55,208 nt of DNA, taken from contig JAMBEQ010000185.1 of assembly GCA_024506175.1 (NCBI GenBank), positions 1-55,208 on the forward strand. The letters run 5' to 3'. A program made the translations under genes and the position numbers. The notes beneath the pieces are model-generated. The model did no database searches and was not told the DNA's origin. It worked only from the letters and a program-made list of their open reading frames with translations. This DNA comes from Methylocystis sp. GTDB lineage: Bacteria; Pseudomonadota; Alphaproteobacteria; Rhizobiales; Beijerinckiaceae. This document shows, piece by piece, positions 1 through 55,208 of this stretch; the first letter of the stretch is position 1; the number at the start of each line of letters is the position of its first letter.

Positions 1-36
1 ACCGCGCGGCGTCAAACGGGCATTCTTATGAATGTT

Positions 37-99
37 CATCCGGACCTCCGGGAAAAGGTGAAGCTTCGCAACTCCACTTTCCTCGGTCCGGTCCGGATG
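37..99. repeat. Imperfect inverted repeat in the left-edge intergenic region
   Basis: CATCCGGACC at 37-46 is the exact reverse complement of GGTCCGGATG at 90-99, with a 43-nt loop. It lies just downstream of the phosphoesterase gene that ends at 127 on the minus strand, so it could act as a transcript end structure, although no T-run follows. No gene is seen in 1-126. Confidence 0.35.
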
Positions 100-126
100 G
101 ACAACCTATTGCAAGCTCACAGCTAG

Positions 127-1200
127 CTACGGTGCCGCGACCGCCACGCGGTTGCCTGGCACGATCATTGGCGTGTAGGCAAACACTTCACGGCTCTTGG
201 GGTCGACTTTGACCTTTACCCATTGCACGTCGTTGTTGCCGTTGTTGGCGTTGTCGCCAAAGGTCTCGACGCGCGTGAAATTCTCCAGCCGGCGGCCGTC
301 GGCGTCGAGGAACGGTTTATCCACACGGAAATAGTGGCTGTCGCCATGCACATAGGCCACGGGGCGGCGGAAGGCCGTCACCTCGTCACGCAATGCCAGC
401 AGGAAGCTCTGGAAGCCATCGGGAGCGCCGTCGGTCTCCGCCAGCGTCTTCGGGTTACGCAGCGGCGCCCTACTCCCGTCGCTCAGATCCCAGCCGGGGT
501 CCGCCTGCGAGATCAGCATCACCGCAACCGACCTGCGATCCTTCGCGGCCTTGAAGGAGTCTTGCACCCACCTGATGTTGGCGGCGTTGCGGGCGGCGTA
601 TTCGGCGGAGTTCGGCGCCGTGTCGCAGAGGTTGTTGCAGGACCCTTGCACGTTGAGCGTTACGTAGGTCACCCTGCCCACCGTCCAGCGGCGGTTCTCG
701 ACGCAGGCGGCCGGGCCGTTCATGCCCAGGCACAGCGGCTCAGTCTGCACTTCCTGCCGCATCGGGCGCTGGCCCATGGAATAGCTCGTGTTAAAGAAAA
801 TCTGGCGCTCGCGGTCCAGGCGCTCCAGCGAGTTGAAGCCGCCGTTGCTGGCGCGGTCGCAATCGGTCCAGTCGTTGTCGCCGGTCGTGAACATCGCTGC
901 AGTGTTCAGCGCGTTGAACCAGCCCAGCGCGCGAAAATACAGAGCGTCGTCGCAAGCGCTGTTCGAGCCCTGCTTGAGATCGCCGTCGTGCACGACGAAT
1001 TTCAGCTTCGCCGCGTTCATGTCCGCGAACAGGTTTGGCAGACCCGTCGTCTCCTGCGCGGCGGAATAAGGCAGGTCGCCCCACAGGCCGATGTCGTAGG
1101 ATGAGTTTTCGTAGTCTTCCTCGGCCTGCGCAGCCCCGAGCGACAGGCAGGCGAACGCCAAGGCGAGTAGGCGCGGGGCGCCTGAACGGAAAGTAACCAT
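127..1200 (-). CDS. Secreted calcineurin-like metallophosphoesterase family protein
   Basis: A 357-residue protein with a clear Sec signal peptide (residues about 1-26, ending AQA), so it should be periplasmic or secreted. Metallophosphoesterase-like motifs occur in order: GDLPY near residue 41, VHDGD near 70, TTGDNDW near 104 and VHGDSHYF near 285. These resemble the GD / GD(N) / GHxH blocks that bind two metals, though the canonical GNHE block is replaced by GDND. Six or more cysteines suggest disulfides. It is a stand-alone gene, divergent from tyrS across about 200 bp. Substrate is unknown. The fold call rests on motif spacing only. Confidence 0.6.
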   Translation of the reverse strand: MVTFRSGAPRLLALAFACLSLGAAQAEEDYENSSYDIGLWGDLPYSAAQETTGLPNLFADMNAAKLKFVVHDGDLKQGSNSACDDALYFRALGWFNALNTAAMFTTGDNDWTDCDRASNGGFNSLERLDRERQIFFNTSYSMGQRPMRQEVQTEPLCLGMNGPAACVENRRWTVGRVTYVTLNVQGSCNNLCDTAPNSAEYAARNAANIRWVQDSFKAAKDRRSVAVMLISQADPGWDLSDGSRAPLRNPKTLAETDGAPDGFQSFLLALRDEVTAFRRPVAYVHGDSHYFRVDKPFLDADGRRLENFTRVETFGDNANNGNNDVQWVKVKVDPKSREVFAYTPMIVPGNRVAVAAP

Positions 1201-1401
1201 GATGTGAAGCCCCCAATATTGGCTGCCAGAACAAAGGTCCGGCGCGGGCTTTTTCGGGGCTCGCCGTGACGTGGGCGTGACAATTACCGCTTGTGGGTCT
1301 GCCTGGTGGGCAGAGCCACATGGGACTCGGCGATACAGAGTAAGGCGCTACCGCCGCACCCGTCTTGCGCGACGGCTCCCGAGCCCCTATCACCCTGCCC
1401 C

Positions 1402-2664
1402 ATGGCCGATGATTTCTCCCCCAAATCCGACTTTCTGCGCGTGCTCATGGAGCGCGGCTTCGTGCATCAGTGCTCGGACTTTTCCGGGCTCGATGAAAAG
1501 GCGCTCGCCGGAGGGCTTCCGGCCTATATCGGCTTCGACTGCACCGCGGCCTCCCTCCACGTCGGCTCGCTTCTGCCGATCATGATGCTGGCCTGGCTGC
1601 AGCGCACGGGCGGCAAGCCCTTGCCGCTCATGGGCGGCGGCACGACGCGTGTCGGCGATCCGTCTGGCAAGGACGAGAGCCGCAAGCTGCTCACGGTCGA
1701 GCAGATCGACGCCAACAAGGCCTCGATCAAGCGCGTCTTCGAGCGCTTCCTGAATTTCGGCAATGGGCCGACCGACACACTGATGCTCGACAATGCAGAT
1801 TGGCTCGCCGGGCTCAACTACATCGACTTCCTGCGCGACGTGGGCAGGCATTTCTCGGTCAACCGCATGCTCACAATGGATTCGGTGAAGTTGCGGCTCG
1901 AGCGCGAGCACGAGCTCTCCTTTATCGAGTTCAATTACATGTGCCTTCAGGCCTATGATTTTGTCGAGATCAACCGCCGCTACGGGGCGCTGCTGCAAAT
2001 GGGCGGCTCGGATCAGTGGGGCAATATCGTCACGGGGCTCGATCTCGGCCGCCGCATGGGAACGCCGCAGCTTTATGCGCTGACATCGCCGCTGCTGACG
2101 ACCGCTTCCGGCGCCAAAATGGGCAAGACGGCCGCGGGCGCCGTTTGGCTCAACGCCGACATGCTGTCGCCGTATGACTACTGGCAATATTGGCGCAATA
2201 CGGAAGACGCTGACGTCGCGCGTTTCCTCAAGCTCTTCACTTTCCTGCCGATGGATGAGATCGCCCGGCTTTCGGCTCTGCAAGGCGCGGAGATCAACGA
2301 GGCTAAGAAGACGCTCGCCACTGAGGCGACGGCGCTGGTCCATGGCCGCGAGGCCGCCGAAAAGGCGGCCGAGACCGCCCGTGCGACGTTTGAGGAAGGC
2401 GCGCTCGCTCTCTCCCTGCCGAAGGTCCCCGTCTCGGCCGAGGAGATCGCCGCCGGGCTCGGCGTCCTATCAGCTTTCGTCAAGGCCGGCCTCGTCCCCT
2501 CGACAGGCGAAGCGCGCCGGCAGATCAAGAGCGGCGGCCTGCGCGTCAATGACGTCGTGGTGACGGATGAGCGCGGAGCGTTGTCTCAAAAAGACTTCGA
2601 GAAAGACGGCGTGGCGAAACTTTCACTCGGCAAGAAGAAACATGTGCTTCTCTCGCGCGACTGA
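1402..2664 (+). CDS. tyrS: Tyrosyl-tRNA synthetase
   Basis: Charges tRNA-Tyr with tyrosine in the cytoplasm. The reading frame is open upstream to 1291, but family homology begins at the ATG at 1402, giving 420 residues, normal for bacterial TyrRS. The class I signature HVGS is at residues 53-56 and the KMSKS-type loop appears as KMGKT at 239-243. The tyrosine-binding GGSDQWGN block lies between them. The C-terminal 70 residues form an S4 RNA-binding domain ([10 protein letters not shown]). It converges with the histidine kinase gene, leaving only 41 bp between the two stops. Confidence 0.95.
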
Positions 2665-2705
2665 GCCTTGGCGAGGATTGGAGCTTACTCGGAGCCGCTG
2701 ACAGC

Positions 2706-4445
2706 TTACGCCGCGCCCTCCAAGTTGACGGGCTCCAACAGCGGCAGGGTGAAGCTGAAAATGGCCCCCTGCTCGAGATCGGGCTGCGCCCATATCCTGC
2801 CGTCATGCGCTTCGATAATGACTCGCGACATCGGCAGTCCGACGCCCATTCCGCCGGCCTTGGTGGAGTGCGAGGGTTCGAAAAGCTGGCTTTTTATTTC
2901 GTCAAGGATTCCCGGGCCGCTATCTGCGATGTCCACCTGGATTTTCTCGCCCTCGGCCATCGAGGTCGAGATCACAAGAGAGCGCGTTTTCGACTCCGCC
3001 ATCGCTTCCTTGGCGTTTTTTATGAGATTGATCAGAACTTGCTGGATCTGAACCCCATCGACGAGGACGGTGTCCTTTTCAGCGCCAAGGTTCAGAACGA
3101 GCGAAATATGACGGTCTCCGAGCGAGGCTGCATAGCAATCGCACGCCTTCTGTATCAGCTCGTGAAGGCTTTGGATAAGCTTGTTTGGCTCCCCATGCGA
3201 GGCAAGCCCACGCAGGCTGCTGATGATCCGTCCCGCGCGCTCCACCTGTTCTCCCGCGCGCGCCAGAGCGTCCTCGATACTGACCGGGCGCTTATCCGGC
3301 GGCGCGGCGACCATGCGTTCAGCAATCTTGAGGTAGGTCTTCATCGCCGCAAGAGGCTGGTTGAGCTCATGAGCAAGACCAGCCGCAATGCCGCCCATCG
3401 CCGCAAGGCGATCGATCTGTATTCGCTTTAGCCGCGCCTCGGCCTCGTGCTTCTCGGACAGATCGTGGACGCTGCCGACAAACATGGGAGCGTTATTGTG
3501 GCGGGTCGCGGTCAGGGTGAGGTCGACCGGAAAGAACTCGCCGTTCCTGCGGCGTCCTTTGGTCTCCCGGGAACCGCGAACGTTGTGGCGCTGACGGGAA
3601 TAGGACACGCCGAATTCAGTCGCCAGCTTTTCCGGAAGGATCAAGCGGACGTCGGCTCCCAGGAGCTCGCGCACGTCATAGCCGAACATGCGCGCGCCGG
3701 CCGCGTTGATCGAGTAAATCGATCCGGATTTGTCGAAGGCGATGATCGCGTCCTGAACAGCTTCCAGGATGGCTTGCTGCCGCCCTTCGCTCTCGCGCAA
3801 AGCTTGTCCCAGGCGCTGCCTGCTTGCGCTTTTGAACGAGAGCCAGCGACTGTCCTCTTTATGGAGGGCGAAGTCGTGGTTCGCTATGACGTCGAAAGTC
3901 TCACGGATGTCGCATTTGGGAAAGGGATAGGCGCATAGGGCGAGGATGCGCTTTACGCCGATGATGTGGTGGATCATCTCCTCGTACTGCGCAAACCCGC
4001 GCCAGACCGCTTTTTCCAGCCAGAACGTATCGCCGGTGAGGCGCAGCCCCTCGAAGCCAAGCTGCTCCGCGAATTCGACTTTTTCCACCCAGCCGCGAAG
4101 CACGCGCTCGCCGTCGAACTGGCCGTCCTGAATGTACCAGTCCGTGTAATGTCGTATTTCCAGCTGGCCAGAGGCGATGCGGGCATTTAGGTCTGGGACG
4201 ACCGCGCTCAGCGCAGCCTTTGCTTGTTCGACGTCGACGAGCTCGGACGTCACCCACATGCAGAATTCATTTTCTGCAAGCCCCTGCACGAAATATGGCA
4301 CCAATACTTCGAGCAGCTCTTCCGCGGTCTTATACAAAAGGCAGAAATGCGTTCCCCAGGGAACGTCGCCGATCGCCTCGACGCCCGACTTCCTCGGCAG
4401 CTCGGACTGCAGGAAACTTCCACCGATGCCGGTATAGTCGTCCAC
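2706..4445 (-). CDS. Cytosolic MEDS-PAS hybrid sensor histidine kinase (orphan)
   Basis: A 579-residue sensor kinase without transmembrane segments. Residues about 22-190 match the MEDS sensory domain (methanogen/methylotroph DcmR sensory domain; GTHFCLLY near 31-38). A PAS domain covers about 220-330. The HisKA H-box GLAHELNQPLAAM places the phospho-accepting histidine at H359, in the subfamily that includes FixL, NtrB and DctB. The ATPase domain shows the N-box (NLIKNAKEAM, from 473), the G1 box DSGPG (508-512) and the G2 box GMGVGL (532-537). The start codon is GTG with a strong GGGGGGAG ribosome site. No response regulator gene lies nearby, so the partner is unknown. The ligand of MEDS domains is not established; in DcmR the context is dichloromethane use. 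Confidence 0.9.
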   Translation of the reverse strand: MDDYTGIGGSFLQSELPRKSGVEAIGDVPWGTHFCLLYKTAEELLEVLVPYFVQGLAENEFCMWVTSELVDVEQAKAALSAVVPDLNARIASGQLEIRHYTDWYIQDGQFDGERVLRGWVEKVEFAEQLGFEGLRLTGDTFWLEKAVWRGFAQYEEMIHHIIGVKRILALCAYPFPKCDIRETFDVIANHDFALHKEDSRWLSFKSASRQRLGQALRESEGRQQAILEAVQDAIIAFDKSGSIYSINAAGARMFGYDVRELLGADVRLILPEKLATEFGVSYSRQRHNVRGSRETKGRRRNGEFFPVDLTLTATRHNNAPMFVGSVHDLSEKHEAEARLKRIQIDRLAAMGGIAAGLAHELNQPLAAMKTYLKIAERMVAAPPDKRPVSIEDALARAGEQVERAGRIISSLRGLASHGEPNKLIQSLHELIQKACDCYAASLGDRHISLVLNLGAEKDTVLVDGVQIQQVLINLIKNAKEAMAESKTRSLVISTSMAEGEKIQVDIADSGPGILDEIKSQLFEPSHSTKAGGMGVGLPMSRVIIEAHDGRIWAQPDLEQGAIFSFTLPLLEPVNLEGAA

Positions 4446-4568
4446 GTCGCTCCCCCCACTCGCTGCACGAACGTGAATAGATCGCTGGGACTGGCAATTT
4501 AGACGGTTTTTTGTCAGTGCGAAATTCTTAAATTTACCATAATGGCTTGGCTTACGCCAGGCTCAGGG

Positions 4569-7500
4569 TTATTGCATCTCCGGCATGCGCGCCGTTCCGT
4601 CGAGCACGCCCATGATCTTTCTCATCATGCCAGGGGCGATCGCCGACAGCGGATTAACATTGACGACCGGCGCCGACAGCGCGCCGGTCACACGGTAATT
4701 CAGCGCAAAAATGCCTTCGTGCTGGCCGCCCGTAATCACGAGATTGAGCACGGGGATATTCGACAGAAGGCTATTCAGCGCGTAGGCCGGCACATAAGAG
4801 CCTGACAGGTCGAGCCGATCGCGGGGAAAATCGATAAATCCGTCGAATGTGAGCCCGATTTCCGGGCCTGACATGACGCCCTCGCGCACGGAAAGGCGAC
4901 CGCCGGCCCAGGTGAAACCGGATTGAAGCCGCCCAACGCGCACGAGATCGGGATCGAAACGCATATTGCCGCGATCATCCGCACGCGAGGTTCCACTCTG
5001 CGCCATTAGTTGGCGCATCGTCGGTTCGCCTTTGACGAAGAAATCACGCACGTTGATCGCGCCGTCGGCGCGGTTCTGACCAAGCGCCACATTAGCGTTG
5101 AGAACGCCGTTCTCCATCTTGCGATAGAGGTCCAGGAAGGCGAGTAGCGAGCCCGCGTCGTTCGTCGATATCTCTAGCTGCTGCGCGCCGCTCTGCCCCC
5201 GCGTCAGCGCGGCGGCGAGACGCTCGCGTCCGAAATTTCCTATGAGCGTGACGGTGCGAACACGCCCGCCCCGCGCCTCATATTTGAAATCCACTCCGGT
5301 AAGGATTTGCTTGCCATGGCCGGTGACGATCGGCGCCTTGAAGTCCAGATCGATGTCGTCGCCGGGGCTTCGCGCGTTCCCTGACGGTTTGTCGCCGCTT
5401 CCGGACCGGATGAGTGAGGCAAGCATCGGCCGCGCATCGAAATTGGCTCCGCGAATGACGACCTTCGTGGCGTCGCTGGCCCGCGAAACCTCTATTTTCA
5501 GATCGTCGCCAGCCGAAAGCCGCACCGGCGCGAGCCGCGCGCCGCGAAAGCCTCCTTCCTTGCCGAGCTCGATCACGCCCTGCGCCTGCAACGGGGCGGC
5601 ATCCAAATTGAACTGATCGAGCGCGATCCCTTCGCCGCGCTTCACGATCACGAATGAAGCCTTGGCCGGTTTGCCGGCTGGCTTCACGACGCCCGGGATA
5701 GGATTGTCGAAATTGGCGCGAGTGAGGTCGAGCTCGATTCGCGCGTTGAGTTCATCGACAGGAAGCGGCGTCTTGACGGTCGCTGCGACAGGCCCGCTAA
5801 CCCCGTTGACCGCATAGCCAGCCCGCTGCCGCGCCGCCTCGTCAAAGGTCAGGGTCACTTGCGCCTGCGCCGGCCCCTTTTCGCCAAAGCCGCGCCTGAC
5901 CTCCAGCGCCGCCGGCGCCCCGTAGATCCGCCCCGTCCCATTGATGCGCAGGCCACTGCGGTCCGCCAGAATATGCAACGCGCCGCCCTCGAGCCGTTCC
6001 TTGCCGATGAGCCTCTCTATCGAGAGGTTGGTGGTCACCGCGTCGATCGCGAAGGTCGTTCGGTCCTCGCCCGGAGGGTCGTCGAAATTGAAATCGATCC
6101 TGAGCCTTCCGTCGATCTGCCCTTTAAGCGTCGCCGCGTCCACCGGAACGCTGGCATGCGAGGCGACGGCGGGAATCGATAGTGCATCTGCGGCCGCCTC
6201 GACGTTCCCTGAAAGCTTGAGATCCAGGACGGCGGGAACTGACGGAAGCATATTGTCGGCTACAGAAAACCGCCCCTCGGCGAGGGTCATGCGGCGCCCT
6301 GGCCCCGTCTCCATCATGCCGGAGGTCGCGTCGAAGCTCGCCGTGCGGCCAGTGACGCGCAAGTGGCCCGAGACGCCGGTCAAGGGCGCGAGACCCGGCA
6401 AGGCCTCGATGAGCGAGCCATCGACGACATCGCCGAAGATCTCGAGAGAGTCGTCGGGCGGCGCGCGCTCGTAGCGCATGGCGACAAGCGCGTCACTGTC
6501 GAAAGCGCCGGCGGCATGGGCGTGTTTCACGAGGCCCGCGGAAACGTGGTCCAGAAACCATGTTCGAACCGGCGCGACGATATGCGTCGGCCAAAGCCGT
6601 TCCACGGCGCGCATCTGCGTGTCGTCGACGTCGAGCGCGAAGGTGAGGCGCGGCGTTCCGCGATAGACAAGGGCGCCGCTTCCGGCCCCTTGCAACTCGG
6701 GGCCGGAAATGGATAGCCGGTCGACGAGAAGGCGCCCCTGCCCGTGCATCAATCTGGCTTCAAGAACCCCCTGCTGTATCTCGAGGGCATTCTGGCCCGC
6801 GCGCTCGGGCTCGAGCCGGGCGGGCTCGACCAGGTTGAAAGCAATCGTCCAGGCATCCGCGCCAGGATCTGCGCTGCTTGGAAGTTCAGCCGGCGCCGAG
6901 GCCGCGCCAGCCAGCGCCATATCGAAGCCGCCCGCCTTGACGCGGAAAGGCGCGACGACGAGCTTGCGCTCCCGTCTGCTCCAGCGAGCCTGGGCCGCGA
7001 TCCGCTGGATCATCACCGGCTCGTGGTCTGGCTCCTCGAGACGGAAAAAGCCCTTGCCAATCTCAAGGCCGCCCGTCGCCTCGAGCACGATCCCATCTGG
7101 AGAGAGCGAAAAGCTCAGATCGGCGCCCAATGGCGCGTCCGTGTCGAAGTGAAGGTTATGGGCGCCGCTGACGAGCGCGATCTCGTCGATGGAAAGATTC
7201 CGCAGCTTGGCCACGAATGCCCGGTTTTTCCCAGGCGCTCCCTTTGCCGCCGCCGTCGCGCTCCAGCGCCGGGAGGGCCCTGTCGCCGCCAGGCTGAATC
7301 GCATGCTGCCGTCGCCCTTGGCCAGACTCAGCGAAACATCCCGATATTGAATGGTCCGGTCGATCGTGCGGTCGTCGATCGTCAAGCTGCCATGCTGCAG
7401 GCCGAGCTTGTCGAACCCGCCCACGGGACTGTCGGGGTTCGTCGCAAGGTCCATCAGAGCGCGTAGCGCGCCGGCGGCGGTCTTCAACAACGCCACCCGC

Positions 7501-8144
7501 TCGATTGGCGCGCCGGCGGACGCCTCGATGGGCGCAGGGGGGGCGACCGTCGCCGTTGCGACAGGATCGGCGCCAGCCGAGATCGCCATGGTCCCGTCCT
7601 CTTGAACGGAAAGTCGCAGGTCGAGGTCGAGCGCCTCCAGGCGGCGCGGCTGAAGCCGGCCGAGAAATATGGACGGCCAATCTAGGGAAAGCTCGGCCCG
7701 TGGAGCCGCGAGAATGGAGCGGCCCCCCGATTTCACCAGCAATCCGTCGATAGTCAGCGTGGGACCGTGATCGGAATTGGCGATCGAGACGCCGTCAAGG
7801 TTAAAGCTGAACTTTCCCGAGAAGCGCTCATCCAAAGAATCGACGATCCCAGGCGTGAGCCAGGCGAGGTCGATCGGCCCGCGCGAGAGCGCCAGGAAGA
7901 AGGCGCCCAAGGCGACGCAAACGAAAGCCATCGACCCGAGGCCGAGAAAGGCGCCGGCGCGCGCGACCCTGCGGGCGCGGGCGCGCCTCCATGGTCGCGG
8001 CGGCCTCTTCCGAGCGGCGGCAAAAACGTCGCGATCGTCGCGCGCAGTCTGATCGTTCAAATATCCTCGCTTGGCGCGCCCCTCGCCGACGCCGAAAAAA
8101 TCGCGCGCCAACGCGAGCGCCGCCACTTGCCCGGTTGGCGCCAT
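4569..8144 (-). CDS. AsmA-like / DUF3971 large membrane-anchored protein
   Basis: A 1191-residue protein when started at the ATG at 8144; the frame runs up to 8384, but that would overlap the divergent peroxiredoxin gene. A basic N-terminus is followed by one transmembrane helix at about 62-86. The rest is a long, beta-rich periplasmic region with repeated patterns such as LTIDGLLV and LDLDLRLSV. This is typical of DUF3971/AsmA-like C-terminal proteins of the YhdP/TamB superfamily, which are thought to bridge the periplasm and move phospholipids to the outer membrane. The C-terminal block near FDGFIDFPRDRLDLSGSYVP is the AsmA_2-type end. It precedes the MEDS kinase gene on the same strand with a 123-bp gap. 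A role in envelope lipid traffic is family inference. Confidence 0.8.
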   Translation of the reverse strand: MAPTGQVAALALARDFFGVGEGRAKRGYLNDQTARDDRDVFAAARKRPPRPWRRARARRVARAGAFLGLGSMAFVCVALGAFFLALSRGPIDLAWLTPGIVDSLDERFSGKFSFNLDGVSIANSDHGPTLTIDGLLVKSGGRSILAAPRAELSLDWPSIFLGRLQPRRLEALDLDLRLSVQEDGTMAISAGADPVATATVAPPAPIEASAGAPIERVALLKTAAGALRALMDLATNPDSPVGGFDKLGLQHGSLTIDDRTIDRTIQYRDVSLSLAKGDGSMRFSLAATGPSRRWSATAAAKGAPGKNRAFVAKLRNLSIDEIALVSGAHNLHFDTDAPLGADLSFSLSPDGIVLEATGGLEIGKGFFRLEEPDHEPVMIQRIAAQARWSRRERKLVVAPFRVKAGGFDMALAGAASAPAELPSSADPGADAWTIAFNLVEPARLEPERAGQNALEIQQGVLEARLMHGQGRLLVDRLSISGPELQGAGSGALVYRGTPRLTFALDVDDTQMRAVERLWPTHIVAPVRTWFLDHVSAGLVKHAHAAGAFDSDALVAMRYERAPPDDSLEIFGDVVDGSLIEALPGLAPLTGVSGHLRVTGRTASFDATSGMMETGPGRRMTLAEGRFSVADNMLPSVPAVLDLKLSGNVEAAADALSIPAVASHASVPVDAATLKGQIDGRLRIDFNFDDPPGEDRTTFAIDAVTTNLSIERLIGKERLEGGALHILADRSGLRINGTGRIYGAPAALEVRRGFGEKGPAQAQVTLTFDEAARQRAGYAVNGVSGPVAATVKTPLPVDELNARIELDLTRANFDNPIPGVVKPAGKPAKASFVIVKRGEGIALDQFNLDAAPLQAQGVIELGKEGGFRGARLAPVRLSAGDDLKIEVSRASDATKVVIRGANFDARPMLASLIRSGSGDKPSGNARSPGDDIDLDFKAPIVTGHGKQILTGVDFKYEARGGRVRTVTLIGNFGRERLAAALTRGQSGAQQLEISTNDAGSLLAFLDLYRKMENGVLNANVALGQNRADGAINVRDFFVKGEPTMRQLMAQSGTSRADDRGNMRFDPDLVRVGRLQSGFTWAGGRLSVREGVMSGPEIGLTFDGFIDFPRDRLDLSGSYVPAYALNSLLSNIPVLNLVITGGQHEGIFALNYRVTGALSAPVVNVNPLSAIAPGMMRKIMGVLDGTARMPEMQ

Positions 8145-8197
8145 CTCTGCATTGTTCAGCTGGATTCTAAATGGGCTTGCGACGAAAGGAAGGCGCA

Positions 8198-8815
8198 ATG
8201 ACCACGAAAGCGTCGACAAAAAGACCGGCAGCCTCCAAATCCACACAGAAAGAGCCCAAGGAGCGGATTGCGGCGACAAAGGCGAAGGCCGCAAAGCCGG
8301 TTGCGCAGGAAGCGGCCCCACTGGAGCCGGCCTCGTCCCACGCCCCAGCGATATTGCTCGAAAAAGGCGATTCGGCGCCGTCATTCACGCTCCCAGGCGC
8401 GGGCGGCGAGACGCTGTCCCTCGCGGCGTTAGCCGGCAAGAAGGTGGTTCTCTATTTCTACCCGAAGGACGACACCTCGGGCTGCACCAAAGAAGCGATC
8501 GAATTCAACGCCCTTCGCGACAAATTCGCCAAAGCGGGCGCGGTCATTGTCGGCATGTCGCCAGATTCGCCCAAAAGCCACGACAAATTCCGCGCCAAAT
8601 ATGAGCTCGGCTTTCCGCTCGCCGCCGACGAGACGAAGGCGACGCTCTCGGCCTATGGGGTGTGGGTCGAGAAAAGCATGTATGGCCGCAAATATATGGG
8701 CGTGGAGCGCTCGACCTTCCTGATCGACGCCGAGGGCCGGGTCGCGAGGATCTGGCGAAAGGTGAAGGTCCCCGGACACGTTGAGGAAGTGCTAGCTGCG
8801 GTCGAGGGGCTTTAA
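8198..8815 (+). CDS. bcp: Bcp-type thioredoxin-dependent peroxiredoxin with Lys/Ala-rich N-terminal tail
   Basis: Reduces hydrogen peroxide and organic hydroperoxides. The ATG at 8198 follows an AAGGAAGG ribosome site better than the in-frame codon at 8171, giving 205 residues. The peroxidatic cysteine is C96 in the motif DDTSGCTKEA. The usual Bcp resolving cysteine five residues later is replaced by isoleucine (I101), so this is a 1-Cys or alternative-resolution form. Residues 1-50 are an extra Lys/Ala/Thr/Pro-rich tail absent from E. coli Bcp and reminiscent of histone-H1-like tails. It is divergent from the AsmA-like gene. The family assignment is firm; the role of the tail is unknown. Confidence 0.92.
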   Translation: MTTKASTKRPAASKSTQKEPKERIAATKAKAAKPVAQEAAPLEPASSHAPAILLEKGDSAPSFTLPGAGGETLSLAALAGKKVVLYFYPKDDTSGCTKEAIEFNALRDKFAKAGAVIVGMSPDSPKSHDKFRAKYELGFPLAADETKATLSAYGVWVEKSMYGRKYMGVERSTFLIDAEGRVARIWRKVKVPGHVEEVLAAVEGL

Positions 8816-8847
8816 AGCGCCCCTCCGGACCTTTTCCAGGAGCGGCC

Positions 8848-9795
8848 TCAGTTATGCTCGTGCTCAGTCGCCGCCGGCGCCGCGTCCGCTGGCGCAGGAC
8901 CGCCCGCCCTCTTCTTGGCGATGATCTTCGCCATATCCTCCACGCCCTTTTTCGCAGCGGCGAGGTCGGGCTTCGCCGCCAGCGCCGCTTCATAATCCGC
9001 CTTGGCGCGCTCGAAGTCCTTTTTGGCCCGCCAGGCGTTGGCGCGGTCGAGGAGCGCGGTCGGGTTTTTCGGGTCGGCCTTCGCCGCCGCCTCGAAATCC
9101 GCGAGCGCCTTGTCGTAATCGGCCTTGGCGTAATAGCAGCCGCCGCGCCCGATAAGGGCGGAGACGAGCCCCGGATCGCGCTTCAGCGCCGCTGAATAAT
9201 CCGCGATGGCCCGTTCGTGATCCCCCTTTGCGTGATAGTAGCCGGCGCGCGCCGCGAGCGGCGCAGGGGATTTCTTTTCGAATTCGACCGCCTGATTGAG
9301 GTCGGCGAGCATTTTCTCCGCGTGGCCTTTTGCGCGCCAGGCCGAGGCGCGGGCCATCAGCGCGGCGACGCTTTTCTTGTCCTTCTCTATGACCTTGTCA
9401 TAGTCGGCGATGGCGGCGTCGAGATCGCCTTTGGCGTGCTGCGCGGCCCCGCGCGCGAGCAGGACAACCGCGGACGCAGGGTCGACCTCGAGCGCCTTCG
9501 TATAGTCCTCGATGGCGTGGGCGAAGTCGCCCTTGGCCTGATAGGCGCCCGCCCGGTTCACATAGGCCGCGAGCTGATTGTGCTTCGATTCCTTGCCGAC
9601 CGCGGCAATGATTTCCGAGCAGCCGGCAATGCGTTCATCCGGACTGCTCGAACGGCAGAGCTTCCAGCCTGGGCTGGTCTCAGATTGCGCCTCAAGAGCG
9701 GCGGCGCCGGAGAAAAGGCATGTACAAAGCGCGAAGCTCGCCGCCGCCCGAGCGACGCTGATCGGATTGGAAACCCTGATAGGATTGAAAACCAT
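8848..9795 (-). CDS. Exported tetratricopeptide-repeat protein
   Basis: Start chosen at the ATG at 9795 (315 residues), which puts a hydrophobic signal sequence (AAASFALCTCLFSGAAALEA) near the N-terminus; the frame is open to 9861. From about residue 70 to 280 there are six to seven consecutive 34-residue TPR units with the pattern GDxxxAIADYxxAL. These form a superhelical scaffold for protein contacts, presumably in the periplasm. A Cys pair after the signal (KLC..AGC) recalls other alphaproteobacterial secreted TPR proteins. The tail is Ala/Pro-rich and ends in ATEHEHN. It converges with bcp (32 bp between stops). The partner is unknown. Confidence 0.8.
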   Translation of the reverse strand: MVFNPIRVSNPISVARAAASFALCTCLFSGAAALEAQSETSPGWKLCRSSSPDERIAGCSEIIAAVGKESKHNQLAAYVNRAGAYQAKGDFAHAIEDYTKALEVDPASAVVLLARGAAQHAKGDLDAAIADYDKVIEKDKKSVAALMARASAWRAKGHAEKMLADLNQAVEFEKKSPAPLAARAGYYHAKGDHERAIADYSAALKRDPGLVSALIGRGGCYYAKADYDKALADFEAAAKADPKNPTALLDRANAWRAKKDFERAKADYEAALAAKPDLAAAKKGVEDMAKIIAKKRAGGPAPADAAPAATEHEHN

Positions 9796-9943
9796 GTGTC
9801 GGATTTGCTCCGTAACGTCAGAGGGGCTGCCTGATCCTACTCGGCGCGCGGCGCGCCGCAACCGGGAATACCGCGCGATTTGCGCCCGACGCAGGGACCG
9901 TTAGGCTGCTTGGCAGCGCGAATCGAATGGCTCGGAGGAACAA

Positions 9944-10264
9944 ATGATCGTTTCAACGACGAACGAAATCTCGGGATATCGCGTCGTCCGCCATCTCGGC
10001 CTCGTCCGCGGCATTACGGTCCGCTCGCGATCGGTGGTTGGCAATTTCTTCGGCGGCATCCAAACGATCTTCGGCGGGAAGCTTTCCGTTTACGTCAATC
10101 TGGCTGAAGCGACGCGGCAGGAGGCCTTTGACCACATGTGCGCGCATGCCGCCGACGCCGGCGCCAACGCCATTATTGGCATGCGCTATGACGCGAATGA
10201 AATCATGGATGGGGTCACCGAGGTTCTCGCCTACGGCACAGCCGTGATCGTCGAGCGTGCATAA
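9944..10264 (+). CDS. YbjQ/UPF0145 family protein
   Basis: A 106-residue protein of the YbjQ family (formerly annotated as a heavy-metal-binding domain), covering the family's full length. Family features seen are the start IVSTTNEISGYRV, the internal GNFFGGIQTIFGG block and the ANAIIGMRYD motif, with a predicted alpha/beta oligomeric fold. An excellent GGAGG ribosome site lies 6 nt before the ATG. Molecular function is not established for this family. It is divergent from the TPR gene and 50 bp upstream of rnd on the same strand, so the two may be co-transcribed. Confidence 0.9.
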   Translation: MIVSTTNEISGYRVVRHLGLVRGITVRSRSVVGNFFGGIQTIFGGKLSVYVNLAEATRQEAFDHMCAHAADAGANAIIGMRYDANEIMDGVTEVLAYGTAVIVERA

Positions 10265-10314
10265 CTGCTGAAAACACTTCTTCCTTCAAGCAAAACTGAT
10301 TAAACTGGCGCTCG

Positions 10315-11541
10315 ATGAGCCTTTTGACCACTACCGACGAACTCGCCGCCGTCTGCGCCCGCTTTTCGCGTCACCCCTTCGTGACTGTCGACACGGAATT
10401 TTTGCGCGAAACGACCTTCTGGCCGAAAGTTTGCGTGATTCAGATCGCATCGCCGCAGGAGGCCATTGCGATCGACACGCTTGCAGAAGGGATTAACCTT
10501 TCGCCCTTTTTCGAATTGATGGCCAACCCCGACGTCGTAAAAGTATTCCACGCGGCGCGGCAGGATCTCGAGATCATCTGGCGGTTGGCGCGCCTCATTC
10601 CGTCGCCGCTTTTCGACACGCAAGTCGCGGCAATGGTTTGCGGCTTTGGCGAACAGGCGTCCTATCTGGAGCTCGTCAAGGCGATCACTCGCGCAAATCT
10701 CGACAAGTCCTCGCGTTTCACTGACTGGTCGCGGCGCCCGCTTTCGGCGGCTCAGATCGACTACGCCATCGCCGACGTCACGCACCTGCGCGACATCTAC
10801 ACGACTTTGCGCGCGCGGCTCGAGCGCTCGAACCGGCTCGACTGGCTGGCCGATGAGATGCAGACGCTCACCTCGCCGGCCACTTATGAGCAGAGCCCGG
10901 AGAACGCCTGGGAGCGCCTGCGTCACCGCGCCCGCAAGCCCCGCGATCTCGCAGTGCTGATGGAGCTGGCCGCCTGGAGGGAGGCCGAGGCTCAAAGCCG
11001 GGACGTGCCCCGTTCGCGCGTTCTCAAGGACGACGTGCTGGTCGAGGTCGCCCAGGCTGCCCCGCGCAGCCCGGAGGCGCTGGCGAATCTGCGCTCCTTC
11101 CCCAAAGGCATGGAGCGTTCCCGCGCCGGCGCGGACATTCTCGCGGCCGTCGAGCGCGGCCTCGCCCGTGACCCCGCGGGCATCCCACGCATCGAGCGGG
11201 AGCGGCGCGGCTCCAACGGGGCGACGGTCGAGCTGCTGAAGGTTCTGCTGCGTCAGGTGACCGAACAAACCGGCGTCGCCGCGAAAATGATCGCGACTGT
11301 CGAAGACCTCGAAGCCATCGCCAATGACGACCGCGCCGATGTCCCGGCCTTGAGAGGCTGGCGGCGCGTGATTTTCGGCGAAAAGGCGCTTGAGCTGAAG
11401 CGTGGCCGCCTCGCTCTCGCTGTCGAGGATGGCAAAGTCGTCACTTTTGACTGGCAGGAGGCGGAACCCGCCGAATCCGCGCCTTCCTCGCAGGCTGAAG
11501 CTTCCGCCCAATCTCGCGCCGAAGCGTCGGCCTCAGGCTGA
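10315..11541 (+). CDS. rnd: Ribonuclease D
   Basis: A 3'-5' exoribonuclease that trims tRNA and other stable RNA precursors. The DEDDy residues are visible: D26 and E28 in VDTEF, D84 in ARQDLEII, and Y150/D154 in YAIADVTHL. An HRDC domain follows (about residues 210-290; [15 protein letters not shown]). At 408 residues it is slightly longer than E. coli RNase D (375) because of an Ala/Ser/Glu-rich C-terminal tail (about residues 375-408) that looks unstructured. It follows the YbjQ gene closely. Confidence 0.95.
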
Positions 11542-11667
11542 CATTTCCTGCCTGCGCCCTAACTAGCCCTCTTGCGCCGCGAAGGATGCGGCCGGGACGC
11601 GATGGCTCCCGTACGCCCGTCAGGCGCAGAGCCATGCGCTCGAACGTCGGCGATGGAGGGAAAAGCC

Positions 11668-12042
11668 ATGAGGCAAAGGGATTTCCGAGCGCTGGCGCTG
11701 GGCTCCTTAGCTATTTTCGCCTTGGCGACGCCGGCTAGGGCCGAGAAGGCGAGCTTCGAGTTGGCCCCGATGCGAGCTGCGAGCTTCGATGTGGGCGTCA
11801 AGCATGTCGTCGGCTACTTCCTCGACAGCGGCGGCCATTGCCGGCTCATTCTGGCGATCGTGGAAGTCGGGGACGACGAGGCCTCGAATGTCTCGCACGT
11901 CGAGTTCGTCGTCGCCTCCGGCGCGGTGGCGCGGCTGCAGGCGAACCCTGGCGGCTCCGTTTCCTTCACATGCGACACTCGGGCGCGCGCGATGCACGTG
12001 ACCAGAAATGAGGGCCTGGCGCGGCGCAGCGCGGCTGATTAG
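11668..12042 (+). CDS. Small secreted protein, first of a tandem paralogous pair
   Basis: The ATG at 11668 follows a GGAGGG ribosome site (spacing about 9 nt), giving 124 residues with a signal peptide (about 1-22, ending ARA). The mature part (about 100 residues) shows a beta-rich pattern with two conserved cysteines, CRLIL and FTC. It aligns along its length with the protein encoded at 12226-12603: HVVGYF versus HVVSYF, C-RLxL, VEFxV, FTC, and a final RNEGLA versus RVDRLA. The family is not recognised and no function can be assigned. The two cysteines probably form a disulfide in the periplasm. Confidence 0.75.
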   Translation: MRQRDFRALALGSLAIFALATPARAEKASFELAPMRAASFDVGVKHVVGYFLDSGGHCRLILAIVEVGDDEASNVSHVEFVVASGAVARLQANPGGSVSFTCDTRARAMHVTRNEGLARRSAAD

Positions 12043-12146
12043 CGAGACCTTTCCAAACTAATATCAGCGCTATACGGACTTTTCTGGCGACGCACCATTG
12101 AAAATGCTGCAGCGCAGTATATCTTTGCCTCTGCGAAGGAGGAAGG

Positions 12147-12169
12147 CAGGTTGGAAGACAGCCAACCTG
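12147..12169. terminator. Short perfect hairpin between the tandem secreted-protein genes
   Basis: CAGGTTGG (12147-12154) pairs exactly with CCAACCTG (12162-12169) across a 7-nt loop. It sits in the 183-bp gap between the two paralogues. There is no T-run, so it may be an mRNA stabiliser or attenuator-like structure rather than a classical terminator. Confidence 0.35.
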
Positions 12170-12225
12170 GCTTCGAGCGGCTGAGTTCAGCGTCCCTCCC
12201 GAGCGGTAGAAGAAAGGGATAGATC

Positions 12226-12603
12226 ATGAACACGCGGAATATCGCGATGGCGCTCGGCGGCGCCCTGGCCCTGGCGGCTGCGACGCCCGTGTCCGCCACA
12301 GAAACCTGGTCCGAGACAACGATGAGGCCGCTGATGGCTGCAAGCCTAGACGCCGGGGGCGCGCATGTCGTGAGCTATTTCCAGCCGGTCAATGGCGCCT
12401 GTCGGCTGACGTTGATGATCGCGGACAGGGATTTGGAGACCAAGGGCGGGTCGCCGACCCGGGTAGAGTTCACGGTCGAGCCGGGCCGCGCGGCTTTCGT
12501 GGACGACGCCGACGGCAAATCCTCGCGCTTCACCTGCCTCTATAGCGCCGAGGCCATGAATGTGATCCGGGTCGACCGCCTGGCGCTGTCGTCCGGGCGC
12601 TGA
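12226..12603 (+). CDS. Small secreted protein, second of a tandem paralogous pair
   Basis: A 125-residue protein with a signal peptide (about 1-24, ending VSA before TETW). It is a paralogue of the gene at 11668, sharing the MAASLDAGGAHVVSYF segment, a cysteine in ACRLTLMI, VEFTVEPG and a second cysteine in RFTCLY. The pair most likely arose by tandem duplication and then diverged. It stops 10 bp before the end of the convergent NsrR-like gene. Function is unknown; nothing in the sequence suggests an enzyme. Confidence 0.8.
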   Translation: MNTRNIAMALGGALALAAATPVSATETWSETTMRPLMAASLDAGGAHVVSYFQPVNGACRLTLMIADRDLETKGGSPTRVEFTVEPGRAAFVDDADGKSSRFTCLYSAEAMNVIRVDRLALSSGR

Positions 12604-12613
12604 TCCGCCACGC

Positions 12614-13066
12614 TCACACTGGCGGCGGCGCGGCCTCGAGTCCGAGTTTGGCTGCGACGCCCTTTGAGGATTTCAGCACATCTTCCAGCGTATAGCGATC
12701 CAGCACAGAAAACAGCGCGCTCAGCGATTCGTTGAATACCTGCTGAAGCCCGCAGACGCCGAAAATCGCGCAACCTTTCTGTCCCGCACCCAGGCACTCG
12801 GAAACCGCAAGCTCGGGTTCGAACTGTCGCAGTAACCCGCCGACCGTGACGTCCGCCGGCGAGACGGCGAGTCTCAGCCCTCCACTTCGGCCGCGAGTCG
12901 CCTGAACCAGCTTCAACCGCGCAAGTTCCTGCGCCACCTTGCGAAGATGGTGCTCTGAAACGGCGAAAGCGGACGCGATTTGCGCGATCGTGGCGCCATC
13001 GTCACCAGCAACACCAAGAAAAATCAGCGCCTTAAATGAAAGGTCGCTATGCATTGTCAGCCGCAT
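12614..13066 (-). CDS. nsrR: Rrf2-family NsrR-like nitric-oxide-sensing repressor
   Basis: A winged-helix regulator of 150 residues when started at the ATG at 13066 (MRLTMHSDLS), the usual NsrR beginning; an alternative start lies at 13078. Three cysteines, C91-x7-C99-x5-C105, match the iron-sulfur ligand pattern of NsrR, and D8 coincides with the aspartate that is the fourth ligand in the characterised Streptomyces NsrR. The DNA-binding helices lie around residues 25-60. NsrR repressors lose DNA binding when NO attacks the cluster. The neighbouring divergent globin and reductase genes and the dyad at 13107-13129 support NO sensing here. Other Rrf2 members (IscR, RirA) have different cysteine spacing. 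Confidence 0.85.
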   Translation of the reverse strand: MRLTMHSDLSFKALIFLGVAGDDGATIAQIASAFAVSEHHLRKVAQELARLKLVQATRGRSGGLRLAVSPADVTVGGLLRQFEPELAVSECLGAGQKGCAIFGVCGLQQVFNESLSALFSVLDRYTLEDVLKSSKGVAAKLGLEAAPPPV

Positions 13067-13077
13067 CTGTGGTCCCA

Positions 13078-13106
13078 TTGCGAAGTTCGAGAGAGTTGGC
13101 TACAAA
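13078..13106 (+). promoter_or_regulatory. Predicted sigma-70-type promoter of the globin-reductase operon
   Basis: TTGCGA (13078-13083) and TACAAA (13101-13106) are separated by exactly 17 bp, giving plausible -35 and -10 boxes upstream of the globin gene. Transcription would begin near 13113, inside the dyad at 13107-13129. Assigned by eye; not experimentally known. Confidence 0.5.
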
Positions 13107-13129
13107 AAGATGCAACAAAAATACTTCTT
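13107..13129. promoter_or_regulatory. NsrR-like operator, 11-1-11 dyad
   Basis: The left half AAGATGCAACA (13107-13117), one spacer base (13118) and the right half AAATACTTCTT (13119-13129) have the 11-1-11 layout of known NsrR sites. The first seven bases AAGATGC match the known half-site exactly, while the right half is degenerate. It overlaps the predicted start of transcription and ends 15 bp before the globin ATG, an ideal place for repression. Confidence 0.6.
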
Positions 13130-13144
13130 TGGGGAGAAAACACC

Positions 13145-13510
13145 ATGTCCAACCTCTACGAACGTCTCGGCGGTGAGAACGCAGTCAACGCCGCCGTTGA
13201 GCTCTTTTACCGCAAGGTTCTCGCCGATGGGCGTATCGCACGCTTTTTCGAAGGCGTGGATATGGACCAGCAAATCGCAAAGCAAAAGTCCTTCCTGACA
13301 ATGGCTTTCGGCGGCCCCAACAATTACTCGGGCCTCGACATGCGCAACGCTCACAAGCGCCTTGTCGAAAAGGGCCTGAATGACTCCCATGTCGATGCGG
13401 TCCTGGAGGACCTCTCTAGCACGCTTCGCCAGCTCGGCGTTGCCGAAAAGGAAGTGAAGGAAGTCGAAGCGCTCGCGAACTCCGTGCGCAACGACGTGCT
13501 CAACCGCTGA
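13145..13510 (+). CDS. glbN: Group 1 truncated haemoglobin (trHbN type)
   Basis: A 121-residue single-domain 2-over-2 globin, a normal length for the group. The ATG at 13145 follows a GGGGAG ribosome site. Haem-pocket residues align with Mycobacterium tuberculosis HbN: Tyr B10 = Y22 (in LFYRKVLAD), Gln E11 = Q47 (in AKQKSF), and proximal His F8 = H70 (in NAHKRLV). The GG hinge after helix E is present (AFGGPNN). Tyr B10 with Gln E11 is the arrangement tied to NO dioxygenation in HbN. It is followed 6 bp later by a reductase gene that could supply electrons. Confidence 0.93.
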   Translation: MSNLYERLGGENAVNAAVELFYRKVLADGRIARFFEGVDMDQQIAKQKSFLTMAFGGPNNYSGLDMRNAHKRLVEKGLNDSHVDAVLEDLSSTLRQLGVAEKEVKEVEALANSVRNDVLNR

Positions 13511-13516
13511 CGCGCC

Positions 13517-14473
13517 TTGGTCGCGCTTTCGTTCAAGGATCGCCCGGTGGAAACAGCACCGGGCGAGACCGTCCTCGACGCCCTGCTTCGCGCGGGGCTC
13601 GAGCCGCCGCACTCCTGCCGCGCCGGTCAGTGCCAGACCTGCATGCTGCGCGCAACGGAGGGCAGACCGCCGGTCGAATCGCAGAACGGCCTTACCGAGG
13701 CGCAGAAGGCGCAAGGTTTCTTTCTGCCCTGTATTTGCCGTCCGACGGCGCCCATGATAATTGCCCTGCCCGACGACGCCGGCGCGCCTCAGGAGGCGGC
13801 CATTCGGGAAATCGAGCCGCTTGCAGACGATATCGTGCGGCTGCGGATCGAGACCGGCTCTTTTGCCTACAGACCGGGCCAATTTCTTGAGCTGATCGCC
13901 GAGCCCGGTCTCGGCCGCCATTATTCACTCGCAAGCCACCCCGAGGAAGACGCTTTCCTCGAGATGCATATTCGCCTGCACCCCAACGGTCGCATGAGCC
14001 GACGTTTGACGGATGGCCTTCGTCCGGGCCACAAGCTGCATATCGCCGGACCGCGCGGGAGCTGCTTTTATGAAGGCGTGAACAAAGATCAGCCCCTGAC
14101 GCTGATCGGCGCCGGCACAGGGTTAGCGCCGCTGTATGGCGTCTTACGCGACGCGCTTCAGCGGGGGCATCGTGGGCCAATCCGCCTCTACCACGGAGCC
14201 CGCGGCGCCAACGGGCTCTACTTGGCTGACGAGCTTCGCGCCCTCGCGAAGGCCCACGGCCATTTCGTCTATATCCCCGCCGCCCTGGACGCCGGAGGCG
14301 ACGTGGCCGCGCTGGCGCTCGAAGCCGAAGCGCCGAGCGCCGCGGATTCCGCTTTTTTCCTTTGCGGCGGCGAAAACCTCGTGAAGCGACTGAAGCGCGA
14401 TCTCTTCATGGCCGGCGCGAGCCTGAAGGCCATACGCTCGGATGCGTTTATGCCAGCGGCCCCCAGCGCTTGA
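13517..14473 (+). CDS. 2Fe-2S ferredoxin / FAD / NAD(P) oxidoreductase
   Basis: A 318-residue three-domain electron-transfer reductase in the order ferredoxin-FAD-NAD, as in MmoC, XylA and aromatic-ring dioxygenase reductases. The plant-type 2Fe-2S ligands are C34-x4-C39-x2-C42 and C72. The FAD-binding motif RHYS is at 134-137, and the NAD-binding GAGTGLAP block starts at 198. The frame starts at TTG (13517), 6 bp after the globin stop, with no obvious ribosome site, so translational coupling is likely. The pairing suggests NAD(P)H to globin reduction for NO detoxification, a split version of flavohaemoglobin. That partnership is inferred from gene order; a monooxygenase partner elsewhere cannot be excluded. 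Confidence 0.88.
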   Translation: MVALSFKDRPVETAPGETVLDALLRAGLEPPHSCRAGQCQTCMLRATEGRPPVESQNGLTEAQKAQGFFLPCICRPTAPMIIALPDDAGAPQEAAIREIEPLADDIVRLRIETGSFAYRPGQFLELIAEPGLGRHYSLASHPEEDAFLEMHIRLHPNGRMSRRLTDGLRPGHKLHIAGPRGSCFYEGVNKDQPLTLIGAGTGLAPLYGVLRDALQRGHRGPIRLYHGARGANGLYLADELRALAKAHGHFVYIPAALDAGGDVAALALEAEAPSAADSAFFLCGGENLVKRLKRDLFMAGASLKAIRSDAFMPAAPSA

Positions 14474-14490
14474 CGCGATCGTTGCCCGGC

Positions 14491-14586
14491 TAGAGCGCCT
14501 CCCGCAAAGTTGCTCGACTTTTGCAGGATGCGCTCCAGAAAAAAAGCGCTCGCTCGCATGATTCCATGCGAGCGGAAAGCGCGCTA
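14491..14586. repeat. Composite palindromic repeat, copy A
   Basis: Two palindromic units in tandem. The first is TAGAGCGC...CCGCAAAGT / ACTTTTGC...GATGCGCTC. The second is GCTCGCATG-ATTC-CATGCGAGC, a perfect 9-bp stem, followed by GGAAAGCGCGCTA. Related copies occur at 36741-36813 and 53818-53932. It lies between the convergent reductase and ppx genes, and its last three bases provide the ppx stop codon (TAG on the minus strand). Confidence 0.8.
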
Positions 14587-16119
14587 CGCCCCCCCTATTG
14601 CTATCGCCGCGTCGACCCCGAGAAGCCGCCCGAGCGCCTTCAGCCGGTTCGACACGCGGTCGCTCGCAAGGTCTGTGTAATCGGCCGGCAGGTAGAGAGA
14701 CAGCAGCCCATCTTTTGCTAGAAGGCGCGTTCGCGGCAGGACGCCCGGCATGGAAGCCGAGAGCAGATAGGCCGTCCGCATCGCCGCGCCGAGCAGGCGC
14801 GCGCGCGCGAAGAGGCGCGTCGTCAGCAGGCTCCGCACCATGCCGATCCCCCCGCCCCCGTCAGGCCCTTCGTGGCGCATCACAATGGCGAGCGAGAGGA
14901 AGGCGCGTCCCGGATGATCGACCGACACAAAGGGCCCGTGCGTCACGATGTTCATCGCCCGCTGCGCGCGATATTCCGGGTGCGCCCGCCAGGCAATGTC
15001 GGAAAGGAGGCAGGCGGCGTGCCGCAAGCGCTTCTCCTCGGGCGTCTCGTCGACATCGGTCGAAGCCAGGAAGGCGTCGGTCCAAGCGATCAGCTCGTCG
15101 CCATAGCCGGGCGCGCGCGAGAACAATGTTTCGAGCTCGCGCGAGGCGGAAAGCAGCGGATCGACCTTGCGCTCGGCTTCTGACAGGCGTTCGAATAACA
15201 TGCCCTCGCGCACGCCTGCCGCCGAGATCACGATCTCGCGCGGCCTGGCGCGCCGAATGATCTCGTCGAGCACGATCGCGCCGTAAGATAGAAGCGGCCG
15301 GCGCGCGGCGGACACGATGTTAATGTCCTCGATCGCCGCGCTGTCGATATGTTCGACAAGCGCGGCAAAATCCGCCGCCTCACCGGTCTGGATGCGGTAA
15401 TTGTGCATGACGCCGAGCGGATAATTGCGCTGGCGCATGTGAAGCTTGGCCAGCGAACGCCATGTGCCGCCCACCGCGTAGAAAACGCGCCCCCTGAGAT
15501 GCTCCAGGGGCTTGGCGTCGGCGATGGCCTTGCGCGCAAGTCTCGTGGCCTCACGCTGCGAATGCCGGGAGGCGTCCATCAAGGCGAGCCCGCCCAGCGG
15601 CAGGGTCACGCCCTTGCCGAGATGATCCCCCTTGACGTCGATGAGCTCGAGCGAACCGCCGCCGAGATCGCCGACGACGCCATCCGGCTCATGCACGGAA
15701 GAGACGACGCCGAGCGCCGAAAGCTCCGCCTCGCGTTTGCCGGAGAGCAAGGAAATCTCGCGTCCGATGGCCGCGCGCGCGGCGGCGATAAAGGCGGGGC
15801 CATTCTGGGCGTCGCGCGCGGCGGCCGTCGCGATAACCTCGATATCGAGGACGCCCATTGTGTCGCAAAGGGCGCGATAACGGCGCAGAGCCTTCAGCGC
15901 CTTGTCGACGCCCTCCTCGGGCAGCCGGCCGGTGGTGACGACGCCCTTGCCCAGTGCGCACATGGCTTTTTCATTGAATATCGGCGTCGGGGCGCGAGAA
16001 AGCGCCTGATAGGCGACGAGGCGCACGGAGTTCGAGCCGATGTCGACGATGGCGACCGGGCGCGTCGAACTCGGCGCGGGCTGGGCGACCCGCTGGGGAC
16101 GCAGGATGCTCTTAAACAT
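14584..16119 (-). CDS. ppx: Ppx/GppA family exopolyphosphatase
   Basis: A 511-residue phosphatase of the ASKHA fold that degrades polyphosphate (and in some members pppGpp). The N-terminal phosphate-binding motif [14 protein letters not shown] starts near residue 22, a second one ([13 protein letters not shown]) lies near 150, and an HD-like C-terminal half follows from about 320. The start codon overlaps the end of ppk by 8 nt, implying translational coupling. Its stop codon is supplied by the last bases of a dispersed palindromic repeat, so the C-terminus may have been reshaped by the repeat. Functional partner: polyphosphate kinase next door. Confidence 0.93.
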
Positions 16120-18346
16120 CTTGCTTGCGTTTCAGCAGCGATCGCGGCCTCCAGTCCTTGAGAGACTTGCCGCGGCCCGAAAGGCTGGGATGCGTCATGA
16201 AATATTTGTGGGCGTTGAAGCGCTCCTCGCCCACTGCGGGCGCAATGCGCTGGGAAGAGCCGTCGGGAAGGACCCGGTAGCTCTGCTCATTGTCGATGAG
16301 ATTGGCGAGCATGATCTGGTCCAAGAGCTGCTGATGAACAGTCGGGTTGGCGATCGGCAGCAGCACTTCGACGCGGCGGTCGAGATTGCGCGGCATGAGA
16401 TCGGCAGAAGAGATATAGACATGCGCGCGCGGATGCGGCAGCGAATGGCCGCCGCCGAAAGCATAGACGCGGGCATGCTCCAGAAACCGCCCCACAATCG
16501 ACTTGACGCGGATATTGTCCGAAAGACCCGGAACGCCCGGACGCAGACAGCAGATGCCGCGAACGACGCAGTCGATCGAGACCCCGGCCCGGGACGCCAA
16601 ATAAAGGGCGTCGATGATCTCGGGATCGACCAGGGCGTTGCATTTCAGCCAGATGGCGCCGGGTTTTCCGGCTTTCACGAACTCGATCTCCTGCTCGATA
16701 TGTTCGAGCAGTCTTTTCTTCAGCGAAATCGGCGAGACGGCCATGCGCTCGAGCCCAGCGGGCTCGGCATAGCCGGTGATGTAATTGAAGATGCGCGACA
16801 CGTCGCGGCCGATGACCGGATCGGCGGTGAAGACCGAGATGTCGGTGTAGATGCGAGCGGTGACAGGGTGATAATTGCCCGTGCCGATGTGGCAGTAGGT
16901 GGCGAGCCCCGAGCCCTCGCGGCGCACGACCATGGACAGCTTGCCATGCGTCTTGAGCTCGATGAAGCCGAAGACCACCTGCGCGCCGGCGCGCTCCAGG
17001 TCCCGGGCCCAGCGGATATTGGCCTCCTCGTCAAAACGCGCCTTCAGTTCGACGAGCGCCGTCACGGACTTGCCGGCCTCCGCCGCCTCGGCGAGCGCAC
17101 GCACGATCGGGCTGTTGTTGGAGGTGCGGTAAAGCGTCTGCTTGATGGCGATGACATTCGGATCGCGCGCCGCCTGCTGGAGGAACTGCACCACGACGTC
17201 AAAGGATTCATAGGGGTGATGGACCGCTAGATCCTTCTGCTTGATCGCAAGAAAGCAATCGCCGCCATTGTCCCGCACTCGCTCCGGGAAGCGCGGATTA
17301 TAGGGCTCGAATTTCAGGTCGGGCCGGTCGAGCGCGACGAGCTCCGAGAGATCGTTCAAGGCGAGCATGCCGTCGATCTCGAAGGTTTCGCTCTGCGCGA
17401 CGTCCAACTCGTCGGCGACCAGCGCCCGAAGGGACTCCGGCATATCGGTCGCGACCTCGAGGCGAATGACGGACCCGCGACGCCGGCGCTTCAACGCCGT
17501 CTCGAAGTAGAGCACCAGATCTTCCGCCTCTTCCTCGACTTCGAGATCGCTGTCGCGAATCACGCGGAAGAGCCCCTGCCCGCGCGGCAGATAGCCGGGA
17601 AAGAGCCGCTGGGCGTTCATCGCGATCAGCGCCTCGAGCAGCATGAAGCGCTCACGCGCGCCTCCGTGATTAGGCAGGCGCACGAAGCGCTCGATCTTCG
17701 GCGGCAGGCGCACGAGGGCCTGCAGGGTTTTGCGGTCGCCCGGCCGCACCAGCTCCAGAGCCAGCGTGAAGCCCAGGTTGGGAATGAAAGGGAACGGATG
17801 CGCCGGATCGACGGCAAGCGGCGTCAGCACCGGAAAAATGCGGCTGAGAAAATAATCCTCCAGCCACTCGCGATCGGCCTTGGAGACGTCGGAGGGCTCG
17901 ACAATGACGATGCCAACTTCCTCGATCTCGCGGCGCAGCTCGCGCCAACGCCGCAGCTGCTCATTGGTGAGCAGCACCACCCGCTCATTGATTTTGGCGA
18001 GTTGCTCGGAAGGCGTGAGGCCGTCCTGAGAGACGGCGGTTAGCCCGGAACGGAGCTGGCCCCGGAGGCCCGCGACCCGGACCATGAAGAACTCGTCGAG
18101 ATTGTTCGCCGATATGGAGAGGAAGCGCAGCTGCTCGAGCAGCGGATGATTCTTGTTCGAAGCCTCCTCCAGAACGCGGCGGTTGAATTCGAGCCAGGAA
18201 AGCTCGCGATTGATGAAACGACGTGGGGAGAGCGCCAATTCTTCGGGGCGCTCCAGGATGGAATCCGCCCGGTCCATCACCTCGATCGTCGCGGCCTCGA
18301 CGGCCGTCGAGGCTCGCTCGCCCTTTGCCTGAGTATTAGCTGTCAT
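16112..18346 (-). CDS. ppk1: Polyphosphate kinase 1
   Basis: Polymerises the gamma-phosphate of ATP into polyphosphate. A start at the ATG at 18346 (AGGAAA ribosome site) gives 744 residues; the frame is open to 18376. The PPK1 N-terminal domain begins with [13 protein letters not shown], and the phospholipase-D-like catalytic domains carry the two conserved histidines, H467 (KTHGKLSM, the phospho-acceptor equivalent) and H624 ([10 protein letters not shown]). Length and motif order are canonical. It lies between hdaA and ppx and overlaps ppx, so synthesis and degradation of polyphosphate are encoded together. Confidence 0.96.
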
Positions 18347-18418
18347 GCCGCTTTCCTGTTTTCCCCATAATGCCACAATTGCCCTGCCCGCAGCAGGGCT
18401 AAAACTGCTGCCTATCGC

Positions 18419-19117
18419 TTACTCATCCCTATCGGCAGAAGACACGGCGAAAGCCTCCATCACCTGTGCAGCGAGCGCCCGCGTGACTGGTCGGCGTTGA
18501 GCGAGCGCTTCGCGATCCAGGGCCGCGACGAAAGCCCGGGCCGCATCGAGCGAGCGCTCCAACCGCAACGCGACATAGGCCAAGGCCGGGGGCTCAATGA
18601 GAAGCTGGCGATCTCGAAAAAGCTTTCCCAGCACGGCGCACATCAGATCGTCGTCCGGGACCCCGATTTCCACCATCGGCGCCCGGCGCAGGCGCGACAA
18701 GAGGTCTGGCAGAGAAACCTCCGCGGCGGTCGGTCGCCGCCGAGCGCTCATCAGCACGTATATGCGGTGCTCCCAGGCAAAATTGAGCAAATGGAAGAGC
18801 GCCGTCTCGTCCTCCACGCGGTCGATGTCGTCTATTGCGATGCCCTCGGGCGAGGCGGCGACAAGGCTCTCGAGCGCCGGGAGCTTATCCGGATCTATGC
18901 AAAGCGCAGCGCAGCGCTCGGCAAAAATCGAGAGCAAGTGGCTCTTCCCGCAACCAGGCGGCCCGATGAGCGTCAGAATGCGGTCGGGCCAATCCGGCCA
19001 ACGCTCGACCATGGCGAGCGCCGCCTCGTTGGAGGGAGCCGGGAGAAAATCCTCGCGGCCGAACCGCGGCTCGAGCGGCAGATCCAACGGAAGCTGCGTC
19101 GGCTTGCCCTCAACCAT
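18419..19117 (-). CDS. hdaA: DnaA-related regulatory ATPase HdaA
   Basis: A 232-residue AAA+ protein homologous to DnaA domain III but lacking the DnaA DNA-binding domain, i.e. an Hda-type inactivator that makes DnaA hydrolyse ATP after initiation. It has a short N-terminal clamp-binding motif (QLPLDLP, residues 8-14), Walker A GPPGCGKSH (52-60) and a Walker-B-like region GIAIDDIDRV. It begins 6 bp after the stop of the AI-2E permease gene. In Caulobacter and other alphaproteobacteria hdaA sits in the same neighbourhood, so this placement is expected. Confidence 0.88.
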   Translation of the reverse strand: MVEGKPTQLPLDLPLEPRFGREDFLPAPSNEAALAMVERWPDWPDRILTLIGPPGCGKSHLLSIFAERCAALCIDPDKLPALESLVAASPEGIAIDDIDRVEDETALFHLLNFAWEHRIYVLMSARRRPTAAEVSLPDLLSRLRRAPMVEIGVPDDDLMCAVLGKLFRDRQLLIEPPALAYVALRLERSLDAARAFVAALDREALAQRRPVTRALAAQVMEAFAVSSADRDE

Positions 19118-19123
19118 GGACCC

Positions 19124-20365
19124 CTACGCCCGGTCTTGCGCGTATGGCGAATCTCGGTAGAGCGCGCTGGCGCGATAACGACGCGCGAGGAAGCGCATGA
19201 GCGCGCCCAGCGCCGCCGCCGCGGGAACCGCGACGATCAACCCCGTGAAGCCGAAGAGCGCGCCGAAGGCGAGCAGCGCGAACATGATCCACACTGGATG
19301 CAGCCCCACCGAGGCGCCCACAAGTCGGGGCGAGAGAACATAGCCGTCGAGGATCAGGCCGAGCGACACGATGACCAGGGCTTCCAGAGGCAGATCGATC
19401 TGCGGCCAGGCCTGAACGATGCCGATGATGATGGAGAAAATCAGGGCCGTGAGCGTCCCGACATAGGGGATGAAGCTCAAGAAGCCCGCGATGACGCCGA
19501 TCAGAAATCCGAAATTCAGGCCGATCGCCGAGAGGCCCAGCGCATACCACAGGCCGAGAAAGAGGCAGACGAGAGACTGGCCGCGCACGAAGCCCGCAAG
19601 CGCGCGGTCGATGTCGCGCGCGAGCGCCCGCACGTCGTCTCGATGCCGGGGCGGCACGAGGTCGTCGATGACCCTCACCATATTGTCCCAGTCGAGCAGC
19701 ATGTAGAAGGCGACGACGGGGGTGATAACAAGGAGAGAAATCACATTGATGAGCGCGTAGCCGCGCCAAAGGAGGGATTTGAGGAAATCGCCGGCGTAAG
19801 AAGCGCCCTGGCTCGCGAGGTCGCTGAAATATTTCTGGACATCGAGACTGGCGCCCGCATCGGCCAAGCCGTATTTCTCCAGGAATTCCTTGAGATAGTC
19901 GTTGGAAAGCCGCCCACTCCAGTCGGTGGCCAGGCCGTGCAGCGTCTGCAGATAGCCGGGCAGCGCGGCAATAAAGCCCGTGAGCTGGTGGGCGAAGATC
20001 GGCAACAGCACGACGAGCGCCGTCACGACCAAGGCGACGAAAATCGAGAGCAGCAGCAGCGCCGCTCCGAGGCGGGATAAGCCCCAACGCTGCAGGCGAT
20101 CGGCGATCGGGTCGAGCAGATAGCCGAGCGCCGAGCCTGCGACAAAAGGCGCGAGAACCGGGCTCAGCACATAGAGAACGCCGGCGAGGACAAGAAGCGT
20201 CGCCGCCCAGAGCCACAGCTGGCGCTCCAGGCTCAAGCCCGCCCATTTAACGGGGGCGCGGCGCATCGCCTCCGCTTCTGCAGACTCCGGCGCCGTCGAA
20301 GCAAAATTTCCCCGCCCGCGCGCGTCTTCGGCGCGAGGGGCGTCCGGCCTCTTCTGCTTCCACAT
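19124..20365 (-). CDS. AI-2E / PerM family membrane permease
   Basis: The ATG at 20365 lies 2 bp after the pgsA stop (TGAGGATG), giving 413 residues; the frame itself extends far upstream in an antisense-like stretch and was cut back. About eight hydrophobic segments are visible, with the family signature region FGFLIGVIAGFLSFIPYVG near residue 280. The family (AI-2E transporter, PerM, UPF0118) covers autoinducer-2 exporters and putative Na+/H+ antiporters, so the substrate is uncertain. A 30-residue polar N-terminal extension precedes the first helix. Coupled to pgsA and hdaA. Confidence 0.88.
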   Translation of the reverse strand: MWKQKRPDAPRAEDARGRGNFASTAPESAEAEAMRRAPVKWAGLSLERQLWLWAATLLVLAGVLYVLSPVLAPFVAGSALGYLLDPIADRLQRWGLSRLGAALLLLSIFVALVVTALVVLLPIFAHQLTGFIAALPGYLQTLHGLATDWSGRLSNDYLKEFLEKYGLADAGASLDVQKYFSDLASQGASYAGDFLKSLLWRGYALINVISLLVITPVVAFYMLLDWDNMVRVIDDLVPPRHRDDVRALARDIDRALAGFVRGQSLVCLFLGLWYALGLSAIGLNFGFLIGVIAGFLSFIPYVGTLTALIFSIIIGIVQAWPQIDLPLEALVIVSLGLILDGYVLSPRLVGASVGLHPVWIMFALLAFGALFGFTGLIVAVPAAAALGALMRFLARRYRASALYRDSPYAQDRA

Positions 20366-20367
20366 CC

Positions 20368-20949
20368 TCAAGGCCTCATATGCTGGACCCAGAGCCACAG
20401 ATAGACGCTTGCGGAAGCGATGGTCAATGCAGCGACGCTCGCGATAAGCAGGTCTTCCAGCGCCTCCGCCCGCGCGCCATAAGCTTGCCCAGCCAATATG
20501 ACGGAAGCCAGAACGATTTGGACAACGGTTGTGATTTTCGAGGAAAAATGCGGCTTGATCTTGATCGGGCGGGAAAGAAACCAGGCCACGAGCACGCCGC
20601 CCAAAATCAGCGCGTCGCGCGAGACGATGAGTATGGCGAGCCAGACCGGTAGACTGCCGCCAGCCGCCAGCGACACATAGATGGAGATGATCAGCGCCTT
20701 GTCGGCGAGCGGATCGAGCACCGCGCCAAGATCCGACTGCAAATGGTAGGTCTTGGCCAGCCAGCCGTCGAGAGCGTCGGATATGCCTGCGACCACGAAA
20801 AGGGCAAAGGCGGCGCCCCATTTCTCGTCGATGACCATGCCGATGATGGCCGGCGTCAAGACCAGCCTGCCAAGGGTGATGAGATTAGGCAGGGAAGCAA
20901 ACCAGCGGGAGGCCATGCAGCGTATGTGGCGCTGCGGATCGACTTTCAC
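20368..20949 (-). CDS. pgsA: CDP-alcohol phosphatidyltransferase (PgsA-like)
   Basis: A membrane enzyme that transfers a phosphatidyl group from CDP-diacylglycerol, probably to glycerol-3-phosphate. The catalytic motif is seen as D58-x2-D61-G62-x2-A65-K66-x8-G75-x3-D79-x3-D83; the usual arginine after alanine is lysine (K66). Five to six hydrophobic helices. A GTG start at 20949 overlaps the potI stop (GTGA); an ATG at 20916 would give the more usual PgsA N-terminus. A cardiolipin-synthase-type relative is the main alternative. Confidence 0.85.
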   Translation of the reverse strand: MKVDPQRHIRCMASRWFASLPNLITLGRLVLTPAIIGMVIDEKWGAAFALFVVAGISDALDGWLAKTYHLQSDLGAVLDPLADKALIISIYVSLAAGGSLPVWLAILIVSRDALILGGVLVAWFLSRPIKIKPHFSSKITTVVQIVLASVILAGQAYGARAEALEDLLIASVAALTIASASVYLWLWVQHMRP

Positions 20950-21728
20950 AGCCCCCGGCGCTTGCCTAGCAGCATGACGAGCGCGGAGCCGCCCAGCGCC
21001 AAGGCGACCATGCCCAGCAGCAGGGTCGAGATGGCGTTGATCTGCGGCGAGACGCCAAGTCTCACCTGGGAATAGATGCGCATCGGCAGCGTCGTGGCGC
21101 CGGGGCCGGTGGCGAAGCTCGCGATCACGAGGTCATCGAGAGAAAGAGTGAAGGCAAGGAGGAAGGCGCTGGCGACGGCCGGAGCAATCTGCGGCAGCGC
21201 GACCAAGGCGAAAGCCTGCACGGGCGTCGCGCCGAGGTCCATCGCCGCCTCTTCGAGCGTCGGATCGCACCCGCGCAGGGCGGCAAGAAGCGCGACCGTG
21301 GTGAAGCACATCGTCAAGGTCACATGGCCGACGACGAGAGTCGCAAAGCCGCGCCCGATTCCAAACGCAACGAAGCAGGAAAGCAGCGCAAGGCCGAGCA
21401 CGACCTCGGGGAGGACGAGCGGCGCATGTACCGCGCCGAAGAAAAGCATGCGCGAGTGGAAAGCCCTGAACCGCGCGAGCGCGACGCCTGCGAGAAGGCC
21501 CAGAAATGTTGCGATGGCCGCCGAAAGGACGGCGGCAGCAAAGCTGATCTTGGCCGATGCGATCAGCGGCTCGTTTTCGAGGAGCGCCGCATACCATTTG
21601 GTCGAAAAGCCGCCCCAGACCGAGACCAAGCGCGAGGCGTTGAAGCTCATCGCCGCGAGAATGACGATCGGCGCATAGAGGAAAGTAAAGCCGGCGGCGA
21701 GAACGCCGAAGCGCGCAAACCTGCTCAT
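20946..21728 (-). CDS. potI: Spermidine/putrescine-type ABC transporter permease (PotC/PotI-like)
   Basis: A 260-residue inner-membrane permease with six hydrophobic segments. The BPD permease EAA loop is seen as EEAAMDLGATPVQAFALVALPQIAP near residue 165-190. The ATG at 21728 overlaps the potH stop as ATGA; the frame extends to 21857 but only inside potH. The second half (SLDDLVIASFATGPGATTLP) is characteristic of polyamine permeases. Its end overlaps the pgsA start. Confidence 0.9.
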   Translation of the reverse strand: MSRFARFGVLAAGFTFLYAPIVILAAMSFNASRLVSVWGGFSTKWYAALLENEPLIASAKISFAAAVLSAAIATFLGLLAGVALARFRAFHSRMLFFGAVHAPLVLPEVVLGLALLSCFVAFGIGRGFATLVVGHVTLTMCFTTVALLAALRGCDPTLEEAAMDLGATPVQAFALVALPQIAPAVASAFLLAFTLSLDDLVIASFATGPGATTLPMRIYSQVRLGVSPQINAISTLLLGMVALALGGSALVMLLGKRRGL

Positions 21729-22639
21729 CGGCGGCCCTCTTCTTCTCGGAGCCGCGCGCGCTCCCACAGGAGCAATGGCGCGAGGAGAATGACGACGAGC
21801 GCTATGGCCGCGGCGGACGCCGCAGGCCAATCGTGGTTCGCAAAAAAGTCGTTCCACAACGTGCGGCCGATCATCAGCGTGTCCGAGCCCCCGAGAAGGT
21901 CGGGGATAACGAATTCGCCAACAGCGGGAATAAAGACGAGCAAGGCGCCGGCGACCACACCGTCGCGCGAGAGCGGCAATGTGACGCGCAAGAATACTTG
22001 CAGCGGCGAGGCGCCGAGATCAGCGGCGGCTTCACGCAGGCTCGGGTCCTGCCCTTCTAACGCGGCGTAGATCGGCAGCAGCATGAAAGGCAGGTAGGAA
22101 TAGACGATGCCGACAACGACGGCCCCGGTCGTCGCAAACATCTGCAAAGGCGCGTCGATCAAACCCAAGGCCATCAGCGCATTGTTGATCAGACCCTCGT
22201 CCTTCAACAAGGCTATCCAGGCGTACACGCGAATAAGAAAGCTCGTCCAGAAAGGCGCCGCAGCCAGGCCAATCAGGAAGGGCCGCCATTGGCGTGGGCC
22301 GCGCGCCATGGCGAGCGCGAAGGGATAGGCGACGAGAAGCGTCGCGACCGTCGAGACGCCTGCGATCGCTAGCGAGGAAACATAGGAGTCGAAGTAAAGG
22401 CTGTCGGCGACGAGCGCGCGATAGTTGTCGAAGGTGAAAGATTGCGCCTTGGCCCAGATATCGGCGAGCGTATCGGAGGACAGAAAGCGCGGCTCGTAAG
22501 GCGGGCGCGCCAGCACCGCGTGCGACAGCGAGATTTTCGCGATGAGCAGCATCGGCGCGAGGAAGAAGGCCGCGATCCAAAGATAGGGGATCGCAAGCGT
22601 GAGCCGTTGTCCAAGCGAAAGCCGGCGCTGCCGCATCAT
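21725..22639 (-). CDS. potH: Spermidine/putrescine-type ABC transporter permease (PotB/PotH-like)
   Basis: A 304-residue permease with about six transmembrane helices. The EAA loop is REAAADLGASPLQVFLRVTLP near residue 207, and VGEFVIPDLLGGSDTLMIG is typical of PotB/PotH. It pairs with the permease at 20946-21728 and with the ATPase at 22761-23810 to form one importer. A 74-bp palindromic repeat separates it from potG. No periplasmic binding protein gene (potD/potF) is present in the window, so the substrate (putrescine, spermidine or another cation) is inferred from family only. Confidence 0.9.
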   Translation of the reverse strand: MMRQRRLSLGQRLTLAIPYLWIAAFFLAPMLLIAKISLSHAVLARPPYEPRFLSSDTLADIWAKAQSFTFDNYRALVADSLYFDSYVSSLAIAGVSTVATLLVAYPFALAMARGPRQWRPFLIGLAAAPFWTSFLIRVYAWIALLKDEGLINNALMALGLIDAPLQMFATTGAVVVGIVYSYLPFMLLPIYAALEGQDPSLREAAADLGASPLQVFLRVTLPLSRDGVVAGALLVFIPAVGEFVIPDLLGGSDTLMIGRTLWNDFFANHDWPAASAAAIALVVILLAPLLLWERARLREEEGRR

Positions 22640-22661
22640 GGCAAAGGCCCGGATACAGCGC

Positions 22662-22735
22662 CCTCATCCTGAGGAGCGCGCGTCTCGAAGGACGACCCTT
22701 CGAGACGGCCGCTTCGCGGCCTCTTCAGGGTGAGG
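22662..22735. repeat. CCTCATCCTGAGG-type palindromic intergenic repeat
   Basis: A 74-bp element inside the potG-potH gap. The outer arms CCTCATCCTGAGG and CTTCAGGGTGAGG are near-complementary. Inner palindromes are GTCTCGAAGG / CCTTCGAGAC and GGCCGC / GCGGCC. Elements of this form are common across Hyphomicrobiales genomes. It could form a strong mRNA hairpin that tunes ATPase versus permease expression. Confidence 0.75.
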
Positions 22736-22760
22736 TTGTGACGATTGTGCGAAAGCGTGC

Positions 22761-23810
22761 TCATGCCGCCGCCGCGAAAAGAACGCCTGCCTCGGGCGCG
22801 ATCGTGAGCTTCACATCGTCGCCGATTGCAAAACGCCCGTCATAGGCGCCGACGCGCAGCACGACATCCGGCGCAACGCGCACGCGCAGCAGCGTATATT
22901 CCCCACGAAAGACGTAATCTTCGACGCGGCCCGCGATACCCTGCCCTTCCCGCGCGACCTCGATGCGCTCCGGCCTGATGCTCAGCGTCGCGCGCGCGCC
23001 TTCGGGAAGCGCGCACTGCGCGCGCGGCAGGCGCCCGAATGTGGTAGCGAACGCGAGGCCATCGTCACGCGCGATGACGCCTTCGACGAAATTGGTCTCG
23101 CCCACAAAGCCCGCGACGAAGCGCGTCGCCGGCCTTTCGTAGATGTCAATCGGCGAAGCGATCTGCTCCACTCTTCCCCCGCGCATTACTGCGACGCGGT
23201 CGGCAAGCGCCAGCGCCTCGTCTTGATCGTGCGTGACGATCACAAAGCTCGTCCGGGTCTTGCGCTGGATTTCCTTGAGCTGAAACTGCGTCTCCTCACG
23301 AAGCTTCCGATCCAACGCGCCCAGCGGCTCGTCGAGGAGCAGCAACGCGGGCTTCGGCGCCAGCGCGCGCGCAAGCGCGACGCGCTGGCGCTGGCCGCCT
23401 GAAAGTTCGTTGATGCGCCGCGCGCCGAAGGGCGCGAGCTGCGTCATCTCCAAGAGCTCGCTCACCCGCGCACGGATGGCGCCTTCCTTTTCGCCCTTCC
23501 GGCGCAGACCGAAGGCGACATTCTCGAAAACGTCGAGATGCGGGAAGAGCGCATAGGACTGGAACATCATATTCACGGGCCGGCGATGAGGCGGCACGCC
23601 GGCAAGATCCTCGCCACGCAGCCTCACCGCGCCGCTGTCCGGAGTCTCGAAGCCCGCGATGCTGCGCATGAGCGTGGTCTTGCCGCAGCCCGAGGGACCG
23701 AGCAGCGCGAAGAATTCGCCGGCGCCGACGTCAAGCTTGACGCCATCGAGCGCGACGATGGCGCCGTATTTCTTTGTAACGCCTTCGATTGAGAGCAGCG
23801 GCGCGCTCAC
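22761..23810 (-). CDS. potG: Spermidine/putrescine-type ABC transporter ATP-binding protein
   Basis: The ATPase of the importer, 349 residues when started at the GTG at 23810, which overlaps the methyltransferase stop (GTGA). Visible motifs are Walker A GPSGCGKTT (near 41), the Q-loop MMFQSYALFPHL, signature LSGGQRQRVALARA, Walker B LLLLDEPLGALD and the H-loop VTHDQ. The C-terminal 100 residues form a TOBE-type beta domain (IRPERIEV), as in PotA, PotG and MalK. The frame is open to 23930, but the upstream part is inside the methyltransferase gene. Confidence 0.93.
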   Translation of the reverse strand: MSAPLLSIEGVTKKYGAIVALDGVKLDVGAGEFFALLGPSGCGKTTLMRSIAGFETPDSGAVRLRGEDLAGVPPHRRPVNMMFQSYALFPHLDVFENVAFGLRRKGEKEGAIRARVSELLEMTQLAPFGARRINELSGGQRQRVALARALAPKPALLLLDEPLGALDRKLREETQFQLKEIQRKTRTSFVIVTHDQDEALALADRVAVMRGGRVEQIASPIDIYERPATRFVAGFVGETNFVEGVIARDDGLAFATTFGRLPRAQCALPEGARATLSIRPERIEVAREGQGIAGRVEDYVFRGEYTLLRVRVAPDVVLRVGAYDGRFAIGDDVKLTIAPEAGVLFAAAA

Positions 23811-24496
23811 TTGCGAAACTCCACACGCCAGTGACGCACAAGACCTTGGCTTGCAGGAACGTCCTCCAACGAGACGACACGCAAGCCGTCGACCGCAACC
23901 GACTCTATTTGGGATTTCGCCAAGGGCCACGGCGGACCCGGGATCTGCTCTCCTTCGTCACGGGCTCGCGCAATGACAAGCAAGCTTCCGCCCGGCGCCA
24001 CGAAGGACGCGAGCGCCCGCGCAGCTTGTGGCAGCAGCGCCTCCGGCAATGCCTGCAATGTATAGAGTTCATGGACGAGGTCGAGAGCGCCGCGCCATTC
24101 GGCCGACGCTTGAAAAAGGTCGGCCGCTTGATATTGCACAGCGCTGTGTGGAAAGCGGCGCTTCGCCCATTCCACCGCGCGCGGCACGAGATCAAAGGCC
24201 GTGACCTGCGCCCCCGCCTTCGCGAGCGCCTCTGCATTATCCCCGAGCCCGCAGCCAACATCGAGCGCGCGAAGCCCCGCGAGCGAGCGCGCCTCTAGCC
24301 ATTGCGTCAGCAAGGGATGCGGCGTGAGATTGGCCCAGGGCACGCCGGCCGGGTCGTCGCCGGCAAGTTCATAGACCGCCTCGAACCATTCGCGGCGATG
24401 CGGGTCGGCGGCAACGCCGCCCTGGCGCTTATGGGGATCGATGGCGTCGAGCCGCTCTCTTGCGCGCGCGCGTCTTTCGGCGAAATCCTCGCTCAT
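23807..24496 (-). CDS. Class I SAM-dependent methyltransferase
   Basis: A 229-residue methyltransferase with SAM-binding motif I ALDVGCGLGDNAEALA (near 76-91), an acidic motif II residue (VTAFDLVP) and motif IV-like ALDLVHELYTLQAL. It resembles small-molecule or TehB/thiopurine-type methyltransferases rather than RNA enzymes. The ATG at 24496 overlaps the holC stop (ATGA) and its stop overlaps the potG start, so it is embedded in the long minus-strand cluster. Substrate unknown. Confidence 0.85.
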   Translation of the reverse strand: MSEDFAERRARARERLDAIDPHKRQGGVAADPHRREWFEAVYELAGDDPAGVPWANLTPHPLLTQWLEARSLAGLRALDVGCGLGDNAEALAKAGAQVTAFDLVPRAVEWAKRRFPHSAVQYQAADLFQASAEWRGALDLVHELYTLQALPEALLPQAARALASFVAPGGSLLVIARARDEGEQIPGPPWPLAKSQIESVAVDGLRVVSLEDVPASQGLVRHWRVEFRK

Positions 24497-24978
24497 GCTT
24501 TTGCCTTCGGTTCGCGCGCCTTCTCGACCCAGCGGCCGCTGTCGTCCTGCTGCTGATAGACGAGCGTCTGGCCGGCGTCGCGCAGCTCTTTCCATTGCGC
24601 GCGGGCGTTGGCGAGCTCGTCAGGGTTCTCGCCGTCGAAGAGCAGCACAGCTCTCTCTGTCGGCGCGGCCTCGCCCGCGAGAACGGGCGCGATATGGGCG
24701 CCGCCCACGAAGAAGCGCACGTCGGCGCGATTGGGATTGTCCTCTTCGCAGGTGAGGTAGATCGGCTGCGTCTCGGGAGATGAATCCCGCTTGCTCCCGT
24801 GCGGCAGAAAACTTTCCGGCCTGTAGGACCAAAGGCGCTGGTCGAGCGCATCGAGCTGGGCTTCGCTCGTCGCCTGCACCACGACCCGCCAGCCGCACGC
24901 CAGCGAGCGCTCCAGCAAGGTCGGCAGCGTGTCTTCGATTCTAAGGGTCTGATGGTGGTAGAAAGAGACGTCGACCAT
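24493..24978 (-). CDS. holC: DNA polymerase III chi subunit
   Basis: A 161-residue HolC protein that links the clamp loader to SSB during replication. It begins MVDVSFYHHQ, the normal chi start, and contains the conserved LLERSLACGWRVVVQ and LWSYRPESFLPHG blocks. The frame is open to 25482, but that part is antisense to the next gene. A C-terminal Lys/Ala-rich tail of about 15 residues follows. In many alphaproteobacteria holC is adjacent to pepA; here three genes lie between them. Divergent from the TPR-methyltransferase at 25121. Confidence 0.92.
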   Translation of the reverse strand: MVDVSFYHHQTLRIEDTLPTLLERSLACGWRVVVQATSEAQLDALDQRLWSYRPESFLPHGSKRDSSPETQPIYLTCEEDNPNRADVRFFVGGAHIAPVLAGEAAPTERAVLLFDGENPDELANARAQWKELRDAGQTLVYQQQDDSGRWVEKAREPKAKA

Positions 24979-25120
24979 TGGCCCCTCTCGCGACCGGCGG
25001 CGAAGCCTTTGATGGCCGTTTCGGGCGCGCCACGCAAGACCCGCCTTGCCCCAACCAGCCCCGCGCCAGATTGGCGTTCGATGCTCAGGAGGTTTTCTCC
25101 TTAAACAGGTACGCGATCGG

Positions 25121-26575
25121 ATGGCCCTCGAACTCGTTGCCTTCTCCCAGCGCCCGGCTGGGACCCCGTTTGACATCGCCGCCTGGGAGGCGGCGAAGTT
25201 GCGCCGGCAGGGGCTTACCTTGTGGGCGGCGGGAAAGCTCGCCGAGGCGACGAAGCTCCTCGAAAGCGCTACGCGCATCGCGCCGGCCGACGCGCGAATT
25301 GCGAGTGATCTTGGCAGCCTTCTCTGCGCGAGCTGCCGGCAGGCTGACGCCATCCCCCATCTAACCGCGTCGCTCGCGATCGACCCGCGCCATCTGCAAA
25401 CCTGGCTCACGCTGGCAAACGCCGCGCAGGCCCTCGGGGATCCGCAAATGGCGGAAAGTGCGTTTCTCTCCGCGCTCGACATTGCGCCAAATTCGGTCGA
25501 GGCGCTCGCGGGTCTCGGCCTGCTTCATTTCGAGTTGCGCCGCTTCGAGAGCGCCGAGCGCCTGCTTTCCGTGGCGGCCTGCGATCACCGCGCCGCGCCT
25601 ACGATCCATGCCTGCCTCGGCGAGGCCCGCCGCATGCTGGGCAAGTTCAGGGAAGCGCGCATCGCTTTCGAAAAGGCGGCCATAAGCTTCCCCGACGTAG
25701 CGCCCATCCTGCGCAAATACGCCCGCGTCGCGCTCACCGACGCGGCGATCGACCAGCCCGTCCGAACCGCGCTGGAGATATACGGCAAAATAGCGGGGCG
25801 CCATGCAGAGGATACGGAAACGGTCCTGCGCGACGCCTTCCAGGCGCTCTGCGGCTTCGGTCATACAGCGGGCGCCATTCGCCTCGCCGAGGCGTTGCTC
25901 GAACTCGCGCTAAACGACCCTATCATCCGCTACCATCTCGACGCGCTGAAAGGCCTGGCGCACACCCGCGCCCCCGACGCCTATTTGACGGCCTGCTTCG
26001 ATAAATTTGCGCCATGCTTCGAGGAACAGCTCATTGGCGTGCTGGACTACGCCGTGCCCTCGATTTGCGAGAAGCTGCTCGCCGAAACCGGCCGGACCTT
26101 CGGCAAAGTGCTCGACCTGGGGTGTGGCACCGGTCTTGCCGCCCCCTTCCTGGCGCGGCTCGGCGAAGAGCTGACCGGCGTCGATATTTCACCCGGGATG
26201 CTCGAGAAGGCCAGGCAGCGCGGGCTGTATCACCGGCTGATTGAAAGTGAGGCTGGCGCTTACCTTGAAGCGAGCGACTCTCGCTTCGATCTCGTCACGG
26301 TGCTCGACGTGTTCGTCTATTTCGGCGACCTTGCGACGCTCTTTGAACAAGTAGCGCGACGCCTCTCGCCTGGCGGTCTCTTTGTCGCGAGCTTCGAAAC
26401 CGGCGACGGCGCCGACAGCCGGCTGCGCCCCTGTGGCAGATTCGCGCACGATCCCAACTATGTGGCCGCGATCGCCGCAAGGGGCTTTGCCACCATCGCC
26501 CGCGCCGTCACTGCCATACGGCTTGAAGCGAGCGCCCCCGTCGCCGGCGAGGTCGTCGTCTTCCAACGCCTCTGA
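25121..26575 (+). CDS. TPR-repeat protein fused to a C-terminal methyltransferase
   Basis: A 484-residue protein from the ATG at 25121 (the frame is open to 25046). Residues about 30-250 are TPR-like helices (for example GKLAEATKLLESATRIAPAD). From about 300 a class I SAM-binding domain appears with motif I VLDLGCGTGLAAPFLA, LTGVDISPGMLEKA and FDLVTVLDVFVYFGDL. This TPR plus methyltransferase layout is known in alphaproteobacterial proteins annotated as NDUFAF5-like or trans-aconitate-methyltransferase-like; the acceptor is unknown. It sits alone on the plus strand between holC and the BON protein. Confidence 0.85.
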   Translation: MALELVAFSQRPAGTPFDIAAWEAAKLRRQGLTLWAAGKLAEATKLLESATRIAPADARIASDLGSLLCASCRQADAIPHLTASLAIDPRHLQTWLTLANAAQALGDPQMAESAFLSALDIAPNSVEALAGLGLLHFELRRFESAERLLSVAACDHRAAPTIHACLGEARRMLGKFREARIAFEKAAISFPDVAPILRKYARVALTDAAIDQPVRTALEIYGKIAGRHAEDTETVLRDAFQALCGFGHTAGAIRLAEALLELALNDPIIRYHLDALKGLAHTRAPDAYLTACFDKFAPCFEEQLIGVLDYAVPSICEKLLAETGRTFGKVLDLGCGTGLAAPFLARLGEELTGVDISPGMLEKARQRGLYHRLIESEAGAYLEASDSRFDLVTVLDVFVYFGDLATLFEQVARRLSPGGLFVASFETGDGADSRLRPCGRFAHDPNYVAAIAARGFATIARAVTAIRLEASAPVAGEVVVFQRL

Positions 26576-26584
26576 GCGATCGCG

Positions 26585-26881
26585 TCATCGCGTCCAGGAG
26601 GGGGGATCGCTCGCCGGGAAGGACTCGACGCTCGCCTCGTAGACGACGTCCTTCTCGGCTTGGTAGATAAGTGAAACCTCCAATTCGCAGCGCAGCTTCG
26701 TGCGCCGCGAAAGGCGCTCGACAATCTCTTCCGCCGCCGACTTTTGTTCTTGGGTGTTGACTGCGCCCTTCACCGTGACCTCGTCGCCATGGACCTCGAC
26801 GAGGATGCGAGACGTATCCACCCCGCTCTCCCGCAGCTTTTCCAGGATTGCCGTCTTCACATCATCCGGCAGCGCGGTCAT
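26585..26881 (-). CDS. Small BON-domain-like protein
   Basis: A 98-residue protein started at the ATG at 26881 with an AGAGGAAAG ribosome site. Residues about 5-65 look like a BON (OsmY-type) module, with an alpha-beta-beta pattern and VEVHGDEVTVKGAVNTQEQK as the conserved strand-turn. No signal peptide is seen, so it is predicted cytoplasmic. The C-terminal segment VESFPASDPPSWTR is a motif found in other short alphaproteobacterial proteins. Downstream of the DUF4383 gene on the same strand (68 bp apart). Function unknown, possibly stress-related. Confidence 0.7.
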   Translation of the reverse strand: MTALPDDVKTAILEKLRESGVDTSRILVEVHGDEVTVKGAVNTQEQKSAAEEIVERLSRRTKLRCELEVSLIYQAEKDVVYEASVESFPASDPPSWTR

Positions 26882-26949
26882 CTTTCCTCTCCACCAAGCT
26901 CGCGCGCCGCGGCCGGCGGCCGCGACGCGAGCGCGAGCGCGCGGTCTCG

Positions 26950-27354
26950 TCACATATGCGCGGTCGTAATGCGGTCCGTCCCTTCCGCTGGGAGCATGTA
27001 GCCGCCCCAGATCATCAGCGCCGCAAGCGCGAGATGCAGCCAGTTGTCCGGCCCGTTGATCGCCATCCAGCTCAGCGCGTCATAGGAAATGAAGCCGATG
27101 ATCGTGATGATGGCGTAGACGATGCCGAGGACGCGAAGCGCCATTCCGGAGGAGTTGTAGTAGGGCGCGGCCAACAAAATGCCGCCGCTGACAAGATGAA
27201 TGATGTTATGGGCCGCATTGACGTCGAAGACGCCGCGCCACGACACCAGCGGATTTGGGAAGAACCCGAGAATCCCGATGGCGAGGAAAATATAGCCCAG
27301 GATTCTGGCCAGTGAATCGGCGTTCACGTTCTGGCCGGCGATGCTGCGTTCCAT
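26950..27354 (-). CDS. DUF4383 small membrane protein
   Basis: A 134-residue protein with four predicted transmembrane helices. Conserved DUF4383 features are the N-terminal LARILGYIFLAIGILGF and NAAHNIIHLVSGGILLAA; the NxxHNxxH pattern is typical. The start at 27354 follows AAAGGAA. Members of this family appear in stress or envelope contexts, but no activity is established. Probably co-transcribed with the BON protein gene. Confidence 0.85.
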   Translation of the reverse strand: MERSIAGQNVNADSLARILGYIFLAIGILGFFPNPLVSWRGVFDVNAAHNIIHLVSGGILLAAPYYNSSGMALRVLGIVYAIITIIGFISYDALSWMAINGPDNWLHLALAALMIWGGYMLPAEGTDRITTAHM

Positions 27355-27404
27355 CGTGGTGTTCCTTTCGCTCTCTCGCATCCGTTTAGAATGCGCGGAT
27401 CGAC

Positions 27405-27424
27405 AGGGAATGCGCGCATTCCCT
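27405..27424. promoter_or_regulatory. Perfect 20-bp palindrome upstream of the DUF4383 gene
   Basis: AGGGAATGCG / CGCATTCCCT at 27405-27424 is a perfect 20-bp palindrome about 50 bp upstream of the DUF4383 start on the minus strand. Its position fits an operator for a dimeric regulator, but a partial overlap with a repeat element is possible. Confidence 0.4.
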
Positions 27425-27508
27425 CAGGGCCGATAGGTGGGATAGAGTGGAAGGTTTTCAAATTAAAACAAATGCGCAGGCTTTGCCGCCGCCATGGCGA
27501 GAAGCCGT

Positions 27509-27560
27509 CGGGACCGCGAGCTTTCAGGCCTGCATTTGCGTGATGCGGCTCGCGGTCCCG
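27509..27560 (-). terminator. Long-stem hairpin after pepA
   Basis: CGGGACCGCGAGC (27509-27521) pairs perfectly with GCTCGCGGTCCCG (27548-27560), a 13-bp stem with a 26-nt loop. It begins 7 bp past the pepA stop when read on the minus strand. No T-run follows, so it may stop transcription with a factor or protect the 3' end. Confidence 0.5.
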
Positions 27561-27567
27561 GCGCCCA

Positions 27568-29112
27568 TCACCCCTCGTAGCAATCCTTCACCAGCCGGTC
27601 GAGCAGCCGCACGCCGAAGCCGGAGCCCCAGCTCTGGTTGATGTCGCTCGCGGGCGAGCCCATGCCTGTGCCGGCGATGTCGAGATGCGCCCATGGGGTT
27701 TTGCCGACGAAGCGCGCCAGGAACTGCGCGGCGGTGATCGAGCCGCCATGGCGCCCGCCGGTGTTCTTCATATCGGCGAATTTCGAGTCGATCAGCCTGT
27801 CGTAGGAAGGACCCATGGGGAAGCGCCAGAGCTTCTCGCCGGTCGCCGTTCCGGCCTTGGTCAGGCGCTCCGAAAGCTCGTCGTCATTGGAGAAGAGTCC
27901 GGCGTATTCCTGGCCGAGCGCAACGAGAATGGCGCCGGTCAGCGTGGCGAGATCGACGATCGCCACCGGCTTGTGCTTTTCGATGACATAGGTGAGCGCG
28001 TCGGCGAGCACCAGACGGCCTTCCGCGTCGGTGTTGATGACCTCGATCGTCTGGCCCGACATGGATTTGACGATGTCGCCGGGGCGCTGCGCCTTGCCGC
28101 CGGGCATGTTCTCGACGATGCCCAGCACGCCCACGACATTGGCCTTGGCCTTACGCGCTGCGATGGCGTAGAGCGCGCCGGTGACGGCGGCCGCGCCGGC
28201 CATGTCGCCCTTCATATCCTCCATGGACGCGGCGGGCTTGATCGAAATGCCGCCGGTGTCGAAAACGACGCCCTTGCCGACAAAGGCTATGGGCGCCGCG
28301 CCCGCCTCGCCGCCGTTCCAGCGCAGGACGACCAGCCGGCTTTCATTGTCGGAGCCCTGCCCTACGCCGAGCAGCGCGCGCATGCCGAGCTCGGCCATGG
28401 CCTTCTCGTCGAGGATTTCGACCTCGACGCCGAGTTTCATCAGCTCTGAGGCTCGCCGCGCAAATTCAGTCGGAGAGAGCACATTGGCTGGCTCATTGAC
28501 CAGCGTGCGGGCGAGAATCACCGCCTCGGCTGTGCTGCCGGCCTCCGCCACGAGGGATTTGGCGCTTTCCGCGTCGGCCACCCCCAGCTTGATCTCGACC
28601 GGCCCGTCCTTCTCCTCGTCCTTCTTCTTGGTCTTGTACTGGTCGAATTTGTAGGCGCGCAGCCAGCCCCCGAGCGCGAATTGCGCCGCCGCCGCGGCCG
28701 GCTCGGAGGGCGCCTCCGGCAAATCGAAGAGAACGACCGCCGCCGCGCCTTGTCCGAGCTTGGACGCAGTCTGCCCGCCGAGCGAGAGATAATCGTCGAA
28801 CTTGGCCGGCTTGTCGCTCTCATCACAATTGCCCGCCGCAACTCCAATAAGCAGAAGCCGGCTCGCCAGCACGCCGACGGGAGCGAGAATCTCCAGCGAA
28901 GAGCCCGACTTGCCCTTGAATTTCGCGGCCGCGGCGGCGCGCCCGATCTGCGCCTGCGCCTCCTTGAGCAATTCCTTCACGCGATCCGACATGGCGAGGT
29001 CGGTCCCTGCAAAGACGACGAGCGTGCGGGAACGGGAGACGTCCTCGGGCGCGCGCAGGGCGGCTTCCGCTTCATCGTAGGAAAGGACCTCTAGTTTTGC
29101 ATTGAGAGACAT
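27568..29112 (-). CDS. pepA: Leucyl aminopeptidase (M17 family)
   Basis: Cytosolic dizinc/dimanganese aminopeptidase, 514 residues from the ATG at 29112 (the frame extends to 29418 without homology). The catalytic domain carries the metal and lysine block [15 protein letters not shown] and the family signature [14 protein letters not shown]. The N-terminal domain (about 1-170) is the usual macro-like domain, here with a Lys/Asp/Glu-rich insertion ([11 protein letters not shown]). In some bacteria PepA also binds DNA at Xer sites and carAB; that is not implied here. Divergent from lptG. Confidence 0.95.
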
Positions 29113-29465
29113 TAGCGCCTCGCTGGAGGGACCGCGCGACGCCGAAATTGGCCGCGCTGAAGGAACATTGGGCGCGCAATATCCCGGCCAAGAGCGCGGG
29201 TCAAATGGCGCCGCCAAATCGCCGCGATCGGTCATGAGTATGCGAACGTTGCGGAAAAGCAACGCTCGAAAAATGAATGAATTGTCAGCGCGACGGGGGC
29301 CACTGGCCGCTTGCCTGGTCGATCCGGAGCGTCTAGCGATCCTTAAAGAGCGATTAACGCCGCGTCCCCGCGCGGCTGAAGAAGGAGCGAGCCGAGGCCT
29401 ATGGCGATGACGACGCAAAGCCGCGCGCCGGCCCGCTCAGCCCTGCGCCGCGACGGGGCGGCGCC
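29113..29465. other. Non-coding gap between pepA and lptG
   Basis: 353 bp between divergent genes. No convincing gene is seen. It contains a small hairpin, CGTTGC (29247-29252) with GCAACG (29259-29264), and must hold the promoters for both pepA and the lptG-lptD pair. In related genomes an lptF gene often occupies this spot; no lptF-like remnant was seen in any frame. Confidence 0.5.
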
Positions 29466-30551
29466 ATGATCGGCGCAACCATCACGCGCTATTTCGCCAT
29501 GCGCTTTACGCGTGTCATCCTGGCGATTTTCTTGACGATTTTTTGTCTGATGTTCGTCGTCGTCTTTGTCGAGATGCTGCGTCGCGCGAGCGACAACCCA
29601 GCGGCTGGGGCGGGGACGGTGGCGTTGATGACCGCCATGAAAGTGCCTGCCGCCGCTGAAATGATTCTTCCCTTCGCCGTGCTTTTCGGTTCGATGGCGA
29701 CCTTCGTCGAGCTGACTCGCAAGCTCGAGCTGATCGTTGCCCGCGCCGCCGGCATGTCGGTGTGGCAGTTTATCGCGCCGCCCGCCCTCGTCGCGCTCCT
29801 CATCGGGATCGTCTCGGTGACGGTCTACAATCCGCTCTCGGCGAAAATGAAGCAGCGCTCGGACCAGATGGAGCTGGAGCTGTTCGGCCGTCAGGGGAGC
29901 GTTCGAATCGATCATAGCGTGTGGCTGCGCCAGCATGGCGTCGACGGCCTCGCCGTCGTTCATGCGATCGAGGCCGCCAACAAAGGCGTCGACCTCAAGG
30001 AAGTCAGCGCCAACATCTATTCCGCCGAGGGCGGTTTCATCGAGCGGGTCGAGGCTCTAAGCGCTCACCTCGAGCCGGGCGTCTGGGTGATGAAGGACGC
30101 AACGGTGAGCGCCCCCGGCGAGCCCTCGCGCCAGGTCGGCTCTTATATGCTGGCGACGGACCTCACCCCTGAACAGGCCGCCGCCGCGACCACCCCCGCG
30201 CAAGGCACGCCTTTCTGGGATCTGCCGGAGATGACGAGCCGCACCGCCGAGGCGGGTCTCGACGCGACCGAGTATAGGCTGCAACTTCAAAGTCTTCTGG
30301 CGCGTCCTCTCCTCCTCGTCGCCATGGTCCTGGTCGCCGCCAGCTTTTCGTTAAGGTTCTTTCGTTTTGGCGGCGTCGCCAAGACCCTTTCCGGTGGCGT
30401 CGTGGCAGGCTTCGTGCTTTACATCGTCACTAAAATTCTCTCCGATCTCGGCGGCGCGGGGATGATCTCTCCCATCGTCGCCGCCTGGTCACCTGCGCTC
30501 GTCGGGAGCATGTTGGGCACGCTTACTCTTCTTTACTCGGAGGACGGTTGA
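29466..30551 (+). CDS. lptG: LPS export ABC transporter permease LptG
   Basis: A 361-residue YjgP/YjgQ-family inner-membrane permease of the Lpt machine that extracts lipopolysaccharide. Three N-terminal helices (about 15-38, 60-82, 100-122), a periplasmic beta-jellyroll-like domain (about 135-270) and three C-terminal helices (about 280-355). The KLELIVARAAGMSVWQ coupling region is LptG-like. Its TGA overlaps the lptD ATG by one base (TGATG). LptF is not encoded next to it, so the second permease must be elsewhere. Confidence 0.88.
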   Translation: MIGATITRYFAMRFTRVILAIFLTIFCLMFVVVFVEMLRRASDNPAAGAGTVALMTAMKVPAAAEMILPFAVLFGSMATFVELTRKLELIVARAAGMSVWQFIAPPALVALLIGIVSVTVYNPLSAKMKQRSDQMELELFGRQGSVRIDHSVWLRQHGVDGLAVVHAIEAANKGVDLKEVSANIYSAEGGFIERVEALSAHLEPGVWVMKDATVSAPGEPSRQVGSYMLATDLTPEQAAAATTPAQGTPFWDLPEMTSRTAEAGLDATEYRLQLQSLLARPLLLVAMVLVAASFSLRFFRFGGVAKTLSGGVVAGFVLYIVTKILSDLGGAGMISPIVAAWSPALVGSMLGTLTLLYSEDG

Positions 30552-33124
30552 TGCGTCGCCGCCTCCTCCGCATCTCGGCCCTCCTTTCGAGCGTCGCCGC
30601 CTTTTCAGGCGGCGCGACCTCCTTTGTCTCGCTTGCATCCGCACAGGGCGCCAGCGAGCGCATGGTCGTCGAGGCCAGGGAGATGGTCTACGACGAGAAG
30701 AAGAACACCGTCACTGCCGTCGGCCAGGTTCAGATCCTCTATAAGGGGCGCCTGCTGGAGGCGGATCGCGTTGTTTACGACCGGAATACGTCGCGCGTTT
30801 ATGCGGAAGGCCACGCCAAGCTGACCGAAACGAACGGCACCGTCGCCCGAGCCGAGCGTTTCGATCTTACCGACGACTTCAGGGCGGGCTTCATCGAAAG
30901 CCTGCAGGTCGATACGGCTGACAACACGCATTTCAGCGCGCCCCGCGCCGAGCGCACGGATGGCGTGACGACGTTCGATATGGGCTCATATACAGCGTGC
31001 GAGGCCTGCAAGGACGACCCGTCCAAGCCGCGCACCTGGCAGTTGAAGGCCAAGCGGATCATCCACGATAATGTGGAAAAGATGATCTACTACGAGGACG
31101 CCACTTTCGAGCTCCTCGGAACGCCGATCGCCTACGTGCCCTTCTGGTCCTCCGCCGACCCGACGGTGCGGCGCAAGTCCGGATTTTTGACGCCCGTCTT
31201 CACCTACCGCTCGCAGCTCGGCGCTGGCTTCGGCGTTCCCTATTTCTGGGCGATCTCGCCCGATTCCGACCTAACGGTCACGCCCACCTTCTTCACGCGT
31301 CAGGGCCCGTTCCTGAGCGGCGAGTTCCGCAAGCGCTTCGAGAACGGCGCCTTCTCGGTCCATGCCGAAGGCACGCATGTGGGCGACCCCGGCGCCTTCG
31401 CCATCGCGCCTTACGGCGCCAGAAATCGCGAATGGCGCGGCGCCGTTCAGTCGCAGGGCGATTTCTTCATCAACGACCGCTGGCGGTTCGGCTGGGACGT
31501 GACAGCCCTGTCGGACAGATATTTCCTCCAAGATTACAAGCAGTACAATTCTCTCCTGCAGAATTATTACTTCCGCGAGTCATCGTCGACGATCTATCTG
31601 AACGGACAAGGTCCGCGCAGCTTCTTCGACATGCGCGGCTATTACTTCCAGGTCCTTTCGCCCAGCGACGTGCAGGCTCAGCAACCGGTCGTGCATCCGG
31701 TGATCGACTACAACCGGGTCTTCGACATCGACCCGGCCAGGACGTCGGGCCTCGGCGGCCAGGTCGAAGTGGACGCCAATGTCACGAGCACCTCGGCGAG
31801 CGTTGCGAATTACGAGTCGATCAATCCGCGCACGCTCGACCGCATATACGGGCTCTATAACGTCTGCCAGCTTTATGCGCGCGACATCGTGCCCCAGCGC
31901 AGCACGTGTCTGCTGCGCGGCATCGGGGGCGACTATGAGCACGCCACGATCAGCGGGGCCTGGAAACGCAAGGTCATCGATCCCGTCGGCGGCGTCTGGA
32001 CGGCCTTCGCCTTCGCGCGCTTCGTGGGCAGCTATCTCGATTACGATCGAGAGGGCCTCTACCCGATCTATAATAATAACTGGCAACCGATCCCGAACGC
32101 CAATCAGGGCCTGTTCTTAAACGGCCAAGACCAGCGTTTTCGCGGCCAGGCGACGCCGGGCTTTGGCGCGGAATGGCGCTACCCGATCCTCGTGCGCAGC
32201 CCGATCGGCAACATTGTCGTCGAACCCATCGCGCAGATCGTGGCGCGTCCAAACCAGACGTCGATCCCCTCGCTCGTCAACATGGACGCCCAAAGTCTTG
32301 TGTTCGACGATTCGACGCTGTTCGAGTGGAGCAAATTCTCGGGTTATGATCGTTTCGAGACCGGCACGCGGTTCAACTACGGCGGGCAGGCGACGCTCTC
32401 GCTGCCCAATGGCGGCTTCATCAACGGAATGATCGGCCAGTCCTCGCAAGTCGCCGGCAGGAACAGCTACTCGACCGCTGACGCCGCCAATGTCGGGCTG
32501 AACTCGGGCCTCGACTCGCGCGTCTCCGACATCGTCGGGCGTCTGGCCTTTGCGCCGAACGCCTTCGTGAGCTTTGTCGCCAAGGGCCGCTTCGACAAGG
32601 ACAGTCTCAACGCGAGACGCATCGACCTTTTCACCAATTTCAACCTCGACGCGCTGAGCCTGCAGCTGCAATACGCCAATTACGCGTCACAGCCCGCCAT
32701 CGGCTTCGACGTGCGCCGGCAAGGCCTCTCGGCGAACGGCCGCTACGACATTACGAAGAACTATTTCCTGAGCGGCACAGTCACGTTCGACATGAGCCGC
32801 TACCTCTATAACCATCTCACCCAGAACCCGGTGCTCTATAGCACCTATACAGGCACGAATCTGACCGGCACCGCGCCGCTTTTCTCCGTCGCGGCGCTGG
32901 GTGTAGGCGCGGGTTACCACGACGAGTGCACGACGCTCTCGATCAACTATTCGCAGCTCTACCAGCCGCAGTCGTACACCGGTCTGCCTGCGCGCAATCA
33001 ATCCGTGATGGTGACTTTGCAGTTCAGGACCCTTGGCGAAGCGCGCTTCAATTACGGCCTTGGCTCGGTTCTGGTGAACGACGGCGTCCGCAATCCGATC
33101 GCCAGCACCACCTACGTGCGTTAA
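30551..33124 (+). CDS. lptD: LPS-assembly outer membrane protein LptD
   Basis: An 857-residue outer-membrane barrel that inserts LPS into the outer leaflet with LptE. Signal peptide at about 1-34 (ending LASA), OstA/LptA-like N-terminal domain at about 40-140 (EAREMVYDEKKNTVTAVG), then a large barrel rich in aromatic strand ends. Cysteines lie at 150 and 153 (ACEAC), two more in the middle of the barrel, and C793 near the C-terminus, compatible with the disulfides between plug and barrel seen in E. coli LptD, though without the adjacent Cys pair. Start ATG at 30551; a TTG lies just before it. Coupled to lptG. Confidence 0.94.
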   Translation: MRRRLLRISALLSSVAAFSGGATSFVSLASAQGASERMVVEAREMVYDEKKNTVTAVGQVQILYKGRLLEADRVVYDRNTSRVYAEGHAKLTETNGTVARAERFDLTDDFRAGFIESLQVDTADNTHFSAPRAERTDGVTTFDMGSYTACEACKDDPSKPRTWQLKAKRIIHDNVEKMIYYEDATFELLGTPIAYVPFWSSADPTVRRKSGFLTPVFTYRSQLGAGFGVPYFWAISPDSDLTVTPTFFTRQGPFLSGEFRKRFENGAFSVHAEGTHVGDPGAFAIAPYGARNREWRGAVQSQGDFFINDRWRFGWDVTALSDRYFLQDYKQYNSLLQNYYFRESSSTIYLNGQGPRSFFDMRGYYFQVLSPSDVQAQQPVVHPVIDYNRVFDIDPARTSGLGGQVEVDANVTSTSASVANYESINPRTLDRIYGLYNVCQLYARDIVPQRSTCLLRGIGGDYEHATISGAWKRKVIDPVGGVWTAFAFARFVGSYLDYDREGLYPIYNNNWQPIPNANQGLFLNGQDQRFRGQATPGFGAEWRYPILVRSPIGNIVVEPIAQIVARPNQTSIPSLVNMDAQSLVFDDSTLFEWSKFSGYDRFETGTRFNYGGQATLSLPNGGFINGMIGQSSQVAGRNSYSTADAANVGLNSGLDSRVSDIVGRLAFAPNAFVSFVAKGRFDKDSLNARRIDLFTNFNLDALSLQLQYANYASQPAIGFDVRRQGLSANGRYDITKNYFLSGTVTFDMSRYLYNHLTQNPVLYSTYTGTNLTGTAPLFSVAALGVGAGYHDECTTLSINYSQLYQPQSYTGLPARNQSVMVTLQFRTLGEARFNYGLGSVLVNDGVRNPIASTTYVR

Positions 33125-33228
33125 CCGGCGGCGCAAATTTGAACCGGCTTTCCTCGAAAGCCGCCGACCTCGGAGCGAGCGCCAAGAATGTGGAAGGCGT
33201 TGGCCGCCCCGCAAAGAAGGAGAAATTG

Positions 33229-34026
33229 ATGCGCCTTTCCCTGCTCTCGATCGTCTCGACCTCCTGGCGCGCTTTGGCGCTCGCGGGGGCAAGCGCCGGC
33301 CTCCTCCTGGGGGCGACGCCGTCGCTGGCGAGCGACGCCTTCTCCGATCAGCAGAAGGCCGGTATTGAGAAGATCGTCCACGACTATCTCGTCGCTAATC
33401 CCGAAGTGATCCGGGAGGCGATCGAAGTCTTGAAGAAGCGCGAGGAGGCCGCCGAACTAGCGTCCCGCGAGAAAGCCGTCACCGAGCAGGGCGAAAAAAT
33501 AATCCATTCGGCAAATCAGGCGGTCGTGGGCAATCCGGACGGGGACGTGACCCTCGTCGAGTTCTTCGACTACAACTGCGGCTACTGCAAGCAGTCTCTC
33601 GCCTCGGTCTCGAAGCTCATCGAAAGCGATCCGAAGCTGCGGGTCGTCTTGAAGGATTTCCCGATCCTCGGGGCCGACTCGGTCGAGGCGGCGCATGTCG
33701 CGACCGCCGCCCGCACGCAGCTCTCCCCGGCCAAATTCTGGGAGTTCCACAAAAAGCTGCTCTCCACGCGCGGCCATATCGGCAAGGCGCAGGCCGTCGC
33801 CGCAGCGAAGGAGGTCGGCGCCGACATGGACCGCCTCGAGAAGGACGCGAATAGCGCCGAGACCCAGACCGCGCTGAAGGAAGTGGCGACGCTTGCCGAG
33901 CAGCTCAAATTCGACGGCACGCCCTCCTGGGTCATCGGCAAGGAAGCGATCGTCGGGGGCGTCCCCTACGCCCAGCTCAAGGCGAAGATCGACAACATGC
34001 GCAAATGCGGCAAGGCTGCCTGTTAA
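33229..34026 (+). CDS. DsbA-family periplasmic thiol-disulfide protein
   Basis: A 265-residue protein from the ATG at 33229 with an AAGGAG ribosome site; the frame is open upstream inside lptD. Signal peptide at about 1-35 (ending SLAS). A helical N-terminal segment (about 38-92) precedes the thioredoxin fold, as in Com1/ScsC-like DsbA proteins and oligomerising relatives. Active site CGYC at 117-120 and the cis-proline in GTPSWV (P232). The C-terminus ends with two more cysteines (KCGKAAC). It probably oxidises or isomerises disulfides, possibly those of the neighbouring LptD (inference). Confidence 0.92.
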   Translation: MRLSLLSIVSTSWRALALAGASAGLLLGATPSLASDAFSDQQKAGIEKIVHDYLVANPEVIREAIEVLKKREEAAELASREKAVTEQGEKIIHSANQAVVGNPDGDVTLVEFFDYNCGYCKQSLASVSKLIESDPKLRVVLKDFPILGADSVEAAHVATAARTQLSPAKFWEFHKKLLSTRGHIGKAQAVAAAKEVGADMDRLEKDANSAETQTALKEVATLAEQLKFDGTPSWVIGKEAIVGGVPYAQLKAKIDNMRKCGKAAC

Positions 34027-34076
34027 TCACAGTCAAAGCGGCGCGTATCAAAACCCGCATCTTCGGGACCGTGGAG

Positions 34077-34110
34077 CCTTCAGGTTCGTTTCCTCGAGCG
34101 AACCTGAAGG
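34077..34110. terminator. Hairpin between the dsbA-like gene and aroQ
   Basis: CCTTCAGGTTCG (34077-34088) pairs exactly with CGAACCTGAAGG (34099-34110) around a 10-nt loop. It lies 50 bp after the dsbA-like stop, with no T-run. It is a likely transcript boundary before the aroQ-accB-accC operon. Confidence 0.55.
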
Positions 34111-34219
34111 CGCAGGCCCCGTCGATGCCGATCCGCCAAGTGGGCTTTCTTTACGGGTGCAATGCGGCTAAGAGAGAACGCGCTTCGCCATTTCAGGCAT
34201 GAGATCGTTCGGGAAGGCA

Positions 34220-34654
34220 ATGTCAGCCGTATACGTGCTCAACGGCCCAAATCTAAACCTTCTCGGCACGCGCGAACCCGGAATCTACGGCGTCGCGACT
34301 CTAGATGACATTCGCGCCCGGTTGGATGAACGCTGCGCCGCCAAGGGCGTTGCGCTCGTCTTCAAGCAGTCGAACTTCGAGGGAGACCTCGTCACCTGGA
34401 TTCAGGAGGCCGGCGCGGCAGGCGCCCCCGTCATCCTGAACGCCGGCGCGCTGACCCACACGTCCATCGCTCTCTATGACGCCATCAAGGGCGCGCAGGC
34501 CTCGGTGATAGAAGTGCACCTCTCCAATGTGCACGCCCGGGAGAGCTTCCGCCACCATTCTTATATCTCCCCGGTCGCGCGGGGAGTCATCGCGGGCTTT
34601 GGACCGCTTTCATATTTGCTGGCCCTAGAGGCCATTCTCGAAAACAACATCTGA
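34220..34654 (+). CDS. aroQ: 3-dehydroquinate dehydratase, type II
   Basis: Third step of the shikimate pathway (dehydroquinate to dehydroshikimate). A start at 34220 (ribosome site GGGAAGG) gives 144 residues, the normal dodecameric type II size. Active-site elements seen are the N-terminal [14 protein letters not shown], with catalytic-loop R18 and Y23, N74 and H80 (LNAGALTH), and H100 in [11 protein letters not shown]. It heads an operon with accB and accC (19 and 10 bp gaps), an arrangement common in proteobacteria. Confidence 0.96.
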
Positions 34655-34673
34655 GAAAGACCTGGAAAAAACC

Positions 34674-35258
34674 ATGGCGCGCAAAGCACAGCCCACCAAG
34701 ACCACGCGCGGCCGCCGCTCCGCGGCCGCCGCCGCCGTTCCCGCTGCACCCAAAGCCGCTCCTGGGCCGGCGCCCCTGATCGATCCCGCGCTGCTGCGCA
34801 CCATCGCCGAGCTCGTCGCGCAGAGCGACCTTACCGAATTCGAAGTCGAAAAGGGCGATCTGCGCATTCGCGCCGCCCGCACGCCTGCCCCCTTGGCTCC
34901 CGCCACGGTGACAATCGCCGCGCCAGCCGCGCCTCAAGCCTATGCGACGGCGCCGGCCGCGCCAGCGCCGACCCCGGCTCCCAAGGCAGCGCCCGCGCCG
35001 GTGGAGGAATCGCTCGCCGATCACCCGGGTACGGTGAAGTCGCCCATGGTCGGGACCGCCTATCTGCGGCCCAACCCCGACGCCAAGCCTTTCATCGAGG
35101 TGGGCTCGCGCGTCTCCGCCGGCGACAAGCTCCTGCTCATCGAAGCGATGAAGACGTTCAACGACATTGTCGCGCCCAAATCGGGGGTCGTCACCGCCAT
35201 CATCGTCGAAGACGGACAGCCGGTGGAATATGGCGAACCTCTTCTCGTGATCGAATAA
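34674..35258 (+). CDS. accB: Acetyl-CoA carboxylase biotin carboxyl carrier protein
   Basis: Carries biotin between the carboxylase and transferase halves of acetyl-CoA carboxylase, the first step of fatty acid synthesis. 194 residues. The biotinyl lysine is K160 in EAMKTFN. The N-terminus (1-30) is an extra basic/alanine-rich segment, making it longer than E. coli AccB (156). An Ala/Pro-rich linker (about 70-112) joins the dimerisation part to the biotinyl domain (about 118-194). accC follows after 10 bp. Confidence 0.96.
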
Positions 35259-35268
35259 GGCTCGCGAG

Positions 35269-36627
35269 ATGTTCGACAAGATACTCATCGCCAATCGAGG
35301 CGAAATCGCCCTCCGCATTCTCCGCGCCGCCAAAGAGCTGGGCATCGCCACCGTCGCCGTGCACTCGACGGCGGACGCCGACGCCATGCATGTCAAGCTC
35401 GCCGACGAATCCGTCTGCATCGGCCCGCCCGCCGCGCGGGAGTCCTATCTCAATATTCCGGCGCTCCTTTCCGCTTGCGAGATCACCGGCGCGGACGCCG
35501 TGCATCCCGGCTATGGCTTCCTCTCCGAGAACGCCCGTTTCGCGGAAATTCTCGAGGAGCACAACATCTCCTTCATCGGCCCCAAGTCCGAACATATCCG
35601 GCTGATGGGCGACAAGATCGAGGCCAAGGCGACGGCCAAGCGGCTCGGCATCCCCTGCGTGCCCGGCTCCGAGGGCCCTGTGCTGTCCGAGAAGGAAGCG
35701 CTGAAGGTCGCGCAGAAGATTGGCTTCCCCGTGCTGGTTAAGGCGGCCTCGGGCGGCGGCGGGCGCGGCATGAAGGTTGCGCGCGACGCTCATGATCTCG
35801 GCGTCGCCATGGCGACGGCGCGGACGGAAGCCAAGGCCGCTTTCGGCGACGACACTGTATACATAGAGAAATATCTCGAAAAACCGCGCCATATCGAGAT
35901 TCAGGTCTTTGGCGACGGCAAGGGCGGGGCCATTCACCTCGGGGAACGCGACTGTTCCCTGCAGCGCCGGCACCAGAAGGTCTTCGAGGAGACCCCCTCC
36001 CCCGCGCTCAACGACGTCCAGCGCCGCGAGATCGGCGAGACCTGCGCCAAAGCGATGCGCGAACTGCAATACGCCGGCGCCGGCACGATCGAATTTCTCT
36101 ACGAAAACGGCGAGTTCTTTTTCATCGAAATGAACACGCGCATCCAGGTCGAGCATCCTGTGACGGAATCGATCACGGGAATCGATCTGGTCTGCGAGCA
36201 GATCAGGGTCGCCGCCGGCTCGCCGCTCTCCATGAGACAGGAGGACGTCCAGTTCTACGGCCATGCGATCGAATGCCGCGTAAACGCCGAACATCCCTTG
36301 ACCTTCCGCCCCTCGCCCGGCCGCATCGCCTATTACCATCCGCCGGGCGGCGTCGGCGTGCGCGTCGATTCCGCCGTCTATCAGGGCTACTCCATCCCGC
36401 CCAATTACGACTCGCTCATCGGCAAGCTGATCGTCCATGGCCGCAACCGCACCGAGGCGCTCATGCGCTTGCGCCGTTCGCTCGATGAATTCATCGTCGA
36501 CGGCATAGACACCACGCTGCCGCTCTTCCGCACCTTGGTGCGCAACTCTGATATCCAGAATGGCGTCTATGACATCCACTGGCTCGAACATTTTCTCGCG
36601 ACAGGCGGGATCGAGCCGGGATTCTAG
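35269..36627 (+). CDS. accC: Acetyl-CoA carboxylase biotin carboxylase subunit
   Basis: ATP-dependent carboxylation of biotin on AccB. 452 residues, the normal size. Motifs seen are the start [16 protein letters not shown], the glycine-rich ATP loop [12 protein letters not shown] (near 160-171), [11 protein letters not shown], and the catalytic [14 protein letters not shown]. It is followed by a strong hairpin at 36640-36674, consistent with the end of the aroQ-accB-accC operon. Confidence 0.97.
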
Positions 36628-36639
36628 ATGACAGTCGTC

Positions 36640-36674
36640 ATTCCCGACGCTCGCGCAAGCGAGCGCTCGGGAAT
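36640..36674 (+). terminator. Strong palindromic hairpin after accC
   Basis: ATTCCCGA (36640-36647) pairs with TCGGGAAT (36667-36674), and CGCTCGC (36648-36654) with GCGAGCG (36659-36665), leaving a 4-nt GCAA loop and one bulged base. The stem of about 15 bp begins 12 bp after the accC stop. No T-run. Confidence 0.55.
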
Positions 36675-36740
36675 CGACAGCTGGACAAAGCGCTCGGGCG
36701 TCTGGCCGGCTGAGAGAGATCGCCCTCTCAGCAGATCAGA

Positions 36741-36813
36741 TTGCGCTCCAGATTTTTGATTTTGCGCGATTTCTTATCGCTCGCGTGATTCCATGCGAGC
36801 GGAAAGCGCGCTA
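36741..36813. repeat. Composite palindromic repeat, copy B (5'-truncated)
   Basis: It shares TTGCGCTCC, then GCGCGATTTCTTATCGC, GATTCCATGCGAGC and GGAAAGCGCGCTA with the copy at 53818-53932. The first palindromic unit is missing or reduced. It lies between accC and aat, ending 43 bp before the aat start. Confidence 0.75.
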
Positions 36814-36856
36814 ACGCCCGCTGCATTTTCCAGAATTCGGCGCTATCCTTCTTCAT

Positions 36857-37525
36857 ATGTCGAAGCCGGGCGCATCATACGCCATCACGCCGCAGCTTCT
36901 GCTGCGCGCCTATTCCATCGGCCTTTTCCCAATGGCGGAGAGCGCCGAGGACGATCAGCTTTTTTGGGTCGATCCGGAAAAGCGCGCCATCTTTCCGCTG
37001 GATGCCTTCGTCGTCTCGCGTTCGCTCGCGAAAACGGTGCGCTCCGATCGTTTCGAGGTCGCTGTCGACCGCGACTTCGACGCGGTGATAGACGCCTGCG
37101 CGGCGCCCGCGCCCGAACGTGAAAAGACCTGGATCAACGACGAAATCCGCGGCCTCTATCGCGCGCTTTTCGACATGGGCTTCGCCCATACCGTCGAATG
37201 CTGGCGGGAGGGCAAGCTCGTGGGCGGCCTCTATGGCGTCGCCCTGCGCGGCGCCTTTTTTGGCGAAAGCATGTTCCATCGCGAGCGCGACGCGTCCAAG
37301 GTTGCGCTCACCCATCTTATGGCGAGGCTGCGCGCCGGCGGCTTCCAATTGCTAGACACGCAATTCATGACGACGCATCTCGCGTCGTTGGGCGCGATCG
37401 ACATTTCGCGAGAAGCCTATCACCGCCAACTGGAAGAAGCGCTCGGCGTCGTAGCCAATTTCTACGTCTGGGGGCCGCAGGAAAGAGTCTCCGGCCGCCA
37501 GGCGCTCGCCGCGCTCGGCGATTGA
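36857..37525 (+). CDS. aat: Leucyl/phenylalanyl-tRNA-protein transferase
   Basis: Transfers Leu or Phe from tRNA to N-terminal Arg or Lys of proteins, marking them for ClpS/ClpAP degradation. 222 residues. Family motifs are RAYSIGLFPMAE near the start, FWVDPEKRAIFPLDAF, and the C-terminal GESMFHRERDASKVAL and LLDTQFMTTHLASLGA blocks. It converges on the DUF2155 gene with only 4 bp between stops. Position after accC and before DUF2155 and NDUFA12 genes matches many alphaproteobacteria. Confidence 0.95.
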   Translation: MSKPGASYAITPQLLLRAYSIGLFPMAESAEDDQLFWVDPEKRAIFPLDAFVVSRSLAKTVRSDRFEVAVDRDFDAVIDACAAPAPEREKTWINDEIRGLYRALFDMGFAHTVECWREGKLVGGLYGVALRGAFFGESMFHRERDASKVALTHLMARLRAGGFQLLDTQFMTTHLASLGAIDISREAYHRQLEEALGVVANFYVWGPQERVSGRQALAALGD

Positions 37526-37529
37526 CGGG

Positions 37530-38288
37530 TTAGAAGGGCAGCAAGCCGCCGCCCTGCGGCGGATCGGCCGGCATAAGACCCTGATTGGCGGGAGCCGCCT
37601 TCCTTCTCTTTCTCTTTTGCGGTTGAGTCGGCGCTTCGGCGGCGTCGGCGTCCGGCGCAGGCGACGCGTCCATGGCGGGCTGCGGCGGAACCGAATCGGC
37701 GGGGCCGATCGGCGCATTTTCGACCGGCGCCGGGGCTTTTGGCTCGACCTTGCGGGACTTCTTTTTCTTGCCGGTCTCAGGCGCAGGCGCGGCGGCCCCA
37801 TCCGCGGGAGTTTCGGCGGCCGCGACGGGCGGAGGGGCGTTTTCCTTGCCCCCTTTGCAGTCGATCAGCCACACGTCATAAACGGGATGCTCAACGCCAT
37901 GCAAGCCGGGGCTCGCGGCGAACATCCAGCCGGAGAAGATGCGCTTGGCCTCCTGCTTCGCATCGGGCCTGGAGTCGGCCTTCGCCTCCTTGATCTCCAG
38001 CCTCGCCTGTCGCTCCTGCTTGGCCATAACCTCGTCGACCTCGACGAAACTCGTCGTCAGCGGGGTCTCGGTCTGCGGCCGCGTGTTGCAGACGCGCGGC
38101 GTCACATTTAGCGAGCCGAATTGAACGGTTTCGTCGATGGCGACTTCGAAATTGATGATGCGGCCGGTGGTCTTGTCCAGCCCGGCGAAGACGGCGGTCG
38201 GGTGGCGGATCGGCTCGGCGCTCGCAGCGCCGAAGAGCGCCGCGGTGAAAGCGCCGAGCGCAAAGCCGTAGCGAAGGGATGATGTCAT
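37530..38288 (-). CDS. DUF2155 family exported protein with Lys/Pro/Ala-rich tail
   Basis: 252 residues from the ATG at 38288 (the frame extends to 38504 without support). Signal peptide at about 1-24. The DUF2155 domain (about 25-145) contains AVFAGLDKTTGRIINFEVAIDE, VCNTRP and IFSGWMFAASPGL...YDVWLIDC, with paired cysteines. DUF2155 is an alphaproteobacterial periplasmic domain of unknown function usually next to NDUFA12. The C-terminal 100 residues are low-complexity (Pro/Ala/Lys; GKKKKSRK, QKRKRRK) and probably disordered. Confidence 0.85.
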   Translation of the reverse strand: MTSSLRYGFALGAFTAALFGAASAEPIRHPTAVFAGLDKTTGRIINFEVAIDETVQFGSLNVTPRVCNTRPQTETPLTTSFVEVDEVMAKQERQARLEIKEAKADSRPDAKQEAKRIFSGWMFAASPGLHGVEHPVYDVWLIDCKGGKENAPPPVAAAETPADGAAAPAPETGKKKKSRKVEPKAPAPVENAPIGPADSVPPQPAMDASPAPDADAAEAPTQPQKRKRRKAAPANQGLMPADPPQGGGLLPF

Positions 38289-38374
38289 CGTGTCACCGCG
38301 CCGCGGGGGCGCCCAGAGGAAAACGCGTCGCATTATAATCAGGCAAGAAAGGCGTTTCCGTGGAGGGAGGGCGA

Positions 38375-38782
38375 TCAGCCCTCGGGCCGCCAGGCCACGT
38401 AATCGCCGCCCGAGGGGGTGCGTTCGCCGGTCGAGAGCTGCGATCCCGGCGGACGATAGGCGAGCGGGGTGCCGGTCATGTTCGGCTGATGCGGCAGCTC
38501 CCATTCCTTTCGGTCATAGGCTTCCTGGGTCGGTGGCGTGTCGACCGTATGGTGCAGCCAGCCGTACCAGCCCTGTGGAATGGCCGAGCCCTCGCAATAA
38601 CCGTTGAAGATCACCCAGCGACGCTCGAAGCCGAGCGCCTTGTCCTTCTTGCCGCCGCGCCGGCGGTAATAGACGTTGCCGAATTCGTCCGTCCCTACGC
38701 GCTCGCCAACGAGCGCTGTGTAGAAGCTCGTGTTGAGCGTCGCGCGATCCCACCAGGTGAAGAAGCGGGTGAAGATGGACAT
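38375..38782 (-). CDS. NDUFA12-type NADH:ubiquinone oxidoreductase accessory subunit
   Basis: A 135-residue homologue of the mitochondrial complex I subunit NDUFA12 (B17.2), a supernumerary subunit kept in alphaproteobacteria. Conserved block: GTDEFGNVYYRR, FERRWVIFNG, IPQGWYGWLHH, DTPPT and KEWELPHQPNMTGTPLAYRPPGS. A GGAG ribosome site lies 6 nt before the ATG. It peripherally stabilises the complex I arm near the quinone site. The nuo genes are not in this window. Confidence 0.95.
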   Translation of the reverse strand: MSIFTRFFTWWDRATLNTSFYTALVGERVGTDEFGNVYYRRRGGKKDKALGFERRWVIFNGYCEGSAIPQGWYGWLHHTVDTPPTQEAYDRKEWELPHQPNMTGTPLAYRPPGSQLSTGERTPSGGDYVAWRPEG

Positions 38783-39033
38783 GCTGACTCCAGCTCTTGT
38801 CAGATTTTTCCCTCTTATGGCGTCGGGGCGCGCCGGTGTCCAGCCTTTGTCGATCGGGCTCGGCTCCAGGGCGAATTGAACAAGGGCTAGCGTCCCTTGG
38901 CTCGGCGCCAGCGTAACGGTCTTGCCTTGTTATCGTCGCGAATCACGCTTAGCCTTTTCGTAAGTGCCGGTTTTATTCGTCGAGTCAGCTCTCGCGGCCG
39001 CTGCCAAGTCCGCGCTTCGATGGGATCGCGACA

Positions 39034-40116
39034 ATGGATCGGGACACGATGGGCGACCTGGCCGAATCCGCCCCTCTCCAGGACAGCGCCGCCGGGATTT
39101 CCGGCAGCGCGCGCCGGGCGAGGGAGAGCGCCGAAGCCAAGATAATTGCCAAGCGCGCCTTTGTGGTGACCCAGGGCAAACACCGCTTTTTTTCTCTGGT
39201 TTTACCGAGCGATCTTCTCGCTCAGACCTGCACGGTCGAGCCGCGCGCCGAGAATCCGATCGACGGTTTTCAGCGCCTCTTGGACGAGCGCCGCGCCAAA
39301 TCCATCGCCCGCTATATCGACTCGGGCTTCGGCTCGGTGCCGGGCGCGGTGGTGCTTTCCGCTCAAACGCGCGCACGTCTCGGCTTTGACGAGGACGAAG
39401 GCGCGCTCTCCTTCCGCAAAGACCCTCGAGCCTTTCTCATCATCGACGGCCAGCACCGCGTTTTCGGCTTCAAGCTGGCGAAATCCTCGGTCAATGTGCC
39501 GGTCGTTATTTACGACAAGCTGACGCGCGCGCAGGAATGCCGGCTGTTCATGGACATCAACACCAAGCAGCGCCCCGTCCCCAACGAACTCCTGCTCGAC
39601 ATCCGCCGCCTCTCTCAGATCGAGACCGAGACGGAAGCGTTGATGCACAATGTCTTCGATCTGTTCCATTCGTGCGAGGACTCGGCGCTCGCGGGCTTCC
39701 TCAGCCCCGCCGAACGCAAGAAGGGGACGATCTCCCGTGTGACTTTCAACTCGGGGTTGCGCTCTATCAAACATGCCTTCGTCGGCGCGCCGGCAGAGGA
39801 GGTCTACGCGGTTCTCAACGCCTACCTCCGCGCCTGCCGCCATGGCTTGGGCCTGCACGCAATCGACGAGAACATCGCCAATCCGGCGCTGTTCAAGGCG
39901 CTGATGTTGCTGTTCACCAATGTCGCCGAGCGCGTCGCCGACCGGCACAAAGGCAAATACAGCGTGCGCAATTTCGAGGAGGTGCTGATCCCCTTGTTCC
40001 GGCGTCTGAAGAAGAGCGACCTGCCGCGCGCCGGGGCGACCCATATCGTCCTGCATGAGCACTACAGCAAGACGTTAAGCGCCGGCTTCATGCTCAAGCA
40101 ATGGCTCTTCACCTGA
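39034..40116 (+). CDS. Orphan DGQHR-domain protein (DndB-like)
   Basis: A 360-residue protein of the DGQHR family. The diagnostic motif IIDGQHRVFGFKLAK places DGQHR at 138-142, and the second conserved stretch is LFMDINTKQRPVP (171-183). The family includes DndB, which represses and modulates the phosphorothioate DNA modification genes, and related proteins in other mobile or defence loci. No dndA/C/D/E, restriction or nuclease gene is present nearby, so its role here is unknown. The start is uncertain (ATG at 39034 or at 39049). It converges with and overlaps a glycosyltransferase remnant by 42 bp. Confidence 0.82.
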   Translation: MDRDTMGDLAESAPLQDSAAGISGSARRARESAEAKIIAKRAFVVTQGKHRFFSLVLPSDLLAQTCTVEPRAENPIDGFQRLLDERRAKSIARYIDSGFGSVPGAVVLSAQTRARLGFDEDEGALSFRKDPRAFLIIDGQHRVFGFKLAKSSVNVPVVIYDKLTRAQECRLFMDINTKQRPVPNELLLDIRRLSQIETETEALMHNVFDLFHSCEDSALAGFLSPAERKKGTISRVTFNSGLRSIKHAFVGAPAEEVYAVLNAYLRACRHGLGLHAIDENIANPALFKALMLLFTNVAERVADRHKGKYSVRNFEEVLIPLFRRLKKSDLPRAGATHIVLHEHYSKTLSAGFMLKQWLFT

Positions 40117-41089
40117 GCCGTACGTATGGCTGCGTGACGTAAGGCCATGCTCGGTTTTCTCCCAATGGAATGGGCGACGCCAAAGCTCGAAAAAGGCGCG
40201 CCAGCAGGCGATGCTCAGCATCAGAAGCCAGAGCGGCAGATGCAGCGCCGCACCGCGAAGAGCCTCTAGACGGCGGCGCCTCATGCCGAGCAAGAGCGGC
40301 CAAAGCAGCGCCGCCGCGCCGGAAACAGCGAGAAGGCACCAAAGCGCGCTGCAACCTGTCTCGAACGCCGTCTTTGGCGTCAGGAGCGCGCCGAAAAGAG
40401 CATCATAGGCAAGGCGGCACGCCAGCAGAGGGCCGAGCAGCGGCCCGAGAATCCCGCCGGCGAACATGGCGAGCACGGCGAAAGCGCGCGTTGCTCCCAG
40501 ATCATCGAAAAGTCGCGCGGGGTGGCGGCAGTGAACGATGGCTGTCTGCATCCAACCCTTGAACCAGCGCGTCCGCTGCTTGACGAGCGCCCGAAAAACA
40601 GCCGGCGCCTCCTCGAACGTATGCGAGTCGAAGGTTTGCACCGTGAAGCCCGCCGGATGGCGCGAAGAGCCAACGAACGCCGTCCCTGCGGCCCTGCAGC
40701 CGCGCATAGCCAAGCCCCGCCGTCGACAGTGCGCCTGGCGCAAATTCGATCTCCGACGTTAGGAAGCCCGCCCCAAGATGTTCCGCCAGCGCGCGGTAAA
40801 ATGCGTCTTCGTCCACGACGCCTTCGGCGAGGAGCGCCGCGTCAGCTGAAACGCCCTGCCGTCGCGCCAATTCGGCCGTCTGGTTTAAAGCGTCGATCGA
40901 AACGCCATGGTTCGACAAAAATGCGATTTCGATCGGCGGCGAACGAGGCGGGGCTTCCCCCGCGCGCGCAGCCCGTTTTATAGCAAGAGGCGTTTGATCG
41001 AGAGGAGTTCTGCGACCCGGCGAGCGTTGACCGTTGCCTACCCGCGTCGCTGGTTCGGCAGGAAAATGGTCGACCGACGCCAGACTCAT
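40075..41089 (-). pseudogene. Decayed family-2 glycosyltransferase (catalytic core lost)
   Basis: Two overlapping minus-strand frames each hold one end of a large XagB-like processive glycosyltransferase. The N-terminal part (start 41089, open to 40502) has ALLAEGVVDEDAFYRALAEHLGA, the usual N-terminal adaptor domain. The C-terminal part (open 40743-40075) has TFEEAPAVFRALVKQRTRWFKG, the QxxRW signature that follows the GT2 domain, plus three to four membrane helices. The several hundred residues between them, including the DxD catalytic core, are absent, and the join changes reading frame near 40690-40720. This indicates an internal deletion plus frameshift; a functional enzyme is not possible. 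Confidence 0.75.
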
Positions 41090-41106
41090 GGACTAAAACT
41101 CCAAAT

Positions 41107-42039
41107 ATGCAACAAAACGTCAAACAAAAATTAAGCTTGACTATCACCCAGGCTTGGCAGCTGCGCAAGGGGTTTGATTCGGGCTTTTCTTGGCGGTTGG
41201 CGGCGCCCGCGATGAACTTCCTCGGGGTTTTGATGCTGGCGTTTGGCCCGCTCGCCGCTTTGGCCGAAACGGCGCCCTCCTCCCCACCCTCCTTATTCGA
41301 TCCAAACCATGCGCTGCAGAAGCCCGATCTCTCGCGCATAAAGCAGATCCGCTTCCTGACCGAAGACGATTATCCGCCTTTCAACTTTCTTCTCGCCGAC
41401 GGCCAGCTCGCGGGGTTCAATGTCGAACTCGCCCGCGCCATTTGCGCCGAACTGGAATTGCCTTGCACCATCCAGCGAAGAAGCTGGGATTTGCTTATTC
41501 CTTCTCTCGACGACAATAGCGGCGACGCCGTGGTCGCCGCGTTCTCGATCAACGAAGAGACGCGCAAGAAGGTCGATTTCACGGCGCCCTATTTCCTGAC
41601 GCCTGGGCGTTTCGCCATGTTGTCCGATACGACGCTCTCCGCCGCAACGCCGGAGGCGATTGGCGATCGCAAGGTCGCGGTCGTCGCCGGCTCTCGCCAC
41701 GAAGCCTTTCTCGAGGCTTTCTATCCGCACGTCGAGCGCTTGGCTTTCGAAACACCCGCCCTCGCCCGCGACGCCCTCAAGAACGGCAAGGTCGCCGCCC
41801 ATTTCGGCGACGCCATCGGTTTGTCCTTTTGGATGAATGGGTCCGAGGCTAATGGCTGTTGCAGCTTCAAGGACGGCCCCTTCACCGATCCGCGCTATTT
41901 CGGCGAAGGCCTCGGAATTGCGGTGAAAAAGGGAAATGAACCCTTGCGCCGCGCGCTCGATTACACCCTTGCCCGGCTGGATCGGCGGGGCGTTTTTGCA
42001 GAACTTTATTTGAAGTATTTTCCCATTGGGCCGTTTTGA
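41107..42039 (+). CDS. Family-3 extracellular solute-binding protein (orphan)
   Basis: A periplasmic binding protein of the polar amino acid class (310 residues from 41107). Starting at the ATG at 41212 would give a cleaner signal peptide (MNFLGVLMLAFGPLAALA) and leave more room for a promoter, so the true start is uncertain. Ligand-site features are EDDYPPFNFLLADGQLAGFN, the CxLPC-type pair (ICAELELPC), INEETRKKVDFTAPYFLTPG and KNGKVAAHFGDAIGL. No permease or ATPase gene is adjacent, so it may serve a remote transporter or act in signalling. Confidence 0.85.
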   Translation: MQQNVKQKLSLTITQAWQLRKGFDSGFSWRLAAPAMNFLGVLMLAFGPLAALAETAPSSPPSLFDPNHALQKPDLSRIKQIRFLTEDDYPPFNFLLADGQLAGFNVELARAICAELELPCTIQRRSWDLLIPSLDDNSGDAVVAAFSINEETRKKVDFTAPYFLTPGRFAMLSDTTLSAATPEAIGDRKVAVVAGSRHEAFLEAFYPHVERLAFETPALARDALKNGKVAAHFGDAIGLSFWMNGSEANGCCSFKDGPFTDPRYFGEGLGIAVKKGNEPLRRALDYTLARLDRRGVFAELYLKYFPIGPF

Positions 42040-42079
42040 TTCTGACTATCTCGACCGCCAATGGATCACGCTGCGCCCG

Positions 42080-42496
42080 TCACCAGGACGCGCCATCTCC
42101 TGCGTCGGCTGTCTCTATCAAAGTGACGATCTCCCCGCGCGCCGTCGCGATGGCGCCCAGCAACGCCGCGCAGCGCAAGTCGGCCTGCGGATCGCCGCCA
42201 CGCAGCGCGGTTTCATAGGCTTCGGCGGCGTCGCCGAGCCGGAAGGCGCCGACGGCCCGGGCCGAACCTTTTAGCGTGTGGGCGAGATCGGCCCGGGACG
42301 CCCCATCGCCTGGCCGGGGGGGCTCGGAAAGACGCGCCGCGAATTTTGCCGCCTGACGGTCGAAGATCGTCAGCAATTCGAGCGCCAGAGCGCCATCCCC
42401 GAGCGTCTGCCGGGAGAGATGGGCAAGATCGACGGCCGGAGCGGCAGCTGCGGACTCATCTTCTGCATGAGTCCGCCCGCCACAGAAATCGTGCAT
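42080..42496 (-). CDS. Stand-alone Hpt histidine phosphotransfer protein
   Basis: A 138-residue protein with one Hpt four-helix module (about 23-135). The phospho-accepting histidine is H73 in ADLAHTLKGSARAVGAF, the standard Hpt motif. It lacks kinase or receiver domains, so it would pass phosphate between a hybrid kinase and a response regulator. It is divergent from the giant coiled-coil gene across 281 bp and shares its upstream region. Partner proteins are not in the window. Confidence 0.88.
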   Translation of the reverse strand: MHDFCGGRTHAEDESAAAAPAVDLAHLSRQTLGDGALALELLTIFDRQAAKFAARLSEPPRPGDGASRADLAHTLKGSARAVGAFRLGDAAEAYETALRGGDPQADLRCAALLGAIATARGEIVTLIETADAGDGASW

Positions 42497-42699
42497 TCGC
42501 TTTCCACTGTTTTTTGTTTGATCGGCGGCTCAACGCCCAGAAAATGCCGTTGTTACAATGCGGTCTCGGAATGGCGAGGCCAGACTTCCAATGCCCTCCG
42601 AAGAAGACTCTCGCGCATTTCTGAAACAGCCGTTAACGAAGTTTCGGATTACCTCCAGCGCCTGAGTTTCAATTGTAGGTGAGGGGTTGTAATGTTTGG

Positions 42700-42714
42700 T
42701 TAATTCTTTTTTAG
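42700..42714 (+). promoter_or_regulatory. Weak CtrA-like site in the Hpt / giant-protein intergenic region
   Basis: TTAA (42700-42703), seven bases, then TTAG (42711-42714) resembles the CtrA pattern TTAA-N7-TTAAC with two mismatches at the end. It is about 65 bp before the giant gene's ATG, in an AT-rich patch of the 281-bp divergent promoter region (42497-42777). No clear -35/-10 pair was found. Tentative. Confidence 0.25.
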
Positions 42715-42777
42715 GCGTCGTCGGCGGCGGCGCTGCAAGGGGGCGGCGCGCGTCGTCGCCGCTCGGAGAAAGTGACG

Positions 42778-45700
42778 ATGTCGAAATCGGGCAAGATTCA
42801 GGATGCGGCCTCCGCCGCTTTGTCCGCAATCGAGGAGGCGCTCGATCTGGGCGCGCCTCCGGCGGCGGAAAGCGGCGCAAAGAAGACGGAATCGACCGTC
42901 GCGGCCGATCCCCTGCCCCCTTCCGCCGCCGGCGTCGCGGATATCGCCCAGCCCGTCGCGCGCAAGACCGAGCGGAGCGAAACGCCGAAACCCGCCGCCG
43001 TCATGCCCGCCATCCCGCCGGCGAACGACGACCGCCGCACGGTCGGCGAAATGCGCGCAGCGCTGCAAATCCAACCCAACCGCGGCATATTGGCGATAAC
43101 CTTCGCCTCGATCGCGCTCTGGGCGGCCAGCTGGACGCTATATGTTTTCTTTCACCGGGGGGAAATCCTCGAAGCCGACGGCTCGTTTTTCGCGCCTAAG
43201 CCCCTTCTGACTATCGCGGCCCTTCTCGGCCCGACGCTTTTCCTCTTCATTACAGGCCTCATGGCGCGCCGTGCGCATGAAATGCGGCTTATCGCCAATT
43301 CGATGACGGAAGTCGCGATCCGCCTTATCGAACCTGAGACGATCGCCACCGAGCAAGTCGTCTCGTTATCCCAGGCGATCCGCCGGGAGGCCGCTTCCAT
43401 GGGCGACGGCATCGAGCGCGCGCTCGCCCGCGCCGGCGAGCTCGAAGTGATCGTGCGAACGGAGGTGACCAATCTCGAGCGCTCATATTCCGAAAACGAG
43501 CGCCGCCTTCGTCAGCTCATCGATGAATTGACGCGTGAGCGCGAGGCTATCGTCGTCAACGCCGACAACGCGCGCACCGCCCTGCTCGGCGCCCGTGACG
43601 CGCTTTCCCAGGAGCTCGCCGCGACATCGGCGCATCTCGCCGAAACGGTGAGCGAAGCGGGAACCCGCGTCACCTCTTCACTCGGCTCGAAAGGCGAGGA
43701 AATCAAGCTCGCCCTGGAAAAGGCAGGCGACAATTTCGAGACGACGCTCGCCTCCCATGGCGAGAGGGTTGTCGGCGTTCTGGCCGAGACAGGCGACATC
43801 GTCGCCGACAAAATCGCAGACGCAAGCGACGACGTGAGCCGTCGCTTCGCGGCGGGGGTAGACGAAGTCGGTGCCAAGCTGCAAACGACGAGCGAGGCGC
43901 TGGCCGTCGATTTCGGCGTGCGCGGCTCAGCGATTCTCGAACGGTTCGATGAGCTCGGCGCGCATTTCGCGAATTCGATCGGCGAACAGAGCGACCGGCT
44001 GATCATCCGCCTTGCCGAGACCGGCAGGATCATCGAGGAAACCATTGGCGCGCAAGGCGGCGCCCTCGACAGATCGCTCGCGCAGACGACCGACCGGCTG
44101 GCCACGAGCGTCTCTCAGCAAATCACGCAGGCAAAATCCACTTTCGAGGGCGCCGAGGACCGCCTCATCGCTCTCATGGAGGAGACGAACGCCAAGGCTC
44201 ATGAGACGATCGAGGCGCGCGGCAAGGCCCTGCATGACTCCCTCGTCCATAGCCTCAGTGACACGGCGGCGACGCTCTCGGAACATGCAGAGGGGCTGCA
44301 GCAACGCTTCGTGGGCGCGGCAAGCGACGCAGTCTCGGCGCTCGCCGCCCATAGCGACCGCATCAACGAGACTTTGGTGGAGAAGCTCCAGACTTTCGAA
44401 CGCAGCGTGCTCGTGCGGGGCGAGAACATGATCGAGCGCGTCGCACAGCATGGCGGCCAGCTCGAGGCGACCCTCGCCGAGCGGCTCACTGCCTTCGAGG
44501 ACGCGGTTGTCCGGAGCAGCGCCGACGCCGCGATGCGCGTCGGGGAACAAGGCGACCGAGTTAGCGTCGCGTTGAATGAAGGCCTTGCGGCCTTCGAGGA
44601 CTCGTTCACCCGCCGCGGGGAGGAAATCGTCGCGCGCGTCGCCGAGCGTTCGGTGGAAGCTTCAACAGCGCTCACGGAACGGCTTGCAGCCTTTGAGGAG
44701 GTCTTTTCTACTCGCGGCGAGGACGTCACGGCGCGCGTCGCGGAACATGGCGAGCGTGCGGCAGGCCTGCTAGCCTCGCGCCTCGAAGCCTTCGAGAGCG
44801 CCGTTTCTCACGGCGCGGAAGACATGGCCGCCCGTGTCGCCGAACACACCGGGCATGTGGCCGCCGCCTTGGCCGATCGCCTTACCGAGTTCGAGGCCTC
44901 CGTCACCCAACGAAGCGACGAAGCCGCAATCCGCCTTTCGGAAAATGGCGCGCGCGCCACTGCAACGATTTCCGAGCAGATCTCGAATTTCGAGACGGCC
45001 GTCGCGCTCTATGGCGAAGAGCTGACGGCGCGCGTCGCCGAGCATGGGGAGCGCTCGAGCACGACGCTGGCGGAGCAACTCGCGGCGTTCCGCGAGGCGA
45101 TGGAGACACAGACCGAAACGGTCGCAGCCCGCGTCGCCGACCATGGCGATCGAGCGCTCGGCAACCTCTCTTTGGGGCTGGCGGCCTTCGAGGATGCTAT
45201 CCTCCAGCGCAGCGAAGCGATCGCCGCCCGGCTGGCGGAGCATGGCGGCCGAGCCTCTGCTCAGGTCGCCGAGCAGATCGCTTCTTTCGAAGCCGCCGTC
45301 GTTCAGAGCGCCGATTTGGTTACCGCCCGGCTCACCCAACAGGGCGGCCGCGCCTCGGCTGAAGTCGCCCACCAGATCGCCGCGCTCGAGGCCACCATCG
45401 CCCAGGGGACCGACGCCATCGCCGTCCGCCTGGCCGAACAGAGCGGCCGCGCCTCTGCCGATATCGCCGAACAGATCGCGGCGTTTGAAACGAGCGTCCT
45501 CGGCGTCGAGAGCGTCGCGGCCCGCTTGGCTGAACAGGGCGGCCGCGCCTCGGCGGAGGTCGCCGAACAGATAACGGCCTTTGAAGCCGCCGTCGCCCGC
45601 ACCGGCGCCGACCTCGCGGCGCGCGTCGCCGAGCATGGCGAACGCGCAACGACGGTTCTTGCCGACCGCCTGGCCGACTTCGAAGAGAGCGTCTCCCGCC

Positions 45701-48700
45701 GAACCGCGGATATCTCGACGCTCGTCGCTCAGCATGGAGAGGGCGTCACCGAAGAAATCACCCGCCAGCTCGCCACGCTGGAGGAAACTGTCGCGCGCAG
45801 CCGGGAAGAGATCTCGGGGCTGGCCGCGGCTCATGGCGAACGCGCTTCGTCGGAGCTCTCCCGCCAGATCGCCACGCTCGAAGAAACGGTGACGCGCAGC
45901 AGCGAGCAACTGGCGGCCCTGGTGTCGTCGCATGGGGACCGCGCAACCAGCGTCATCGCGAAACAGATCGCCTCTTTCGAAGAAGCCGTCGCGCGCAAGA
46001 GCGAAGAGGCTGCGACGCGCGTCTCGGAGCAAGGCGACCGGGCGCTGAACAATCTCTCCCTCGGCCTTGCTTCGCTGGAAGACGCGATCCTGCGGCAAAG
46101 CGAAAACGTGACCGCAACTGTCGCCCAGCACAGCGATCAAGCCGCGTCCGCGATCAACGACGGCCTCGCCGCCTTTGCGGAAGCAGTGACGCGTCTGAGC
46201 GGCGAGGCGGCTGCCCGCGTCGCGGCGAAAAGCGAGGAAGTCAGCGCGGCCTTCGCGCAAGGCCTCGCCGGCTTCGATGAAACCTTCTCGCGCCAGGGTG
46301 AGATTGCCCAGCGCGTTCTCGATCAGACGGCCTCGAGCGGTGAGACTCTCACTGCTCAGTTGCAAGCCTTCGAGAGCGCCGTGCAACAGGCAAGCGCCGA
46401 GACGGCAAAGCGCCTTGCGGAGGAAAGCGCACGTATCGCCGGCGCGGTGACGACCGGGCTCGGGTCCTTTGAAGATTCGGTGACGCGCCATAGCGAGAGC
46501 GTCTCCGAGCTGGTCTCCGAACATGCGAAGCGGGTCGACGAGTTGCTCATGGAGCGCATGATCGCGCTGGAAAACGCGGGGCTGCTCGTCGCCCAGACGA
46601 TGGAGGAAACGCGAGAGCGCGCGCTCCAGGCCTTCGAGGCCCATGGCGCGGCGATGCGCGAGAATTTGCAGCGTAGCGTCGAGGACGCCGCAACTGCGCT
46701 CGCGCAAAACTCCGAAACCCTGCACGATCGTTTCACGACGACGGCGAGCGACGCCGTCCTTGCAATCGCCACCCAAGGAGAACGCCTCAACGAATTGCTC
46801 GCGGGCCATGGCGAACGCATCGTTTCGACTCTCGGCGAATTCGAAACCACGTTGCAACGCGACGGCGGCGCTTTGGCGGAGCGCGTCGCCGAGCAGGCTA
46901 CGCGTTTGAGCCAGGATGTCGCCGAGCGCCTGGCGACAGTCGACGAAGTGATTGGCGGCCGCGGCGGAGAGCTCGTCGAGAATCTGACCGCGCGGGCCGA
47001 AGACACCGACGCCCGGATCGGCGCGCAGGCCGAACGTTTCGTCGCGACCGTAGACGATCGCCTCGAGGCGATCGACCAGGCGATCGCCACCCAAGGTGGC
47101 GCGCTCGTGCAGCGCATCGCCGCGCAAACCGAGGATTTCGCCTCGCGCATCAGCGACAATTCCAGCTTCTTCGCGCAGGAAATCGACGCGCGCCTGAGTG
47201 CGCTCGACGACGCCGTCTCGTTGCGCGGCGGGGCGCTCGTCGAGCAGATCGCGGCGCGCGCCAACGAAATGACGGCGCGGCTCGGCGAGGCCTCGGCGCA
47301 AGTGGCGCAGGAGATCGACGCCAAAATAAGCGGGATCGACCAGGCTATCGCCACACAAGGCGACGCGCTCGTGCAGCGCATCGCTTCGCAGACCGAGGGG
47401 TTCGTCTCCCGCATCGGCGACAATTCCCGCGCCTTCGCGCAGGAGATCGATACGCGCCTGAGCGCTCTCGACGAAACGGTCTCGTTGCGCGGCGAGGCGC
47501 TCGTCGAGCAGATCGCGGCGCGCGCCGAAGAGATGACCGCGCGGCTGGATGAGACGTCGCAACAAATTGCGAAGGAAATCGACGCCAAAATGGGCGCGAT
47601 CGAACAGACGGTCGGCGGACAAAGCGACGCATTGGTGGGAACGCTCGACACTCGAACGGAAGCGCTCGCAGCGCGCATGGACGAGCGGTCACAGCAACTC
47701 TGCTCCACGTTGGACGGCAAGCTGGAAGCCATCGACCAGGCCGTCATCGCTCGGGGCGACGCCTTTATCGGCAAATTTGCCGAGCAAGCAGACCAGCTCA
47801 CGGCGCGCATCGGAGATAATTCGCGCCACTTCGCGCAGGAAATCGACGTGCGCCTCGAGACGATCGACGATGCCATTTCGGTGCGCGGCGGGAAGCTTGT
47901 CAGTGAACTGGACGCGACAACCGTCAACGCTTTCTCACGACTGAGCGAGCAGGTCGGCAAGCTCGCCGACGAGGTCAATTCCAAGCTCGGCGCCATCGAC
48001 AGCGCAATCGGCGAGAAAGGCGAGCAACTCGTCGAACGGCTTGGAGCGCGCGCAGACAACATCGCCGCTGTCATGTCGAACAAGATCGAATCCTTCGAGA
48101 ACGTCAGCGACGCCCGCACGCGGGAAGCGGTCCAGCGCATCGACGAGCTCGTCGGTAGCATGAACTCCGGATTTGGCGTCGGCGGACAGAAGCTCCAAGA
48201 GTCGCTCGCAAGCCACGCGGTCGAAATCGCCCGCGTGATGGGCGAAGGCGGCCGCGAGGTCGTCAAGGCGCTCGACGAAAAACTAAAGGACCTCGACTCG
48301 ACGCTCGTCACGCGGTCGACAACAATCGCCGAGACCATCTCCGCCAAGGCCGAGGAGATCAACGACACGCTCGGCGGCCGCGCGAAGGATCTCGCGGATA
48401 CGCTCGACGGCCGCATCGACCGGTTCGAGAGGAACGTCGTCGAAAGGCTCGGCGCGGTTTCCTCCGAGATCGACGAACGCGGCCGCGGCGTGATCGAATC
48501 GATCACCTCCCGTCTGCAGGATATCAACCATACCCTCGCCGAGGCGCGTCGCGAGCTCGACACCACCTTGCACGCGCGCACCGGCGATCTCGGCCTGGCG
48601 CTCACCCAGCGGGTTGGCGAGATCAGCGCGGCGCTCGACCAGCGCCTCACGCAGGTCCAAACCGCGCTCGACGAGCGTCTCGAACAGATCGAAACGACCT

Positions 48701-50340
48701 TCGGCGACCGCGGCAGCGAAGTCACAAAGGAACTCGCGAGCGTCGGCGAGCTTGTCGCCAAGACCATCGAGACGCGCGGCGCGGCAATCGTTCGGCACCT
48801 CGGCGACAAACGCGATGAGCTGACTCAGGCGATGGAACAGTCGACTTCCTCGCTGACCGAGGCGCTCGACGCCGGCGCACAGACCTCGATCGGCGCCCTC
48901 GTCGCGATGAACGACAAGATTCGCGCCGAACTGCCGTCGCTGCTCGACAAGCTCGCGCAGACCAACAGCTCGCTGCAGTCCATCATCGACAAGAGTGGCG
49001 GCAATCTCGTCAACCTCGAGCGCGAGCTCGGGGCGCGGGTCGGCGAGTTCCACGAGGCCGTCCGCGCGGTCTCCGTCCAGGTCCAGCAGATCAGCGAGGT
49101 CGCCGGCGGCACAGTCGGCAATGCGCATGAGATTATCGATACGCTCGGCGAACGCCATCAGGCGCTCGCGAAGAGCGCCGAGCAGCTCGCCCGAAGCCAG
49201 CAGGCGCTCGACTCCGCCTTCGACGCCCGCCAGCGCTCCCTCGAAAAGGTCGTCTCGCTCATCGACGACAAGCGAAGCGAGGTCGAGAATGTGATGGCGA
49301 CCTTCACGCAGAAAATGGAGGACACATTCCAGGCGATAGAAAGCCGCTCGAAAGAGGTCGGCGACGCGCTTACGGCCTCCACCGAGGCGACAGCCAATCT
49401 CGTCGGAGCGCGCTTCGCGCATATTCGCTCGGCGGCGGAGAGCCAGCGCTCCGAAACGGAACAGGCGCTGCGCGCTTCTTTCGGTCAGGCCAATCAGGAG
49501 ATCAACCGCCTGTTCTCCGAGGCGAATACGCGCTTCCAGACGACAGCCGAGGAAATCCGCGGCCTCTCGCGGGAAATTCACCGCGAGCTCGAGGAGACGC
49601 GCGAGGAAGTGCGGCGCGGCGCGGCTGAACTGCCGCGCGAGACGGCCGAGCAGGCGGCCGCGCTTCGCCGCGTGGTTGGCGACCAAGTGAAAGCCTTGAA
49701 CGAACTGACGGACATCGTCGCGCGCTCGGGGCGCGTCTATGACGTCGCCGAACAGGCTCCGCCCGCCGCCCGCCGGAGCTTCGAGCCGGCGCAGCAGGCC
49801 GAAACGCCCAAACCACGCCTGGCTCCGACCCCCGCTGCGGCCGCGGCTGCGGCCCCCACGCCTCGCTCGGCGCAACCGGCGCGGGATGCGCAAGGCGGCT
49901 GGCTGACGGATCTTCTCGCGCGCGCCTCGCGCGAGGACGCGCCCCAGAAGCCTCTACAGCCCGCCCCCGCCCCGGTGCGCTCGACGCGCCAGCAGAACCC
50001 CGGCGCGCTCGACAGCCTGACAGTAGACATCGCCCGCATGGTGGACAGCGGCGCCGTCGCGGAACTGTGGCGGCGTTATCAACGTGGGGAAAAGGGCGGT
50101 CTTTTCGGCAGACGTCTCTACACCGCCCAAGGTCATCAGACGTTCGAAGAAATCCGTCGCCGCTACAACGTAGATCCGGACTTCCGCGCCACCGTCGACC
50201 ATTATGTCCGGCACTTCGAGGAGCTTCTCGTCGAGACGAGCCGCGCCGATCGCGAAGGCGCCAAGGCGCTCGATCTGCTGACCGGAGACGCCGGCAAGGT
50301 CTACACCATGCTCGGCCACGCCGCCGGCCGGTTCGACTAA
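42778..50340 (+). CDS. Giant membrane-anchored coiled-coil repeat protein, GPR/RgsE-like
   Basis: A 2520-residue protein from the ATG at 42778 (ribosome site GGAG, 9 nt spacing). N-terminal Ala/Pro-rich cytoplasmic segment (1-100), two transmembrane helices (about 104-125 and 142-163) with a short periplasmic loop, then about 2150 residues of helical coiled coil facing the cytoplasm. Residues 553-1276 are 22 tandem 33-residue repeats (ARVAEHGERAxxxLAEQ style) and 1369-1764 are nine 44-residue repeats (RIGDNSRxFAQEID style), both multiples of 11 as in apolipoproteins. A Pro/Ala linker (about 2318-2409) leads to a C-terminal domain (2410-2520; ALDSLTVDIARMVDSG). Size, two helices near the N-terminus and apolipoprotein-like repeats match the Growth Pole Ring protein of Agrobacterium (RgsE in Sinorhizobium), which scaffolds polar growth. 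Function is inferred. Confidence 0.8.
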   Translation: MSKSGKIQDAASAALSAIEEALDLGAPPAAESGAKKTESTVAADPLPPSAAGVADIAQPVARKTERSETPKPAAVMPAIPPANDDRRTVGEMRAALQIQPNRGILAITFASIALWAASWTLYVFFHRGEILEADGSFFAPKPLLTIAALLGPTLFLFITGLMARRAHEMRLIANSMTEVAIRLIEPETIATEQVVSLSQAIRREAASMGDGIERALARAGELEVIVRTEVTNLERSYSENERRLRQLIDELTREREAIVVNADNARTALLGARDALSQELAATSAHLAETVSEAGTRVTSSLGSKGEEIKLALEKAGDNFETTLASHGERVVGVLAETGDIVADKIADASDDVSRRFAAGVDEVGAKLQTTSEALAVDFGVRGSAILERFDELGAHFANSIGEQSDRLIIRLAETGRIIEETIGAQGGALDRSLAQTTDRLATSVSQQITQAKSTFEGAEDRLIALMEETNAKAHETIEARGKALHDSLVHSLSDTAATLSEHAEGLQQRFVGAASDAVSALAAHSDRINETLVEKLQTFERSVLVRGENMIERVAQHGGQLEATLAERLTAFEDAVVRSSADAAMRVGEQGDRVSVALNEGLAAFEDSFTRRGEEIVARVAERSVEASTALTERLAAFEEVFSTRGEDVTARVAEHGERAAGLLASRLEAFESAVSHGAEDMAARVAEHTGHVAAALADRLTEFEASVTQRSDEAAIRLSENGARATATISEQISNFETAVALYGEELTARVAEHGERSSTTLAEQLAAFREAMETQTETVAARVADHGDRALGNLSLGLAAFEDAILQRSEAIAARLAEHGGRASAQVAEQIASFEAAVVQSADLVTARLTQQGGRASAEVAHQIAALEATIAQGTDAIAVRLAEQSGRASADIAEQIAAFETSVLGVESVAARLAEQGGRASAEVAEQITAFEAAVARTGADLAARVAEHGERATTVLADRLADFEESVSRRTADISTLVAQHGEGVTEEITRQLATLEETVARSREEISGLAAAHGERASSELSRQIATLEETVTRSSEQLAALVSSHGDRATSVIAKQIASFEEAVARKSEEAATRVSEQGDRALNNLSLGLASLEDAILRQSENVTATVAQHSDQAASAINDGLAAFAEAVTRLSGEAAARVAAKSEEVSAAFAQGLAGFDETFSRQGEIAQRVLDQTASSGETLTAQLQAFESAVQQASAETAKRLAEESARIAGAVTTGLGSFEDSVTRHSESVSELVSEHAKRVDELLMERMIALENAGLLVAQTMEETRERALQAFEAHGAAMRENLQRSVEDAATALAQNSETLHDRFTTTASDAVLAIATQGERLNELLAGHGERIVSTLGEFETTLQRDGGALAERVAEQATRLSQDVAERLATVDEVIGGRGGELVENLTARAEDTDARIGAQAERFVATVDDRLEAIDQAIATQGGALVQRIAAQTEDFASRISDNSSFFAQEIDARLSALDDAVSLRGGALVEQIAARANEMTARLGEASAQVAQEIDAKISGIDQAIATQGDALVQRIASQTEGFVSRIGDNSRAFAQEIDTRLSALDETVSLRGEALVEQIAARAEEMTARLDETSQQIAKEIDAKMGAIEQTVGGQSDALVGTLDTRTEALAARMDERSQQLCSTLDGKLEAIDQAVIARGDAFIGKFAEQADQLTARIGDNSRHFAQEIDVRLETIDDAISVRGGKLVSELDATTVNAFSRLSEQVGKLADEVNSKLGAIDSAIGEKGEQLVERLGARADNIAAVMSNKIESFENVSDARTREAVQRIDELVGSMNSGFGVGGQKLQESLASHAVEIARVMGEGGREVVKALDEKLKDLDSTLVTRSTTIAETISAKAEEINDTLGGRAKDLADTLDGRIDRFERNVVERLGAVSSEIDERGRGVIESITSRLQDINHTLAEARRELDTTLHARTGDLGLALTQRVGEISAALDQRLTQVQTALDERLEQIETTFGDRGSEVTKELASVGELVAKTIETRGAAIVRHLGDKRDELTQAMEQSTSSLTEALDAGAQTSIGALVAMNDKIRAELPSLLDKLAQTNSSLQSIIDKSGGNLVNLERELGARVGEFHEAVRAVSVQVQQISEVAGGTVGNAHEIIDTLGERHQALAKSAEQLARSQQALDSAFDARQRSLEKVVSLIDDKRSEVENVMATFTQKMEDTFQAIESRSKEVGDALTASTEATANLVGARFAHIRSAAESQRSETEQALRASFGQANQEINRLFSEANTRFQTTAEEIRGLSREIHRELEETREEVRRGAAELPRETAEQAAALRRVVGDQVKALNELTDIVARSGRVYDVAEQAPPAARRSFEPAQQAETPKPRLAPTPAAAAAAAPTPRSAQPARDAQGGWLTDLLARASREDAPQKPLQPAPAPVRSTRQQNPGALDSLTVDIARMVDSGAVAELWRRYQRGEKGGLFGRRLYTAQGHQTFEEIRRRYNVDPDFRATVDHYVRHFEELLVETSRADREGAKALDLLTGDAGKVYTMLGHAAGRFD
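44434..46605 (+). repeat. 22 tandem 99-bp coding repeats (33 residues each)
   Basis: In-phase units begin at 44434, 44533, 44632, 44731 and so on. Units 11 (45424) and 20 (46312) are one codon short (96 bp). Consensus begins ARVAEHGERAS and continues LAEQIAAFEEAV with 33-residue spacing; copies diverge, with identities clearest in units 8-13. The repeats are protein-level, not satellite DNA. Confidence 0.9.
46882..48069 (+). repeat. Nine tandem 132-bp coding repeats (44 residues each)
   Basis: Units begin at 46882, 47014, 47146, 47278, 47410, 47542, 47674, 47806 and 47938, exactly 132 bp apart. Alternate units resemble each other (47146 with 47410; 47014 with 47278), indicating past duplication of an 88-residue pair. 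Consensus includes RIGDNSRxFAQEID, LSALDDAVSLRG and ALVEQIAARA. Confidence 0.9.
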
Positions 50341-50348
50341 CCAGCCTC

Positions 50349-50377
50349 GCGAGCGCGGGAAAAGAGCCCGCGCTCGC
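50349..50377 (+). terminator. Strong hairpin after the giant gene
   Basis: GCGAGCGCGGG (50349-50359) pairs perfectly with CCCGCGCTCGC (50367-50377) across a 7-nt A/G-rich loop, 8 bp after the stop codon. It is followed by CTATATATAAG rather than a T-run. Confidence 0.65.
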
Positions 50378-50504
50378 CTATATATAAGTGCGAAGAGCAA
50401 GCCAGGACGCTCGCGGCGCAGGACCGGTGTTGCTTCCAGGTCCCCTATGATATAGCAGGGGCTCGACGCGAAACGCGGCGGCAAGCCGCCTCCGAGAACC
50501 TGCC

Positions 50505-50738
50505 ATGAACCAGAAGCCGATCAATTACCAGCATCTCTCCACGCTGATCGCCGTCGCGATCCTCGTCGGGACGGAGCTCGTTGGCGCCTCCTGGGCGGCC
50601 GGCTGGGCGCTGGGCGGCCTGTTCCAGCTCGACCCCATGATCAGCCACGCGCTCGAGGTAATTTTTGCGCTCCTCGGCTTCGTCGGCCTTTATTTCTTCA
50701 TGAAGACCGCGATCCGCAACGAGCCGATCCGCGGCTGA
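50505..50738 (+). CDS. Small two-helix membrane protein of unknown function
   Basis: A 77-residue protein with two predicted transmembrane helices (about 10-40, rich in Gly/Ala/Trp, and about 46-70). It has a charged C-terminal end (KTAIRNEPIRG). No family is recognised. It has its own gap (164 bp) after the giant gene's terminator and lies 100 bp before the OpgG-like gene on the same strand. The hydrophobic pattern, start ATG and codon use support a real gene. Confidence 0.65.
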   Translation: MNQKPINYQHLSTLIAVAILVGTELVGASWAAGWALGGLFQLDPMISHALEVIFALLGFVGLYFFMKTAIRNEPIRG

Positions 50739-50838
50739 GGCGAGGCCCCCTTCCCCCGCGCATGCCAGCGTTTTTGCCAAGCAAGCGCCGCATTGCGCGG
50801 CCATAGGATCTTCAACTTCGCCATTTGAGGACCATCGG

Positions 50839-52425
50839 ATGATCGAGAAGCAGGACCGCCGTTCCTTCCTCAAAGTCGCGGCAGCGACCGGCGCGCTCGG
50901 CGCCGTCGGAGCCCGGCCTGCCGAAGCGGCGGAGTCTCGCATCTCCAACGTCAAGCTCGGCGCAGCTGCGCCCTTCTCCTACGAGGCGCTGAAACAGGAG
51001 GCGCAAAGACTCGTCAAAGAGCCCTATCGCAAGCCCAATATTCCCGCCCCCGAGATCACCTCGCAGATCGACTACGAGAAGTGGGGCCATATCACCTACA
51101 ATACCGACCACGCGCTTTTCGCCGACACGAAAGAGCGTTTTCCGATCGAGTTCTTTCACCTCGGCATGTTCTTCAAGAAGGCTGTGAAGATCCACGTCGT
51201 GGAGAACGGCGAGGCGCGCGAGGTTCTTTACGACACGAGCTATTTCCACATGCCGGAGGATTCCATTGCGCGGCAATTGCCGCCGGGCGCCGGGTTTGCG
51301 GGCTTCCGCATCCAGGAATCCAAGGAGGGCCCGCTCGACTGGCGGAAAAACGACTGGGTGGCCTTTCTGGGAGCCTCTTATTTTCGCGCCATCGGCGAGT
51401 TGCGCCAATATGGCCTCTCGGCGCGCGGCGTCGCGCTCGATACCTGGCAGGCGGGCGCGAGCGAGGAATTTCCCGATTTCACCAACATTTACGTCGGTCC
51501 GGAGACACAAGACGGCGTCGTGCTGCATGCGCTGCTCGAGGGGCCGTCGATCGTGGGCGCCTATAAGTTCCTGATGACGCGCGGCAAGGGCGTTGTCATG
51601 GACATCGATTGCGCGCTGTACCTGCGCGGAAAATTCACGCGCTTCGGCATTGCGCCGCTGACCTCCATGTATTGGTTCTCCGAGACCGCGAAGCCGACCG
51701 CCATAGACTGGCGCCCCGAGGTGCACGACTCCGACGGCCTGAGCATGTGGACCGGCGCGGGCGAGCGCCTTTGGCGCCCGCTCAATAATCCCTCGCGCGT
51801 TATCGCCTCCGCCTTCGGCGACGATAATCCCAAGGGCTTTGGCCTGATGCAGCGCGATCGCAATTACGACCATTACCAGGACAATGTCTTCTACGACCGC
51901 CGTCCCAGCGTCTGGGTCGAGCCCAAAGGGGATTGGGGCAAGGGAGCGGTGCAGCTCATCGAAATCCCGACCGACGATGAGATCCACGACAATATCGTCG
52001 CCATCTGGGTCCCGGAAACGCCTGCCGTCCCAGGCGCGAGTTTCGAGTTTTCGTATCGCCTGCACTGGCTCGCCGATGAACCCTATCCGACGCCGCTCGC
52101 GCGCTGCGTGGCGACGCGGCTGGGCAATGGCGGCCAACCGGGGAAGCCGCGCCCCAAGGGCGTGCGCAAGTTCATGGTCGAGTTCCTGGGCGAGCCGCTG
52201 GCCAAGCTTCCCTTCGGCGTAAAGCCGGAGCCCGTGCTGTGGGCCTCTCGCGGAAGCTTCTCCTATATCTACACGGAAGCGGTTTTCGACGGTGTGCCGG
52301 GCCATTGGCGCGCACAATTCGATCTCACCGCCGAAGGGACGGACCCGATCGAAATGCGTCTTTTCCTGAAGAACGGCGATACGGTGCTGTCAGAGAATTG
52401 GCTGTACCAGTATCACCCGTTTTGA
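50839..52425 (+). CDS. Tat-exported periplasmic glucan biosynthesis protein (OpgG/OpgD family)
   Basis: A 528-residue periplasmic protein needed for osmoregulated periplasmic glucan synthesis or branching. The N-terminus has a twin-arginine signal (DRRSFLKVAAATGAL, ending RPAEA), a feature of OpgD, while OpgG normally uses Sec. Family blocks seen are YEKWGHITYNTDHALF, FPIEFFHLGMFFKKAVKIH, FLGASYFRAIGELRQYGLSARG and FSYRLHWLADEPYPTPLAR. A GAGGA ribosome site precedes the ATG at 50839. The glucosyltransferase OpgH is not adjacent. Confidence 0.92.
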   Translation: MIEKQDRRSFLKVAAATGALGAVGARPAEAAESRISNVKLGAAAPFSYEALKQEAQRLVKEPYRKPNIPAPEITSQIDYEKWGHITYNTDHALFADTKERFPIEFFHLGMFFKKAVKIHVVENGEAREVLYDTSYFHMPEDSIARQLPPGAGFAGFRIQESKEGPLDWRKNDWVAFLGASYFRAIGELRQYGLSARGVALDTWQAGASEEFPDFTNIYVGPETQDGVVLHALLEGPSIVGAYKFLMTRGKGVVMDIDCALYLRGKFTRFGIAPLTSMYWFSETAKPTAIDWRPEVHDSDGLSMWTGAGERLWRPLNNPSRVIASAFGDDNPKGFGLMQRDRNYDHYQDNVFYDRRPSVWVEPKGDWGKGAVQLIEIPTDDEIHDNIVAIWVPETPAVPGASFEFSYRLHWLADEPYPTPLARCVATRLGNGGQPGKPRPKGVRKFMVEFLGEPLAKLPFGVKPEPVLWASRGSFSYIYTEAVFDGVPGHWRAQFDLTAEGTDPIEMRLFLKNGDTVLSENWLYQYHPF

Positions 52426-52488
52426 CACGGACGCTTATTTCAGGCTTCCGTCGAGGCGAGCCGCTGCCGATCGCGGCGACCGCAAAAT

Positions 52489-53799
52489 TCAACCTATGCT
52501 TTTCTGGTAAGAACCCTCGCGCAACATTTTCATCAATTCGATTGTAGAGTCGCGCCAGGTGATCTCCGGGACCTTTGCAGCGACTTGCCCGCCAGCGAGA
52601 GTGTCTCGAATGCAAGCCAGCAGACCTTCGGGTTGCGCGACCTGGAAATAGCGCACCCCCTCCCCGCCGATCTCGCGGAAAACATCGATGTCGCTTGCGA
52701 TTACTGGCGCGCCGAAATGCGCCGCCTCGACGAGCGGGAGACCGAAGCCTTCAGCGATACTCGGCAGGATGACGGCGCGCGCTTCACGATACAATAAGCT
52801 CAAATCCGCGTCGGTGGCGTTGTCCAGCCAGAAAAGCCGCCGTCCTTTTTCAGGGTGTTCCCGCAGTCTCGCTTCAAGGGCGGAAGCATTCCATCCGCGA
52901 CGGCCGACGATAATGAAATTGGCATTCACGCTATCGGCCCAAAGCCTCTCGAACGCCTCGAGCGCAATTGGATAACCTTTGCGCATCTCTATCGTGCCGA
53001 CGCTGAGAAAAAACGGCGCGCGCCTCGTCAGCAGAGCGACCGCTTCGGCCGGGGCGGCAATTTCCCTTTGCTCGATATCTGCGCCCAGCCGCCACCACCC
53101 GAGCTTCAATCCCGCGCGCGGCGTGTGCGCCGCGCCCCTGATAAACGCCTCGAAGGAATCGGCGACGCTCTTCGATATTGCGACAATCGCATCGCATTCA
53201 AACAGGACCCGATGCATCCAGGCATGGAAATTCACGACAAGGGCCCGCGTGTATAGCGCGGGATAGGTCAGCGGAAACAGATCGAAAAGACAGCCGACGA
53301 CCTTTCCGCCTTTCGCCCGGAAATCGTCCAACAGCACAGGGTAATCGTTAAGCCGGTTCCAGCCGGCGTCGGCCAAGAACAGGATATCGCCGCTGCGAAC
53401 CTCGATCTTTTCGAAGCTTGCGCCCGAAGCCGCCACCAGACGACCTCCCAGAATAGCGACCGGATGCGCGAGGCCAAGCGCCGCTGCATTGGTCGCAAGC
53501 TCTTTCACGACGCGCTGAATGCCTGTCGCCTTCCCGGACATGATGAAGTCGGTTGCGTCAACAAAGATGCGGCCCTCTTCCGGCTCTGGACCGGCGTAGG
53601 CAGGAAAGCTCAGCCGAGGGCGAGCGTCGCCGTTATCTCTTTTGAGAATCCTCGATATCGTCCAATAAAGCTCACGAAGCCGCCTGTAGACGGCCCGCGT
53701 GTAAGGATCCATCTCGAAGGCGGCTGCGAAATACTCCTCTCCGATTACCTGGCACCTAATATATTCATCGATTCTATTCTGGTCGCCATAATGGGTCAT
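52489..53799 (-). CDS. GT4-family glycosyltransferase
   Basis: A 436-residue retaining GT-B glycosyltransferase (glycosyltransferase family 1/4 superfamily). The C-terminal donor domain contains FFLSVGTIEMRKGYPIALEAF, then WLDNATDADLSLLYREARAVILPSIAEGFGLPLVEAAHFGAPVIASD in pieces; the E-x7-E nucleotide-sugar motif is EGFGLPLVE. The N-terminal 75 residues are a helical extension. Proteins of this type build O-antigen or exopolysaccharide; donor and acceptor cannot be read. It is divergent from dusA, with a palindromic repeat between the two genes. Confidence 0.88.
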   Translation of the reverse strand: MTHYGDQNRIDEYIRCQVIGEEYFAAAFEMDPYTRAVYRRLRELYWTISRILKRDNGDARPRLSFPAYAGPEPEEGRIFVDATDFIMSGKATGIQRVVKELATNAAALGLAHPVAILGGRLVAASGASFEKIEVRSGDILFLADAGWNRLNDYPVLLDDFRAKGGKVVGCLFDLFPLTYPALYTRALVVNFHAWMHRVLFECDAIVAISKSVADSFEAFIRGAAHTPRAGLKLGWWRLGADIEQREIAAPAEAVALLTRRAPFFLSVGTIEMRKGYPIALEAFERLWADSVNANFIIVGRRGWNASALEARLREHPEKGRRLFWLDNATDADLSLLYREARAVILPSIAEGFGLPLVEAAHFGAPVIASDIDVFREIGGEGVRYFQVAQPEGLLACIRDTLAGGQVAAKVPEITWRDSTIELMKMLREGSYQKSIG

Positions 53800-53817
53800 G
53801 AGCCATCGCTTGGTTCT

Positions 53818-53932
53818 TAGAGCGCATTCCGCAAAAGTTGACAGACTTTTGCGACAAGAATGCGCTCCGACTTTTTGAATTTGCGCGATTTCTTATCGCT
53901 CGTATGATTCCATGCGAGCGGAAAGCGCGCTA
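53818..53932. repeat. Composite palindromic repeat, copy C (full length)
   Basis: The longest copy. First palindrome: AGCGCATTCCGCAAAAGT with ACTTTTGCG...GAATGCGCT (about 53821-53866). Second: GCTCGTATG-ATTC-CATGCGAGC (one mismatch) near 53898-53919, then GGAAAGCGCGCTA. It fills the first third of the 360-bp gap (53800-54159) between the divergent glycosyltransferase and dusA; the rest of the gap shows no gene. Confidence 0.85.
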
Positions 53933-54159
53933 GATGCTTGGGCCCATTTAAAGGCGCCGCAAGCCCTTTTCAATCCCGCGCAGGTTATGCCAAGGAAACG
54001 AGAAGAGGCTGGCGGCTCACCAAGATGGCGGTAGCCGCCGCCTGGCCGCTTTGCCCTCACTTGTTAAACGCGGCGACGCAGATTTGGCGGAAACACCGCG
54101 TCGGAGCATATAACAGGAGCGAAGGCGCAAGCGCCCCAAACTGTCGGAATGAGCTGTTG

Positions 54160-55167
54160 ATGCTTGCAAAACAGGATGTCAGATTCTCTGTAGCACCGAT
54201 GATGGATTGGACCGATCGGCATTGCCGATACTTCCACCGGCTGCTGTCGCGGCGCGCCCGCCTTTATACGGAGATGCTCACGACCGGCGCGGTCATCCAT
54301 GGCGACCGCATTCGCCTGATGGGGTTCGACGCCTTCGAACAGCCTGTCGCCTTTCAGCTCGGCGGGTCGGATCCGGGCGAGCTTGCGCGTGCGGCCAGGG
54401 TCGTCGAGGACTTCGGCTATTGCGAAGTCAATCTCAATGTCGGGTGTCCTTCAGATCGCGTGCAGAATGGGGCTTTCGGCGCCTGCCTGATGCTGCGCCC
54501 GGCCCTCGTCGCCGATTGCGTGAAAGCGATGAAGGACGTCGTCGGCCTGCCAGTGACCGTCAAATGCCGCATCGGCGTCGACGATCAGGAGCCGGAGCCA
54601 GCCCTCTTCGCCATCGCCGAACAATGTATCAACGCAGGCGTCGACGCGCTCTTCGTCCATGCGCGCAAGGCCTGGCTCCAGGGGCTCTCGCCCAAGGAGA
54701 ACCGCGACGCGCCGCCGCTCGACTATCCGCTCGTGCACAAGCTCAAGCGCGCCTTTCCGAAAACCCCGATCGCCATAAACGGCGGCTTGACGACGATTGC
54801 GCAAATGCATGAACAGCTCCAGGCGGTAGACGGTGTGATGATCGGCCGCGCGGCCTATCACGACCCGCGCCTGCTGCTGTCGGTCGATCCTGAATTTTTC
54901 GGGGCGATGCCGGTGCATGCCGACATATTCGCGGCGATTGAGGCCTATGCGCCCTATGTCGAGCGGCAGCTCAGCATGGGCGAAAAGCTCTCGAACATGA
55001 CCCGTCACATACTTGGAATCTTCAACGGGATGCCGGGGGCGCGCAGCTTTCGTCGCCGCCTCGCCATGGAGGCGGTTCATCCCGGAGCCGGCGTCGAGGT
55101 TCTGTTCGGCGCGATCGCGGAAGTGACCGACGCGATGGCGCGCGTGCGCGAGACCGCGGCCGTCTGA
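54160..55167 (+). CDS. dusA: tRNA-dihydrouridine synthase DusA
   Basis: Flavoenzyme that reduces U20/U20a in tRNA to dihydrouridine. The frame is open from 53938, but homology starts at MLAKQDVRFSVAPMMDWTDRHC, so the ATG at 54160 is used (335 residues, close to E. coli DusA). FMN and substrate motifs: SVAPMMDWTDRHCRYFHR, VAFQLGGSDPGELARAA, the catalytic-cysteine block EVNLNVGCPSDRVQNGAFGACLM, VTVKCRIGVDD and FVHARKAWLQGLSPKENR, the last diagnostic for DusA. Nothing further is annotated in 55168-55208. Confidence 0.96.
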   Translation: MLAKQDVRFSVAPMMDWTDRHCRYFHRLLSRRARLYTEMLTTGAVIHGDRIRLMGFDAFEQPVAFQLGGSDPGELARAARVVEDFGYCEVNLNVGCPSDRVQNGAFGACLMLRPALVADCVKAMKDVVGLPVTVKCRIGVDDQEPEPALFAIAEQCINAGVDALFVHARKAWLQGLSPKENRDAPPLDYPLVHKLKRAFPKTPIAINGGLTTIAQMHEQLQAVDGVMIGRAAYHDPRLLLSVDPEFFGAMPVHADIFAAIEAYAPYVERQLSMGEKLSNMTRHILGIFNGMPGARSFRRRLAMEAVHPGAGVEVLFGAIAEVTDAMARVRETAAV

Positions 55168-55208
55168 TAATCACGCCGCCGATATTGCGACCAGCATGGC
55201 GATTTCGG

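Follow-up and report, generated by a model that had tools for sequence, protein, structure and literature searches.

The closest described relatives of the protein studied here are GPR of Agrobacterium and RgsE of Sinorhizobium meliloti. Agrobacterium GPR, with a published length of 2115 aa, is reported to assemble at the growing pole as a ring of six foci, and cells that lose it are disturbed in rod shape (PMC8262873). RgsE, described as the GPR homologue of S. meliloti, has a published length of 2089 aa, and TolQ, RgsA, and RgsS are given as its partners; homologues of RgsE were reported from every Rhizobiales family, and more remote ones from two further orders, and Rgs and MreB homologues were suggested to exclude each other (PMC7327166). 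A third, shorter protein, TipN (882 aa), has been called analogous to GPR (PMC13170164), and GPR has been said to be similar to TipN (PMC8546619).

The window analyzed here is a stretch of 55,208 nucleotides from a Methylocystis sp. genome (assembly GCA_024506175.1, contig JAMBEQ010000185.1). It contains a frame, uninterrupted throughout, for a protein of 2520 aa in which a hydrophobic pair, repeats, a linker, and a C-terminal domain follow one another (Table 1), and which is orthologous to GPR and RgsE. ATG 42778 is favored as the start over an in-frame GTG located 6 nt farther 5′ because a GGAG site is found at 42765-42768, nine bases 5′ of the ATG. The gene is present as one copy, judging by the single C-terminal match in the genome.

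Table 1. Features of the Methylocystis gpr/rgsE locus (positions in the window; residues are those of the 2520-aa protein).
Feature	Position	Strand	Basis
Hpt-domain gene, 138 aa, HTLKG motif	42080..42496	-	PF01627 E = 4e-9; conserved divergent neighbor of gpr
gpr/rgsE orthologue	42778..50340	+	Open frame; both ends homologous to named Agrobacterium and S. meliloti proteins; PF01442 309 bits
N-terminal helix motif, residues 7-24, IQDAASAALSAIEEALDL	42796..42849	+	N-terminal alignment
PANDDRR motif preceding TM1, residues 81-87	43018..43038	+	Conserved in N-terminal alignment
Transmembrane helix 1 (predicted), residues 103-125	43084..43152	+	Hydropathy, 19-residue windows
Transmembrane helix 2 (predicted), residues 137-164	43186..43269	+	Hydropathy, 19-residue windows
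Conserved juxtamembrane helix, residues 164-230, ..SMTEVAIRLIEPE..QAIRRE..MGDGIERALARAGELE..	43267..43467	+	48% identity/101 aa to A. tumefaciens protein; alignment
33-residue hendecad repeat block, 21 contiguous units, residues 520-1211	44335..46410	+	Autocorrelation z = 22; unit scan
44/88-residue hendecad repeat block, 9 units of 44, residues 1377-1772	46906..48093	+	z = 21 at lag 88; TRF 264-bp array; unit scan
Hendecad rod without longer repeat, residues 1771-1990	48088..48747	+	Top lag 11 in sliding windows starting 1761-1926; hydrophobic period 3.667
Distal rod, mixed heptad/hendecad signal, residues 1991-2290	48748..49647	+	Lags 14, 7, 25, 18 weakly favored; period 3.60-3.63
Proline-rich linker, residues 2286-2410	49633..50007	+	Holds 17 of the 35 prolines of the protein
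GGWLTDLL motif (W..DLL) within linker	49894..49917	+	Present in many, not all, relatives
C-terminal domain, conserved, residues 2411-2520, without Pfam family	50008..50337	+	140-aa query matches 190/199 Rhizobiales genomes

An earlier sequence-only reading of this DNA had proposed a GPR/RgsE-like scaffold with two transmembrane helices and a conserved-looking C-terminal domain, and had suggested comparing the two non-repetitive ends with GPR/RgsE. Both ends proved homologous to named proteins: the C-terminus shares 52% identity over 126 aa with L094 (a MAG titled Agrobacterium tumefaciens) and 50% over 144 aa with L129 (S. meliloti 4H41); for the N-terminal region, the values are 48% (101 aa) and 39% (171 aa), respectively. 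Both proteins come from a scan of named genomes in which the best 80 of at least 495 confirmed stretches were kept, all titled as Rhizobiaceae or only as "Rhizobiales" or "Proteobacteria." Because both ends match the named Agrobacterium and S. meliloti proteins, the likeness can be raised to orthology, and by sequence comparison the product of 42778-50340 is a GPR/RgsE orthologue and a new member of a known family. The L129 protein measures 2094 aa, while a coding sequence labeled "kinesin" in S. meliloti CP090106.1 (titled plasmid pSymB), found through the Methylocystis C-terminus, spans 6270 bp and encodes 2089 aa, as published for RgsE; the third listed in-frame ATG of the A. arsenijevicii gene (L097) gives 2115 aa, as published for GPR. 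Hydropathy analysis returned both hydrophobic segments, and the conservation of the C-terminal domain was borne out, a query of the last 140 residues matching 190 of the 199 Rhizobiales genomes sampled and 38 of 39 Methylocystis genomes; in 177 of the 190 Rhizobiales genomes, the frame holding the match was 700 aa or longer. Among 40 relatives with full genes, picked by C-terminal match and mostly one per family, all 40 also matched the N-terminal membrane region and 39 showed at least two hydrophobic peaks (L060 has one). The apolipoprotein profile PF01442 matched the Methylocystis protein with 309 bits against a cut-off of 90, over 16 stretches, and matched all three other proteins scanned (10 stretches in L129, 8 in L094, and 11 in L047). 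PF01442 scores can be inflated by repeat-rich coiled coils, and such a match alone proves little. Every GPR/RgsE sequence feature tested was thus found, namely, the helices, both ends, a PF01442 rod, a proline-rich linker, and a single gene; the proline-rich region of GPR is placed at 1890-2000 (PMC8262873) and its Methylocystis counterpart at 2286-2410.

The C-terminal domain matched no Pfam family in the Methylocystis member and no consistent one over 40 members, and a search for solved-structure relatives gave best hits of only E = 0.23 and 0.34. In an AlphaFold2 model of the last 150 residues, helices predominate and a small hairpin is present; the mean pLDDT is a modest 65, with a block of pLDDT 76-85 across the last 60 residues. 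In a sample of 299 Pseudomonadota genomes, of unstated share outside Alphaproteobacteria, all 65 matches to the domain fell within Alphaproteobacteria.

We hold with high confidence that this protein is the GPR/RgsE orthologue of an MreB-less type II methanotroph, built as a membrane-anchored hendecad coiled-coil rod followed by a linker and a C-terminal domain, and expected to assemble into a polar ring as Agrobacterium GPR does. In such a model, the N-terminal two-helix hairpin would anchor the protein in the inner membrane, the 1866-residue proline-free stretch would extend into the cytoplasm as a very long hendecad coiled-coil rod, and the flexible proline-rich linker would carry the small helical C-terminal domain. 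As published work on the orthologues suggests, the protein may then oligomerize into a ring at the growing pole and recruit or place cell-wall synthesis there, possibly under regulation through the Hpt protein encoded next to it.

A pmoA/amoA-type gene is present in 31 of 39 Methylocystis genomes, this one included, which makes a type II methanotroph very probable as the host. The genome (97% complete) yielded no MreB match at 1e-60. Three matches to PF06723 did exceed the Pfam cut-off, the best reaching 62 bits in a 691-aa frame, and we infer that these are Hsp70/FtsA-type relatives; genuine MreB genes in Rhizobiales score 367-485 bits (255 for one fragment). Across the order, MreB is present in 23 of 199 genomes, and 22 of these 23 also carry the GPR C-terminal domain, the sole other one being an 88% complete genome (G128). 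In the four MreB-positive Rhizobiales loci whose genes were fetched (L074, L082, L211, and L212), both ends of GPR match. Of 237 alphaproteobacterial genomes from outside Rhizobiales, 87 carry the C-terminal domain, 79 of these with MreB; this last count comes from matching two listings by hand, where 7 of 240 genomes without MreB are left unnamed. This co-occurrence runs counter to the suggested mutual exclusivity, at least for RgsE. It also removes the basis for predicting unipolar growth from a GPR/RgsE homologue alone, as the sequence-only reading had done, since the family also occurs with MreB; unipolar growth nevertheless remains likely for this Methylocystis host because its genome lacks MreB.

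Protein length differs along with MreB content. Measured from stop to stop, with 13 of 190 frames under 700 aa dropped as probable contig-end cuts or broken frames, GPR-family proteins of MreB-positive Rhizobiales range from 815 to 1498 aa (median 1106; 20 genomes), and the median in MreB-negative Rhizobiales is 1832 aa (157 genomes). All 24 Rhizobiales families with a median above 1500 aa are MreB-less, and the family-level difference is significant without correction for phylogeny (Mann-Whitney p = 0.006; 9 versus 38 families). However, 14 of the 38 MreB-negative families likewise have medians no higher than 1500 aa, and outside Rhizobiales 12 of 87 proteins exceed 1500 aa, so that protein length and MreB loss are associated rather than locked. 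In a tree of the conserved ends, most short forms lie near the chosen root, with weak support in places and one nested short group. The comparison of relatives as a whole points to a family that predates polar growth. In some lineages, its function may be something other than polar elongation, given that it occurs with MreB too.

These distributions bear on the strongest alternative, in which the protein is a general alphaproteobacterial polarity or envelope scaffold, a new-pole landmark of the TipN kind, whose use in polar growth was added later in MreB-less lineages. The presence of the domain in nearly all MreB-positive Rhizobiales genomes and in many MreB-bearing genomes outside the order is in its favor, as is its presence in TipN-sized proteins of the family f115. 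Against it, loss of GPR or RgsE is reported to disturb both shape and polar growth in the two hosts studied (PMC8262873, PMC7327166), and the Methylocystis genome has no MreB for lateral growth. We therefore consider this alternative rather unlikely for the Methylocystis protein and retain the growing-pole scaffold.

The TipN-sized proteins are three proteins of 830-870 aa from f115, a family that may not be Caulobacteraceae, which end in a divergent copy of the GPR C-terminal domain (L194 and L195 assigned by profile, L196 by alignment). Comparison of the GPR C-terminal profile with the f115 profile by hhalign gave 96.2% and E = 2e-9. Both L194 and L195 have the N-terminal hydrophobic pair; the GPR N-terminal profile detected no homology in these two proteins, and a divergent Hpt neighbor sought at the same two loci was not found. 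Among 19 further loci carrying the C-terminal domain, the N-terminal profile reached E ≤ 1e-3 in 8, the other 11 including L194 and L195, and at least two hydrophobic peaks were seen in 18 (L213 has one). Forms of only 330 and 368 aa (L207 and L208) that have two hydrophobic segments and the C-terminal domain also occur. The idea of a GPR-TipN similarity is not new, and a C-terminal domain apparently common to GPR and TipN-sized proteins adds evidence to it. Published phenotypes run parallel: overproduced TipN is reported to cause ectopic poles (PMC5347347), as does a C-terminal GFP fusion of GPR (PMC8262873), and the position of TipN depends on Tol-Pal (PMC7391070), while a two-hybrid test gave an interaction between RgsE and TolQ (PMC7327166).

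A broader proposal, which we offer tentatively as possible and somewhat doubtful, is that GPR, RgsE, and Caulobacter TipN form one alphaproteobacterial family sharing a two-helix anchor, a variable hendecad or coiled-coil rod, and the C-terminal domain, and ranging from almost rodless forms of ~330 aa to nearly 3000 aa. In Rhizobiales, the rod would have roughly doubled, mostly by whole hendecads and only in lineages losing MreB, turning a polarity landmark into an elongation scaffold. Pairing with an Hpt gene over much of Rhizobiales and in some related lineages would wire pole organization to a phosphorelay.

The Hpt gene lies 281 bp upstream of gpr in divergent orientation. Using a profile built iteratively on flanking frames, we found a divergent upstream Hpt gene in 32 of the 40 Rhizobiales relatives, with the gene on the other strand in L055. 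Agrobacterium GPR relatives share this arrangement with Methylocystis: it was present at 75 of 76 Rhizobiaceae loci drawn from the best 80 of at least 495, four of the 80 fetched loci having been left out for an extracted frame under 1500 aa. In S. meliloti CP090106.1, an Hpt gene is likewise annotated immediately upstream of the coding sequence of RgsE length. Five of the 19 further loci also have the divergent gene, two of them in Rhizobiales (L211 and L212) and three among the 17 outside the order. The histidine of the HxLKG motif is retained in 101 of 114 Hpt proteins. A literature search combining Hpt with GPR/RgsE and with neighboring locus tags, whose numbers were guessed, found no published link. 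Only PMC9022086 mentions both; its available passages describe a shape-controlling hybrid kinase of Rhizobium etli that lacks a nearby Hpt gene, and they draw no connection between Hpt and GPR. That the Hpt neighbor of gpr might partner a kinase of this type is speculation. The pairing nonetheless offers a concrete handle on how pole growth might be regulated, one not found in print. The other neighbors do not form a conserved cluster with GPR: in 140 loci spanning at most ~10 kb on either side, MdoG and the 77-aa gene were never found, DusA and GT4 were found once each, and the binding-protein gene was found at three loci, all in the genus Methylocystis.

The rod itself is organized in two blocks of repeats. 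Self-similarity peaked at lag 33 over residues 541-1280 (z = 22) and at lags 88 (z = 21) and 44 (z = 16) over residues 1421-1800; lag 33 was also the best of the entire 2520-aa protein (z = 18.6), against a maximum z of 4.1 in 200 shuffles of the whole protein. With a 33-mer consensus written from the block itself and a threshold of at least 12 identities (maximum outside, 10), 22 places passed, 21 of them contiguous (520 to 1210) and one apart at 1368. Two one-residue register slips occur, between starts 883/915 and 1146/1178. The block thus counts 21-22 repeats, and their description as in-phase does not hold strictly. With a 44-mer consensus, the nine 44-residue repeats were recovered at 1377-1772, and the stronger period of this block is 88. 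Its DNA contains a 264-bp unit in 2.1 copies with 82% matches (TRF), which suggests a recent expansion.

In both blocks, strongly hydrophobic residues return with a period of 3.64-3.67 residues, close to the hendecad value of 11/3 = 3.667. Because the blocks share this period, their different repeat lengths do not imply the different supercoil geometries that had been read from them. The hydrophobic period does differ (3.60-3.63) outside the blocks, at residues 166-330 and 1991-2290, and in residues 761-980 a 29/8 period outscores 11/3, perhaps owing to the register slip there. The hydrophobic seam is narrow, with 6 strongly hydrophobic positions of 33 (3, 14, 18, 21, 25, and 32) and 10 of 44 in the 44-mer, and this argues for a coiled coil rather than proving one. 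The longest run without proline covers 1866 residues; as a single straight, fully helical, and extended rod, at 0.15 nm per residue, it would measure about 280 nm.

Comparison of relatives indicates how such a rod changes. When 47 family members were compared with themselves, a multiple of 11 was the leading lag in 41, with lag 22 the commonest (24 of 47). Lag 33 or 66 leads in the Methylocystis protein and in four others of the genus (L047, L048, L049, and L051), as well as in L069 and L064 from other families; in L050, of the same genus, the leading lag is 51. Among 31 close pairs, 30 of which are Rhizobiaceae and one of which includes the Methylocystis protein, 35 of 52 rod indels were exact multiples of 11 residues, compared with 1 of 118 indels in the two terminal parts; when only indels of 5 or more residues are counted, the figures become 35 of 50 and 1 of 21. 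Eleven of the 17 remaining rod indels are sums of 11s and 7s, and six are not. The pair with the Methylocystis protein has five rod indels, three of which are multiples of 11. Rod length thus seems to change mostly in whole hendecads, with the repeat blocks as the fast-changing part, and changes of this kind would preserve the register of the coil. That coil phase is under selection is suggested rather than proven, because unequal recombination between repeat units gives multiples of 11 too.

Both the seam and the indel steps weigh on a second alternative, in which amphipathic repeats lie on, or sort, polar membrane lipid in the manner of apolipoproteins. This role has already been proposed for Agrobacterium GPR (PMC8262873), and the PF01442 score of the Methylocystis protein speaks for it. 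Nevertheless, the wide hydrophobic face of a lipid binder was not found, the narrow seam favoring a coiled-coil rod over a lipid-binding reading of the profile match, and the rod runs without proline for its 1866 residues. In plasma apolipoproteins, the hydrophobic face is wide and a proline recurs roughly every 22 residues. A coiled-coil rod also fits better than a lipid binder because the rod lengthens mostly in whole hendecads, and we judge the lipid organizer quite improbable. That the protein is instead an unrelated giant coiled coil (SMC, kinesin-like, or Zorya ZorA-like), resembling GPR in composition only, as the weak NCBIfam matches to ZorA, SpiroCoCo, and similar and the "kinesin" label of the S. 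meliloti orthologue could suggest, can practically be dismissed, as all seven NCBIfam matches fall below their curated cut-offs, between residues 1498 and 2289, and homology of both non-repetitive ends to GPR/RgsE refutes an SMC, kinesin, or ZorA relationship.

GPR is a leading candidate for the elongation scaffold that takes the place of MreB in a large order of bacteria, and the present results point to a family whose rod can be lengthened and repatterned, mostly by whole hendecads. Family membership places the protein among known ones; the indel steps, the relation between MreB and length, and the Hpt pairing appear to be new from this comparison.

Set against described systems, the Methylocystis protein has in common with the apolipoprotein A1/A4/E family (PF01442) the profile match to helical repeats and differs from it by a predicted membrane anchor, a length above 2000 residues, a narrow seam, and a proline-free rod. 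TipN of Caulobacter crescentus, a polytopic new-pole marker with a large cytoplasmic coiled coil (PMC4460556, PMC13170164), has about one-third of the length of Methylocystis GPR, and the comparison with it was made through the f115 stand-ins rather than a named Caulobacter TipN sequence. S. meliloti RgsE (SMc00190, 2089 aa) has the same architecture, with differences in rod length and repeat units. Finally, A. tumefaciens GPR (Atu1348, 2115 aa) shares the hydrophobic pair, the juxtamembrane helix, the PF01442 rod, the linker, and the C-terminal domain, whereas the Methylocystis protein is ~400 residues longer and is built from units of 33 and 44/88 residues, lag 22 leading in the Agrobacterium proteins L091, L094, and L097.

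The gpr gene is divergently paired with an Hpt-domain gene, and the same arrangement was found in 32 of 40 relatives within Rhizobiales, in nearly all Rhizobiaceae loci (75/76) and in a few other loci. A literature search for Hpt together with GPR or RgsE returned no published mention of this pairing.

Features of the window near and within gpr
Feature	Position	Strand	Remarks
DGQHR-domain protein	39034-40116	+	TIGR03187, E = 6e-35; PF14072 (DndB), E = 4e-13
Hpt-domain gene	42080-42496	-	divergent pair with gpr
Antisense open frame, 950 aa	44770-47622	-	inside gpr
Antisense open frame, 817 aa	46356-48809	-	inside gpr
Antisense open frame, 536 aa	48283-49893	-	inside gpr
77-aa frame	50505-50738	+	between gpr and mdoG

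Nothing indicates that the three long antisense frames are real genes, and they are probably by-products of the gpr repeats combined with its high G+C content (GC3 0.79). The 77-aa frame was assigned to no Pfam family and had no counterpart near gpr in the 140 loci searched. The DGQHR-domain protein is of a type associated with DNA modification.

In three genomes of the order, G036 (family f37), G068 and G135 (both f23), each at least 99% complete, no MreB was detected at 1e-60 and no GPR C-terminal domain either. Outside the order, genomes G658 (L209 and L210) and G527 each gave two C-terminal matches. Family f74 contains two very short forms (L207 and L208; 330 and 368 aa), which have a GPR-type C-terminal domain and two hydrophobic segments with the rod almost absent.
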